DNA of 48,530 bases from Bacillota bacterium (GTDB lineage: Bacteria > Bacillota > UBA4882 > UBA10575), in assembly GCA_012839115.1 (NCBI GenBank), contig DUNX01000098.1, positions 1 through 48,530 on the forward strand, read 5' to 3'. Below are positions 1 to 48,530 of this stretch, in pieces. Position 1 is the stretch's first letter. Each line of letters begins with the position of its first letter. A program made the translations under genes and the position numbers. The notes beneath the pieces are model-generated. The model made no database searches, had not been told where the DNA came from, and was given only the letters and a program-made list of their open reading frames with translations.

Positions 1-16
1 AGGCCGAACGGCATAT

Positions 17-56
17 ATAAATACCGGCGCAATCTGACTGTAGCGCCGGTATTTAT
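17..56. repeat. Perfect 14-bp stem-loop at window start
   Basis: Positions 17-30 (ATAAATACCGGCGC) are the exact reverse complement of 43-56, with a 12-nt loop. No T-tract follows, so it is not a classical intrinsic terminator. It lies about 30 nt upstream of the first gene and could be the end of an upstream transcript or an RNA-stability hairpin. Confidence 0.6.
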
Positions 57-88
57 CCACGCGTGAGCTTTAAAGGGGAGGTGATCTT

Positions 89-475
89 TTGGGCGAACAG
101 GAGCAGGGTGTAACCGGACGCAGCCTTCCCGGGGCGGTTTTTTGGGGGTTTCGTTATGCCGTTCTCCTGCTGGCGATTGGCATAATACTCATGGCGGTCC
201 TGTACATAGCCGGTATGGACTGGACCGGACATATGCGGACAGTATATGATTACCTGTGTTATGCTGCGGTAGTTTTAGGAGCGTTTTTAACCGGCCACCG
301 GTTGAAAACCCGGGGTTGGCTGGGGGGAATTATTTTAGCCCTGGTTTATGGCTTTTTCCTCTTGATCCTGGCGAAAATTTTTGGGCAGGCAATTAGCCTC
401 AAGCTGAGCGTGGTAAAGATGATTATCCTGGTTTTGCTTGGGCTGGTCGGTGGGATCCTTGGCGTCAACCTTTAG
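89..475 (+). CDS. TIGR04086-type small integral membrane protein
   Basis: This 128-residue protein has four hydrophobic stretches (about residues 18-40, 53-70, 76-98 and 105-127) separated by short polar loops, and a short polar N-terminus. Size and pattern match the TIGR04086 (YrzE-like) membrane family of Firmicutes, whose function is unknown. The start is TTG at 89, supported by the strong site AAAGGGGAGGTGA 6 bases upstream; no ATG lies nearby. It stands alone, followed by a tRNA gene with its own promoter. The family assignment is from overall pattern only. Confidence 0.65.
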   Translation: MGEQEQGVTGRSLPGAVFWGFRYAVLLLAIGIILMAVLYIAGMDWTGHMRTVYDYLCYAAVVLGAFLTGHRLKTRGWLGGIILALVYGFFLLILAKIFGQAISLKLSVVKMIILVLLGLVGGILGVNL

Positions 476-548
476 GTTGATGATTAATCATTGATCTTTA
501 ATTTTTGATTAACACCATTTGCGAGGGGAGTTTTTATCCCGGCAATCC

Positions 549-577
549 TTGACACCCCGCGGTAAAGCAAGTATAAT
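549..577 (+). promoter_or_regulatory. Consensus sigma-A promoter of tRNA-Trp
   Basis: TTGACA (549-554), a 17-nt spacer and TATAAT (572-577) match the housekeeping promoter consensus at every position. The tRNA begins 18 nt downstream of the -10 box, so the 5' leader would be about 10 nt. Confidence 0.9.
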
Positions 578-594
578 TAAGTTAAAAGAAATAA

Positions 595-670
595 AGGGGA
601 GTAGCTCAACTGGCAGAGCGTCGGTCTCCAAAACCGGTGGCTGCGGGTTCAAGTCCTGCCTCCCCTGCCA
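595..670 (+). tRNA. tRNA-Trp (anticodon CCA)
   Basis: The acceptor stem AGGGGAG (595-601) pairs with CTCCCCT (660-666), followed by discriminator G and an encoded CCA (668-670). The anticodon arm is TCGGT-CTCCAAA-ACCGG with anticodon CCA at 628-630, and the T-arm carries the GGTTCAAGTCC motif. All cloverleaf parts are present, so the gene looks intact. It is transcribed from its own consensus promoter and closed by an intrinsic terminator. Confidence 0.97.
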
Positions 671-676
671 GATTCT

Positions 677-701
677 AAAACCGGTTTACCGGTTTTTTTT
701 T
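677..701 (+). terminator. Intrinsic terminator of tRNA-Trp
   Basis: AAAACCGG (677-684) pairs with CCGGTTTT (688-695 region) around a TTTA loop and runs directly into a T-tract. Confidence 0.85.
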
Positions 702-755
702 GGGCAAAATTTTCCCGGGTAAAAAATACCATACTTAGAAAGGAGAAATCAAGCC

Positions 756-1328
756 ATGGTCGCCAGGGTTCCGGTGGGTATATCCAGAGCTCATGTCCAT
801 TTGTCACAGAAAGATTTGGAACTGCTTTTTGGTGAAGGATATCAGTTGAACCAAAAGAAGGCGCTGACACAACCGGGTCAATTTGCTGCGGAGGAAACTG
901 TTGCTTTGACCGGACCAAAGGGTTCCATCACCAAGGTGCGGGTTTTGGGTCCCGTGCGGTCAAAAACCCAGGTTGAGGTAACGGTCTCCGATTGCTATCG
1001 CTTAGGAATCCAGGCGCCGGTGCGGGAGTCGGGGGATCTGGAAGGGACTCCCGGGATAGCCATTGAGGGACCGGCGGGACGGGTTGATCTTCCCGAAGGG
1101 GTAATTGTTGCCAAAAGACATTTGCATTTGAGTCCTGCGGATGCGGAAAAACTGGGCTTAAAAGATAAAGACATTATCAACGTAAAAGCCGAAGGGGAGC
1201 GGGCACTTACCTTTGAAAATGTATTGGTAAGAGTTCGCTCCGATTTTTTTATGGACCTTCATTTGGATTCTGATGAGGCCAATGCTGCAGGTCTCAAGAA
1301 CAAGGATTTGGTGACGATTGTTTCTTGA
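756..1328 (+). CDS. pduL: PduL-type phosphate acyltransferase (phosphotransacylase)
   Basis: PduL enzymes interconvert acyl-CoA (acetyl- or propionyl-CoA) and acyl phosphate, linking CoA thioesters to substrate-level ATP formation. The 190-residue protein has the paired histidine motifs of the family: HVHLS at about 13-17 and RHLHLS at 121-126, and the C-terminal DLHLDSDEANAAG at 167-179. The zinc-ligand histidines lie in these motifs. There is no long N-terminal extension that would act as a microcompartment-targeting peptide, and no shell genes are nearby, so it is probably a free cytosolic enzyme replacing Pta. The ATG at 756 is preceded by AAAGGAGA. It appears monocistronic. Confidence 0.92.
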   Translation: MVARVPVGISRAHVHLSQKDLELLFGEGYQLNQKKALTQPGQFAAEETVALTGPKGSITKVRVLGPVRSKTQVEVTVSDCYRLGIQAPVRESGDLEGTPGIAIEGPAGRVDLPEGVIVAKRHLHLSPADAEKLGLKDKDIINVKAEGERALTFENVLVRVRSDFFMDLHLDSDEANAAGLKNKDLVTIVS

Positions 1329-1445
1329 TTATTTTTAAATTAGTTCTTGATTATTCCTTGACTTCCGGCGGTGATCTATAACTGAAACAGGGAATCCTTT
1401 TCCCCGGAGTATCAGGAGTATATGGAAAAGGGGAGAACGGCCGCA

Positions 1446-1652
1446 ATGCCGATCTACGAATTCAAATGTAAAAAATGCGGTCACAAATTTGAAGAATTGT
1501 GCCGCTATGGCCAGAAAGATATTTTTTGCCCCCGGTGCGGGGGAGCTGAACCACACCGGCTTATCTCCGCCTTTTCTATGGGCAACACCGGCGCGAGCGG
1601 GGGGAAGACCTGTACCGGCTGTTCCGGAGGAAACTGCTCTTCCTGCCATTAG
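1446..1652 (+). CDS. FmdB-family zinc ribbon protein
   Basis: This 68-residue protein begins MPIYEFKCKKCG, the typical start of the FmdB/CxxC_CXXC_SSSS family. It has CxxC pairs at residues 8-11 (CKKC) and 28-31 (CPRC), and ends in a Gly/Ser/Cys-rich tail with three more cysteine pairs. The first two pairs should bind one zinc ion. The start at 1446 is chosen because homologues begin at this point; an in-frame ATG at 1422 would add eight unrelated residues. The biochemical role of the family is unproven; regulatory or metal-handling roles have been suggested. Confidence 0.85.
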   Translation: MPIYEFKCKKCGHKFEELCRYGQKDIFCPRCGGAEPHRLISAFSMGNTGASGGKTCTGCSGGNCSSCH

Positions 1653-1682
1653 GAGGCGCTGGTTGATAAGACCAGCCGGATC

Positions 1683-1711
1683 TTGACAATCTTCTTGTGG
1701 TTTGGTACATT
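1683..1711 (+). promoter_or_regulatory. Probable promoter of the pyr operon
   Basis: TTGACA (1683-1688), 17-nt spacer, TACATT (1706-1711). It sits about 180 nt upstream of pyrR, leaving a leader long enough for attenuation. Confidence 0.75.
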
Positions 1712-1717
1712 AATAAA

Positions 1718-2487
<770 letters not shown>

Positions 2488-2490
<3 letters not shown>

Positions 2491-2525
2491 TAGCCCCCTG
2501 ATTATTCCGGATCAGGGGGCTATTG
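2488..2525 (+). repeat. Strong hairpin between pyrR and pyrB
   Basis: Positions 2489-2502 pair perfectly with 2511-2524 (14 bp, core TAGCCCCCTGAT, 8-nt loop). The stem begins in the pyrR stop codon. No T-tract follows, so it is more likely an mRNA processing or stability element, or a second regulatory point, than a terminator. Confidence 0.7.
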
Positions 2526-2588
2526 GTATACTGGGATTACCTGGCTACCGGCAAGATCATAGCGCACGTAAAAAAAGGGGGGGATTAT

Positions 2589-3530
2589 TTGCATTTTTCC
2601 CGGAGATGCCTTCTCGGTTTAGAAGATTTGACCGCTGAAGAGATTGAAGAGATTTTAACAACTGCGGTGCCCTGCAAGGAAATAATCCAACGGGAAGTCA
2701 AAAAACTCCCTACTTTACGGGGATGGACAGTAGCCACCCTTTTCTATGAACCCTCAACCCGGACCCGGAACTCATTTGAACTGGCTGCCAAATGGCTGGG
2801 GGCGGATACGGTCAATGTGACAATTGCCACCAGCAGTGTGCAAAAGGGTGAGAATTTTATCGATACCGCCAAAACCATTGAGGCTTTGGGGGCAGATTTT
2901 ATTATTCTCCGGCATGCCATGGCGGGTGCCCCCTGGTTGCTCGCGCAGACTGTTGATTGCCGGATTATTAATGCCGGAGACGGGCCCCATGAGCACCCAA
3001 CCCAGGCACTGCTGGACCTGTTCACCCTGAAAGAGAAGCACCCTTCGCTTGCCGGCTTGAAAGTGGTGATTGTCGGGGATATTATGCATAGCCGGGTGGC
3101 AAAATCCAATATTTACGGGTTGTTGAAATTAGGGGCGACGGTGAGAGTAACCGGGCCGCCGAGTCTGATCCCCCCGGGCATCGAAAAACTAGGCGTTCAG
3201 GTTGTGAACGACCTGCGGGAGGCGGTGCGGGACGCCAATGTCATCAACGTCCTTCGTATCCAGTTGGAACGGCAGAAGAAAGGGCTCTTTCCTTCCTTGC
3301 GGGAGTACGCCCGCCTGTACGGGGTTAACAAGGAAGTCCTCAGCATTGCGCCGCAGGATGTGGTAATCATGCACCCCGGCCCAACCAATCTTGGTGTGGA
3401 AATTACTGAAGAAGCGGCGTCGGATCCGCGGTCGGTCATCACAACCCAGGTAACCAACGGGGTGGCCGTACGTATGGCTTTATTGTACCTAATGAGCGGG
3501 GGAGGGAAAAGCGGTGAATTACTGTCTTAA
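2589..3530 (+). CDS. pyrB: Aspartate carbamoyltransferase catalytic subunit
   Basis: The enzyme condenses carbamoyl phosphate with aspartate, the committed step of pyrimidine synthesis. Visible family motifs are FYEPSTRTRNSFE (carbamoyl-phosphate loop, about residues 52-64), HPTQALLDL (about 130-140) and the HPGP segment near the C-terminus. From TTG at 2589 the protein is 313 residues, the normal length; this start lies 4 nt after AAAGGGGGGGA. An earlier in-frame start at 2523 would initiate within the intergenic hairpin and add unrelated residues. No regulatory subunit gene (pyrI) is present, so it should be a PyrI-independent trimer. Confidence 0.95.
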   Translation: MHFSRRCLLGLEDLTAEEIEEILTTAVPCKEIIQREVKKLPTLRGWTVATLFYEPSTRTRNSFELAAKWLGADTVNVTIATSSVQKGENFIDTAKTIEALGADFIILRHAMAGAPWLLAQTVDCRIINAGDGPHEHPTQALLDLFTLKEKHPSLAGLKVVIVGDIMHSRVAKSNIYGLLKLGATVRVTGPPSLIPPGIEKLGVQVVNDLREAVRDANVINVLRIQLERQKKGLFPSLREYARLYGVNKEVLSIAPQDVVIMHPGPTNLGVEITEEAASDPRSVITTQVTNGVAVRMALLYLMSGGGKSGELLS

Positions 3531-4803
3531 AAACGGCCGGTTAATCGACCCGGCGGCCGGTCGTGACTGCTCCGTTGATCTTCTGGTTGCTGACGGGAAA
3601 ATAAGCCGGGTGGGACCGTCTTTGGCGGGGGACGCAACTGCCGCCGGTTACGAAATAATCGATGCTTCCCCTTATCTTGTTCTCCCCGGCTTGGTCGATC
3701 TCCATGTCCACCTCCGCGAACCGGGAGAGGAAGAGAAGGAGACGATCGCCTCCGGGACCCGGGCGGCGGTTAGGGGAGGATTCACTTCCGTAGTGGCCAT
3801 GCCCAACACCAAACCGCCGGCGGATAATGGCAGCGTCCTTACTTATGTCCGGGCCAAAGCGGCAGAAGCTAAAGCAGCGCGGGTTTATCCGGTAGGGAAT
3901 ATCACTAAAGGCGGGAAAGGCCAGGAACTGGCTGAATTGGGCGACTTGGTCGCCAACGGAGCCGTGGCTTTCTCCGATGACGGCCGTCCGGTAATGAATG
4001 CCGAATTGGCCAGGAACGCCTTTAAGTACGGGCAGTTGTTTGCCAAGCCTTTTCTCCTCCATTGTGAAGATGAAAACTTATCCGCCGGCGGGCAGATGCA
4101 TGAAGGTTTCACCTCTACCCGGCTCGGACTGAAAGGCTATCCGTCCCTCGCCGAAGAGGTGATGGTGGCCAGGGATTTATTGTTAGCTGAAGAGACCGGG
4201 GCCCGGATTCATATTCAGCATCTGAGCAGTAAAAGAAGTGTGGAACTGGTCCGGGAGGCAAAAAAAAGAGGGGTGAAAGTAACGGCGGAGGCCACCCCGC
4301 ACCACTTGATCTTGACCGACGGGGATGTGGCGGGTTATCATACCGCGACCAAGGTCAATCCGCCTTTACGCACAAAAAAAGACCGGGAAGCCTTGCGCGA
4401 AGGGCTCCTGAACGGGACGATCGATCTCATTGCCACGGATCATGCCCCGCACACCAGGGAAGAGAAGAACCAGGAGTTTGGGAAAGCCCCCTTTGGCATG
4501 ACCGGGCTTGAGACCGCACTGGGACTGATTTTGACAGAATTTTACCATACCGGTCTGTTAAGCCTCGCCAAAATTGTGGACTTGCTCTCCCTTTCCCCCG
4601 CCCGTCTCCTCGGGATCCCCGGCGGGACTTTAGCGGAGGGTTCACCGGCCGACCTGGTTTTGGTCGCTTTAGACCGGGAGTGGGAGGTTAAGGAGGAAGA
4701 GTTTCTTTCAAAAAGTACGAATTCCCCATTTGTTGGGTGGAAACTAAAGGGAAAGGCCGTGGCGACCATGGTTGGCGGGGAATGGGTTTATAAGGAGATT
4801 TAA
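3514..4803 (+). CDS. pyrC: Dihydroorotase
   Basis: PyrC cyclises carbamoyl aspartate to dihydroorotate. It is a class I amidohydrolase of 429 residues. The metal-binding HVHLR motif is at 64-68 in DLHVHLREPG, the substrate-binding Asn lies in MPNTKPP, further His ligands are in LLHCEDE and HIQHLS, and the catalytic Asp is at about 309 in ATDHAPHTREE. The GTG start at 3514 follows GGAGGGAAA and overlaps the end of pyrB by 17 nt, indicating translational coupling. All catalytic residues are present, so it is not a pseudo-dihydroorotase. Confidence 0.96.
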   Translation: MNYCLKNGRLIDPAAGRDCSVDLLVADGKISRVGPSLAGDATAAGYEIIDASPYLVLPGLVDLHVHLREPGEEEKETIASGTRAAVRGGFTSVVAMPNTKPPADNGSVLTYVRAKAAEAKAARVYPVGNITKGGKGQELAELGDLVANGAVAFSDDGRPVMNAELARNAFKYGQLFAKPFLLHCEDENLSAGGQMHEGFTSTRLGLKGYPSLAEEVMVARDLLLAEETGARIHIQHLSSKRSVELVREAKKRGVKVTAEATPHHLILTDGDVAGYHTATKVNPPLRTKKDREALREGLLNGTIDLIATDHAPHTREEKNQEFGKAPFGMTGLETALGLILTEFYHTGLLSLAKIVDLLSLSPARLLGIPGGTLAEGSPADLVLVALDREWEVKEEEFLSKSTNSPFVGWKLKGKAVATMVGGEWVYKEI

Positions 4804-4818
4804 GGAGTTGATAGGAGA

Positions 4819-5646
4819 ATGCAGCCGGAAAGCGCCGGGGTAATTAGCCTTTCCTCTCTCGGGCAGGCGACAGGCTTTTATCATCTGGTTTTGGCGGCGC
4901 CGCAGATCGCCAAGGAAAGCAGCCCCGGCCAATTCGTGATGATCCGTTGCGCGGATGAACAAACTCTGGATCCGCTTTTATTAAGACCGCTTAATATTTT
5001 TCGTTTTCATCCTGCTGAAGGCAGAATCGAGATTATTTTCCGTGTTGTCGGCAGGGGTACCGCCTGGTTGGCCCGGCGCAAGCCCGGCGACTCCCTGTCG
5101 CTGCTTGGCCCTTTGGGCAATGGTTTTTCATCCCTGGAGAAATATCGCCGGCTCCTGCTTTTTGCCGGAGGCACCGGTATGCCCGCCCTCTTCAGCCTGG
5201 TGGAAGAGGAAAGAAAAGTGGGTTCACCTTTAGGTTCACCTACAGGTGCACCTAGAGGTGGACACAACCGGGAATTCACCTTGTTTTACGGTGCACGCAC
5301 CAAGGACGAGCTGGTTTTTTTAGATCTCTGGCAGGCGGCGGGGGTTACTGTGTACACGGCGACGGACGATGGCAGCGCCGGTTTCCATGGTACGGTTACC
5401 AAAGCAGCAGCGGGATTTCTACCGGGAAACTATGATTTTTACTGCGCCTGCGGTCCCCGGCCGATGCTCCGGACGGTCCAGGAAATGATGGCCGGATACG
5501 GGATTCCGGGGGAGCTTTGTTTGGAAGAGGCGATGGCCTGTGGGGTTGGCGCCTGCTTAGGCTGTGTTTGCGAGACAGTCCACGGTTACCGCCGGGTCTG
5601 CACAGACGGACCGGTATTTCCCGCCGGGGAGGTGAAATTCTCTTGA
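4819..5646 (+). CDS. pyrK: Dihydroorotate dehydrogenase electron-transfer subunit
   Basis: PyrK carries FAD and a [2Fe-2S] cluster and passes electrons from dihydroorotate, via PyrD, to NAD+. The FAD-binding segment is LLRPLNIF at about 54-61 (usual RPxS replaced by RPLN), the NAD domain has [10 protein letters not shown], and the cluster cysteines are at about 241, 246, 249/251 and 261 in [14 protein letters not shown] and RRVC. A 12-bp direct repeat (5221-5256) inserts the low-complexity residues [14 protein letters not shown] at about 135-148, in a surface loop between the first strand-helix of the NAD domain and the next strand. It ends overlapping the pyrD start (TTGA). Confidence 0.94.
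5221..5260. repeat. 12-bp in-frame tandem repeat inside pyrK
   Basis: Three consecutive 12-mers (GGTTCACCTTTA, GGTTCACCTACA, GGTGCACCTAGA) and a partial fourth (GGTGG). Each core AGGTKCACCT is itself close to palindromic. The repeat preserves the reading frame and adds Gly-Ser/Ala-Pro units. Confidence 0.85.
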
Positions 5647-6596
5647 CTACCACTCCGTCCCTGGAAACCAAAGTAGGCCGGGTTACCTTGAAAAACCCGG
5701 TCCTTGTCGCCTCGGGTACCTTTGGGTTTGCCTGCGAATATGAGAAATTATTCCCCATTTCCGCCCTGGGCGGGGTGATGGTTACGGGGTTGACCCTTGA
5801 ACCCCGCGCCGGAAATCCACCGCCGCGCCTGGCGGAGACCCCGGCCGGCCTTTTGAATTCCATCGGCCTGCAAAACCCGGGGGTTCATAGGTTTATTAAG
5901 GAAGAACTGCCCCGGTTGCGGGATCTGGGAACAGAAATAATTGTCAATATTTCCGGGTTTACACCGGAAGAGTACGGACGGCTTGCAGAGATCCTTGATA
6001 AGGAACCGGGCCTGGCTGCGCTCGAAGTAAATATCTCCTGCCCCAATGTGAAAGAAGGGGGCATGACCTTTGGCGTACTTCCGGAGAGTGCGGCCGCTGT
6101 TACCAGGCTGGTCAGGCAGAACACTTCTTTACCGCTTTGGGTTAAGCTCTCGCCCAATGTCACCGATATTGTGGCGATCGCCCAGGCGGTGGTAGACGCG
6201 GGCGCCGATGCCCTCAGTCTGATTAATACCCTTTCCGGGATGGCGATCGATCCGGATAAACGCCGGCCGGTTCTTGGTAATATCTTTGGCGGGCTTTCCG
6301 GGCCGGCGGTCAAACCGGTAGCCCTGCGTATGATCTGGCAGGTCTACCAGGAAGTACCGGTCCCCCTGGTCGGGATGGGAGGAATTACGAATTACCGCGA
6401 TGCTCTGGAGTTTATTATGGCTGGAACCACGGCGGTGGCGGTGGGAACCGGGCTCTTCCTTGATCCCTTATCCCCGTTGAAGATTATTGAAGGACTTCAG
6501 GACTTTTTGGCTAAACATGAAGAAGAGACCATTACGAACCTGATCGGCGCAGCCCACAACAGCGAGAAGGAGATGCGCGGAGAGAAAAGAGAATAA
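5643..6596 (+). CDS. pyrD: Dihydroorotate dehydrogenase B, catalytic (FMN) subunit
   Basis: PyrD oxidises dihydroorotate to orotate on FMN; the neighbouring PyrK makes this a class 1B, NAD-linked enzyme. The 317-residue TIM barrel shows [12 protein letters not shown] near the N-terminus, [23 protein letters not shown] at about 126-139 (substrate-binding asparagines and the region of the catalytic Cys) and the FMN-phosphate loop VGMGGI. The start is TTG at 5643, which overlaps the pyrK stop and follows GGGGAGGTG. An upstream in-frame start at 5517 lies within pyrK and is rejected. The C-terminal tail is Glu/Lys-rich. Confidence 0.95.
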
Positions 6597-6610
6597 TAGG
6601 GAGGAAAGCA

Positions 6611-7210
6611 ATGCTGTCGGAGAAAGAGATTATGAGGATATTTCGCGAGACCAAAGTGTGGCAGGAGGGACATTTCTTGCTTACTTCGGGGCGGCACAGC
6701 GGCGAGTATATTCAGTGTGCCCGGGTCCTCCAGTATCCGCGTTTTACCGAAACCCTCTGTTTCGAACTGGCGAAAAGATTTAAAGGCGAAGAGATTGACG
6801 TTGTGGCAGCACCGGCGGTCGGCGGGATTATTATCGCCTACGAGGTGGCAAAAATCCTGCAGACCAGGGCGATCTTTGCCGAGCGCGAAAACGGGAAGAT
6901 GGTCTTTCGCAGGGGGTTTGAGATTGACGAAGACGAGAAGGTTCTGGTGGTTGAAGACGTTATCACCACCGGCGGTTCAGTCCGTGAAGTAATTCAGGCG
7001 GTGCGTGCGTGCGGGGGCGATATCAGGGGGGCAGGGGTCTTTGTCGACCGCAGCGGCGGGAAGGTTAGCTTTGACACCCGGGTGGAAGCCCTGCTGAACG
7101 TAACCATAAAAACCTATTCTCCTGAAGAGTGCCCGCTGTGCCGTGAACAAAAACCCCTGGTTAAACCGGGAAGCAGGAAACTGGTGACAGAAGGAGCTGA
7201 GACAAGATAA
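6611..7210 (+). CDS. pyrE: Orotate phosphoribosyltransferase
   Basis: PyrE converts orotate and PRPP to OMP. The 199-residue protein has the family N-terminus (FLLTSGRHSGEYIQC), the AVGGIIIAYEVAK segment and the PRPP loop VLVVEDVITTGGSV at about 110-124. ATG at 6611 is preceded by GGGAGGAAAG. It is the last pyr gene of the cluster: pyrF (OMP decarboxylase), which should follow in the pathway, is not adjacent. A Cys-containing C-terminal segment (CPLCREQKP) is typical of one Firmicute subgroup. Confidence 0.95.
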   Translation: MLSEKEIMRIFRETKVWQEGHFLLTSGRHSGEYIQCARVLQYPRFTETLCFELAKRFKGEEIDVVAAPAVGGIIIAYEVAKILQTRAIFAERENGKMVFRRGFEIDEDEKVLVVEDVITTGGSVREVIQAVRACGGDIRGAGVFVDRSGGKVSFDTRVEALLNVTIKTYSPEECPLCREQKPLVKPGSRKLVTEGAETR

Positions 7211-7722
7211 AAAAGCGTGTGGCCATTATTATGGGAAGCGATTCGGATTTACCGGTTATGGCTAAGGCCGCCGAGGTTTTAGAGTTTTTTAGCGTGGAAT
7301 TTTCGGTAATAATCCTCTCCGCCCACCGGACACCTGTTGAAACCATGGAATTTGCCGCCCGGGCCGAAGAGGAAGGGTATGGAGTATTGATTGCCGGAGC
7401 GGGAATGGCCGCCCATCTCCCCGGGGTGTTGGCCGCCAAAACCAGCATACCGGTGGTCGGGGTCCCGATTGCCTGCGGTCCTTTGCGGGGGGAAGATGCC
7501 CTTTATTCCATGGTGCAAATGCCTTCCGGTATTCCCGTGGCTACTGTGGGGATCAATTGTGCCAAAAACGCCGCTTTGCTGGCAGTGGCGATCCTCGCCC
7601 TTTCCGACCCCGTACTGAAGGAAAAATTGTCGGCTTACCGCCAGTCACTACGGGAAGAATGCCGGCGGAAGGCAAAAACCCTGGCCCAAAAGGGCTACAA
7701 GGAGTTGCTGGAGGAAAAGTAA
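7207..7722 (+). CDS. purE: N5-carboxyaminoimidazole ribonucleotide mutase
   Basis: PurE (class I) isomerises N5-CAIR to CAIR in purine synthesis. The protein has the diagnostic IIMGSDSDLPVM and SAHRTP motifs near the N-terminus, followed by GAGMAAHLPG and the GINCAKNAALLA segment. The start is uncertain. The site AAGGAG (7191-7196) is 10 nt before ATA at 7207, which would give a family-like N-terminus I(M)-K-K-R-V-A-I-I-M-G. The first standard start is GTG at 7219, 22 nt from that site, and would give 167 residues. ATG at 7231 would cut the first strand. No purK is seen nearby. It follows pyrE almost without a gap, so it may be co-transcribed with the pyr genes. Confidence 0.93.
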   Translation: MKKRVAIIMGSDSDLPVMAKAAEVLEFFSVEFSVIILSAHRTPVETMEFAARAEEEGYGVLIAGAGMAAHLPGVLAAKTSIPVVGVPIACGPLRGEDALYSMVQMPSGIPVATVGINCAKNAALLAVAILALSDPVLKEKLSAYRQSLREECRRKAKTLAQKGYKELLEEK

Positions 7723-7760
7723 TGGATCACCCGCAATTTTCGTGGCTTGCCATTTATACA

Positions 7761-7790
7761 TTGACAATAATTCCAGTAGTTTGATAGAAT
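7761..7790 (+). promoter_or_regulatory. Probable promoter of purF
   Basis: TTGACA (7761-7766), an 18-nt spacer, TAGAAT (7785-7790), placed after purE and 140 nt before purF. Confidence 0.75.
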
Positions 7791-7794
7791 TTAT

Positions 7795-7880
7795 CCGTGA
7801 CCACAAGTGCTTTCCTTTATAGGAAGAGTTACGGCGGATAGGTTAACCGGTCCACCTGTCCGTTTTTTTGTTCAAGTAAA
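7795..7880 (+). promoter_or_regulatory. purF leader with possible attenuator
   Basis: The leader has a small hairpin (TTCCT/AGGAA around 7812-7825), then CGGATAGG (7835-7842) pairing with CCTGTCCG (7855-7862) directly before seven T. An alternative pairing, AGGT (7840-7843) with ACCT (7854-7857), is possible. Position and terminator suggest purine- or PRPP-responsive attenuation. I could not match the aptamer part to the guanine, ZTP, PRPP or THF riboswitch patterns. Confidence 0.5.
7835..7869 (+). terminator. Intrinsic terminator in purF leader
   Basis: 8-bp stem CGGATAGG/CCTGTCCG (one G-T pair) with a 12-nt loop, followed by TTTTTTT. It either ends the purE transcript or attenuates purF. 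Confidence 0.75.
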
Positions 7881-7931
7881 GGCTCGGGTATATTACCGTA
7901 TTTTATTAATGTAAAGAAAGAGGGGGAAAAA

Positions 7932-9335
7932 GTGTCTCATCTTTTTCTGGACAAACCGGAAGAAGCCTGTGGCCTGTTTGGAGTTTACGGCGCAGGGGAA
8001 GAAACGCACGCGGCAGCCCTTATTTATATGGGTCTTTACGCCCTTCAACACCGCGGGCAGGAGAGTGCAGGGATCGTGGTTTCTGACGGGGAAAAAATGG
8101 CCGCCCATAGGGATATGGGCCTGGTTTCCCAGGTTTTTGATAATGAAATCCTCAACAGCCTGCAAGGGAGGATCGGTATTGGCCATGTCCGTTATTCCCC
8201 GGCCGGCGCCACTTACAAGGGAAACACCCAACCGTTGTTTGGCCGGTGTTCAAGGGGATATTTGGCCATGGCGCACAACGGGAACCTGGTCAACGCCGAT
8301 GAACTGCGCCGGGAGCTTCTGGAAAAGGGGTCGATCTTTCAGACCACCACGGATACGGAGATTATTATGAATTTGCTTGCCGGGTTTAGTAATGAATCCC
8401 TGGTTGATGCGGTGATCCGGACCGTGGAAAAACTGGAAGGCGCTTTTTCTTTGGTGGTAGTTTCCGGAGACACCCTCATCGGGGTGAGGGATCCCCACGG
8501 CATGCGCCCTCTCTGTTTGGGTAAACTCAATGACACGTATCTTCTTTCCTCCGAAAGTTGCGCCTTCACTTCTTTGGGGGCAAAATTTATCCGGGATTTA
8601 CACCCGGGTGAAGTGGTGGTCATCAATAAAGACGGGGTTATGGCCAGGGAGTTGAAACCGGCGGCAAAAAAAGCCCTTTGTGTTTTCGAGTATATCTATT
8701 TTGCCCGCCCGGACAGTGTCATCGACGGGCTGAGTGTTCATGAAATCCGGAAGCAGTTGGGGCGGCAACTGGCCCGGGAATTTACGGGCGAGGCTGATGT
8801 GGTGGTTCCTGTTCCGGACACCGGAATTGCGATGGCTTTGGGGTTCGCCGAGGCTTCCGGGATCCCTTATGACGTCGGGCTTTATAAAAATACCTATGTG
8901 GGACGGACCTTTATTCAGCCCAGCAGGGAGATGCGGGATTTGGGGGTCCGGATTAAGTTGAACCCGGTGGAGAAGGTCATAAGAGACCGGCGGGTGGTGA
9001 TTATTGACGACACAATCGTCCGGGGGACAACCAGCGCCAATATTATTCATCTCCTGCGGGAGGCGGGAGCGCGGGAGGTGCATCTTTGTATCAGTGCTCC
9101 CCCCATCACGCACCCTTGTTATTATGGGATCGATACCTCCGTCCGGAAAGAACTGATCGCCGCCAGCCATACTGTGGATGAGATCCGGAGACAAATTGGG
9201 GTTGATACCTTGACCTATCTTTCGGTAGAAGGTCTGAAAAAGGCGCTTGACACCACGGCCGATCTGCATTGTTTCGGCTGCTTCGGCAAGGGATATCCAA
9301 TCCCTTCGGCGCCGGAAAAGAAGGGGGAGGGGTAA
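7932..9335 (+). CDS. purF: Amidophosphoribosyltransferase
   Basis: PurF makes phosphoribosylamine from PRPP and glutamine, the first committed purine step. The precursor has a short propeptide ending in Glu-Glu-Ala before Cys13 (CGLFGVYG), which becomes the N-terminal nucleophile after self-cleavage, as in the Bacillus-type enzyme. The glutaminase domain includes HRGQES and GHVRYSPAG; the transferase domain has VVIIDDTIVRGTTS at about 356. Four cysteines (Cys in FEYIYFARP region context and the C-terminal HCFGCFGKGYP) fit the [4Fe-4S] type. GTG at 7932 follows AGAGGGGGA. purM starts three bases after its stop. Confidence 0.95.
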   Translation: MSHLFLDKPEEACGLFGVYGAGEETHAAALIYMGLYALQHRGQESAGIVVSDGEKMAAHRDMGLVSQVFDNEILNSLQGRIGIGHVRYSPAGATYKGNTQPLFGRCSRGYLAMAHNGNLVNADELRRELLEKGSIFQTTTDTEIIMNLLAGFSNESLVDAVIRTVEKLEGAFSLVVVSGDTLIGVRDPHGMRPLCLGKLNDTYLLSSESCAFTSLGAKFIRDLHPGEVVVINKDGVMARELKPAAKKALCVFEYIYFARPDSVIDGLSVHEIRKQLGRQLAREFTGEADVVVPVPDTGIAMALGFAEASGIPYDVGLYKNTYVGRTFIQPSREMRDLGVRIKLNPVEKVIRDRRVVIIDDTIVRGTTSANIIHLLREAGAREVHLCISAPPITHPCYYGIDTSVRKELIAASHTVDEIRRQIGVDTLTYLSVEGLKKALDTTADLHCFGCFGKGYPIPSAPEKKGEG

Positions 9336-9337
9336 AG

Positions 9338-10372
9338 ATGGAAGAATGGAGTTATAAAAAGGCCGGAGTGAATATTGACGCCGGGAATGAGGCGGCGCGG
9401 CGGATCCGGCAGCACCTTCAGGCGACCCGCAATTTGCTGGTGCGGGGGGAAGAAGGCGGTTTCGGCGGGCTTTTTGCCTTTCCCAGCGGGGATTTTAAAA
9501 AACCGGTCTTGGTGGCCAGTACCGACGGGGTAGGAACAAAACTAAAAGTGGCCTTCGCCATGAACAAGCATGATACAGTGGGTCGGGATCTGGTGAACCA
9601 TTGTGTTAATGATATTTTGGTACAAGGGGCCGTTCCCCTCTTCTTCCTGGATTATATCGGTACCGGGAAGGTGGAGCCGGTAGTCATTGAAGAGATTATT
9701 TCCGGTATGGCCGCCGCTTGCCGGGAATCCGGATGTGTGCTTTTGGGTGGAGAAACCGCGGAAATGCCTGGTTTTTATCAAGAAGGCGAGTACGATCTGG
9801 TGGGCACCATCGTTGGTGTGGTGGAAGAAGAAAAGCTCTTGCCCAAGGCGGAAATGGCGGCAGGGGATCTCCTTTACGGCCTGGCCTCTTCCGGCCTGCA
9901 TACCAACGGGTATACCCTTGCCCGGCGGATCTTCTTTGAGGTTTTAAAGAAAAAAACCGGCGCTTACATGCGGGAATTAGGAAGGAGCGTCGGGGAGGAA
10001 TTGCTCACCCCCCACCGCTGTTATCTTCCGGTGCTAAAAGAGGCGATCCAGGCAGGACTGGTAAAAGGCCTCGCCCACCTGACCGGAGGCGGCTTTATCG
10101 ATAATATCCCGCGTATTCTTGCGGGGAACCACCGGGCGGTAGTGAAAAAGAATTCCTGGCCGGTGCTGCCCGTATTCCAAGTTCTGCAGGAAGCGGGGAA
10201 AATTCCGGAGCCGGAGATGTACCGGACTTTCAATATGGGCATCGGCATGGTTTGTATCGTCGGGCCGGAAAAAGAGGATGAGTTCAAAGAGAAACTGGAG
10301 GCAGCCGGGGAAAACCCCTATCGCCTTGGCTACTTGGAAGAAGGCGACAAGGAAGTCGTATTTTGTTCATAA
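9338..10372 (+). CDS. purM: Phosphoribosylformylglycinamidine cyclo-ligase (AIR synthetase)
   Basis: PurM closes the imidazole ring of AIR using ATP. The 344-residue protein begins YKKAGVNIDAGNEAA, the family N-terminus, and has VASTDGVGTKLKVAF, HCVNDILVQGA, GGETAEMPGFY and HLTGGGFIDNIPR motifs for ATP and substrate. The ATG at 9338 has GGGGGAGGGG just upstream; an earlier in-frame start at 9269 falls within purF. It is tightly linked to purF. Confidence 0.96.
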   Translation: MEEWSYKKAGVNIDAGNEAARRIRQHLQATRNLLVRGEEGGFGGLFAFPSGDFKKPVLVASTDGVGTKLKVAFAMNKHDTVGRDLVNHCVNDILVQGAVPLFFLDYIGTGKVEPVVIEEIISGMAAACRESGCVLLGGETAEMPGFYQEGEYDLVGTIVGVVEEEKLLPKAEMAAGDLLYGLASSGLHTNGYTLARRIFFEVLKKKTGAYMRELGRSVGEELLTPHRCYLPVLKEAIQAGLVKGLAHLTGGGFIDNIPRILAGNHRAVVKKNSWPVLPVFQVLQEAGKIPEPEMYRTFNMGIGMVCIVGPEKEDEFKEKLEAAGENPYRLGYLEEGDKEVVFCS

Positions 10373-10554
10373 TATGAACATCTTGCAACTTAAATTATGC
10401 TGGTTATAGCAGGGGAGGTTGCGAAGGAACCTTCTGGACTTTTTATGCAAGGTATTCTGACTTCACGACATTGTGGTTTGGTAAGATATTGTGATTTCGT
10501 AACGCCTGGCGAAATTGCGTATAAAAGACCGGAAAACCGGTGGGGGTGATTACG
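10373..10554 (+). other. purM-purN intergenic region
   Basis: About 180 bases without a gene. A weak hairpin (AGGTT/AACCT, about 10405-10425) precedes a short T-run and could be a partial terminator. A second hairpin, CCGG-AAAA-CCGG at about 10529-10540, sits directly before the purN ribosome binding site (GGGGGTG), where it could affect initiation. No convincing promoter was seen. Confidence 0.4.
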
Positions 10555-11193
10555 ATGAGCAAAAAAAAGAGAGTAGCAGTTTTTGTTTCCGGGCGTGGGT
10601 CCAATTTACAGGCATTGATCGAAGGGATCGCCAAGAACGGGATTCCGGCGGAAATTGTTTTGGTGGTCAGCAATAAGCCGGAGTCTTTCGCCTTAAAACG
10701 GGCTGAAAGCTACGGGATTGCCACTGCGGTTTTTTCGCCAGCAGATTTTAACGGCCCGGAGGCTTTTACCGAAGCCTTGCTAAAGCGTGTGCGCGAAGCG
10801 GATATTGATCTAATCTGCCTGGCCGGTTTTACCCGGATCCTACCCTCCCGGCTACTGGCAGCTTTTCCCCAGCGGATCATCAACATCCACCCGTCACTCC
10901 TGCCGGCTTTTGGCGGCAAGGGGATGTACGGTATGCATGTCCACCGGGCGGTCCTTGCCTCCGGCGCCAAATTTTCGGGGGCAACCGTACATATTGTGAC
11001 TGAGGAGATCGATGGCGGACCAATTGTTTGCCAGGAGGTTGTTCCGGTAGATGATGATGATACCCCGGAGACTCTGGCGCAACGGGTCTTGGATGTGGAA
11101 CACCGGCTTTATCCACGGGCGTTGAAATTAATGGCCGAAGATGCATTGGAGATCAGTGGGTTACGTACCCGGATTAAGCAACGGGTAGACTAA
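10555..11193 (+). CDS. purN: Phosphoribosylglycinamide formyltransferase (folate-dependent)
   Basis: PurN formylates GAR with 10-formyl-THF. The 212-residue protein has the phosphate-binding loop VSGRGSNLQAL near the N-terminus, the catalytic Asn-His pair in INIHPSLLPAF and the catalytic Asp in EEIDGGPIVCQ. The ATG at 10555 follows GGGGGTGATTACG; the alternative GTG at 10540 has no proper site. purH, often next to purN, is absent; purD follows. Confidence 0.95.
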   Translation: MSKKKRVAVFVSGRGSNLQALIEGIAKNGIPAEIVLVVSNKPESFALKRAESYGIATAVFSPADFNGPEAFTEALLKRVREADIDLICLAGFTRILPSRLLAAFPQRIINIHPSLLPAFGGKGMYGMHVHRAVLASGAKFSGATVHIVTEEIDGGPIVCQEVVPVDDDDTPETLAQRVLDVEHRLYPRALKLMAEDALEISGLRTRIKQRVD

Positions 11194-11237
11194 ATCTGTG
11201 AAGTTTTTTGATCAATACCGATAGGCGGTGACAAAAA

Positions 11238-12527
11238 ATGCGTATATTAATCGTTGGTTCCGGTGGCCGTGAACATACCCTGGCCTGGAAAATCGCACAG
11301 AGCCCGCGGGCGGAAAAGGTCTTTGTCACCCCGGGAAACGACGGTCTCGCTGAGGTGGCGGAGCCGGTAACCATAAAAGCAGGCGGGATCGAAGACCTGG
11401 CGGACTGGGCGGAGAAAAACCGGATTGATTTTACAGTGGTAGGGCCCGAGGTCCCTCTAGCCCTGGGAATAGCGGATGTTTTTGCCCGCCGGGGATTGCC
11501 GCTCTTCGGTCCTTCCCAGGTGGCGGCGTGTTTGGAAGCAAGTAAGGTTTTTGCCAAAGAGATTATGGCGAAATATAGTGTCCCCACTGCTCCTTTCCGG
11601 GTTTTTGACAATGCGGAGGCGGCGAAAGAATACATAAGATCCAGGAAGGAACCGCTGGTGATTAAAGCGGACGGGCTGGCCGCAGGCAAGGGGGTTATTC
11701 TGCCGGAGAGTATCAGGGAGGCGGAAAAAGCAATCTACCAACTAATGGAGGAGAAGATATACGGGGATGCCGGGAACCGGGTGGTAATTGAGGATCGTCT
11801 CTCCGGTGAAGAGGTTTCCCTCTTGGCGGTAACCGATGGAAAGACCATTCTTCCCCTGCTTCCTGCCCAGGACCACAAAAGAGCCGGCGAGGGCGACCAG
11901 GGCCCCAATACCGGCGGCATGGGGGCTTACGCCCCGGCCTCAATCTTAACCCCGGAACTGCTGGCCACAACCACCACCAGAATTCTGGAACCGGTTATCC
12001 AAGGGATGAGTAAAGAAGGGCATCCTTATACCGGGGTCCTCTACGCCGGGTTGATGTTGACCAAGAACGGTCCGGAGGTGGTTGAGTTTAATGTCCGGTT
12101 CGGCGACCCTGAAACCCAGGTAATCCTTCCTTTGCTCCAAACCGACTTGGTGGAGGTCATTTCTGCGGTCCTTGCCGGAAAACTGGATGAGGTCTCCCTT
12201 TCCTGGCGGCAAGGGGCTGCCGCCTGTGTTGTCCTGGCTTCCGCCGGGTACCCCGGACCATACCAGACCGGGCAAAAGATCACCGGCCTTCAGGAAGCGG
12301 CCGCTCTGGAGGATTTCCTGATTTTCCATGCCGGGACTGAACGAAAAGACGGTATCTGGAGAACCAGCGGCGGCAGGGTCCTGAACCTGGTCGGAATAGG
12401 CGCCACCATCCCCGAAGCGCTGGAGAAGGCCTACCGTGGGGCGGAACTGATCCATTTCTCCGGTTGCTATTACCGGCGGGATATTGGCTGGCGGGAACTC
12501 CAACGTTTGCAGGCGGGTACGAAATGA
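11238..12527 (+). CDS. purD: Phosphoribosylamine-glycine ligase (GAR synthetase)
   Basis: PurD joins phosphoribosylamine and glycine with ATP. The 429-residue ATP-grasp protein starts MRILIVGSGGREHTLAWKI and contains VGPEVPLALGIAD, VIKADGLAAGKGV (ATP-grasp lysine region), PNTGGMGAY and FNVRFGDPETQ, all diagnostic. Length is normal for the stand-alone bacterial enzyme. It has a good site (AGGCGGTGA) upstream. It closes the purine group here; purL, purQ, purS, purC, purB and purH are not in the window. Confidence 0.97.
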   Translation: MRILIVGSGGREHTLAWKIAQSPRAEKVFVTPGNDGLAEVAEPVTIKAGGIEDLADWAEKNRIDFTVVGPEVPLALGIADVFARRGLPLFGPSQVAACLEASKVFAKEIMAKYSVPTAPFRVFDNAEAAKEYIRSRKEPLVIKADGLAAGKGVILPESIREAEKAIYQLMEEKIYGDAGNRVVIEDRLSGEEVSLLAVTDGKTILPLLPAQDHKRAGEGDQGPNTGGMGAYAPASILTPELLATTTTRILEPVIQGMSKEGHPYTGVLYAGLMLTKNGPEVVEFNVRFGDPETQVILPLLQTDLVEVISAVLAGKLDEVSLSWRQGAAACVVLASAGYPGPYQTGQKITGLQEAAALEDFLIFHAGTERKDGIWRTSGGRVLNLVGIGATIPEALEKAYRGAELIHFSGCYYRRDIGWRELQRLQAGTK

Positions 12528-12872
12528 CGCACCTGGGTGCTGTTGACACTGCGGGCCTGTGCACCTTCGCGCCCAATAGTTTCCTTTACGCGCCGTCTCT
12601 TTTGAGGAGGATTTTATCTTTCTTCAGCGAAGTCTAAAGCAGGTTGATTATGCCTGGATTGCCAAGGAATGAATTTTTTCTACCAGAATAAGGATACTAT
12701 AACAGAGAGACTGTTCCTATCAATTCGTCTGTATACCATTTTAATATACCTTTGATATCTATTCTGATATCTAAATTATTCTGGTTTTTATCATTCTGAA
12801 ATATATATCATTCTGGTATCTATATCATTCGCAGATTAACCATGACGTTGCAGAGGAGAGAGGAGAATTCAG
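12528..12872. other. Gene-free spacer before the TonB operon
   Basis: 345 bases without a convincing gene, turning strongly AT-rich from about 12660. It contains an inverted repeat AACAG-AGAGA-CTGTT inside a longer imperfect pair (about 12693-12721) and a tract of 17-bp degenerate repeats (12761-12826). A good site AGGAGG at 12605 is followed only by an 18-codon frame lacking a standard start. This spacer must hold the promoter of the downstream operon, but no clear -35/-10 pair is visible. Confidence 0.6.
12761..12834. repeat. 17-bp degenerate tandem repeat
   Basis: Consecutive units start with ATTCTG: 12761-12777, 12778-12792 (15 bp), 12793-12809 and 12810-12826, then a broken ATTCGCAG. 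The best unit is ATTCTGGTATCTATATC. The tract lies about 45 nt upstream of exbB. Confidence 0.75.
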
Positions 12873-13490
12873 ATGTGGCAGACATTTTTAAAGGGTGGCC
12901 CGGTAATGTACCCGCTATTATTATGTTCTGTAATCGTAATCACCATCGCCATTGAACGGCTTTGGTATTTCTTCAGCCATCACGGGGATCTCGACGAAAT
13001 CAAGCGGGTCGTCTTGCGGTTACTTGAAAAGGATGCCCCTCTTGATGCCATACAATATCTCCAAAGAATAAATCACCCGGTAGCCCGGGTCTTACAAGCG
13101 GGACTGGTTTCCTACGGCAAGGATCTTCCGGAAATGGAACAGAACCTTAAAGACTGCGGGGAGTTGGAGATTAGGCGGATGGAAAGGGGGCTTGCCCTCT
13201 TAAACAGCATCATTACCGCCGCTCCCTTGCTGGGACTTTTAGGAACGGTCCTCGGGATTATTAAGAGTTTTCAAATCCTTTCCGTCACGGAAGGGCTGCC
13301 TTCCATGACCGCCATCAGCCGGGGAATCGCCGAGGCTTTGCTTACCACCGCCGCCGGTTTGATCATCGCCGTTCCCAGCCTTTTCATCCTCCACTGGCTG
13401 AATAATTTTGTCCAACGCCGGATCGACCAGATGAACCTTTTCTCTAAAGACCTGTTAGAAGCTTACCGGAACAGGAGGCCGGAACAATGA
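12873..13490 (+). CDS. exbB: ExbB/TolQ/MotA-family proton channel protein
   Basis: ExbB forms the pentameric inner-membrane motor scaffold that, with ExbD, uses proton-motive force to drive TonB. The 205-residue protein has three membrane helices at about 13-33, 112-138 and 152-180, with a cytoplasmic domain between the first two, as in the family. The signature APLLGLLGTVLGIIKSF and the pore-lining ALLTTAAGLIIAVPS segments are present. ATG at 12873 follows GGAGAGAGGAG. The stop overlaps the exbD start by four bases (ATGA), a clear coupling. Tol-type is the alternative, but a TonB protein follows. Confidence 0.93.
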   Translation: MWQTFLKGGPVMYPLLLCSVIVITIAIERLWYFFSHHGDLDEIKRVVLRLLEKDAPLDAIQYLQRINHPVARVLQAGLVSYGKDLPEMEQNLKDCGELEIRRMERGLALLNSIITAAPLLGLLGTVLGIIKSFQILSVTEGLPSMTAISRGIAEALLTTAAGLIIAVPSLFILHWLNNFVQRRIDQMNLFSKDLLEAYRNRRPEQ

Positions 13491-13915
13491 TCTTCAAAAG
13501 GACCCTTCGCCGTGAATCGAGGGTGGATATTGTTCCTTTGATTGATATTATCTTTTTTCTGATGGCCTTTTTCATGTTTTTCACCACGTTCCGGACGGGA
13601 ATTTCCGGGATTCCCATTGAATTACCCCAATCCCAACAGGCTGTGACCTTGGAAGAACAGCGGGTGATAGTCACGGTGAACCCCCAGGGCGAGATTTTTT
13701 TGACGGAGCCGGACCCTATTTCCCTGGAGAAACTGACGGCTACCTTAGAACCGATGGTGGCGCGGCGCCCGGATTTGCTGGTGGTAATTAACGCCGATAC
13801 CCAGGTTAAATATGGCAGGCTGGTTGAGGTTATGGATGCCATAACCGCTGCCGGGGTTAGCCTTCCTGCTCTCGGAGTGGAAAAGAGCGCAAGTGTGCGC
13901 GGGCAAAAAAAATAG
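13487..13915 (+). CDS. exbD: ExbD/TolR-family protein
   Basis: ExbD is the proton-relay partner of ExbB. The 142-residue protein has one membrane helix at about 15-37; the essential acidic residue is Asp20 in VPLIDIIFFL. The rest is a periplasmic domain with the typical ELPQSQQA linker and a compact C-terminal fold ending VEVMDAITAAGV. The start overlaps exbB by ATGA. The essential Asp argues for an active motor. Confidence 0.93.
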   Translation: MIFKRTLRRESRVDIVPLIDIIFFLMAFFMFFTTFRTGISGIPIELPQSQQAVTLEEQRVIVTVNPQGEIFLTEPDPISLEKLTATLEPMVARRPDLLVVINADTQVKYGRLVEVMDAITAAGVSLPALGVEKSASVRGQKK

Positions 13916-13931
13916 AAACGAGGGAGTTGGA

Positions 13932-14720
13932 GTGGGAAGAAAACTCCGCTCACAAGAGAATCTGCGTAGTTTTTACTCCTTCCTCCTGGCTTCAGGGTTG
14001 CATCTCCTTTTCTTTCTCCTCAATTGGGGCGCCCAATGGGGCGTAGAGGCTGGTGATTCCCGGATTATTCCTGTCTACTCCCGGGTGGTAGTGGTGGAAG
14101 AGAAAAAACCGGTCTTCACAGAGACGCCGGCGCCCGTAAAAAAGGACCCCCCGGCGCCGGAGAAGGAGATCCCGCCCGAAAGAGAAGCCAAGGCGGAGGT
14201 GGCCGAGGTTGTACAGGAGCAACCGGCGCCACGACATGCCCCGCCCGTGGAGAAAGAAGAACGGCCGTCCCCGGTTGAGCCACCCGGGGAAGAGACTGAG
14301 ACGCCCACACATGAAGAGGAATTGACCGGTGAAGATCTGGATCCTACCCCCGAAGAAGAGGGTGTGGAGGCGGAGCCGGCCCTGCCACCGCTGGGTGAGG
14401 GCAGGGGGATGGTTGCTTCATATCCGATGACTTACCATAAGGACCTTCAGCATGAGAGGGTCGAAGGCCGTGTCCGCCTGGAGGTTTTTCTTGCGGCTGA
14501 CGGCAAACCCTTGACCGAACCGGTGATTCTCCGGTCTTCCGGCGATGAACGCCTGGATGAACATTGCCTGAAGACGGTAACGAGTTATTGGCGGTTTGAA
14601 CCGGCGCCAGGACCGTACAAGATAACGGTCGAGGTGATTTTTTCGCAGCAGGAACCCCGCCCAAAAATCGAGTTTTTGGGCGATGCCGTTTATTTATCTC
14701 CGGAAGGGGGAGATTCTTGA
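13932..14720 (+). CDS. tonB: TonB-family energy transducer
   Basis: TonB spans the periplasm and transmits motor movement to outer-membrane partners. From GTG at 13932 (after AGGGAG) the protein has 262 residues: a membrane helix at 14-32 that includes the family His (His24 in SGLHLLF), a long Pro/Glu/Lys-rich linker at about 50-160, and a C-terminal TonB domain (about 168-248) with ASYPMTY, EGRVRLEVFLAADG and SSGDERLDEHCLKTV motifs. An in-frame GTG at 13893 within exbD is less likely. In a spore-former this protein implies an outer membrane or a re-purposed transducer. No TonB-dependent receptor is in the window. Confidence 0.9.
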   Translation: MGRKLRSQENLRSFYSFLLASGLHLLFFLLNWGAQWGVEAGDSRIIPVYSRVVVVEEKKPVFTETPAPVKKDPPAPEKEIPPEREAKAEVAEVVQEQPAPRHAPPVEKEERPSPVEPPGEETETPTHEEELTGEDLDPTPEEEGVEAEPALPPLGEGRGMVASYPMTYHKDLQHERVEGRVRLEVFLAADGKPLTEPVILRSSGDERLDEHCLKTVTSYWRFEPAPGPYKITVEVIFSQQEPRPKIEFLGDAVYLSPEGGDS

Positions 14721-14721
14721 G

Positions 14722-16812
14722 ATGAAGAGTTACTGGAAAACCGGGCTGATTCTTTTGGCGGCCATCGTAATTGCCGGCGTAGGAGCGGAAAGCCCGGAAG
14801 ATTCTGGGATCGTTGAAGAAGCCGGTGAACCCTCTGCTGTTGAAAGATTGGAACAGCTCGATCCAAACCGTTTGGTTTTGAGCAATGAATATATTGCGGT
14901 GGCGGTTAATAGATCTCCTGATGGTACCGGCCGGTTTGGGGTAAAAGTCACCGGCGGCGATCCTTACCGGAGCGGAGACGAGGAACAGCCCCTGATCTAT
15001 GGTTTTGAGAACCCCTGGACCTCTTATACAACAATCCAGATTGACGGCAAGGATTATATTTTTGGCGGGCGGACCGGGAAACGTTCAGGCGGCAGCGGTG
15101 AATTTGGCCAGGTGATTGCCGGGCCGGAGCTGGATGAAGAGAAGGGGGTCATCAGAACGGTTTGCCGCTTTGATACTGTCGAGGTAATGCAAGAAATAGC
15201 AGTGGTGGAAAGTACCACAACCCTGCTTCCGGATACCGCCAAAATCCAGTACACCATCATCAACAGGGATGAAAAACCGCGGGAGGTAGGACTGCGGGTA
15301 GTCATCGATACCATGCTCGGTGAGAACGACGGGAATCCTTTCCGCATCGGCGAAACTGCCATTGAAACCGATACCGTCTTTCCCCGGGAGGAACTTCCCG
15401 AATTCTGGCAAGCCTTTGATACCTTGAGCAACCCCCGGGTGATCGCCCAGGGAACCCTGAAAGGCAGGGAAGCCATTCCCCCTGATTACCTCTATTTCAC
15501 CAACTGGGGAACAGTGGCCGATCACCACTGGGACGTACCGTTGGTCAGGGGAAGGGATTTCACCCGGGCCGGCGAGTTTGAACTGGACAGTGCGGCGGTT
15601 TATAAATGGGAGCCGGTTACGGTGGCTCCGGTGGATACCTGTACTTATGTGTTGTATTATGGTTTGGGAGGGGTTACGGTTAAACCCGGGGAATTGCAAC
15701 TGGGCGTGACTTCCCCGGCGGAAATTCCCCTGGTGGCAACGGAGAAGAGTTATTCGATCATCGCGTATATTGAAAACACCGGCGCCGGTCCGGCCATGAA
15801 TGCCCGGGTCCGGCTGAACCTGCCGCGGGGGCTCGTTTTAACCGGGCGGCGCCCCGCCGAGTCGGCTTTGGGCAATATCCGTCCCGGTGAGATTAAACAA
15901 GTCCACTGGGAAATTAAGCCCGACGGTACTGTCACCGGCCAGCTCCAGTTTGATGTGGTGGTCTCTGCCGTAAATCTGCCGGAGAACAGGGCGGTGCGGA
16001 ACATCCGCCTGATCGGCCCGCCAAAGCTGACTTTGACTGTTAAGAACCCGCCGCCCCTGAAGGTTGTCAATGAAAAACTGCAGCCCGTACCTTACCCCCT
16101 GGCGGTAACGGTGAAAAATACCGGTGAATCCTCAGCCTACCGGGTCACAGCCGGTCTCCAACTGGGGCCGGGTATGGAGATGGCCCCCGGTGAACTGCGC
16201 CACAAATATGTGGGGCAGTTGAAGCCCGGTGAAACCTATGACCTGAGCTGGTATTTACTTCCCGAAGCTACGGGAAGCAGGACTTTTCAAGGGATCCGGG
16301 TCGAATCGGAAACCACCGCCCCGGAAATGAGGATCGTCCTGATTGAACTGCCGGTACTTACGCCCAAAGTACGGGTGGTCCCTTTGCGTGGCCGTTATCA
16401 AGCAGGCGATTATTTGGCTGTGGAAATAAGGGCGGAACATATCCCCATGTTAAACGGGGCCTCTTTTGACCTGATCTACGACTCCCAGATCCTCCAGGCG
16501 GAAAGGGTGGAAAGAGGGGTATTCTTTGTTGAGGATGGAGTCCTAACCACTTGGCAACCGGGAGTGATCGACAGAGGAAAAGGCGTGATCCGGGAGGTTA
16601 TGGGGGAGAGAACAACTCCCGGCCGGACCGGAGCACCTTTAGCAACTGTCTATTTTCTGATCAAGGATGAACCAGGAGAGGCAGTAATTAAACCGGAGAA
16701 TATCCGCTTGTGGAGCAACGAGAATAAGCTCCCTGCTTACCTTGTGGAAGGGTTGGTCATCAAAATTTCTCGTGGAGGAGGGGTGGAAATTGTTCCGGTG
16801 CAAGTCGATTAG
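14722..16812 (+). CDS. Secreted cohesin-like domain protein
   Basis: This 696-residue protein begins one base after the tonB stop (ATG 14722, site GGAAGGGGGA). It has a signal peptide (positive start, hydrophobic core at about 7-20, AxA-like end near residue 22). Residues about 40-330 form an unrecognised beta-rich region with few cysteines. Two segments at about 335-430 and 440-540 look like immunoglobulin-like CARDB/DUF11 repeats (NTGAGPAMNARV; NTGESSAYRV). Residues about 550-690 resemble a cohesin fold: YQAGDYLAVEIRAEHI, LNGASFDLIYDSQILQ, LATVYFLIKD. Cohesin folds bind dockerins or act as generic adhesion modules; no dockerin was seen here. Location should be outside the inner membrane. 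Confidence 0.7.
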   Translation: MKSYWKTGLILLAAIVIAGVGAESPEDSGIVEEAGEPSAVERLEQLDPNRLVLSNEYIAVAVNRSPDGTGRFGVKVTGGDPYRSGDEEQPLIYGFENPWTSYTTIQIDGKDYIFGGRTGKRSGGSGEFGQVIAGPELDEEKGVIRTVCRFDTVEVMQEIAVVESTTTLLPDTAKIQYTIINRDEKPREVGLRVVIDTMLGENDGNPFRIGETAIETDTVFPREELPEFWQAFDTLSNPRVIAQGTLKGREAIPPDYLYFTNWGTVADHHWDVPLVRGRDFTRAGEFELDSAAVYKWEPVTVAPVDTCTYVLYYGLGGVTVKPGELQLGVTSPAEIPLVATEKSYSIIAYIENTGAGPAMNARVRLNLPRGLVLTGRRPAESALGNIRPGEIKQVHWEIKPDGTVTGQLQFDVVVSAVNLPENRAVRNIRLIGPPKLTLTVKNPPPLKVVNEKLQPVPYPLAVTVKNTGESSAYRVTAGLQLGPGMEMAPGELRHKYVGQLKPGETYDLSWYLLPEATGSRTFQGIRVESETTAPEMRIVLIELPVLTPKVRVVPLRGRYQAGDYLAVEIRAEHIPMLNGASFDLIYDSQILQAERVERGVFFVEDGVLTTWQPGVIDRGKGVIREVMGERTTPGRTGAPLATVYFLIKDEPGEAVIKPENIRLWSNENKLPAYLVEGLVIKISRGGGVEIVPVQVD

Positions 16813-17392
16813 GAAGGGTCTCTCTTGGGTGCTTCTTTTGCTTCTTCTTTTTGCGCAGCCCGTTTGGGGACAGATTGCCGATCTGCCGCCCGGGCACTGG
16901 GCATATGAGGCTGTAAAAAAACTGGTCGACAAAGGGTACCTCGCATTATACGACGACGGGACTTTCCGGGGAACTTTCCCGGTAGACCGTTTTACCTTGG
17001 CCACGGTTGTTGCCAAGCTGCTTGTGGCAATGGAAGAAGGGCCGGAACCAGCTGATCTGGCCGATGCGGAATTGTTGCGGAAATTGACGAACGAATTCCG
17101 GAGTGAATTGGTTTTGCTCGCCACCAAAGACAAGGAACTGGCAGCAAGAGTGCAGCAGCTTGAAGAGAAACAGCTGATACTCTCCGAAGAGCTGACCAAA
17201 GGCATTGCCGGTCAACGTGAAGAAATAAACCGGTTACTCCAACCGCTGGAGTCGGATTACGCAAGGCTCGAAAGCGAGTTATTGCAATTACGCCGCGATC
17301 TGGAGAAGGAAAAACAGAAGAACCGCACCTATTTATTTATTGCCGGATTCCTTGGCCTGCTGATCGGCTACGGTATCAGCAGCGCCCGGTAG
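16790..17392 (+). CDS. SLH-domain protein with coiled coil and C-terminal membrane helix
   Basis: From TTG at 16790 (six bases after GGAGGAGGGG, overlapping the previous gene) the protein has 200 residues. It has a signal peptide (hydrophobic 12-22, cleavage near residue 27), one S-layer homology domain at about 29-82 (DLPPGHWAYEAVKKLVDKG, DGTFRGTFPVDRFTLA), a charged Glu/Leu/Lys heptad region at about 88-178 predicted to be coiled coil, and a membrane helix at about 181-197. SLH domains bind peptidoglycan-linked polymers. A single SLH plus a C-terminal helix, not a porin barrel, is unlike OmpM; it may tether wall to inner membrane. It is last in the TonB operon. Confidence 0.8.
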   Translation: MFRCKSIRKGLSWVLLLLLLFAQPVWGQIADLPPGHWAYEAVKKLVDKGYLALYDDGTFRGTFPVDRFTLATVVAKLLVAMEEGPEPADLADAELLRKLTNEFRSELVLLATKDKELAARVQQLEEKQLILSEELTKGIAGQREEINRLLQPLESDYARLESELLQLRRDLEKEKQKNRTYLFIAGFLGLLIGYGISSAR

Positions 17393-17395
17393 GAT

Positions 17396-17545
17396 TAGTC
17401 GGTATTGCGGCGGTAAGGTTTGTTTGCATTGCGTCTGATGCGATCCGTTTGTATTGTGCCGGTAAAAATCAGTCTCTATCACATCGGGTAAGTTCCATCT
17501 GTATTGTACCGGCAGGATCTGTCTATATTGCACCCCGCGGGAGCG
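17396..17545. repeat. 25-bp degenerate tandem repeat
   Basis: About six units of 24-25 bp resembling TCTGTATTGTACCGGCAGGA, starting near 17397, 17421, 17446, 17471, 17496 and 17520. The spacing is regular but units differ at several positions. It fills the spacer between the SLH gene and yceD. The period is not a multiple of three, so it is not a coding repeat. Confidence 0.75.
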
Positions 17546-17574
17546 CGCTCAGGAAAGAAATTTTCCTTTTAAAA

Positions 17575-17603
17575 TTGACAATGCTCTTTTCCTCGTTTAT
17601 AAT
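17575..17603 (+). promoter_or_regulatory. Consensus sigma-A promoter of yceD-rpmF
   Basis: TTGACA (17575-17580), a 17-nt spacer and TATAAT (17598-17603): an exact consensus. The yceD ATG is only 18 nt after the -10 box, so the leader is very short and just includes the site AGAGGTGA. Confidence 0.92.
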
Positions 17604-17620
17604 ACAGAGGTGATAAAAAA

Positions 17621-18118
17621 ATGGAGACCTTGTTAAGAGTCGACCTTAGTACGATTAAAGAGCAGACCGGCGGGGTGCTTGAGCTTTCGGAGAAACTCCA
17701 TCTCCCGTCACAGGGAAGGGTGGATTTTCCCGAACCGGTAACCGTACATGTACAGGTTAACCGGACAAACCAGGGTTATTATGTGTCAGGCAAGATCCAC
17801 GGGCGGTACCAGGTACCTTGCGACCGCTGTCTGGAGATGATCTGGGAACCCTTGGCCGCGGAATTTGCCGAGAATTTCTACGACCGGCGCAGCCGGGAAC
17901 GGGAAGAGAACGACAAGATTGCCGGGCCCGAGGGGATCGATCTGACGCCAACCCTTTTGGAAGCAATTACCTTTGCTCTTCCCATGAAGTATCTCTGCCG
18001 GACTGACTGCCGGGGTCTCTGTAGTGTCTGCGGAAAAAACCGCAATCTCAGCGGTTGTTCATGCAGTGAACAAAAAAATGACCCACGCCTGGCTGTGCTG
18101 GCCAAATGGAAGAAGTAG
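17621..18118 (+). CDS. YceD/DUF177-family protein
   Basis: The 165-residue protein has the conserved YceD pattern: CDRCLE in the middle and CRTDCRGLCSVCGKN followed by CSC near the end, with an acidic linker. Family members influence 23S rRNA accumulation and nearly always precede rpmF, as here. The cysteines probably bind zinc. It is driven by a consensus promoter, consistent with high expression alongside ribosomal protein L32. Confidence 0.92.
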   Translation: METLLRVDLSTIKEQTGGVLELSEKLHLPSQGRVDFPEPVTVHVQVNRTNQGYYVSGKIHGRYQVPCDRCLEMIWEPLAAEFAENFYDRRSREREENDKIAGPEGIDLTPTLLEAITFALPMKYLCRTDCRGLCSVCGKNRNLSGCSCSEQKNDPRLAVLAKWKK

Positions 18119-18134
18119 CGAGGAGGTGGAGGAG

Positions 18135-18335
18135 ATGGCCAACCCTAAGAAGAGACATACCCGGACCAGAAGAGACTTGCGGCGCACCCATTGGAAACTG
18201 GAACTCAAAACATTAACCCGTTGCGAGCATTGTCATGAACCCAAAATTGCCCACCGGGTCTGTCCCAATTGCGGTTATTACAAAGGCCGGCAGGTTTTTG
18301 AAGTAACCCAAAAGGAAAAGAAAAAGGTCACATAG
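18135..18335 (+). CDS. rpmF: Ribosomal protein L32 (bL32)
   Basis: bL32 is a small zinc-binding protein of the large ribosomal subunit. The 66-residue product begins MANPKKRHTRTRRDLRRTHW and has two CxxC pairs (CEHC and CPNCGYYKG), so it is the zinc-containing form. ATG at 18135 is preceded by GGAGGTGGAGG. It is co-transcribed with yceD and ended by a hairpin that includes its stop codon. Confidence 0.97.
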   Translation: MANPKKRHTRTRRDLRRTHWKLELKTLTRCEHCHEPKIAHRVCPNCGYYKGRQVFEVTQKEKKKVT

Positions 18336-18351
18336 GCCTTTTTTCTTTTCC
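18314..18351 (+). terminator. Terminator of rpmF
   Basis: A 14-bp stem (18314-18327 with 18337-18351, one extra T) made of GGAAAAGAAAAAGG and its complement; the pyrimidine arm doubles as the T-rich tail. The rpmF stop codon lies in the loop. Confidence 0.65.
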
Positions 18352-18464
18352 AGAAACCTCCCTGCGCTCCCTTGATTTGATATTTTAAGGTATTTTCTTT
18401 CTTTTTTTTAATATATAGATGTTTACAGGGTATTTTTTAGTTTATTGAAGGGAGGCTCGGACCG

Positions 18465-19490
18465 TTGAAAATTGCGGTGGATGCCATGGGGGGCGACTTC
18501 TCTCCTAGAGAAGCTGTTCGCGGCGGTCTTCAAGCCGCAGCAGAGAAGAACCTCCAGATTATTTTTGTCGGGCGCGAAGAAGAGATTAAAGAAGAACTCG
18601 CTGCCGCCGGTTATCAGGGAGAAGCCCACGCACTGGTTTCGATTGTCGATGCCCCCGAAGTAATCACCATGGATGAGCATCCGGCTACTGCGGTAAGGAA
18701 AAAAAGAAATTCCTCCATTGTCGTGGCCAACCGTTTGGTCAAAGAAGGAGCGGCGGATGCCGTTGTCTCTGCCGGTAATACCGGGGCAGCGATGGCCGCT
18801 TCCCTCTTGACTTTAGGCCGGATTCCGGGGATTGCCCGCCCGGCAATTGCCATTCCCATGCCTACTTTACGCGGGGCAACGATCCTTCTGGACGCCGGGG
18901 CCAATGCCGATTGCGATCCAAAGGATTTGTTGCAATTCGGCCTGATGGGAACGGTCTATGCCGAAGCAATTATGGGAATCGATTCGCCCCAGGTGGGGTT
19001 ACTCAGTATCGGTGAGGAAGAAACAAAAGGCAACCGTTTGGTCCTTGAAAGCCACCAACTCTTCAAGAAAAGCAGTCTGAACTTCATCGGTAATATTGAA
19101 GGGCAGGAGCTTCCGAAGGGCCTTTGTGATGTGGCGGTCTGCGACGGGTTTGTTGGCAACATCGTCTTGAAACTTACAGAAGGCGTGGCCGGCGTATTTC
19201 TACAACAGTTTAAAGAGATCCTGACCGGTTCCCTACGGGGCAAAACCGCTGCTTTACTCATTAAAGCGGGCTTACAATCCCTGCGCAACCGGTTGGATTA
19301 TGCCGAATATGGCGGCGCCCCGCTCTTAGGGGTCCAGGGGATTACAATTATCAGTCATGGGCGTTCCAAGGCCAGAGCCTTTAAAAATGCGGTCCTTTTT
19401 GGGGCAAAGGCAGTGGAGGAAGGGTTGATTGACAGGATCCGGCAGGCGATCGAAGATTATAGAGGATTAGGCAAAAAGGTGAAGGAATAG
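18465..19490 (+). CDS. plsX: Phosphate acyltransferase PlsX
   Basis: PlsX makes acyl-phosphate from acyl-ACP for phospholipid synthesis. The 341-residue protein starts MKIAVDAMGGDFSP, the family hallmark, and has VSAGNTGAAMAASL, LDAGANADCDP and GVAGVFLQQFKE. The start is TTG at 18465 with GGGAGG upstream. It opens the fatty acid cluster. A fapR gene, often just upstream in Firmicutes, is absent, and I saw no FapR box. Confidence 0.96.
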   Translation: MKIAVDAMGGDFSPREAVRGGLQAAAEKNLQIIFVGREEEIKEELAAAGYQGEAHALVSIVDAPEVITMDEHPATAVRKKRNSSIVVANRLVKEGAADAVVSAGNTGAAMAASLLTLGRIPGIARPAIAIPMPTLRGATILLDAGANADCDPKDLLQFGLMGTVYAEAIMGIDSPQVGLLSIGEEETKGNRLVLESHQLFKKSSLNFIGNIEGQELPKGLCDVAVCDGFVGNIVLKLTEGVAGVFLQQFKEILTGSLRGKTAALLIKAGLQSLRNRLDYAEYGGAPLLGVQGITIISHGRSKARAFKNAVLFGAKAVEEGLIDRIRQAIEDYRGLGKKVKE

Positions 19491-19511
19491 AAGGATGGTA
19501 GGAGGTTGGCA

Positions 19512-20462
19512 ATGACCGGAAAGAAATTGGCATTTCTTTTTCCCGGCCAGGGAACCCAAAGGGTAGGAATGGGAGAAGCTTTTTATAAAGAACATGCAGA
19601 AGCCAGAGAGGTTTTTGCCGAAGCGGAAGAGGTTTTGGGCCTGCCTTTGCGGAGTTATTGTTTTGCAGGGCCTGCTGAGGAACTTACAGCCACCCGTATC
19701 GCCCAACCGGCGATTGTCACTGTAACCTTCATTATCTCTCAGTTAATGCAAAGGAAAGGAATTGCCCCTTCTTTTGTTGCCGGACACAGCCTAGGGGAGT
19801 ATACGGCCCTGGCTGCTGCCGGCGTTTTACCGTTTTGCGAGGTTTTGCTCCTTGTCCGGAAAAGAGCGGAATTAATGGCGGCTGTTCCCGGTGAAGGTGG
19901 TATGGCCGCCGTACTGAATGTCTCACCCGAACGTTTAGAGGAGATTTTGGCCAAGTATAAGCGGGAAGGGTTGATCGAAGCGGCCAATTTCAATTCTCCC
20001 TCCCAAATTGTGGTTTCCGGGGAGAAAAAATTGGTTATGCGCCTGGCCGAGGAGATTAATAGTAGTAATACTAGTAAAGAGAAAACTGGTAAAGCTATAC
20101 TTCTAGAAGTGAGCGGAGCTTTTCATTCCGGGATGATGAAGCCGGCAGCGGAGGAATTCGGGAAGATACTGGCGGGCTTTAATTTTTCCACCCCAGTAGT
20201 CCCACTGGTAACCAATGTTACCGCCAAAGCGGTTACGGCAGCAGGGGAGATTCCCGGTTTATTAGAAAAGCAGCTTTATTCTCCGGTTTTATGGGACAAG
20301 TCCTTACGCCAACTGGAGAAGATGGGGGCAGAGGTTTTCCTGGAAATCGGCGGGAAAGTCCTGACGGGTTTGGTCAAAAAGACGCTACCGGGGGCGAAAA
20401 CCCTCGCCGTGGTTGAACCGGAGGACCTTAAAAAAGTTCTTGCATTTTTAGAGGAGGTTTAG
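19512..20462 (+). CDS. fabD: Malonyl-CoA-ACP transacylase
   Basis: FabD transfers malonyl from CoA to ACP. The 316-residue protein has [12 protein letters not shown] near the start, the nucleophile motif [10 protein letters not shown] with Ser at about 92, the catalytic His in SGAFHSGMM, and the VTNVTA segment. ATG at 19512 is six bases after GGAGG; TTG at 19506 is too close to the site. A short Asn/Ser-rich insert (NSSNTSKEK) lies at about 181-190. Confidence 0.96.
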
Positions 20463-20466
20463 TAAT

Positions 20467-21204
20467 ATGAAAATAGCTCATGAGGTGGCTTTAGTCACCG
20501 GCGCCGCCCGGGGGATTGGTCAAGCGATCGCCCTGGCGCTGGCAGAAGCAGGAGCTTCGGTGGTTTTGGCTGATCTTCTCCCGGAAGTAAACGAGACCGC
20601 CGCCGCCTTGCGGGAAAAAGGTTATAAAGCCTGTGCGGTCACAGGCAATGTCGCCTCCCTTGCCGATGCTCAGCAGATGGTGGAAAAGGCCATTGACGAA
20701 TACGGCAGGCTGGATATTCTAGTTAATAACGCCGGAATTACCCGGGACAACCTGTTATTACGCATGCCGGAAGAGGATTGGGATCAGGTCGTCGCCGTAA
20801 ATCTTAAAGGGACTTTTAACATGACTAAATCTGCTGTGAAAACCATGATCAAACAGCGGTCCGGGAAAATAATCAATATTGCTTCGGTCATCGGTCAGAT
20901 CGGTAATACCGGCCAGGCCAATTACGCGGCCTCAAAAGCAGGGGTCATAGCTTTCACAAAAACAATGGCCAGAGAACTTGCGAGCAGGGGAATAAGAGTT
21001 AACGCGGTCGCTCCCGGCTTTATTCAATCGCTAATGACGGAGAATCTGCCGGAAGAGATAAAAAACACCATTTTGCGCCAAATTCCATTGGGGAAATTCG
21101 GCCAACCGGAAGACGTCGCCAAGGTAGTTGTTTTTCTTGCTTCTGAGGTGGCAGGGTATATTACCGGACAGGTTTTGCGGGTCGATGGTGGAATGGTAAT
21201 GTAA
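20467..21204 (+). CDS. fabG: 3-oxoacyl-ACP reductase
   Basis: FabG reduces beta-ketoacyl-ACP with NADPH. It is a 245-residue short-chain dehydrogenase: [12 protein letters not shown] (cofactor loop), [11 protein letters not shown], catalytic Ser in [10 protein letters not shown] and YAASK with Tyr and Lys, and the C-terminal GGMVM. The gene starts four bases after fabD, indicating one transcript. Confidence 0.96.
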
Positions 21205-21284
21205 GCAGAAGAAGATGGTCTTGCAATTTTCACAAGGAAATTTGACAAGTTTTCCCAGGATAGGAAATTGTGGAAGGAGGTGAC

Positions 21285-21524
21285 ATGGTGGATAATATAT
21301 TTGACAAGATTAAAGAAATTGTGGTGGAGCAGTTGGGTGTCGATGATGAAGAGGTGACAGAGAAAGCCTCTTTTGTCGATGATTTGGGCGCCGACTCCCT
21401 GGATATTGTGGAACTTATTATGGCCCTGGAGGAAGAGTTTGATATGGAGATCCCGGATGAGGACGCCGAAAAAATCTCCACCGTGGGGGATGCCATAAAA
21501 TACATTAAAGAGCACTCTCAATAA
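21285..21524 (+). CDS. acpP: Acyl carrier protein
   Basis: ACP carries growing acyl chains on phosphopantetheine. The 79-residue acidic protein has the attachment Ser in [13 protein letters not shown] and the expected helical pattern ([25 protein letters not shown]). ATG at 21285 follows AAGGAGGTGAC; an in-frame start at 21270 would place that site inside the gene. Confidence 0.97.
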
Positions 21525-21535
21525 ACCAAGTTTCG

Positions 21536-21570
21536 GAAAGTCCCGGGAAAACTCGGGACTTTCTTAAAAA
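21536..21570 (+). terminator. Hairpin after acpP
   Basis: GAAAGTCCCG (21536-21545) pairs with CGGGACTTTC (21554-21563). A T-run appears only after a short A-rich gap (21573-21579), so termination may be partial and allow read-through to fabF. Confidence 0.6.
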
Positions 21571-21587
21571 CCTTTTTTTGCTGTAAT

Positions 21588-21618
21588 AATATCCCCCACC
21601 TATTGTGGTGGGGATATT
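21588..21618 (+). repeat. Hairpin between acpP and fabF
   Basis: AATATCCCC-C-ACC pairs with GGT-GGGGATATT (12 bp, one bulged C, loop TATTGT). There is no following T-tract. It lies 95 nt upstream of fabF and may stabilise or regulate its mRNA. Confidence 0.6.
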
Positions 21619-21713
21619 CATAGTGCTAATTCTTGCCACCATACTGGCAGTGCCAAAGTACTATCACAAGCGAAAGCCCAACCTGGGTAGTGTATACTGA
21701 ATGAGGTGGGAAA

Positions 21714-22955
21714 ATGAAAAAAAGAGTCGTCATTACCGGACTGGGAATCATAACAGCTTTAGGCCAAGATGTTGAGGAGTTTTGGCCTGCTATTGTCAAC
21801 GGCCGGTCCGGCGTATCCTTAATCACTGCTTTTGACACCACCAACTTTGACGTAAAAATCGGATGCGAGGTTAAAGATTTTGATCCTTCGGCATTTATTG
21901 ATAAAAAAAGCCTCCGGAGAATGGACCGGTTTGTCCAGTTTGCAGTGGTAGCTGCCTTAAAAGCCCTGCAAGACTCAGGAATCGAAATAAACGAGGAAAA
22001 CGCTTCCCGGGTTGGGGTGGTATTAGGTTCTGGAATCGGCGGCATGCATACAATGGAGGAACAGTTTAAAGTAAATCATGAGAAAGGACCGCGACGGGTC
22101 AGTCCCTTTTTCATCCCCATGATCATCGCTAATATGGGCGCCGGACAGGTTTCGATTTATACCGGGGCCCGGGGGCCCAGCTTCTCGACGGTAACCGCCT
22201 GCGCTTCCAGTGCCCATGCGATTGGCGAGGCTTTCCGTGCCATCCAGTATGGCGATGCGGATGCGATGATTGCCGGCGGTTCCGAGGCGACAATTACTCC
22301 CATTTCTTATGCGGGTTTCACGTCAGCGGGAACCCTCGCCAAGCGGAATGATGAACCGGAAAAAGCCAGCCGTCCCTTTGACGCCGGGAGAGATGGTTTT
22401 GTCATGGGAGAAGGCGCCGGCGTAATTATCCTGGAGGAACTGGAAAAAGCCCGGGCGCGGGGAGCCAGGATCTACGCGGAAATCATCGGATATGGACTCT
22501 CCTGTGATGCTTATCACATAACAGCGCCACACCCGGAGGGGCTGGGTGGGTACGAAGCCATGAAAAACACCCTGAAAGATGCGGGTCTGAAACCGGAAGA
22601 GATTGAATATATTAACGCCCATGGCACCTCCACCATTCCTAATGACAAAATCGAAACCATGGCCATTAAAAGGCTTTTTGGCGAACATGCCTATAAACTG
22701 GCGGTCAGTTCCACCAAATCCATGCTCGGGCACCTGCTGGGCGCCGCCGGCGGAGTCGAGGCGATCATTACTGCTCTAGCCTTAAAAAACGGGGTTATTC
22801 CCCCGACGATTAATTACGAAACACCGGATCCCGACTGTGACCTGGATTATGTGCCCAATAAGACCAGAACAAAGGAATTCCGTTATGCGCTCTCAAACTC
22901 TTTTGGTTTTGGCGGTCATAACGCCTGCTTAGCTTTTGCCCGGTTTGATGAGTGA
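21714..22955 (+). CDS. fabF: 3-oxoacyl-ACP synthase II (KAS II)
   Basis: FabF condenses malonyl-ACP with acyl-ACP. The 413-residue protein has [13 protein letters not shown] at the start, the nucleophile Cys in [13 protein letters not shown] (about 163), the two catalytic His residues in [11 protein letters not shown] and [14 protein letters not shown], and [14 protein letters not shown] near the end. ATG at 21714 follows GAGGTGGG. It is separated from acpP by 190 bases with two hairpins. fabH and an enoyl reductase are not in the window. Confidence 0.97.
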
Positions 22956-22961
22956 GACGGT

Positions 22962-23687
22962 ATGGGCGGGAAAAACAAGAAAAAAACTGTTATAAAACCA
23001 CCCCGGGACCACCATAAACTCGCCCGGAAACTGGGGATTTCCAGCGAGGGGTTACCCCTTTTAAAACAAGCATTGACCCACCGTTCCTACAGCCATTTAG
23101 CGGGGGAACCCTCCAACGAACGCCTGGAATTTCTTGGCGACTCCGTTCTTTCTTTGGCCATCACTGAATATCTTTATTCTAAATACCCCCGGAAAAACGA
23201 GGGGGAATTGTCAAAGATCCGGGCTTGGCTGGTTAACGCGGTGACATTAGCCAAGGTGGCGGAGGAACTTGAGGTTGGCGCGTATATTCTTCTGGGGACA
23301 GGAGAAGAAAAATCCGGGGGACGAAAAAGAGAGGCTTTACTGGCTGATGTAATGGAAGCATTAATAGCGGCAGTTTTCTTGAACCGCGGCTGGGAACAGG
23401 TGAAAAAATTCATCATCCGGCACTGGGGGGCAGAACTTAAGCAACTACTGGCCGCGGGGGAGGAACCACTGGATCCCAAAACCCGGTTGCAGGAGTTACT
23501 GCAGAGAAAGGGAGAATCTCCCCGCTATGCTTTGGTCCGGGTTGACGGGCCTGATCATGACCGTAGTTATACGGTAAGCGCCTATTACCGGGATAAAGTA
23601 GTCGGTACCGGCCAAGGCAAAAGCAAGAAAGAAGCGGAACAGGAAGCGGCAAAAGAAGCTTTGCAGTATCTGGGGAAACTTACTTGA
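22962..23687 (+). CDS. rnc: Ribonuclease III
   Basis: RNase III cleaves double-stranded RNA in rRNA maturation and mRNA control. The 241-residue protein has the signature NERLEFLGDSVLSLA with the catalytic Glu and Asp, the second acidic pair in LLADVMEALIAAVFL, and a C-terminal dsRNA-binding domain (PKTRLQELLQ; GQGKSKKEAEQEAAKEAL). A short basic N-terminal extension precedes the nuclease domain. It begins six bases after fabF. Confidence 0.96.
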   Translation: MGGKNKKKTVIKPPRDHHKLARKLGISSEGLPLLKQALTHRSYSHLAGEPSNERLEFLGDSVLSLAITEYLYSKYPRKNEGELSKIRAWLVNAVTLAKVAEELEVGAYILLGTGEEKSGGRKREALLADVMEALIAAVFLNRGWEQVKKFIIRHWGAELKQLLAAGEEPLDPKTRLQELLQRKGESPRYALVRVDGPDHDRSYTVSAYYRDKVVGTGQGKSKKEAEQEAAKEALQYLGKLT

Positions 23688-23786
23688 TAATGAAGGAAAT
23701 CATCAACGGTTGTGTAATTATAACAGCAGGTGTAATTAACTGGCAGGGATCGCGCGCACGTTAGAGAAAGGGAGGGAGAATAAGCA

Positions 23787-24047
23787 TTGGAGGTTCTAAA
23801 GGTTTCAGCAAAATCCAGTCCCAAGTCTGTGGCCGGTGCTTTGGCAGCGGTAGTAAGAGAGAAAAAATTTGTAGAAATCCAGGCTATAGGCGCCGGCGCC
23901 GTAAACCAGGCGATTAAAGCAATCGCGATTGCCCGTGGTTACGTGGCTCCCAACGGAATCAATTTGATTTGCATTCCGGCCTTTTCTGAAGTGGAGATTG
24001 ACGGAGAGGAGCGAACAGCAATTAAGTTTGTTGTTCAACCCAGGTAA
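23787..24047 (+). CDS. spoVS: Stage V sporulation protein S
   Basis: SpoVS is a small Alba-like protein needed for spore coat and core development in spore-formers and is also found in some non-sporulating thermophiles. The 86-residue protein has VLKVSAKSSPKSVAGALA, the AIGAGAVNQAIKAIAIARG core and PAFSEVEIDGEERTAIKF, all strongly conserved. The start is TTG at 23787, after GGGAGGGAG. It sits alone between rnc and a sigma factor gene, which supports a sporulating organism. Confidence 0.95.
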   Translation: MEVLKVSAKSSPKSVAGALAAVVREKKFVEIQAIGAGAVNQAIKAIAIARGYVAPNGINLICIPAFSEVEIDGEERTAIKFVVQPR

Positions 24048-24065
24048 AAAGAAAATCGTTTTTCC

Positions 24066-24096
24066 TTGACACCGGTCGATAATTTTCCGGTATATA
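24066..24096 (+). promoter_or_regulatory. Possible promoter of the sigma factor gene
   Basis: TTGACA (24066-24071) with TATATA at 24091-24096. The spacer is 19 nt, longer than ideal, so the assignment is moderate. Confidence 0.5.
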
Positions 24097-24153
24097 GGGG
24101 ACAACCTGGCCATATATATTTATCAGGACGTGATATGGTCAGGAGGTGGCGGC

Positions 24154-24840
24154 ATGAGTCCCAGCAACCAGGAACGCGATTTGGAGTTCATTACCAGGAT
24201 AAAACGGTCTGAAGATCCGGTGGCAAAGGAGGATTTGGTCCGTAAGTACCTCCCAATGGTCAAACATATTGTGAAAAAAAACATAAATTCAGCACCGGGC
24301 GAGTATGAAGATCTGTTGCAAGAAGGGGTCATCGGGTTACTTAAAGCGATTAATAAATATAATCACGAGCTGTATTCCATTAAATTCAGCACTTTTGCTT
24401 ATATCTGTATTTTACGGAAAATCTATAATGCCCGGCGGCAAATTTGGAATACGGGAAACCGCTTGACACAAGAAGCCACTTCCTTTTATCAGGAACTTAC
24501 GCCGGAAGACTCACGGGTTCTCCTGGACTTAATCAATGATTCCACTTTCGACCCGGCGAGGATTATTGAAGAAAAGCTGACCAGCCTCCGGCTGGAAAAG
24601 GTTTTAAAAGCCCATCTCTCACCCGTTGAGTATCTTGTCTTCTTTCTTTATCTCCAAGGGCTCTCTTGCCGCGAAATCCAGAAAAAACTCGGGATCAAAG
24701 CAAAAGTGGTTGACAATGCCAAGACCCGGGCCCGCCTGAAGTTGCAACGGGTAATTAAGCGTTATGGATCATTGCTCAACCCGGAAATCCCTCTAAAGAC
24801 CAGAAAGAGAAGGGATTTGTCGCTCAAGATTATTTCGTAA
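24154..24840 (+). CDS. Sigma-70 family factor, SigH-like
   Basis: The 228-residue protein has region 2 (YLPMVKHIVKK, EYEDLLQEGVIGLLKAINKY, FSTFAYICILRKIYNARRQ) and region 4 (LSPVEYLVFFLYLQGLSCREIQKKL then a helix-turn-helix ending KTRARLKLQRVI). It lacks regions 1.1 and 3, like SigH, the factor that starts sporulation and late-growth genes in Bacillus. Length and the neighbouring spoVS fit that reading, but a different group 3 factor is possible. ATG at 24154 follows AGGAGGTGG; a GTG at 24130 lies before that site. Confidence 0.8.
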   Translation: MSPSNQERDLEFITRIKRSEDPVAKEDLVRKYLPMVKHIVKKNINSAPGEYEDLLQEGVIGLLKAINKYNHELYSIKFSTFAYICILRKIYNARRQIWNTGNRLTQEATSFYQELTPEDSRVLLDLINDSTFDPARIIEEKLTSLRLEKVLKAHLSPVEYLVFFLYLQGLSCREIQKKLGIKAKVVDNAKTRARLKLQRVIKRYGSLLNPEIPLKTRKRRDLSLKIIS

Positions 24841-24916
24841 AGAACCGGGGCAAATATATACATCAGCAAGCCTAAGAGAGTGGATTTAATTTTCAATTGG
24901 GGGAATTTAAGAGTCG

Positions 24917-24948
24917 CACCCGTCAGAAAAATGACGGGTGTTTTTTTT
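24917..24948 (+). terminator. Terminator of the sigma factor gene
   Basis: CACCCGTCA (24917-24925) pairs perfectly with TGACGGGTG (24932-24940), followed by eight T. Confidence 0.92.
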
Positions 24949-25005
24949 ACAGAAAGTATGATAGAATAATATAAGTTATTGAATAACTGCAGGGGAGGAG
25001 CGTAA

Positions 25006-28000
25006 TTGCGCCTTAAGCAGTTGGAAATTCATGGTTTTAAATCCTTTGCCGACCGGACAAACCTCACATTTTTGCCCGGGGTCACGGCAATTGTCGGCCC
25101 AAACGGAAGCGGGAAGAGCAATATCGCTGATGCGCTCCGTTGGGTTATGGGCGAACATAACGTCCGTAACCTGCGCGGGGTTAAGCTCGAGGATATTATT
25201 TTTTCCGGCAGTGAAAGCCGGAAACCCTTGGGTATGGCTGAGGTGACTTTATCCTTGGATAATTCCGACGGGTACCTTCCCCTGGACTTTGCAGAAATCG
25301 CCGTTAGCCGGCGGATTTACCGGTCAGGGGAGACCGAATTCTTAATTAACCGGACCCCGGTACGGCTAAAAGATATTCAGGACCTGTTTTCTGATACTGG
25401 TTTAGGCAAGGAATCCTATTCCATTATTGGGCAGGGGAAAATTGACGCCATTCTCTCTCTCCGCCCGGAAGAACGGCGCATGATTTTTGAAGAGGCCGCC
25501 GGTATTACCAAGTACAAGAACCAGAAGGCTACCGCCTTGCGTAAACTGGTGGAAACCGAGAATAACCTCCTGCGGGTACAGGATGTTCTGGAGGAATTAA
25601 AAAGCCAGGCCGAACCGCTGGCGGTCCAGGCGGAAGCAGCCCGCCTCTACCTGCGGGTCAGTGAAGAGCTGGCAACATTGGAGATAAATCATGCTCGCCA
25701 AGAACTGGAAAGGATCCGGTTGGAACTGGAAGATTTGGCTGTCAAAGAAGAAGAAGCTACCGGTGTCATGAGCGGTTTAGATGAAAAAGAAGGTGACCTT
25801 GAGCAGAGGATTGTCGAGTTAAAATCCCTTCTCGCTAAATTGGAAGGGGAAAAAAACAATACGCAGGATTTGCTACTGGCGCATGGCGCCGAAAAGGAAC
25901 GGGCCATGGGCAAGCTTCATCTTTTGGCTGAACGCCGCCGGTTTCACCAGGAAAAACTGGAGGAATTGACGAATCTTCTCCAGGAACAGGAGAGAAAACT
26001 TTCCCAACTGGAAGAGAGGAAAGCGACCCTGGCGGTTCAGGTCGAGTCGGGGGATGAAGAAAAAGCCCGCATCAACCAGGCTGTTAAAGATAAAGAGGAA
26101 GAACTTCGTTGCCAGGAAGAACGTATTTTGGAGACACGCCGGCGCCTGGAGGAGAAAAAAACCCGTCTCTCCCGGCTCCTGCAGGATTTGACCCGTTTCA
26201 AACAGGAGATTAACACCATTGAAGTACATAACGGATTCCGCCGGGAAAAAATCGAGGAATACCAGGAGAGTCTGGAAAACCTCGTCGCTGAGCTGGCGGA
26301 TTATACTGAGAAAAAAACCCTGATCCAGGCAAAGATCATTGACGCCCAGCAAAAAAAGGCCGCTTTGGAGGAAGAAGAAAAGAATCTCCGGGCGGAACAG
26401 GCAAAAACCCAAAATTACCTGGAAACGCAGGCAAGAAAGAACCAGGAAGTTAGAGAGAAGATCCGGGCGATTGAATCGAAAATCACCATCCTTGCGGAGA
26501 TGGAACGGGAGCGCCAGGGGTATAACCAAGGGGTAAAATCCTTGCTACAGGCGACAAAAGAACCGTTTCACCGTGAGATCCAGGGGGTGGTGGCGGATCT
26601 GATTAAGGTAGAAAAAGGCTATGAACTAGCCCTGGAAGTAGCCTTGGGCAGGGCTTTGCAGTTTCTTGTGGTCAATACGGAAGCTGCCGCCAGGAACGCC
26701 ATTGATTATCTGAAAAGATATTCGCTGGGACGTGTTACTTTTCTTCCCTTGGATCTTGTCGACCCCGGCGCCGACCGGCTGGAGGCTTTTACCGGGTTGC
26801 TGCGCCAGCATAATTGCCAGCCGGCAACGGCGGTTATCCGGCATGACCCCGCATACCAAACGGTCTTTAAGCACCTGTTGGGAACGGTGATTATTGCCCC
26901 GGAGATGAAAACCGCGGTCCAGATCGCGGAGAAAACCGGGAAACGTTTCCGCATCGTCACCCTTGAAGGTGAAGTCATCGCTCCGGGCGGGGCAATCACC
27001 GGTGGGAAGTTCCGTCAACAACCGGCGGGGTTGTTGACGAGAAAAAGGGAACTGGCAGAATTGGCGGCGGAGAAAAAAGACTTGCTAGCCTTTTTGAACC
27101 GGGGCTTAACTGAAGAGAAAAAGCTTCAGGAAAAGATGGCCACGGTGACCGCTGGTTTAGAAGAAAAAACCGGCCTGCGCCAGGAGATAATCTTGCAAAC
27201 CAACATTCTGCAGAATGAAGGGGAAACGCTGGATAAAACCTGCGCGCAGATGAGGGAAGAACAGGCGCGGATCGAAAAAGCCGTCAGCGGACTGACGGAA
27301 GAGATCTCCACACAAGCCAATGCCGTTAAAGAGAAAGAAATTGTCCTCAAGAGACTCGAAGAAGATATTGATAGAGAAAACAGTGAACTGAAGGAATTAG
27401 AAGAAACCGAAAAGAGCTTATTAGGGGATAAGGAGACAGGACTGAAAGATTATTCCGAGCTTACCGCCAGGCTGGCCGGTATTCAACAGGAATGGGCCGG
27501 AAAAAACGAAAACCTGTTGGAATTGGCGAATTCCATCCGGGAATTGGCTGCCGCCCGGGAAGAAAAAGGGCAGGAATTGGCCAGAATTGAAGGGGAACTT
27601 ATAAAGGAAGACCAGGAACAGGCATCTTTGGAAGTCAAGACAAAACAGGATGAAGAGGAAGAAAAACGGCTCACCGCAAAACTGGAGGAAATCAAGGCTG
27701 AGTGGCAGGTAATTGCCGCCGAATTGGCGCAGAAAGAAGAGGACTTGAGGGCGCTTGGGAAGCGGCGCGGCGAAATTACCGCTTCTTCCCACCGTTTCGA
27801 GTTGCAACTTAACAAACTACGACTCCAGGAGGAAAACCTCCGCGGTTACCTTCTGGAACGCTACGGGGAGGATTGGACCTGCCGGGTACAGGAGGATTGG
27901 AGCGAGCCGCCTGGGGTCAAGCGGAGGATCTCCGGTTTGAAAAAGGAAATAAAAGAGATGGGACCAGTAAACCTCCAGGCCATCGAGGATTACGAAAAAC

Positions 28001-28563
28001 TGACGGAACGCATAGTTTTCCTCGCCAATCAACATGAGGACTTAACCGTTGCCCGTACCAAACTGGAACAAGTGATTGAAGAGATCGAAAAGAAGATCAA
28101 GGTGCAGTTTCTTGAGACCTTTAACCTGGTCAGGACGGCCTTTATCAACCTTTTTGCGGAACTTTTTTCCGGGGGCCGGGCCGATCTGAAACTGTTGGAC
28201 CCGGATGATCCACTGGAATCGGGGATCGAGATCCTGGCCCAGCCGCCTGGGAAACGCCTGCAGATTCTATCGCTGCTTTCCGGAGGCGAACGGGCAATGA
28301 TCGCTGTGGCTCTTCTCTTTGCCGTCCTCCGGGTTAAGCCGGCGCCCTTCTGTATTCTTGATGAGATCGACGCGACGTTGGATCATACAAATATCAAGCG
28401 TTTTGTGGAATTGTTAAAATTGTTCAGTAAAGAGATACAATTTATTATGATCACACACCGGCGCGATACGATGGAAGTGGCAGAGGCTTTATACGGAGTG
28501 ACAATGGAGGAAAAAGGCGTATCCAAGCTGATCTCCCTGGAGTTGAAAGAGGAAGCGGGTTAA
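25006..28563 (+). CDS. smc: Chromosome segregation ATPase SMC
   Basis: SMC dimers organise and segregate the chromosome. The 1185-residue protein has Walker A GPNGSGKSNIADALRW at 32-47, a long coiled coil at about 165-500, the hinge at about 515-670 (VVADLIKVEKGYELALEVALG; GGAITGG), the returning coiled coil at 675-1000, the signature LSGGERAMIAVALLF at about 1090 and Walker B FCILDEIDATLDH. The start is TTG at 25006, after GGGGAGGAG. scpA/scpB are not nearby. rnc-smc-ftsY is a common order. Confidence 0.97.
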   Translation: MRLKQLEIHGFKSFADRTNLTFLPGVTAIVGPNGSGKSNIADALRWVMGEHNVRNLRGVKLEDIIFSGSESRKPLGMAEVTLSLDNSDGYLPLDFAEIAVSRRIYRSGETEFLINRTPVRLKDIQDLFSDTGLGKESYSIIGQGKIDAILSLRPEERRMIFEEAAGITKYKNQKATALRKLVETENNLLRVQDVLEELKSQAEPLAVQAEAARLYLRVSEELATLEINHARQELERIRLELEDLAVKEEEATGVMSGLDEKEGDLEQRIVELKSLLAKLEGEKNNTQDLLLAHGAEKERAMGKLHLLAERRRFHQEKLEELTNLLQEQERKLSQLEERKATLAVQVESGDEEKARINQAVKDKEEELRCQEERILETRRRLEEKKTRLSRLLQDLTRFKQEINTIEVHNGFRREKIEEYQESLENLVAELADYTEKKTLIQAKIIDAQQKKAALEEEEKNLRAEQAKTQNYLETQARKNQEVREKIRAIESKITILAEMERERQGYNQGVKSLLQATKEPFHREIQGVVADLIKVEKGYELALEVALGRALQFLVVNTEAAARNAIDYLKRYSLGRVTFLPLDLVDPGADRLEAFTGLLRQHNCQPATAVIRHDPAYQTVFKHLLGTVIIAPEMKTAVQIAEKTGKRFRIVTLEGEVIAPGGAITGGKFRQQPAGLLTRKRELAELAAEKKDLLAFLNRGLTEEKKLQEKMATVTAGLEEKTGLRQEIILQTNILQNEGETLDKTCAQMREEQARIEKAVSGLTEEISTQANAVKEKEIVLKRLEEDIDRENSELKELEETEKSLLGDKETGLKDYSELTARLAGIQQEWAGKNENLLELANSIRELAAAREEKGQELARIEGELIKEDQEQASLEVKTKQDEEEEKRLTAKLEEIKAEWQVIAAELAQKEEDLRALGKRRGEITASSHRFELQLNKLRLQEENLRGYLLERYGEDWTCRVQEDWSEPPGVKRRISGLKKEIKEMGPVNLQAIEDYEKLTERIVFLANQHEDLTVARTKLEQVIEEIEKKIKVQFLETFNLVRTAFINLFAELFSGGRADLKLLDPDDPLESGIEILAQPPGKRLQILSLLSGGERAMIAVALLFAVLRVKPAPFCILDEIDATLDHTNIKRFVELLKLFSKEIQFIMITHRRDTMEVAEALYGVTMEEKGVSKLISLELKEEAG

Positions 28564-28582
28564 AACCGTGAACCGCTTGGCA

Positions 28583-28608
28583 TCTTATGCCTAGAGAGCA
28601 TAAGGTTT
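28583..28608 (+). repeat. Hairpin between smc and ftsY
   Basis: CTTATGC (about 28584-28590) pairs with GCATAAG (28598-28604) and is followed by GTTTTAAT. It is a weak terminator or processing site placed just before the ftsY site AAAGGAGG. Confidence 0.5.
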
Positions 28609-28629
28609 TAATAAAGGAGGCAACAGGAG

Positions 28630-29529
28630 TTGCTGGCCAAATTAAGAGACAGCCTCGCCAGAACCAGACAACGGTTAGTTCACCAACTGGAAGAGGCTCT
28701 TTCTTTACATCCCCGCATCAGCCCCGAGCTTTATGATGATTTGGAAGAAATCCTGATCACGGCCGACGTCGGTTTGGAAACCTCCGGCCGGGTCTTGGCG
28801 GAATTAAAAGCAAAAGTCAAGGAAGGCAAGGCAGAAAACCCGGAAAAGATCCGGGAATATTTAAAAGAAACCCTCGTGGACTTGCTTTCCATCCCGGCCC
28901 CTCCGGTCATTGACCGGCCTCCCCTGGCCATCCTGGTCGTCGGGGTAAACGGGGTGGGAAAAACCACCTCCATTGCAAAACTGGCGGCGTACTACAAAGC
29001 CAAGGGCTGCAGTTGCCTGCTGGTGGCTGCCGATACCTTCCGGGCGGCAGCTGGAGAGCAGTTGGCGGTCTGGAGTAAACGGCTGGGCGTAGAGATTGTC
29101 CGCAGTAGAGAAGGGGCCGATCCGGGGGCTGTTGTCTTCGACGGCTTGGCGGCAGCCAATGCCCGCCAAACCGGGGTGGTAATTATTGATACCGCCGGGC
29201 GCCTGCATACGAAGGCCAATTTAATGGCGGAACTGCAAAAGGTTTACCGGGTCTGCACCCGTAACCTGGGGGACAGGAGCCTGCTTACCCTGCTGGTCCT
29301 GGACGCCGGCACCGGTCAGAACGGTCTCAACCAGGCACGGATATTTCAAGAAGCGGTCGGGGTGGACGGTATCATCCTGGCCAAACTCGACGGCACCGCC
29401 CGGGGCGGCATTGTTCTTGCCGTCGCCGACCAACTGCGTTTACCCGTGATTTGGGTGGGAATTGGTGAGCAACCCGGCGATCTGCGGCTCTTTGACGCTC
29501 ATGAGTTTGTCGCGGCCCTCTTTACTTAA
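28630..29529 (+). CDS. ftsY: Signal recognition particle receptor FtsY
   Basis: FtsY docks SRP-ribosome complexes at the membrane. The 299-residue protein consists only of the N domain (about 1-95) and GTPase G domain: GVNGVGKTTSIAKLA at about 106, DTFRAAAGEQL, DTAGRLHTKANLM, LDAGTGQNGLNQA, LAKLDGTARGG and the closing GEQPGDLRLF. The acidic A domain of E. coli FtsY is absent, as in many Firmicutes. TTG at 28630 is the start, with AAAGGAGG nine bases before. Confidence 0.96.
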   Translation: MLAKLRDSLARTRQRLVHQLEEALSLHPRISPELYDDLEEILITADVGLETSGRVLAELKAKVKEGKAENPEKIREYLKETLVDLLSIPAPPVIDRPPLAILVVGVNGVGKTTSIAKLAAYYKAKGCSCLLVAADTFRAAAGEQLAVWSKRLGVEIVRSREGADPGAVVFDGLAAANARQTGVVIIDTAGRLHTKANLMAELQKVYRVCTRNLGDRSLLTLLVLDAGTGQNGLNQARIFQEAVGVDGIILAKLDGTARGGIVLAVADQLRLPVIWVGIGEQPGDLRLFDAHEFVAALFT

Positions 29530-29728
29530 GAGCAACCCTGCATACATAGGCGGTAGATAATCATGGTGCACCGGAGGCAGGCACGGGCGAAAGAGAATCC
29601 TCCAGGTACGAGAAGGGTAACAATGCCGGAAGCACGTGACACGGGGAATTCCTTTGGTAGAAGAATAGCGGTAAAGCCCGGAGTACCGTGATGAAGAGTC
29701 ACGTTTGGACCAGAGCACGTAAAGCAGA
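29525..29728 (+). ncRNA. Structured RNA candidate, HEARO/OMEGA-like
   Basis: The 220 bases between ftsY and miaB encode no plausible protein but fold well. ACC-GGAGG (29570-29577) pairs with CCTCC-A-GGT (29599-29607); ACGTGA (29634-29639) pairs with TCACGT (29699-29704), enclosing CACGG (29640-29644) with CCGTG (29686-29690). ACCCT (29535-29539) can pair with AGGGT (29614-29618) across the first helix. The sequence texture recalls HEARO RNAs, the guide-type RNAs of IscB-family nucleases, which can occur without a nuclease gene. That family link is from memory, not a search. No nuclease gene is present. The RNA ends just before the miaB ribosome binding site, with ATGA twice and GTGA at the boundary. 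Confidence 0.5.
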
Positions 29729-29749
29729 TGAGGAGGATGAAACCAGGGA

Positions 29750-31126
29750 GTGAAAGACCGTCTACCCTCGTGTGCGCATCCGCGTACACCCACTTACTAT
29801 ATTAGAACCTTTGGCTGCCAGATGAATGCTCACGATTCAGAGGTTATTGCCGGCCTCCTGGAGCAGTTGGGATATAAAAGGGCTTCCAGCCCGGAAACAG
29901 CGGATTTAATCCTCTTAAACACCTGCTGTGTGCGGGCTAACGCCGAAAACCGTCTCTACGGCCACCTGGGGAATTTAAAACCTTTGAAAGAGGAGAGGCC
30001 GGACCGGGTCATCGGTGTCTGCGGCTGCTTTGTTCAACAACCTGGGGAACAGGAGAAGATCCGGGAGGAATTTCCCCATGTTGATCTGGTCTTCGGTACG
30101 CATAACCTCCACCGGTTGCCGGCACTCCTTGCCCAACTGGAGGAGACGAAATCCCGGGTCTTTGAATTGTGGCAAGAAGGCGAGCGCGTGGAGGACCTGC
30201 CGGTACAGAGGGAAAGCCCGTTCCGGGCATGGGTTAACATAATATATGGTTGTAATAATTTCTGTTCCTACTGTATTGTCCCGTATGTGCGGGGGAGGGA
30301 ACAGAGCCGCCGGCCGGAGAAGATCCTTGAAGAGGTCCGGGCTTTGGCTGCCGACGGGGTTAAGGAAGTCACCCTGCTCGGGCAGAATGTCAACAGTTAC
30401 GGTAGGGACCTGCCGGCTGGGGAAAGGATGGATTTCGCCGATCTTCTCCGGCTGGTTGGTGAGGTTGACGGTCTCTCCCGGATCCGCTTTCAAACCTCAC
30501 ACCCGAAGGATCTCTCAAGCAAACTAATCCGGCAGATGGCGGCGGGAGAAAATGTCTGTGAACACCTTCACCTGCCGGTGCAGGCCGGAAGCAACCGGGT
30601 ACTGGCGGCAATGAACCGGCAATACACCCGGGAGCATTACCTTAAGCTGATAGAAGAATTACGGGCGGCTGTTCCCGGGATTGCGATCACCACCGATATC
30701 ATTGTCGGTTTCCCCGGGGAAGAAGAGGAAGATTTCTTGCAAACCTTGGATTTGGTTGAAAAAGCCGCCTTTGACAGTGCCTTTACCTTTGCGTACTCGC
30801 CCCGGAAAGGGACGAAAGCCGCCACCCTGCCCAACCAGGTGGCGCCGGAGATCCGCATGGAAAGGCTTTACCGTTTGATTGAACTCGTTGATACGCTGGC
30901 GAAAAAAAGCAACAAGCGCCTGGAAGGAGAAGTGGTCGCCGTCCTGGTGGAGGGGTCCAGCGCAAAGCGGGAGGATATTTATACCGGCTATACCCGCACC
31001 GGTAAACAGGTGCTTTTTCCGCATCCGGATTCGGATGAAGATTTGACCGGCAGGGAAATCCCGGTCCTGATTGAAAAAGGGCTCTCCCATACCTTGCACG
31101 GGAAGGCAGTGACCGGCAGGGAATAA
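29750..31126 (+). CDS. miaB: tRNA-2-methylthio-N6-dimethylallyladenosine synthase
   Basis: MiaB is a radical-SAM methylthiotransferase that adds 2-methylthio to i6A37 in tRNA. The 458-residue protein has the N-terminal cluster domain (TFGCQMNAHDSE, NTCCVRANAE, CGCF), the radical-SAM CxxxCxxC in YGCNNFCSYCIVPYVRG at about 167-174, and a C-terminal TRAM domain. The start GTG at 29750 is the only standard start before conserved residues; AGGAGG lies 13 nt upstream, rather far. The leader overlaps the 3' edge of the structured RNA. The substrate-forming partner MiaA is encoded downstream. Confidence 0.95.
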   Translation: MKDRLPSCAHPRTPTYYIRTFGCQMNAHDSEVIAGLLEQLGYKRASSPETADLILLNTCCVRANAENRLYGHLGNLKPLKEERPDRVIGVCGCFVQQPGEQEKIREEFPHVDLVFGTHNLHRLPALLAQLEETKSRVFELWQEGERVEDLPVQRESPFRAWVNIIYGCNNFCSYCIVPYVRGREQSRRPEKILEEVRALAADGVKEVTLLGQNVNSYGRDLPAGERMDFADLLRLVGEVDGLSRIRFQTSHPKDLSSKLIRQMAAGENVCEHLHLPVQAGSNRVLAAMNRQYTREHYLKLIEELRAAVPGIAITTDIIVGFPGEEEEDFLQTLDLVEKAAFDSAFTFAYSPRKGTKAATLPNQVAPEIRMERLYRLIELVDTLAKKSNKRLEGEVVAVLVEGSSAKREDIYTGYTRTGKQVLFPHPDSDEDLTGREIPVLIEKGLSHTLHGKAVTGRE

Positions 31127-31183
31127 CCTGCCCGCAATTGGAACGGGGCGCCGCCCCACGAGGTGAGTAAGGGAGGTGAAGCC

Positions 31184-33796
31184 TTGGGACAAGAAACTCC
31201 CATGTTACGGCAGTACCGGCGGATAAAAGCAGAGCATCAAGAGGCAATCCTCCTTTTCCGGCTGGGCGATTTTTATGAGATGTTTATGGAAGATGCGGAG
31301 GTTGCCGCAGGAATTCTCGAGATCGTTCTTACCTCCAGGGAGGCGGGGAAAGAAGGACGCATCCCCATGTGTGGGATTCCGGTCCATGCCGCCTCCGGTT
31401 ACATTGCCCGGTTGATTGAAAAAGGCTTTAAGGTAGCCATCTGCGAACAGGTTGAAGATCCGAAAAAAGCCAAGGGCTTGGTAAAAAGAGAAGTTGTCAA
31501 GATCATCACCCCCGGCACCCTGACTGACCTGGAACTGCTTGATGAGAAGAACAATAACTACCTTATGGGTATTGCCGTGGCCGGTGACTACTACGGTCTG
31601 GCCGTCTCCGACCTCTCCACCGGCGATTTTCTGGTCACCCAGTTTCCCCGGGCTGATCTACACCTCCTGGTTGATGAGTTGCACCACTGGCAACCGCGGG
31701 AGATTCTGGTGGCTGAAGAAATACAGGAAGAAGTGGCCAGACTGGCACGGCAGACTTCTGCTCTGGTCACCCCAAGACCGGCGCGGGAGTTCCAACCGGC
31801 AACAGCCCGTGAGCGTCTTTGCGAGCATTTTCAAGTGGTTTCCCTGGAGGGTTTTGGCTGTCAGTATCTGGATGCTGCAGTGGCGGCAGCCGGTGCGGTC
31901 CTGGCCTATTTCCAGGAGACGCAAAAAGCGCGGCTGGAACACCTTGCCACAGTTCGTACTTATTTTTTGGATGATTTTATGCGCCTGGATCTTTTTACCC
32001 GTCGTAACCTGGAACTCGTCCGGACAATCAGGGAGAATAAAACCCATGGCTCCCTGTTGTGGGTCTTGGACCGGACAGTAACTGCCATGGGCGCCCGGTT
32101 GTTGCGAAAATGGATTGAACAACCCTTGCGTCACCAGGATGAGATCGAGGAACGCCTGGAGCGGGTGGCGGCTTTTTATCACCACCATGATCTGCGGGAA
32201 GAGTTTAGGGGCCTTTTAAAAAGCGTCTGTGATCTCCAGCGGCTACTGGCCCGCCTTTCCTGCGGTACGGTTAACCCCCGGGAACTGCTGGCCCTGGGCA
32301 GAACCCTTGCCCTGCTTCCCCAGGCAAAAGAGCTTCTGGTCCAAGACGATACGCCGGCTTTGGCCGAACAGGTACGGGATCTCGATTTATTGCCGGCGCT
32401 TTCCTCCTTGCTGACCTCGGCGATCCGGGAAGATGCCCCGGCCGGTCCAAAAGAGGGGAATATTTTCTGCCGGGGATACCATCCTGAGCTTGATGAATTA
32501 CTCCAGGCCAGTCAGGAAGGGAAGGGCTGGATCGCCGGTTTGGAGCGGAAAGAACGGGAAAGAACCGGGATTAAATCATTGAAAGTCGGATTCAACCAAG
32601 TTTTCGGGTATTATATTGAGGTGACCAAAGCCAATTTGGCGGCGGTCCCCGAAGACTATCAACGCCGGCAGACCCTGGCCAATGCCGAACGATTTATCAC
32701 CCCGGAGTTGAAAAAATATGAAGAACTGGTCCTGGGCGCCGAGGAACGGCGGATCGCCCTGGAATACGAGCTTTTCTTGGAGTTGCGCCGCCGGGTTTTG
32801 GATGACCTGCCGCAACTGCGCCAGATTGCTTTAACCTTGGCTGAACTTGATGTTTTGGCCGCCCTCGCCGAGACGGCGGTAAAAAACGATTACTGCCGTC
32901 CGGTCATTACCCGGGACCGTCAAGTTAAAATCACCGCCGGGCGTCACCCGGTGGTGGAAAAAGTCCTTCCCCCGGGTGAGTTTGTTCCCAACGACACCTT
33001 GCTTGACGGGGAAAAACACCGCCTGCAGATTATTACCGGGCCTAATATGGCCGGAAAATCCACCTACATGCGGCAGGTGGCGTTGATTGTTTTGATGGCC
33101 CAAATAGGATCGTTTATCCCGGCGGCTGCGGCGGAAATCGGGTTGGTGGACCGGATTTTTACCCGGGTGGGGGCAGCCGATGATCTGGCGGGAGGGCAGA
33201 GTACTTTTATGGTGGAAATGAACGAATTGGCCAATATTCTCCACCATGCCACCGCCGATAGTCTTTTGATTCTGGATGAGATCGGGCGGGGTACCAGCAC
33301 TTATGACGGGTTAAGCATTGCCTGGGCTGCCCTGGAGTACCTGTGGGATCCGGAAAAAATCGGCGCCCGCACCCTTTTTGCCACCCATTATCACGAACTG
33401 ATTGAGCTTGAGAAATACCTGCCGGGGGTGGAAAACCTCAATGTCGTTGTGGCCAAAAAGGATGAGAAAATTATTTTTCTCCGGAAAATTATGCCCGGCG
33501 GCAGCGACGAGAGTTACGGAATTGAAGTGGCGAGGCTTGCCGGTCTGCCCAAAACACTGCTGGACAGGGCCGGAACAATTTTGGCCGGTCTGGAGGCAAA
33601 AGAAGAGAAAAATGTGGCGCGCCGGATCGCCGAGAAAAAACCCGTCCTTTTGCAGATGCCTCTTTTTCATCCCGGTGAAGAGGAACTCACTAAAGAGCTT
33701 CTCGCCTTGAAACTGGATGAGATCACACCGCGCCGGGCCCTGGAACTCCTATACCGCTGGCAGGAACGGCTGACCCGGCAGAAGAAAGAAGCCTAG
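31184..33796 (+). CDS. mutS: DNA mismatch repair protein MutS
   Basis: MutS recognises mismatches. From TTG at 31184 (after GGGAGGTGA) it has 870 residues. The mismatch-wedge motif FxE lies in GDFYEMF at 28-34. The core and clamp domains follow, then the ATPase: Walker A GPNMAGKSTYMRQ at about 618, STFMVEM, Walker B LLILDEIGRGTSTYDG, and FATHYHEL. The C-terminal tail is short. A GTG at 31163 would add seven residues before the good site and is less likely. Confidence 0.97.
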   Translation: MGQETPMLRQYRRIKAEHQEAILLFRLGDFYEMFMEDAEVAAGILEIVLTSREAGKEGRIPMCGIPVHAASGYIARLIEKGFKVAICEQVEDPKKAKGLVKREVVKIITPGTLTDLELLDEKNNNYLMGIAVAGDYYGLAVSDLSTGDFLVTQFPRADLHLLVDELHHWQPREILVAEEIQEEVARLARQTSALVTPRPAREFQPATARERLCEHFQVVSLEGFGCQYLDAAVAAAGAVLAYFQETQKARLEHLATVRTYFLDDFMRLDLFTRRNLELVRTIRENKTHGSLLWVLDRTVTAMGARLLRKWIEQPLRHQDEIEERLERVAAFYHHHDLREEFRGLLKSVCDLQRLLARLSCGTVNPRELLALGRTLALLPQAKELLVQDDTPALAEQVRDLDLLPALSSLLTSAIREDAPAGPKEGNIFCRGYHPELDELLQASQEGKGWIAGLERKERERTGIKSLKVGFNQVFGYYIEVTKANLAAVPEDYQRRQTLANAERFITPELKKYEELVLGAEERRIALEYELFLELRRRVLDDLPQLRQIALTLAELDVLAALAETAVKNDYCRPVITRDRQVKITAGRHPVVEKVLPPGEFVPNDTLLDGEKHRLQIITGPNMAGKSTYMRQVALIVLMAQIGSFIPAAAAEIGLVDRIFTRVGAADDLAGGQSTFMVEMNELANILHHATADSLLILDEIGRGTSTYDGLSIAWAALEYLWDPEKIGARTLFATHYHELIELEKYLPGVENLNVVVAKKDEKIIFLRKIMPGGSDESYGIEVARLAGLPKTLLDRAGTILAGLEAKEEKNVARRIAEKKPVLLQMPLFHPGEEELTKELLALKLDEITPRRALELLYRWQERLTRQKKEA

Positions 33797-33947
33797 CCCA
33801 TACCCGGCCAAACGCGATAGTACTCACCGTAACTTGCTTGCACGCGCGTGAATAAGCGGTTGCAAGGCGCCAAGGGAATATGGATGGAATATTGGAGTGC
33901 ATTAAGATTTGCAGCCTACAGGAAACGGATTTCTCCGGGAGGTAAAA

Positions 33948-35732
33948 ATGGCGAATAAAATCTATATCCTTGATGAGTCGACAATCAACCAGATTGCCGC
34001 CGGGGAGGTCATTGAACGCCCGGCGATGGTTTTAAAAGAGTTGCTGGAAAATGCCATTGACGCCGGAGCGGAAAAGATCGAGATTCACCTGGCCAATGGT
34101 GGACGCCAAAAGATCCAGGCGATCGATGACGGCGAAGGCATGGACCGGGAAGATGCGCTTTTGGCGCTGGAAAGGCATGCCACCAGTAAGATCCGGGTCC
34201 TGGACGACCTGTACCGTTCCTCTTATTTGGGGTTCCGGGGAGAAGCCCTCCCGAGTATCGCAGCAGTATCCCGTCTTACATTGCAGACAGCCAAGACGGC
34301 AGGGGTACCCGGTACCCGGATTGTTGTCGAAGGCGGTAAGATCATCACCTGTGAAGAGGTGGGGGCGCCAAAGGGCACCAGCGTTACAGTGGAAAACCTT
34401 TTTTATAATACCCCCGCCCGGCTGAAGTTTTTAAAGAGCATCCCGGCGGAACTTACCCAGATTAAAGAGACGGTAACCGGTATTGCCCTGGGTTACCCGG
34501 AGATCGCCTTCCACCTCAGTCATCAAGGGAGCGAACTCATATCGACAGTGAAAGGGAGCAGTCTTGAAAACCGGATAAAACAGGTTTTCAATCCGGAGAT
34601 CTCCCGGCAACTGGTGCCGGTGCAAGGCAGTTACGGACCGCTCCGGATTAAAGGGTTTGCCGGCCGCCCGCCAATCGCCCGGGCCAACCGGATGCAACAG
34701 TATTTCTTTTTGAACCGGCGGGTGTTCCGCTCGCGGCTAATTGCCTCCGCTGCCGAGAAGGCTTACGGCACCCTCTTGCCGGTGGCCAGGTTCCCTTTTC
34801 TCCTTCTCTACCTGGAACTCCCCTTGGACCAGGTGGATATCAATGTCCATCCTAATAAAATGGAGGTTCGCTTCAGTGACGAAAAAGAGATTTACCGTGG
34901 CGTCTTCCATATTCTCAAGGACTGCCTCCAAACAGAATTGGTGGCAAAAGCCTGGACCCCGGGTTACCGTTTTCATCACCGGCAAGTAGAGGCCGGCAGT
35001 AAGCGTGAAGAAGACGGTACCGGCCTGAAGACCACGGTTCCCTGGAAGAGCGGGCAGAGGGAAACAGCGGCCTTTGCCTTTCCAGAAACGGAAAACGCAG
35101 AAACCCTTCAAGTTGCGGAGGGGAAAAAAGATCCTACCGGCGCAGGCAGCATCTTCAGTAAAGACCCGGGCCTGCACTCACCAGGAGTTTTTTGCCTTTT
35201 TGGTACCTATCTCTTCTTTGAAGAGGGGGACCGGGTGGTAATTATTGATCAACATGCCGCCCACGAACGGGTCATCTATGACCAATTGCAAAAGAAGAAA
35301 GGCCAATGCGGGCAGGCTTTTTTGACCCCCGTTCCGGTGGAATTAACCGACGAACAGCTGAAAACTGCGGAAAAGCAAAGAGAATTACTGCTGGAGCTGG
35401 GTTTTGAGTTCGACTTGTTCAGCGGGCGAACAGTCTTGTTACGCTGCGCACCGCTGGGGTTTTCCTCCAGCGAGGGGGAGGATCTCTTTCTGAGCCTATT
35501 GGCAGAATGGAGCGGCGGGAGTGAAGCCAGGAGAGACTATATGGAGAGAGCCTTGAGCCTGATCGCTTGTAAGCGGGCGGTAAAGGCAGGAGACTCTTTG
35601 ACCCTGGATGAAGCCGCGGGATTGCTCCGGGACCTCCGTAAAACCGTATTGCCGCAGACTTGCCCCCATGGCCGCCCGACAATGGTTGTTTTGGAAAGAG
35701 CAGAGATTGAACGGATGTTTAAACGGAGGTGA
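33948..35732 (+). CDS. mutL: DNA mismatch repair protein MutL
   Basis: MutL links mismatch recognition to strand removal. The 594-residue protein has the GHKL ATPase domain: ELLENAIDAGA, DDGEGM, TSKI, GFRGEALPSI. The C-terminal domain has DQHAAHERVIYDQ at about 434, ACKRAVKAGD and CPHGRPT, which are the metal-site motifs of endonuclease-type MutL. The last acidic residue of the DQHA(x)2E(x)4E motif is Asp instead of Glu. ATG at 33948 follows GGGAGGTAAAA. The linker at about 340-415 is variable. Confidence 0.95.
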   Translation: MANKIYILDESTINQIAAGEVIERPAMVLKELLENAIDAGAEKIEIHLANGGRQKIQAIDDGEGMDREDALLALERHATSKIRVLDDLYRSSYLGFRGEALPSIAAVSRLTLQTAKTAGVPGTRIVVEGGKIITCEEVGAPKGTSVTVENLFYNTPARLKFLKSIPAELTQIKETVTGIALGYPEIAFHLSHQGSELISTVKGSSLENRIKQVFNPEISRQLVPVQGSYGPLRIKGFAGRPPIARANRMQQYFFLNRRVFRSRLIASAAEKAYGTLLPVARFPFLLLYLELPLDQVDINVHPNKMEVRFSDEKEIYRGVFHILKDCLQTELVAKAWTPGYRFHHRQVEAGSKREEDGTGLKTTVPWKSGQRETAAFAFPETENAETLQVAEGKKDPTGAGSIFSKDPGLHSPGVFCLFGTYLFFEEGDRVVIIDQHAAHERVIYDQLQKKKGQCGQAFLTPVPVELTDEQLKTAEKQRELLLELGFEFDLFSGRTVLLRCAPLGFSSSEGEDLFLSLLAEWSGGSEARRDYMERALSLIACKRAVKAGDSLTLDEAAGLLRDLRKTVLPQTCPHGRPTMVVLERAEIERMFKRR

Positions 35733-35742
35733 AGGAGAGAAC

Positions 35743-36687
35743 TTGCCACTGCTTATCGTGGCGGGACCTACCGCAACCGGAAAAACAAAGATCGCCATTG
35801 AACTCGCTTTGCGATTGGGGGCGGAGATCATTTCCGCCGATTCCATGCAGATCTATAGATACATGGATATCGGGACCGCAAAACCGTCGCCGGAAGAAAG
35901 AAAACTCGTGCCCCACCATTTAATTGACTTGATTTCCCCGGCAGAGCCTTTTACCGTCGCCGATTATCAACGGTTATTCTCAGCCACGTGCCAACAGTTG
36001 CAAGAAAATGGTGTTTTGCCGCTTTTAACCGGCGGTACCGGTTTGTATATCCGGGCGGTGACCCGTGGGTACAATTTCCCGGGGCCCCCTATTAACCAGG
36101 AGTTACGGTCCAGCCTGCGCCAAGATGCCCAGGAGCTGGGAAAAGAAGAGATGCACCGCCGCCTGGCGGCAGTCGACCCGGAAAGCGCCGGAAGGATCCA
36201 CCCTAACGATCTCAAGAGGGTCCTGCGCGCGCTTGAAGTCTACTTGACTACCGGGGCGCCGATCTCCTCCTGGCAAAAGCAAAAGAGGAACGGAAAAACC
36301 TTGCCGGAGGATACGATCTATATCGGGCTCGCCAGGGACCGGGAAGAGCTGTACCAGAGGATCGAATTAAGGGTGGATTTGATGATTGCCCAGGGTTTAC
36401 TGGAGGAGGTGAGAGGCCTACTGGAAAAGGGTTTTGGTCCGGAACTTCAGTCCATGCAAGGATTGGGCTATAAAGAACTGGCGCCGGTGGTAAAAGGCCA
36501 AACAACGCTGGAGGAAGCAGTCAGGCTGCTGAAGAAGAGGACCAGGAATTACGCTAAACGACAGATGACTTGGTTTAAAAAGGAACCGGTGGAAAAATGG
36601 TTTTTTCTCTCCGGGGCTGAAAATGAAAGTTTCCCCGAAATCTTGGCGTATATAGAAGGTAGAATAGCCGCAATGTCGAATAAATAG
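35743..36687 (+). CDS. miaA: tRNA dimethylallyltransferase
   Basis: MiaA prenylates A37 of tRNAs reading UNN codons, providing the substrate for MiaB. The 314-residue protein has the P-loop [11 protein letters not shown] at 7-17, [16 protein letters not shown], the [10 protein letters not shown] segment and [11 protein letters not shown] at 35743 follows GGAGGTGAAGGAGAG and gives the normal N-terminus; a longer reading overlapping mutL is unlikely. The C-terminal R(T)[11 protein letters not shown] motif is intact. Confidence 0.96.
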
Positions 36688-36734
36688 GTATATGTTGTGT
36701 TATGCACACCGATATTTTTTGGAGGTGGATGATT

Positions 36735-37001
36735 TTGAACAAGCCGGTAATCAATTTGCAGGATGGATTTTTAAATCAGGTACGTAAAGAAAGCGTACCG
36801 GTAACCGTTTATTTGGCAAACGGGTTTCAATTGCGGGGTTTAGTAAGAGGATTTGATAATTTTACGATTATTTTGGATAGTGAAGGCAAGCCGGAATTGG
36901 TGTATAAACACGCCATCTCTACAATTATTCCCGCCCGGCCGCTCCGGGAGTTCAGTGGGGAGCCCGGCCTGAGTAAAGAACCGAAGATCGAACAGATTTA
37001 A
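36735..37001 (+). CDS. hfq: RNA chaperone Hfq
   Basis: Hfq is a hexameric Sm-like RNA chaperone. The 88-residue protein has Sm1 ([37 protein letters not shown]) and Sm2 ([12 protein letters not shown]). TTG at 36735 is preferred: GGAGGTG lies seven bases upstream, whereas ATG at 36729 is only one or two bases from it. The tail after residue about 70 is short and acidic/polar. miaA-hfq is a conserved pair. Confidence 0.95.
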
Positions 37002-37059
37002 GCCGGGAACCAAACCCAAACTGATTCTTATTTTTATTAATTTATTACCCTTAAGACAA

Positions 37060-37090
37060 GAAAGTGGGCGAAGTGCCCATTTTCTTTTTT
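37060..37090 (+). terminator. Terminator of hfq
   Basis: GAAAGTGGGC (37060-37069) pairs with GCCCATTTTC (37075-37084, one G-T pair), followed by TTTTTT. Confidence 0.88.
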
Positions 37091-37107
37091 TCCATTAACA
37101 GATTCTC

Positions 37108-37137
37108 TTGACAAAGACGTTTTTTATATGGTAAATT
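37108..37137 (+). promoter_or_regulatory. Probable promoter of pheA
   Basis: TTGACA (37108-37113) and TAAATT (37132-37137) with an 18-nt spacer. The in-frame ATG at 37128 lies inside this promoter, which supports the downstream TTG start of pheA. Confidence 0.7.
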
Positions 37138-37187
37138 TACTTAAACCAGAAAGACCGGTTAAAAAGGGAAATTGGGAGGTCGGAAGA

Positions 37188-38078
37188 TTGCAGATAGTAA
37201 CTTTAGGACCTAAAGGCACATTTTCTGAAGAAGCCGCGTTACTTTATCAGAAACGCATAACCGGCAAGGTTGATCCGGAAAAGATAAAGTTCTTTAATAT
37301 CTTTGACTGTCTTCAGGAAGTAGAATCATACCGGGCGGACCGGGCGGTTTTGCCTGCAGAAAATATGGTGGATGGGATTATTGGCATCACCTTCGATGCG
37401 CTCATCGATTTTCACGATTTTGTTAAAGTCAATGATGAGGTCCACGTCAATATCGAATATGTACTGGCCGGGAAGATGAAAGTCGCCGGTGAAGTGGAGA
37501 AGATTTTTTCGCATCCTTCCGCCCTCAACCAGTGCGCGCATAAACTGGACAACTTGTTTCCCACCCTTGTACAGGTGCCTGTTTCCTCCACAGCGGAAGC
37601 AGCGGTAAAAGCCATGGAAGAACCGGGGGTAGCGGCATTATGTTCGCCCCGGACCGCCCTGGAGTATGGGTTGAATATCCTCCATGAAAACTTGGCTGAT
37701 TATCCTAATAATGAGACCAGATTTTTTGTTTGCGGGCTGACCGACAGCCCGCCCACGGGTAATGACCGGACCCTGCTGGCCGTCAGGTTCGGGGTCAACC
37801 GTCCCGGACAATTGCACGAAATCACCGGTTTCTTTGCGGAGAATAATATTGACCTGACTTTTGTCCAGTCCCGCCCGTATAAAGTGCGCCCGCAGGAATA
37901 TGTCTTAATCTTTGAGATGATTGGGCACAAGTCGGAACCGGGACTGAAGAACGCTTTAAACAAGGTGGAGCAAAATGTGCGGGCCACCGACGGTTGGAAG
38001 AAGGTATTGGGGAGTTATCCCCACCGGAAAAAGGAGGAAAAGCCCCTTGCCCACAAGCCCGGAAGGAAAAGTTCGTGA
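37188..38078 (+). CDS. pheA: Prephenate dehydratase with ACT domain
   Basis: PheA makes phenylpyruvate from prephenate. The 296-residue protein begins LQIVTLGPKGTFSEEAA, the dehydratase domain start, and has the catalytic motif NETRFFV at about 186. Residues about 205-275 form an ACT domain for feedback by phenylalanine (RPGQLHEITGFF; LTFVQSRPYK, where QSRP replaces the usual ESRP). TTG at 37188 follows GGGAGG. A basic Lys/Arg-rich tail ends the protein and overlaps the next gene. No chorismate mutase domain is attached. Confidence 0.88.
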   Translation: MQIVTLGPKGTFSEEAALLYQKRITGKVDPEKIKFFNIFDCLQEVESYRADRAVLPAENMVDGIIGITFDALIDFHDFVKVNDEVHVNIEYVLAGKMKVAGEVEKIFSHPSALNQCAHKLDNLFPTLVQVPVSSTAEAAVKAMEEPGVAALCSPRTALEYGLNILHENLADYPNNETRFFVCGLTDSPPTGNDRTLLAVRFGVNRPGQLHEITGFFAENNIDLTFVQSRPYKVRPQEYVLIFEMIGHKSEPGLKNALNKVEQNVRATDGWKKVLGSYPHRKKEEKPLAHKPGRKSS

Positions 38079-39300
38079 TCTAATCAGAGCAGCAGAAAAA
38101 GACTTGCACCAGGTTTTTGCCGTTTTTGAGGAAAGGGGCCTGCGGAACCAGGAACGGATGTTGGTAGCCTTTCAAAAAGAAAGGGTAGGGACCCACCATT
38201 TTCCGGCCTCAACAGGCTACGGTTACGGTGATGCCGGGCGGGAAACCTTGGAACGGGTTTTTGCCCGGGTCTTTGGCGGAGAGGCGGCACTGGTCCGGCA
38301 GCAGATCGTCTCCGGAACCCATATAATCCATTCTTGCTTATCCGGTATTCTGCGCCCGGGTGATGAATTGCTCTTCGCCACCGGCAGGCCCTATGATACC
38401 CTGCGGACGATTACCGGGTTGGAAGGAAACGTCCCCGGGAACCTGAAAGAGTTCGACATTACCACAAAGACCGTTCCTTTGCAAGCAGACGGGGGGATCG
38501 ATCTTAATGGCGTGCTCCGGGAAATAACCCCCGCCACCAGGGTAATCGCTTTTCAACGCTCCTGCGGGTATGAACACCGGCCCTCTATCGGCTTGGATGA
38601 ACTGGCTACGGTTTTCACCCGCCTCCGGCAGTTGGATGATTGTCCCGTGCTTTTTGTTGATAATTGCTATGGCGAATTTGTGGAAACCTGTGAACCGCCC
38701 GGGGTTGGCGCCCACCTTACCGCCGGATCGTTAATGAAAAACCCGGGTGGGGGCTGGATTCCCAGCGGCGGTTATGTGGTGGGGGAAACACACCTGATCA
38801 AGCAGGTGGCAGCCAGGTTGTATGCTCCCGGCCTTGAGGATGAGGTAGGCCCTTCTTTGCTGAACCTGCGCCTATTTTTCCAGGGTTTTTTTGACGCGCC
38901 CCACCGGGTGACAGAGATGCTAAAGGCTGCCGCCCTATTTGCCCAGGTCTTTCAGGACCTGGGATTTCCGGTGGCGCCGGCGCCGGAAGCAGAGCGGACC
39001 GATATTATCCAAAGAATTGATCTGGGCTCAGCCGGCTTATTGCTTAAAGTCTGCCGGAGCCTGCAACAGGCCTCTCCGGTGGAAAGTTATGTTTCCCCTG
39101 AACCCGCCGCGATGCCGGGTTATCCGAATAAGATAGTTATGGCGGCCGGGACGTTTATCTCCGGCGCCACCAGTGAGTTGAGCGCCGATGCCCCGATAAC
39201 CCCGCCTTACAGCCTTTATGTCCAGGGCTGTCTCTCATACTTCCATGCCAAACTGGCTTTGGCCCGTATCCTTACTGCCTTGCAGAGTGATATCTTTTAA
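38047..39300 (+). CDS. PLP-dependent methionine gamma-lyase-like protein (YnbB family)
   Basis: The 417-residue protein matches the 'aluminium resistance/methionine gamma-lyase-like' family that is regularly found near hfq and miaA in Firmicutes. Visible motifs are STGYGYGDAGRETLE, QQIVSGTHIIHSCL, the aspartate of FVDNCYGEFVE and the PLP-lysine region AGSLMKNPGGGWIPSGGYV. True substrate is unknown; the family name is only by similarity. TTG at 38047, after AAGGAGG, overlaps pheA by 32 bases. An upstream start within pheA is unlikely. Confidence 0.88.
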   Translation: MPTSPEGKVRDLIRAAEKDLHQVFAVFEERGLRNQERMLVAFQKERVGTHHFPASTGYGYGDAGRETLERVFARVFGGEAALVRQQIVSGTHIIHSCLSGILRPGDELLFATGRPYDTLRTITGLEGNVPGNLKEFDITTKTVPLQADGGIDLNGVLREITPATRVIAFQRSCGYEHRPSIGLDELATVFTRLRQLDDCPVLFVDNCYGEFVETCEPPGVGAHLTAGSLMKNPGGGWIPSGGYVVGETHLIKQVAARLYAPGLEDEVGPSLLNLRLFFQGFFDAPHRVTEMLKAAALFAQVFQDLGFPVAPAPEAERTDIIQRIDLGSAGLLLKVCRSLQQASPVESYVSPEPAAMPGYPNKIVMAAGTFISGATSELSADAPITPPYSLYVQGCLSYFHAKLALARILTALQSDIF

Positions 39301-39311
39301 AAGGCGGAATA

Positions 39312-39340
39312 AAACCGGGATCACCGGTTTCGTTTTCCGA
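39312..39340 (+). terminator. Hairpin after the PLP enzyme gene
   Basis: AAACCGG pairs with CCGGTTT around a GATCA loop, followed by CGTTTTCC. The T-run is short, so the call is moderate. Confidence 0.55.
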
Positions 39341-39436
39341 GAAGGAATAGAAGAAGGAATGAGAGAAGAAATAAGGAATAGATAAACAAAAGGAATACTA
39401 ACCGGGATAGGCTGTTACCGTCAACAGACGAAAGGG

Positions 39437-39820
39437 ATGATCAAACTGAATGTTCTAGTGGAAATCGGTATAAAACTGGTGTTAGCCGCGGGTTCCGCCT
39501 TTTTTCTTTACCGGGATGCCAGGGCCAGGGATTATTCCTGGTTGATGTGGACGATTCTTTGTGCTTTTATCCTTTTTACTCCTGGACTTATCGGGGCGTT
39601 TTTTACTCTTCTGTTAGTCTTTGCCATCTATTTTTCCACCCGCCCGAAAGGGGAGCTAAAACCTTGCCCCCATTGTAAAAAAACCGTCCATCATATTCTG
39701 GCGTTTTGCCCTTTTTGTAAAAGACCGGTCAAAAGAGAATGCCTGCGGTGCCATGAAACAGTGGAATGGGATACGGTTATCTGCCCGCATTGCCGTTCGA
39801 CGAATTTGACAGACTCGTAG
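39437..39820 (+). CDS. Membrane protein with double zinc ribbon
   Basis: The 127-residue protein has two or three hydrophobic segments at about 7-24, 34-50 and 52-67, followed by a cytoplasmic tail carrying four CxxC pairs: CPHC, CPFC, CLRC and CPHC, i.e. two zinc ribbons. I do not recognise a named family. Similar layouts occur in proteins that present a zinc ribbon at the membrane for protein-protein contact. ATG at 39437 has GAAAGGG upstream. Neighbours give no clear functional link. Confidence 0.75.
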   Translation: MIKLNVLVEIGIKLVLAAGSAFFLYRDARARDYSWLMWTILCAFILFTPGLIGAFFTLLLVFAIYFSTRPKGELKPCPHCKKTVHHILAFCPFCKRPVKRECLRCHETVEWDTVICPHCRSTNLTDS

Positions 39821-39848
39821 CTTATTAATGTTTATATGATTTGTGAAT

Positions 39849-39873
39849 AGCATACTCTTGTGAATAGTATGCT
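39849..39873. repeat. Inverted and direct repeats after the zinc-ribbon gene
   Basis: AGCATACT (39849-39856) and AGTATGCT (39866-39873) form an 8-bp stem. TTGTGAATAG occurs twice (39841 and 39859), overlapping the stem. It may act as a weak terminator. Confidence 0.55.
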
Positions 39874-39956
39874 TAAAAATGGTTGACCGGAGAATAAACC
39901 TTAATCCATAAAAGACTATCGAAAAAAAAAAGACAGGGTGAGGAGAAATAAGCGGG

Positions 39957-40595
39957 ATTATACTGGTTATCCGGCTTTTCTTAGCCAGTTTAATGGGTGC
40001 TTTTATCGGCTTGGAACGGGAAAGTCACGGCCGTCCGGCGGGGTTACGCACACACACCCTCGTTTCACTGGGCGCCTGTTTGGTCATGCTTATTTCCATA
40101 TATGGTTTTGAAGAAGCCATCAGCCGGGATCCGGCGCGTCTAGCCGCCCAGGTGATCAGCGGGATTGGTTTTTTGGGCGCCGGCACCATCCTTCGGGAAG
40201 GCGCCACTGTCAGAGGGTTGACCACCGCCGCCAGTCTCTGGGTGGTTGCCGGAATTGGACTGGCCATAGGGAGCGGTTTTTACCTGGGGGGAGTTGTCAC
40301 CACTGCCTTTGCCGTTTTTACCCTTGTCTTTTTGGATAAAATTGAAAAGAAAAATCTTTCATCAAAGGGCATAATAGTAGAAGGAACCATGGAAGATAAA
40401 CCCGGGCAACTTGTGGCTTTTTGTAAAGTCTTTTCCGACCACGCTTTTAATATTAAAAATGTAAATGTGGAGATTAACGAAGAGAAAAACCAGGCCTTGA
40501 TTATCCTTCAGCTTCATGGCGATACCCAGCTTAAAGAGAAAATACTGGATGAGTTGTCAGTCTTGCCCGGGCTGATCAGAGTGAACTGGCGGTAA
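39957..40595 (+). CDS. MgtC/SapB-family membrane protein
   Basis: MgtC-like proteins have four or five membrane helices and a C-terminal ACT-like domain; roles in magnesium adaptation or membrane-potential control are proposed. Motifs include GLERESHGRPAGLRTHTLV, GIGFLGAGTILREG and RGLTTAASLWVVAGIGLAIG; the ACT-like part is at about 150-210. The first standard start, ATG at 39993, would remove most of the first helix and has no ribosome site. The frame is open back to 39942, and ATT at 39957 lies 11 nt after GAGGAG and restores a family-like N-terminus (LVIRLFLASLMGAFIGLE). I give the coordinates from that proposed start. Confidence 0.85.
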   Translation: MILVIRLFLASLMGAFIGLERESHGRPAGLRTHTLVSLGACLVMLISIYGFEEAISRDPARLAAQVISGIGFLGAGTILREGATVRGLTTAASLWVVAGIGLAIGSGFYLGGVVTTAFAVFTLVFLDKIEKKNLSSKGIIVEGTMEDKPGQLVAFCKVFSDHAFNIKNVNVEINEEKNQALIILQLHGDTQLKEKILDELSVLPGLIRVNWR

Positions 40596-40665
40596 AGACC
40601 GGCAAGAGAGGACCGGCACGAGGGTATGAATGTTTTTTAAACCGAGAGAAGGAGATACAAGCAAT

Positions 40666-40875
40666 ATGGGCCGAGTAATTCCTTTTCCCTTGCGGGAAGA
40701 GAAAAACCCGGGAGAAGAAAGGCTGACTGATGCTTTAATCCGGGAAAAGATATTAACCGGGGAGGCAGAATTGCTAGGGGTTTTTGAAGAAGAAGGATGC
40801 CCGTATTCCTGTTACCGTCTACGGTTTGACGACCAAACCTACTACATATTTGATTTGACATCCCGGCGGCAGTAA
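40666..40875 (+). CDS. Small hypothetical protein
   Basis: This 69-residue protein has no family I can name. It starts MGRVIPFPLREE and contains a GEAELLGVFEEEGCPYSCYRLRFDDQTYYIF segment (two cysteines three residues apart) with alternating hydrophobic residues, suggesting a small beta sheet. ATG at 40666 is used, with AAGGAG 11 bases upstream; the longer reading from 40630 has no better site. It is flanked by an MgtC-like gene and another unknown gene. Confidence 0.6.
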   Translation: MGRVIPFPLREEKNPGEERLTDALIREKILTGEAELLGVFEEEGCPYSCYRLRFDDQTYYIFDLTSRRQ

Positions 40876-40962
40876 GAATAAAGGAGAAAAAATAAAGGAG
40901 GTTGGAAAAAGGGAGAGAAATATAAAAGAAAAAAGAAACAGAAAAGAGGAGGGATCTAAAGC

Positions 40963-41352
40963 ATGATTGAGGTGAGCCGGGACGATCTTGTCCGGGCCCT
41001 AAAACGCTTTAAGGGTCTGGCCAAACAGGATCTACTGGCGAGTGAATTAACCGCTGACCCCGCATACTGGCGAACGCACGCAGAATCACGCCGGACGGAA
41101 TACAAGAAGCTAATTGATCTTGTGGAGACTTCCGGCATCGAAAAAGCGTGCGTTTATGCATTTAAGACCTACCAAGATTTAAATACCGGCGAAAATGAAG
41201 AGGATTTTGGTGAATACAAAGGACGGGAGCAAGCAATCGAGTTGTTTTTTCACATCTTTGGCATTGACCCGGAAAAGCTCCGTATCGCCAGGAAAAAACG
41301 GAAAAATTACGAAGAGTTTTCTTGCCAATACCCAATAAAGGAGATTGTCTAG
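40963..41352 (+). CDS. Hypothetical soluble protein
   Basis: The 129-residue protein is predicted to be all-helical, rich in charged residues, with no signal or membrane segment. A GREQAIELFFHIFGIDPEKL segment near residue 90 is the most conserved-looking part. I do not recognise the family. ATG at 40963 follows GAGGAGGG. The gene closes with a strong terminator shared by the convergent lexA end. Confidence 0.7.
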   Translation: MIEVSRDDLVRALKRFKGLAKQDLLASELTADPAYWRTHAESRRTEYKKLIDLVETSGIEKACVYAFKTYQDLNTGENEEDFGEYKGREQAIELFFHIFGIDPEKLRIARKKRKNYEEFSCQYPIKEIV

Positions 41353-41389
41353 GCTAAGAAGAACCGGAAAATTGAGGGCATGAAAATAC

Positions 41390-41430
41390 CCGCCTGTACC
41401 GGGAGAGAGAACCCGGACAGGCGGTTTTTT
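41390..41430 (+). terminator. Strong terminator between convergent genes
   Basis: CCGCCTGT (41390-41397) and CCGGG (41399-41403) pair with CCCGG (41412-41416) and ACAGGCGG (41417-41424), with one unpaired A, followed by six T. It terminates the plus-strand gene; the minus-strand reading (lexA) has a poorer T-tract. Confidence 0.9.
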
Positions 41431-41449
41431 GCCGGCAATTTATGACCGG

Positions 41450-42079
41450 TTAAAATTTTCTCACCAAACCAATAACACGCCCCAAAATAGTCAAGCTATC
41501 GGGATAAAGAGGAGAATAGCGGGGGTTTTCCGGTTGCAGCCGGTATTTACCGTCGGGGTCGGCAAAAAACCGTTTAACCGTGGCTTCATCATTTTCCACC
41601 AGTGCAACCACAATGTCGCCGTTTTGGGCAAAGGGTGTCTTATGGACCAAGACCAGATCGCCGTCGAAGATGCCGGCCCCGGTCATACTGTCGCCCCTCA
41701 CCCTTAACATAAAGAGATCCTTGTAAGAAGTGAAGTTGTAGGGGAGAGGAAAATACTCCTCAATGTTTTCAACGGCTAAAATAGGTTCACCTGCGGTTAC
41801 CCGGCCAACAATGGGAACTGGTATGAAATTGGCAGGCAAACCGGGGGCCTCTTCTTCTTCTTGCCGTAAAACCTCCAGTGCCCGTGGTTTAGTGGGATCC
41901 CGCCGGAGATAGCCAAGGGATTGCAGTTTTTCCAAATGTGCGTGCACGGTGGAACTTGACCGCAAACCTATGGCCTGGCCGATTTCACGGATAGAAGGGG
42001 GATACCCCTTCTTTTTGATCTCTTTGGCAATAAAATCTAAGATTTCTTGTTGGCGTAGGGTGAGATCATCCATATCCAT
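41450..42079 (-). CDS. lexA: SOS-response repressor LexA
   Basis: LexA represses DNA-damage genes and cleaves itself with RecA help. The 209-residue protein has an N-terminal winged helix-turn-helix ([23 protein letters not shown]), the cleavage bond Ala96-Gly97 in [10 protein letters not shown], catalytic Ser131 in GDSMTGAGI and Lys169 in ATVKRF. All catalytic parts are intact. The ATG at 42079 is preceded on the minus strand by AAGGTGGTGAC; a second ATG two codons later is possible. Divergent to a LysM gene with three shared LexA boxes, implying autoregulation. Confidence 0.97.
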
Positions 42080-42146
42080 GTCACCACCTTTTTATGTAAA
42101 AAATGGCATAAATAAGAAAAAAGTCGCATAGCTTAATTATGGTACA

Positions 42147-42175
42147 AGTATATCATAAAGTATAAAAAAATGCAA
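42147..42175 (-). promoter_or_regulatory. Probable lexA promoter
   Basis: On the minus strand TTGCAT (42175-42170), a 17-nt spacer, TATACT (42152-42147). The -35 box overlaps the LexA box at 42173-42186. Confidence 0.7.
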
Positions 42176-42186
42176 ACAATTGTTCG
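42173..42186. promoter_or_regulatory. LexA box 1
   Basis: CAAACAATTGTTCG differs at one position from the Bacillus box CGAAC-N4-GTTCG. It overlaps the lexA -35 region. Confidence 0.75.
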
Positions 42187-42193
42187 CTTTTTC

Positions 42194-42223
42194 TTGACAA
42201 CAAACATATGTTTGTGATATACT
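42194..42223 (+). promoter_or_regulatory. Promoter of the LysM/YneA-like gene
   Basis: TTGACA (42194-42199), an 18-nt spacer and TATACT (42218-42223). LexA box 2 fills the spacer, so LexA binding would block RNA polymerase. Confidence 0.82.
42201..42214. promoter_or_regulatory. LexA box 2
   Basis: CAAACATATGTTTG, a perfect palindrome related to the Bacillus box CGAACATATGTTCG; located between -35 and -10 of the divergent gene. Confidence 0.82.
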
Positions 42224-42232
42224 TTGTTATAG

Positions 42233-42244
42233 GAACATATGTTT
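42233..42244. promoter_or_regulatory. LexA box 3
   Basis: GAACATATGTTT, one mismatch from GAACATATGTTC, located just downstream of the promoter and next to the ribosome binding site GGAGGGG. Confidence 0.82.
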
Positions 42245-42256
42245 GGAGGGGTAGCA

Positions 42257-42634
42257 ATGAAAAGCCGGCAAACAGTTTACCGAAAACGTTGGCGTGTGAA
42301 TCCGGTCCGCTTATTGATGAACATATTTCTTTTGCTCAGCTTAATCCTGTTTTTTCATTATTTCACCCGCAGCATTACCGTGCAAAACCGGGAACAGGAG
42401 AGCGAAACGTTTATTAATATAATCATCGAAAAAGGGGATACTCTCTGGAGTATCGCCCGGGCGCTCCATCCCAACCGCGACCCCCGGCCTGTGGTAGCCA
42501 TGATCAGGGATCTAAACGGGTTGCAGGAAAACCCCACGGTTTTTCCAGGGCAAATTCTGAAGATACCGGCGCCCGCCAGAGCAATCGGGAAGAGGGGAGA
42601 AACAGCCACGGCATTTTTCAGGATTGTTCCTTAG
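42257..42634 (+). CDS. LysM membrane protein, YneA-like SOS cell-division inhibitor
   Basis: The 125-residue protein has a basic start, one membrane helix at 18-36, and a LysM domain at about 54-104 (IEKGDTLWSIARALHP, NPTVFPGQILKIP), the layout of YneA, which delays division during DNA damage in Bacillus. Position next to lexA and two LexA boxes in its promoter strongly support SOS control. ATG at 42257 follows GGAGGGG. A role other than division block is possible; the LysM domain probably binds peptidoglycan. Confidence 0.82.
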   Translation: MKSRQTVYRKRWRVNPVRLLMNIFLLLSLILFFHYFTRSITVQNREQESETFINIIIEKGDTLWSIARALHPNRDPRPVVAMIRDLNGLQENPTVFPGQILKIPAPARAIGKRGETATAFFRIVP

Positions 42635-42651
42635 GATAGTTAAAAAATCCC

Positions 42652-42681
42652 TTGACAAAGGGGATGAAAAGAAAATATAAT
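42652..42681 (+). promoter_or_regulatory. Promoter of the TetR-fusion gene
   Basis: TTGACA (42652-42657), an 18-nt spacer and TATAAT (42676-42681). Confidence 0.85.
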
Positions 42682-42691
42682 ATACTATATC

Positions 42692-42709
42692 ATTGATTAA
42701 TTAATCAAT
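42692..42709. promoter_or_regulatory. 18-bp palindromic operator candidate
   Basis: ATTGATTAATTAATCAAT is a perfect palindrome starting about 10 bases after the -10 box, over the likely transcription start. Its size and place fit a TetR-dimer operator for autorepression by the downstream gene. Confidence 0.75.
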
Positions 42710-42729
42710 CAACAGTAGGTGATAGGCGA

Positions 42730-44082
42730 ATGACGCCACGAAAACCGGAAGATAACCGGGAATTACTGGAACAGCGGAGATCAGAGATTTTGGAGGCAGC
42801 ACTGAAAGTCTTTGCCCGCCGCGGGCTGGCTGGAACCAGGGTGGGAGATATCGCCGCAGCCGCCGGCTTAAGCCACGGTCTGATCTACCACTATTTCCGG
42901 TCCAAAGATGAGATCTTCACGGAACTGGTGAAAATCGCTTACCAGGTTTCCCTGGGAACGGTGGTCGCTGCAGCGGAGTTGCCCGGGACGGCCTGGGAAA
43001 AGCTCAAAGCAATGACCGAGATGATTGTTTCCGGCGCTTACCGGGGGGACGGGCCTTATTATTTCCTCATCATTCTGCAGGCTTTTACTTCGGAGGCTGT
43101 ACCGGAGGAAGTAAAAAAGATGACGGTGGAAAACTCCCACCGTTATGTGGAAGTCGTGGCGCCGCTTCTGGAGGAAGCGGCAAGAACGGGTGAGATTGCC
43201 CCCGCCGATCCCATCCAACTGGCTACCACCTATTTCTCCTTAATCCAAGGGTTGGCAATTATGCAAGTGCAGGGAGGCGGGAGTTTGCCGTCCCCGGATC
43301 CTGAGGTTGCTCTTCGTCTCCTGAAGGGACCGGTTGGAGAGAATCAGGAAAAAGAGCCCGGCAGCAGTAGCCAGAGGGGAGAACAGCAGGATGAAACGCC
43401 AGGCCGAGCCTGGGCAGAAACGGTTTTTGGACCGGTAAAATTGAAGAAAGAACGGCTTTTCTACCGGACGAAGAAGCGTGCGGAGAAGAAATATACGGTC
43501 CACAGCGCGCTTTTGACAGAAACCGGTGATTCTTACCGGATGGAGAGTATTGAGGAAGACGGCGCCCGCGCCGTTGCCATAACGGAGAAGGCCAACTGGC
43601 GGCCGCGTTTAGTTCAGAAGTTTAATGCTGCCGGCAAAAAGATCACGGAGATTACGTACGGTGACGGTTGGGTCTTGTTTGACCTGGAGGAACGGGAAGT
43701 CCAGAAAAAACTCAGCCTTAGTGGAGAATATTATGATTTCCACACGCTTTCCTTTCTCTTCCGGGCCTATCCGTTTGGCAGTAAAGAAAGGGTCACCTTT
43801 CGCCTGGTGATGGATGGCAGCGGCGGCAGCCCGCTTACTGCTGTTATCATGTATCTCCAAGAAATAAAGCGGGAGGAAGTGACGGTTCCTGCCGGCACCT
43901 TTGACTGTTTCAAGTTGGAGATGGGTGTAGGGGGAATGGCCGGAGTCTTTGCTGCCAAATACCGGTATTATTTCTGGTATCCGGTCGCCGAACCCCGTTT
44001 CCTTATTAAGTATGAGAGCGCCGGCGGGGACCTGGTGGAACTAACCGGAGAAGAACCTCCCTCCGGCGCCTCCCTTGGTTGA
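42730..44082 (+). CDS. TetR regulator fused to a large beta-rich C-terminal domain
   Basis: TetR regulators are about 200 residues; this one has 450. Residues about 14-62 are the DNA-binding domain (ILEAALKVFARRGLAGTRV; GLSHGLIYHYFRSKDEIF), and 70-205 the helical ligand domain. After a hydrophilic linker (about 205-235) comes a 200-residue beta-rich domain (YRMESIEEDGARAV; FRLVMDGSGGSPLTAVI; VTVPAGTFDCFKLEMGVGG; YRYYFWYPVAEPRFLIKYE) that resembles DUF3108-like or lipoprotein-carrier-like folds. No signal or membrane segment joins them. The usual fold is extracytoplasmic, so a cytoplasmic copy is odd. A palindrome at its promoter suggests autoregulation. Confidence 0.8.
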   Translation: MTPRKPEDNRELLEQRRSEILEAALKVFARRGLAGTRVGDIAAAAGLSHGLIYHYFRSKDEIFTELVKIAYQVSLGTVVAAAELPGTAWEKLKAMTEMIVSGAYRGDGPYYFLIILQAFTSEAVPEEVKKMTVENSHRYVEVVAPLLEEAARTGEIAPADPIQLATTYFSLIQGLAIMQVQGGGSLPSPDPEVALRLLKGPVGENQEKEPGSSSQRGEQQDETPGRAWAETVFGPVKLKKERLFYRTKKRAEKKYTVHSALLTETGDSYRMESIEEDGARAVAITEKANWRPRLVQKFNAAGKKITEITYGDGWVLFDLEEREVQKKLSLSGEYYDFHTLSFLFRAYPFGSKERVTFRLVMDGSGGSPLTAVIMYLQEIKREEVTVPAGTFDCFKLEMGVGGMAGVFAAKYRYYFWYPVAEPRFLIKYESAGGDLVELTGEEPPSGASLG

Positions 44083-44210
44083 GATTCGCAATGAAAAGCA
44101 GGCGCACTAGTGAGGGAAGAGTGGTTCTGGTAGTCCGGGCATAGGGGGGTCTCCAGGCAATATGGAGATAGATCCCGCGTACGAAAAAACCGAAAAGGAG
44201 TGGGGAGAAT

Positions 44211-44597
44211 ATGGAGGAAAGGACAGTGAAAAAAAAGCCTTTAAAAGTTGCGGCGGTACTCTTTATCCTGCATGGATTAGGCGAAATGACGGCACTGGCG
44301 GCGGCTTTTTTACCGGGTGCGGATCTCTTTATGGCCGATTTTGCCGGCCAGGAGTTTGCCAGTAAACTTGTTTATATGGCCATAACGGGAGTTTTATGTG
44401 GAATAGCGCGGTTTATCGCGGCCGCCGGTTTGTTGAAGGGAAGAAAATGGGCGATAGCTTACGGGATAATCCTGGCTGTGCTCACCATGAATAATTCGGT
44501 TAACATGGTACCCTTTGGTATCGTCGACTTCCTCTTTGCCCTCCCGGTTTTACTCATCTTGTTATCCGTCTGGTTTGGCCGGGAGAAAGCAGGCTGA
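44211..44597 (+). CDS. Small four-helix membrane protein
   Basis: The 128-residue protein has four hydrophobic segments at about 10-32, 48-72, 80-97 and 101-122 and a lysine-rich start. I do not recognise the family. ATG at 44211 follows AAAGGAGTGGGGAG. Its location after the TetR-fusion gene, 128 bases away, makes it a possible regulatory target. Confidence 0.7.
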   Translation: MEERTVKKKPLKVAAVLFILHGLGEMTALAAAFLPGADLFMADFAGQEFASKLVYMAITGVLCGIARFIAAAGLLKGRKWAIAYGIILAVLTMNNSVNMVPFGIVDFLFALPVLLILLSVWFGREKAG

Positions 44598-44794
44598 CTT
44601 ACTGGGGAAAAAGGATTTATATATAGAGCATTCATATCAGCTTCACCGCCTTTTTACCGGGGTTTATCACTATATTAAGACAAAGGCAGCAAGGTAGGGT
44701 AGGGGAGCTTTTTTTTTGCCTAAAAATCCTTTTTTAGACACGTTCATGGGAGGCCGGTAGTTTGCTGAGGTGTCTATTCAATATAAATAAAAGC
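44598..44794. other. Gene-free spacer before marR
   Basis: About 200 bases up to the marR promoter hold no convincing gene. A T9 run at 44710-44718 follows a purine-rich stretch but no clean hairpin is seen (only AGGCA/TGCCT can pair), so termination here is uncertain. Confidence 0.4.
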
Positions 44795-44823
44795 TTGAAA
44801 AACAAATTATTTTATATTAGAAT
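44795..44823 (+). promoter_or_regulatory. Probable marR promoter
   Basis: TTGAAA (44795-44800), a 17-nt spacer, TAGAAT (44818-44823). Confidence 0.7.
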
Positions 44824-44864
44824 AGTTTTATAATAAAAGTAATTAGGTGAATGGGAGGTAACTA

Positions 44865-45308
44865 ATGAGGGAAGAACTATTACCCACCCTTACCATGCTT
44901 GCTTGTTTTCACCGGAGAATCTTTACTGAAGCGAACCGCTTTTCCGGGAAGAAGGAGGTGGGCTATCAGAGATATATTATCCTTCATTGCCTCAATCTTT
45001 CTCCTGAATTGAGCCTTAAGAACCTTGCAAAGCTTTTGGGAGTATCAGCTTCCGGCCTGTCTTTAGTTGTCGACAGCTTAAGAGAGGAAGGGCTGTTAGC
45101 CCGGAAAGAGAACCCGGCTGACCGGAGGCAAGTTGTCCTTACGTTGACACCGGCCGGGAAAACGTTGCTGGAAGGAATTGAAGGGCGAATGATGGACAGA
45201 TTAGAAAAACAGACGGGCAGGCTAAAAAAGGAGGAAAGGTTAAGGTTAATTGAGATCTGCCAGGAGCTTGCTGAAGGTTATTTACCCCGTTTTTTCTCAA
45301 TTATTTAA
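44865..45308 (+). CDS. MarR-family transcriptional regulator
   Basis: The 147-residue protein has the MarR winged-helix: LSLKNLAKLLGVSASGLSLVVDSLREEGLL then the wing ENPADRRQVVLTLTPAGK. It should bind DNA as a dimer and respond to small phenolic or similar ligands; the real ligand is unknown. ATG at 44865 follows GGGAGGTAACTA. The DUF445 gene follows at close range and may be its target. Confidence 0.92.
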   Translation: MREELLPTLTMLACFHRRIFTEANRFSGKKEVGYQRYIILHCLNLSPELSLKNLAKLLGVSASGLSLVVDSLREEGLLARKENPADRRQVVLTLTPAGKTLLEGIEGRMMDRLEKQTGRLKKEERLRLIEICQELAEGYLPRFFSII

Positions 45309-45320
45309 AGGTAATGGGGT

Positions 45321-46379
45321 TTGGTACGAGAGGAAAAAACAAGTCAAAAAGGCCGGTGCCACATGGGCAAAAATGAATACCTGCATAAACGCGCTCTTTC
45401 CTTAAAACTGGTCTCTTTATTGAATTACCTTAATTATCCCTTCTTTCTTCTGGGGATCCTTTTTCTTTTTTGGATAGGGATAGAGTACTTTCTAAAATTT
45501 TTCTTTTCCCCGTTTGTCTTAGAAAGAGTTGCCACCTTCAGCCGGCCGGTAACAACTGTTCTTTCGCCGGCTGTTGTCGGCTACTGGACCAACCGTTTGG
45601 CCATAAAGATGCTTTTTCATCCCCGGCGTCGCAACGCCGTCTGGCAGGGGTTGATTCCGGCCAGGCGTTCAGACCTTGTACACCAAATAGCCGCCGCAGT
45701 CTCTGAATATCTGATTTCTCCAGAAATAATCCAAAAATATCTGCGGGAGAGTGGGCTGCTGCCGGAATTCCTTAATCGCTTGTACCCGGCGGTAAGAGAA
45801 ATGCTGTCCGAGAAGAAACTGGCCAATGAGGTAAAGGCCTTTCTTACACAACAGGTTACCCGTATATTGGAGGATCCGGCGACTGAAGAGCGAATCACCG
45901 CCTATTTTAAAGAAAGAATCAAGAATTGGTCCGGTATTGGACCGGGAAAGAAACTGCTGGCGTGGACGGAAAATATCTGGGGACCGGTGGTAATTAATAC
46001 TTTAAAGAAAGAACTCTCGGTGCTTCCAGCTTCCCTGGAACGGTTTCTTCCTTATGTTGAGGTTTCTCTGGAAAAACTCCCGGAGTATATAGGAGAAAAC
46101 CGGGAACAAGTAGAAGAGGTTTTTACCGGGTTTATCATTACCGGCCTGCGGTCGCTAGACCTGGAATCAATCATCCGGCAGCAATTGGAGAAGATGGACG
46201 AAGCCGAAATAGAGCAGTTGATTACAAAAACAGTCTCAGCAGAGCTTATTTTTATCCAGACATCCGGGGGCATATTCGGAACCTTGGTCGGTTTGGCAGC
46301 AATTTTCCCTTTTCTCGTTTTTGTTTTTGCCGGCGCCGGTTTGGTTCTGCTTCTAATTTACCGTTTGACGGTGAAGTAG
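45321..46379 (+). CDS. DUF445-family membrane protein
   Basis: DUF445 (YheB/YjiN-like) proteins are membrane proteins of unknown role. This one has an N-terminal hydrophobic region (about 30-62), the conserved block VVGYWTNRLAIKMLFHPRR, a long helical amphipathic region with repeated ELxxLP/EKLPEYI patterns and a C-terminal membrane helix at about 326-349. The start is uncertain: TTG at 45321 (352 residues) or ATG at 45363 (338 residues), neither with a strong site; the ATG is close to the family start. It is 12 bases after marR. Confidence 0.87.
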   Translation: MVREEKTSQKGRCHMGKNEYLHKRALSLKLVSLLNYLNYPFFLLGILFLFWIGIEYFLKFFFSPFVLERVATFSRPVTTVLSPAVVGYWTNRLAIKMLFHPRRRNAVWQGLIPARRSDLVHQIAAAVSEYLISPEIIQKYLRESGLLPEFLNRLYPAVREMLSEKKLANEVKAFLTQQVTRILEDPATEERITAYFKERIKNWSGIGPGKKLLAWTENIWGPVVINTLKKELSVLPASLERFLPYVEVSLEKLPEYIGENREQVEEVFTGFIITGLRSLDLESIIRQQLEKMDEAEIEQLITKTVSAELIFIQTSGGIFGTLVGLAAIFPFLVFVFAGAGLVLLLIYRLTVK

Positions 46380-46547
46380 TGCTATAAATCAGCCTGTTAT
46401 CAATATTCCTTGACTTACTTTATAATATTCCTACCTGGGAAATAGCAGGGTCAAGAGTATCTTATCCCCACGGTATACGGTACGGCTACTAGAGTTCTAA
46501 GTACAGGATAGGGAAGTATTTATTTTATGAAGAAAGGAGAGGTAATC

Positions 46548-47009
46548 TTGGAGAGGACAATAAGAAAGAACTTCTGGAGTTATAGTATGCGTTTTCTCCT
46601 GATTCATCTTGTCACTTGGGCGGTAATAGCTTCACTATTTTTGCTCTTCAAAGAGAAGCTGCCTGAATCAAGGCGGGTTGCCCTTGATTTTTTCCGGCCG
46701 TACCGCCTTGGGTGGCCGGCGGTGGCGCCGGAAACAATCCGCGGGATTATTTTGGCTCTTGTTCTTTTTCCCTTTTATGATCTCTTTGTGAAAAGCAACC
46801 GCGGCCACCTGGTTCTTTTCAGCGCGCTTTGGGGCCTTGCCATTCTGGGTTCGATTGAACCGTTGCCAGGTTCGTTTGAAGGAATGATATATACAAAGAC
46901 TACTTTTGGCGAACATCTTCTGGTGCTGGTGGCCACCGCCGTTCAGGTGTTCTTGTTTTGCACCTTTTTTCTACGTTGGGAGAAAAGGGGAAGGGGGAAT
47001 AAGGCGTGA
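46548..47009 (+). CDS. Four-helix membrane protein, paralogue A
   Basis: From TTG at 46548 (after AAAGGAGAGGT) the protein has 153 residues and about four membrane helices at 14-32, 60-80, 88-103 and 124-143. It shares with the next protein the patterns FFRP, RGIILALVLFPFYDLFVK and LFSALWGLAILGS, so the two genes arose by tandem duplication. I cannot assign a family. The stop overlaps the next start (GTGA), so the two are translated together and may form a hetero-oligomer. Confidence 0.72.
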   Translation: MERTIRKNFWSYSMRFLLIHLVTWAVIASLFLLFKEKLPESRRVALDFFRPYRLGWPAVAPETIRGIILALVLFPFYDLFVKSNRGHLVLFSALWGLAILGSIEPLPGSFEGMIYTKTTFGEHLLVLVATAVQVFLFCTFFLRWEKRGRGNKA

Positions 47010-47485
47010 AAAAAAATGTTTTTCGGTACGTAGCCCGGTTTATTCTTTTGTATACCATTGTTTATTTTATTGTTGGGATGATTAGCTACCAATTGTTCGA
47101 TTATGAAAAGGCCCTAAAAACAATAGAGCATTTTGAGCTGTTTCGGCCTTTGGGTCCAGAAAATCCCGCCATGGCCGGTGTAGTGTTTCTTGGTTGCATT
47201 ATTCGCGGGGGAATCCTTTCCTTGTTCTTATATCCGTTTTTTGGCGTCATTCTAGTAAAGAAGCATGGATGGTTCCTGCTGTTCGCCATTCTTTTTTGCC
47301 TTACTGCTCTCGGTTCGCCAATTTTCCTTCACAATCTCCTGGATCCGGAGGCGATTAGCGAAGCAGGCTCAATAGGCCAGGCATTGAATGAACTGAAATA
47401 TGGCGTACCGGAAATAACCCTGCAGATGTTCCTCTTTTCCTTGGGCTTTTTCTTCTGGGAAAGAAAAAAGAACAAGCCGGTTTAA
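47006..47485 (+). CDS. Four-helix membrane protein, paralogue B
   Basis: The 159-residue protein has helices at about 8-27, 56-82, 87-105 and 134-152. It aligns with paralogue A over most of its length: LFRPLGPENPA, RGGILSLFLYPFFGVILVK, LFAILFCLTALGSP and a shared ending FxFWERKK versus FLRWEKRG. GTG at 47006 overlaps the previous stop. No function is known. Confidence 0.72.
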   Translation: MKKNVFRYVARFILLYTIVYFIVGMISYQLFDYEKALKTIEHFELFRPLGPENPAMAGVVFLGCIIRGGILSLFLYPFFGVILVKKHGWFLLFAILFCLTALGSPIFLHNLLDPEAISEAGSIGQALNELKYGVPEITLQMFLFSLGFFFWERKKNKPV

Positions 47486-48009
47486 AGCCCGCAAAATCAG
47501 TTTTTTAGTCCATGCCAATATAAAAACCCTATGGGTACGTAAAAAAGCAGCCAGAAACCGGTTACGGGAAAGGGGTTTTGCCGTCCATATTACGTCCTAT
47601 AATACATATTATGTGAACAGAAAAGAACAACCGGGGTTTTCCCTTAAAAAAATGTGCTTAGCATACTCAAGCCAATAAATAGTACGCAGCCAGTTAAATA
47701 CGCCGGATATGCCACCGGGGGCATCCAATATGTCTGGCGTTTTGCACCTAAAGCGCCCTTCTAAATCTTCTAAGCCTCCTAGACTCCTCAAACCCCTTAA
47801 ACCTCTCTCTATCCTCCTAAAAAAACTTTTCCAATCCCCCTTTAAAACCTTCTTGGAGCCCTTTACGTCTTTGTGCCTTTGCCCCTTCAAAATATGGCCT
47901 CCCCAGCCAATTCATTACTTTAAGGTCAGAATTGGTCAGGACACTATTTCTCTTTCTGTTTAATCTGCAACTATAACCGCTTAATTACCCATGTTTAATC
48001 CCTTAGCTA

Positions 48010-48018
48010 TGATATAAT
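48010..48018 (+). promoter_or_regulatory. Extended -10 promoter candidate
   Basis: TGATATAAT is a TGn-TATAAT extended -10 element; no good -35 box lies upstream. It would give a leader of about 200 nt to the LysM gene. Confidence 0.5.
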
Positions 48019-48029
48019 CAAGATCCCGG

Positions 48030-48053
48030 ATGCTAATAAATATACATTAGCAT
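48030..48053. repeat. 8-bp inverted repeat in the leader
   Basis: ATGCTAAT (48030-48037) and ATTAGCAT (48046-48053) around an 8-nt A/T-rich loop, just downstream of the candidate promoter. It could be an operator or a leader hairpin. Confidence 0.6.
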
Positions 48054-48227
48054 GCTAAAGTTTATGAGGATTTTTGGTATAAATATATATGTACTATCTT
48101 GTTTCCCTGCCGGATATTTGCCGGATCTATACCGGGCAGCACAGATAACTCCTGTAATAGGCTTTTTTCAGATCACCTTCCTGCCAGGCTTTGAATATAT
48201 TAACTTTAACCAGGAGGTGAATGTAAA

Positions 48228-48530
48228 TTGCGATGTCCTGCAGGAACATTTGAATATACTATCCGTGCCGGTGACACATTCTTTTCTCTAGCCCAAAGGT
48301 TTAATACAACCGTAGAAGCTATTCAAAGAGCCAACCCTAACGTAGACCCGGATCGGTTACAGATCGGCCAGGTCATCTGTATTCCCAGAGATATGGAACC
48401 AACTCCCTGCCCGTCAGGAACCTTTGAATACACAGTTCGTGCCGGTGACACCTTCTTCTCTCTAGCGCAGAGGTTCAACACAACCGTGGAAGCCATACAA
48501 AGAGCGAACCCCGGTGTAGACCCGGACCGG
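48228..48530 (+). CDS. Tandem LysM-repeat protein (3' end outside window)
   Basis: The gene runs off the window. It starts with TTG at 48228, seven bases after AGGAGGTGA (ATG at 48221 is directly followed by a stop). The first 101 residues hold one full and most of a second LysM module with a 58-residue period: CPAGTFEYTIRAGDTFFSLA then CPSGTFEYTVRAGDTFFSLA, each followed by QRFNTTVEAIQRANP. LysM modules bind peptidoglycan or chitin-like glycans. No signal peptide precedes the first repeat, which is typical of spore-associated LysM proteins of this layout. More repeats or a catalytic domain may follow. Confidence 0.9.
   Translation, partial: MRCPAGTFEYTIRAGDTFFSLAQRFNTTVEAIQRANPNVDPDRLQIGQVICIPRDMEPTPCPSGTFEYTVRAGDTFFSLAQRFNTTVEAIQRANPGVDPDR

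Follow-up and report, generated by a model that had tools for sequence, protein, structure and literature searches.

A conserved exbB-exbD-tonB operon with cohesin-like and SLH proteins as candidate partners in diderm Firmicutes

Tol-Pal, Ton systems and SLH tethers

The envelope of Escherichia coli is held together by the Tol-Pal machine, and the order of its genes, tolQRAB-pal, corresponds to two motor subunits, a transducer, a periplasmic protein, and a wall-binding protein. Tol-Pal has been described as confined to Gracilicutes (PMC12204202), as has Pal (PMC10628300). A recent survey of diderm Firmicutes reported Ton systems only in Negativicutes (PMC12204202), while a receptor-less ExbBD-TonB set was noted in 2009 in Halothermothrix orenii (Halanaerobiales), perhaps with a different function (PMC2626281). 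Two kinds of SLH protein are also relevant. The outer-membrane tethers OmpM and SlpA possess an SLH domain and a helical stalk that lead to a C-terminal β-barrel. Omp-alpha (OmpA1) of Thermotoga, which is found in the toga, is composed of an SLH domain, a long coiled coil, and ~20 hydrophobic C-terminal residues, and its gene adjoins the porin gene ompB in an apparent operon (PMC3387000). A literature search for cohesin together with TonB and ExbD found no paper.

The DNA analysed here (the window) is a stretch of 48,530 nucleotides from contig DUNX01000098.1 of the Bacillota bacterium assembly GCA_012839115.1. At positions 12873–17392 it contains exbB, exbD, tonB, and two further genes, termed P4 and P5, on a single strand and overlapping or nearly overlapping (Table 1). 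A first-pass annotation of the window had described these five open reading frames in this order and with this tight spacing, and both descriptions hold. The probable starts of tonB (GTG), P4 (ATG), and P5 (TTG) lie slightly 3' of the longest-ORF starts, and each has a purine-rich site upstream. The consensus promoter before yceD probably marks the 3' boundary of the five-gene unit.

Table 1. Features of the five-gene unit and its downstream border
Feature	Positions	Strand	Basis
exbB/tolQ-family motor subunit, 205 aa	12873..13490	+	MotA_ExbB 2.1e-29
exbD/tolR-family motor subunit, 142 aa	13487..13915	+	ExbD 1.1e-27
tonB-family force transducer, 262 aa from GTG 13932	13932..14720	+	TonB_C 3.7e-10
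P4, exported soluble protein, 696 aa	14722..16812	+	signal peptide, Pfam CARDB (3e-8), AF2 model
P5, exported SLH - coiled coil - C-terminal TM helix, 200 aa from TTG 16790	16790..17392	+	SLH 9.1e-6
Consensus promoter TTGACA-17-TATAAT before yceD	17575..17603	+	12/12 positions match

The motor, its distribution and TonB receptors

The residues associated with energy coupling are retained throughout the operon motors. The channel side chains Thr125 and Thr159 of ExbB are invariant in 74/74 alignment rows, the proton-carrying Asp20 of ExbD is invariant in 75/75, and the motor-coupling His24, which lies in the N-terminal TM helix of TonB, is kept in all 75 rows that cover the position. This helix is followed by a Pro/Glu-rich linker and a TonB C-terminal domain (AlphaFold2 (AF2) pLDDT 96–98). 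Profile matches to PDB entries are tied for ExbB (TolQ 85 bits, ExbB 82 bits) and favor ExbD over TolR for the second subunit (85 vs 57 bits). The transducer lacks a TolA-type domain, as it is TonB_C by profile and its nearest folds are TonB C-terminal domains (Z 9–10) rather than TolA (Z ≤6.6). The three proteins are ExbB, ExbD, and TonB homologues that retain functional residues, and the Ton-type character of the ExbD and TonB domains is a difference from Tol-Pal. The length of the TonB linker does not correlate with that of P5 (rho 0.18, p 0.18). Similarity of TonB to the gliding proteins GltG/AgmX is weak and not significant (E 0.08–0.6), and a Myxococcus-type gliding motor was rejected, as the profile matches are sub-threshold only.

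The five-gene order is conserved far beyond chance. Of 80 loci from named genomes (Hydrogenispora-like, Limnochordia, and Halanaerobiales), 69 show it and the other 11 are interrupted by contig ends; relatives always have P4 and P5 in the same order. The last two genes thus belong with exbBD-tonB, as the first-pass annotation had supposed. A chance neighborhood was rejected, since the genes on either side change from one lineage to another and the five remain joined. The flanks in relatives show no consistent linkage of the operon to a transporter, porin, or sugar gene.

The distribution of the operon follows that of the outer membrane. P4 is found in 29/29 genomes of the class and, at full length, in 66 of 299 genomes of the phylum. 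All 66 encode Omp85, while P4 is absent from all 222 genomes that lack Omp85. In the 299-genome set, the operon is near-universal among Omp85-bearing members outside the apparent Negativicutes. The organism had been taken for a diderm Firmicute, which agrees with the presence of Omp85 in its genome and with its Hydrogenispora, Limnochordia, and Halanaerobiales relatives. Pal was not found above the TIGR02802 cut-off in any of the 299 genomes; weaker matches to this profile are mostly OmpA-domain proteins of MotB size, which on length are probably flagellar MotB. Some relatives do have OmpA-family proteins, which may serve as additional tethers.

The operon motor is independent of a TonB receptor. 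Any TonB-dependent receptor is present in only 24 of the 66 P4 genomes, and no receptor Plug domain was detected in the other 42, which leaves a small chance of divergent receptors. The earlier claim that no such receptor is present stands for the window but not for the genome, which has one on a different contig. This receptor is adjacent to its own TonB-ExbB-ExbD set, so that it does not account for the operon as a nearby standard receptor set might have done. The motor tree separates the receptor-linked lineage from the operon motors, except for L046, which sits on a long branch; one clade uniting the operon motors is not rejected (AU p 0.38). A receptor-serving Ton system was rejected on the basis of the receptor-free genomes and the separate receptor-linked motor set. 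The operon shares with Ton systems the same three families, the channel Thr/Asp and coupling His residues, and the TonB C-terminal fold. It differs in having no receptor in the locus, in the 42 genomes where none was detected, and in its linkage to P4 and P5. A standard Ton system that works for the lone distant receptor, with P4 and P5 as unrelated passengers, is highly improbable: such a receptor does exist in the genome, but it has a motor set beside it, most P4 genomes have no detected receptor, and the P4-P5 order does not vary.

P4 and P5 as candidate partners

P4 is predicted to have a signal peptide followed by a mutarotase-like supersandwich (residues ~45–318), two Ig/CARDB-like domains (~320–540), and a cohesin-fold domain (546–687); a lipobox is present in 1 of 80 sequences. 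In the AF2 model (pLDDT 88.5, pTM 0.81), comparison by VIA-align matches the individual domains to GalM/GH94 (Z ~16) and to cohesins (Z ~15 for residues 546–687). This per-domain view was informative where a Foldseek search with the whole model was not, the latter returning generic multi-Ig matches with poor superposition. No TolB propeller is apparent in the model, the main domains of which match mutarotase-like and cohesin folds. The first-pass description of P4 as cohesin-like is borne out by the fold and by PF00963 (Cohesin) matches in 33 of the 51 members of the P4 alignment, although the window protein itself has no such match. Within P4, conservation is lowest in the cohesin region, which looks degenerate in two relatives. 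Domains of the P4 type, including the N-terminal domain at the head, occur in large secreted proteins elsewhere in Bacillota.

While P4 resembles the cohesins of cellulosomes in fold, it differs from them in that their dockerin partners (PF00404) are absent from all 29 relative genomes searched. A cellulosome-type assembly was rejected on this ground, and the cohesin domain of P4 would therefore have a non-dockerin partner.

The domains of P4 also invite a reading in terms of uptake without a receptor, wherein the motor powers the entry of a ligand, such as a glycan, by way of an outer-membrane channel that is not a TonB-dependent receptor (e.g., an OmpM-type porin), the mutarotase-like and cohesin-like domains serve to bind the ligand in the periplasm or at the surface, and P5 is the wall anchor. 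The sugar-enzyme fold of the N-terminal domain, its place at the head of large secreted proteins, and the combination of tethering with nutrient uptake in OmpM proteins (PMC10628300) are in line with this proposal. It is nevertheless considered unlikely, as the operon has no consistently linked transporter, porin, or sugar gene and its near-universal occurrence in Omp85-bearing non-Negativicutes is more in keeping with a housekeeping role than with one particular substrate.

Profile searches with P5 match the stalks of OmpM (8bys, 3e-23) and SlpA (7zgx, 5e-21), with S-layer proteins ranking far behind; its SLH/coiled-coil stalk is homologous to these outer-membrane tethers. P5 differs from them in that its coiled coil is followed only by a TM helix and a few residues, with no barrel. 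The hydrophobic helix recurs across relatives, a lipobox is present in 3 of 78 sequences, and the length of the coiled coil ranges from short to several hundred residues, at its greatest exceeding the normal width of the periplasm. The plan of P5 (SLH, coiled coil, C-terminal hydrophobic helix) is the same as that of Thermotoga Omp-alpha, which differs in lying beside the porin gene ompB with no motor operon described, whereas P5 is encoded within one.

The C-terminal helix of P5 is proposed to lie in the outer membrane. Were it anchored in the inner membrane, the operon would be a different device: instead of acting on an outer-membrane tether, the complex would join the ExbBD motor to peptidoglycan and function in wall remodelling or in the biogenesis of the outer membrane (LPS, lipid, or Bam traffic). 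In favor of this reading, single hydrophobic helices are found more often in the inner membrane, and P5 has no barrel. It is nevertheless considered rather improbable, as Omp-alpha, with its matching SLH, coiled coil, and ~20-residue hydrophobic end, is located in the toga (PMC3387000).

The stalk also bears on the surface-adhesion role originally suggested for the locus. This is taken here as a surface or adhesion assembly in which the cohesin and SLH proteins lie outside and the motor moves them, for example in gliding or in display at the cell surface. Modules of both kinds are typical of such assemblies, and both the faint GltG/AgmX resemblance and the secreted Bacillota proteins with P4-type domains could be cited in its favor. 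This suggestion was not upheld and is now judged improbable, given the lack of dockerins in the 29 relatives, the poor conservation of the cohesin region, and a P5 stalk that is closer to periplasmic tethers between outer membrane and wall than to S-layer proteins. A Tol-Pal-like role within the envelope fits better than adhesion because of the missing dockerins and this tether homology.

A proposed trans-envelope machine

The operon is proposed, with moderate confidence, to specify a machine that spans the envelope of diderm Firmicutes, is driven by protons without a receptor, resembles Tol-Pal, and acts on a tether between outer membrane and wall. The operon logic is that of Tol-Pal: two motor genes and a transducer are followed by a periplasmic β-rich protein (P4) and a wall-binding, membrane-anchored protein (P5), and the operon is strictly tied to the outer membrane. 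The components differ, as P4 is a mutarotase/Ig/cohesin protein and P5, unlike the lipoprotein Pal, combines an SLH stalk with a TM helix. In the proposed mechanism, ExbB and ExbD would power the TonB-type transducer from the proton gradient, and the C-terminal domain of the transducer would cross the wall to engage P4 in the position of TolB. The sugar-fold and cohesin-fold domains of P4 may then serve to hold or release P5, which would take the position of Pal, its SLH stalk binding the wall and its end anchored in a membrane. A pull along this putative TonB-P4-P5 chain could detach, move, or re-seat the tethers, for example as the outer membrane follows a dividing or growing cell. Several observations count against the proposal: TonB linker length does not follow that of P5, no TolB propeller is apparent in P4, the longest P5 coiled coils exceed the normal width of the periplasm, and the OmpA-family proteins of some relatives may be further tethers. 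It is suggested more tentatively that a TonB paralogue and ExbBD were recruited in diderm Firmicutes to move SLH tethers via a mutarotase-Ig-cohesin adaptor, yielding a second Tol-Pal-like machine, of independent assembly, in place of the Tol-Pal that these bacteria lack.

The H. orenii set of the 2009 account is likewise a Halanaerobiales ExbB-ExbD-TonB without a receptor (PMC2626281); the pair of conserved partner genes, their distribution, and the tether homology reported here are not known to feature in that account. P4 and P5 are candidate partners for a receptor-less ExbBD-TonB that has been left unexplained since then. With the operon come partners that are conserved, a distribution in step with that of the outer membrane, and a mechanism open to test, and it bears on how outer membranes without Tol-Pal are pulled inward at division and how their tethers are handled. 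Since tether weakening has been proposed as a route of outer-membrane loss (PMC10628300), the operon also bears on the loss of this membrane in Firmicutes.

Layout and conservation of the operon

The operon encodes ExbB, ExbD, TonB, P4 (an exported protein with mutarotase-like, Ig-like and cohesin-fold parts) and P5 (an exported SLH/coiled-coil protein). The five genes share one strand with overlaps or few-base spacers between neighbours, confirming the tight run described in the first-pass annotation. A 345-base gap separates purD from exbB upstream, and a perfect TTGACA-17-TATAAT promoter match lies ahead of yceD, downstream of P5; consequently, exbB to P5 look like one unit.

A scan of 84,980 species revealed 189 places encoding P4 relatives, and the best 80 were retained for inspection; these are Hydrogenispora-type, Limnochordia and Halanaerobiales records, many metagenome-assembled. 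The order exbB-exbD-tonB-P4-P5, for which a genome search had been suggested, is conserved: it is complete in 69 of these best 80 loci, and contig ends interrupt the operon in the remaining 11. Within the class, P4 is found in 29/29 genomes (16 genera), and exbD, tonB and P5 adjoin it in nearly all stretches of sufficient length. The flanks of the 80 loci vary between lineages while the five genes stay constant. The neighbours are yceD-plsX-fabD-fabG for the window and loci related to it; approximately 22 Limnochordia-type loci have dacF/spoIIA-type genes (names read from the sequences by the author), and Halanaerobium has others. In the Limnochordia-type loci (L094, L098, L099, L115, L132 and others), the operon lies downstream of genes resembling dacF-spoIIAA-spoIIAB-sigF, and thus an envelope operon adjoins forespore genes.

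Features of the operon and of related loci (G, sampled genome; C, contig; L, fetched locus)
Feature	Position	Strand	Pfam match or description
31-nt imperfect direct repeats	12761-12840		3 copies, A+T-rich gap upstream of exbB
exbB	12873-13490	+	MotA_ExbB
exbD	13487-13915	+	ExbD
tonB	13932 (probable start GTG)-14720	+	TonB_C
P4	14722 (ATG)-16812	+	CARDB
P5	16790 (probable start TTG)-17392	+	SLH
19-nt imperfect repeats	17395-17512		four copies, gap after P5
Canonical Ton set	G000:C116, L175:5163-8798		receptor, TonB, ExbB, ExbD
OmpA-family protein	L175:3653-4705		weak DUF4892 match, near canonical Ton set
Second TonB C-terminal domain with short ORF	G020:C183:5635-7388, G021:C144:13339-14120		ORF matches only P4 cohesin end
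Large secreted proteins with P4-type N-terminal domain	L170:5930-12169, L171:3-3743, L172:5009-9487, L173:7054-13998, L174:5562-12305
Omp85-positive genomes without P4, two families	G056, G097, G168, G197, G221, G245, G268, G291, G314

Motor, P4 and P5

In the alignment of operon loci, ExbB Thr125 and Thr159, ExbD Asp20 and the TonB transmembrane histidine are invariant wherever covered. They correspond to the residues that form the proton path and mediate coupling in ExbBD/TolQR-TonB/TolA, and judged by sequence the motor looks functional. In PDB profile searches, TolQ and ExbB tie as matches to the operon ExbB, and the operon ExbD scores better against ExbD than against TolR; the C-terminal domain of TonB is of the TonB type.

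The AlphaFold2 model of P4 is confident (mean pLDDT 88.5, pTM 0.81). Residues ~45-318 resemble galactose mutarotase and GH94-type supersandwiches (Z ~16), residues 546-687 resemble cohesins (Z ~15), and Ig/CARDB-like domains lie between. With PF00963 also matching 33 of 51 P4 relatives, the initial "cohesin-like" label is supported. No Pfam model matched the mutarotase-like N-terminal domain, which is the most conserved part of P4; the cohesin part is the least. Because only 1/80 P4 proteins has a lipobox, P4 is regarded as most likely a soluble periplasmic protein. Dockerin was found in 0/29 genomes searched, pointing to a ligand of another kind for the cohesin fold. Very large secreted proteins of other Bacillota that lack Omp85, the outer-membrane marker, also begin with the N-terminal domain of P4, accompanied by Ig-like domains; they are 1247 to over 2300 aa long and, judged by eye, of RHS/YD-repeat, SLH and lipase-like types.

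P5 begins with a signal peptide and a single SLH repeat, followed by a conserved helical segment, a variable-length coiled coil and, nearly at its end, a hydrophobic helix, in agreement with its earlier SLH/coiled-coil label. Profile comparison relates P5 to the SLH-stalk region of OmpM, a tether of Veillonella, and of SlpA from Deinococcus; the stalk is common to all three, whereas the barrel of OmpM and SlpA is absent from P5. The architecture of P5 equals that of Thermotoga Omp-alpha, which connects the toga with the wall (PMC3387000).

Outer membrane and TonB receptors

Among 299 phylum genomes taken as a fixed sample, mostly metagenome assemblies, full-length P4 occurs in 66, all with Omp85, and in none of the 222 genomes lacking Omp85 (Fisher p ~3e-55, ignoring kinship, which inflates such statistics). 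Any Plug domain, the marker of TonB-dependent receptors, is present in only 24 of the 66; within the class, all genomes have the operon TonB and 21/29 a receptor. The operon tracks the outer membrane, not TonB receptors. Eleven genomes are Omp85-positive without P4. Nine come from two families, probably Negativicutes, and most of these carry TonB receptors (up to 15). The tenth is incomplete and has relatives with P4, and the Omp85 match of the eleventh is below cut-off.

The window's own genome has one TonB receptor, on contig 116. Directly after it come a TonB of its own, a short, 151-aa ExbB and an ExbD; with the receptor, these form a complete, compact canonical Ton system. The earlier statement that no receptor is present thus holds for the window but not for the genome. 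An ArsP_1 permease gene also lies near this set. In the ExbB+ExbD tree, receptor-linked sets cluster away from operon sets, one long branch excepted, and the AU test does not reject a tree that unites the operon motors in a single clade (p 0.38). The second TonB domains of G020 and G021, each adjoining a cohesin-end ORF, may represent a paralogous TonB-cohesin cluster, which in G020 also includes an OmpA-family protein.

Comparison with Tol-Pal and proposed function

ExbBD-TonB without receptors was noted in the Halothermothrix orenii genome paper, which suggests either another function or receptors that escaped detection (PMC2626281). TonB-ExbBD is now extended to Limnochordia, Hydrogenispora-type and Halanaerobiales genomes. 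A literature search that excluded subscription journals, where earlier notice is possible, found no paper joining cohesin domain, TonB and ExbD.

The operon has the logic of tolQ-tolR-tolA-tolB-pal in different parts: it combines a proton motor and a transducer with a multi-domain periplasmic protein and an anchored stalk that binds the wall. Because of this likeness, the report of Tol-Pal in Gracilicutes only (PMC12204202) and the finding of 0 Pal proteins over cut-off in the 299 genomes, the most likely function is proposed to be proton-driven maintenance or mobilisation of outer-membrane/wall tethers. From joint conservation and the outer-membrane link, we infer that TonB would pull on P4, which in turn would handle P5. 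If the nine P4-lacking genomes are Negativicutes, such bacteria would need another solution.
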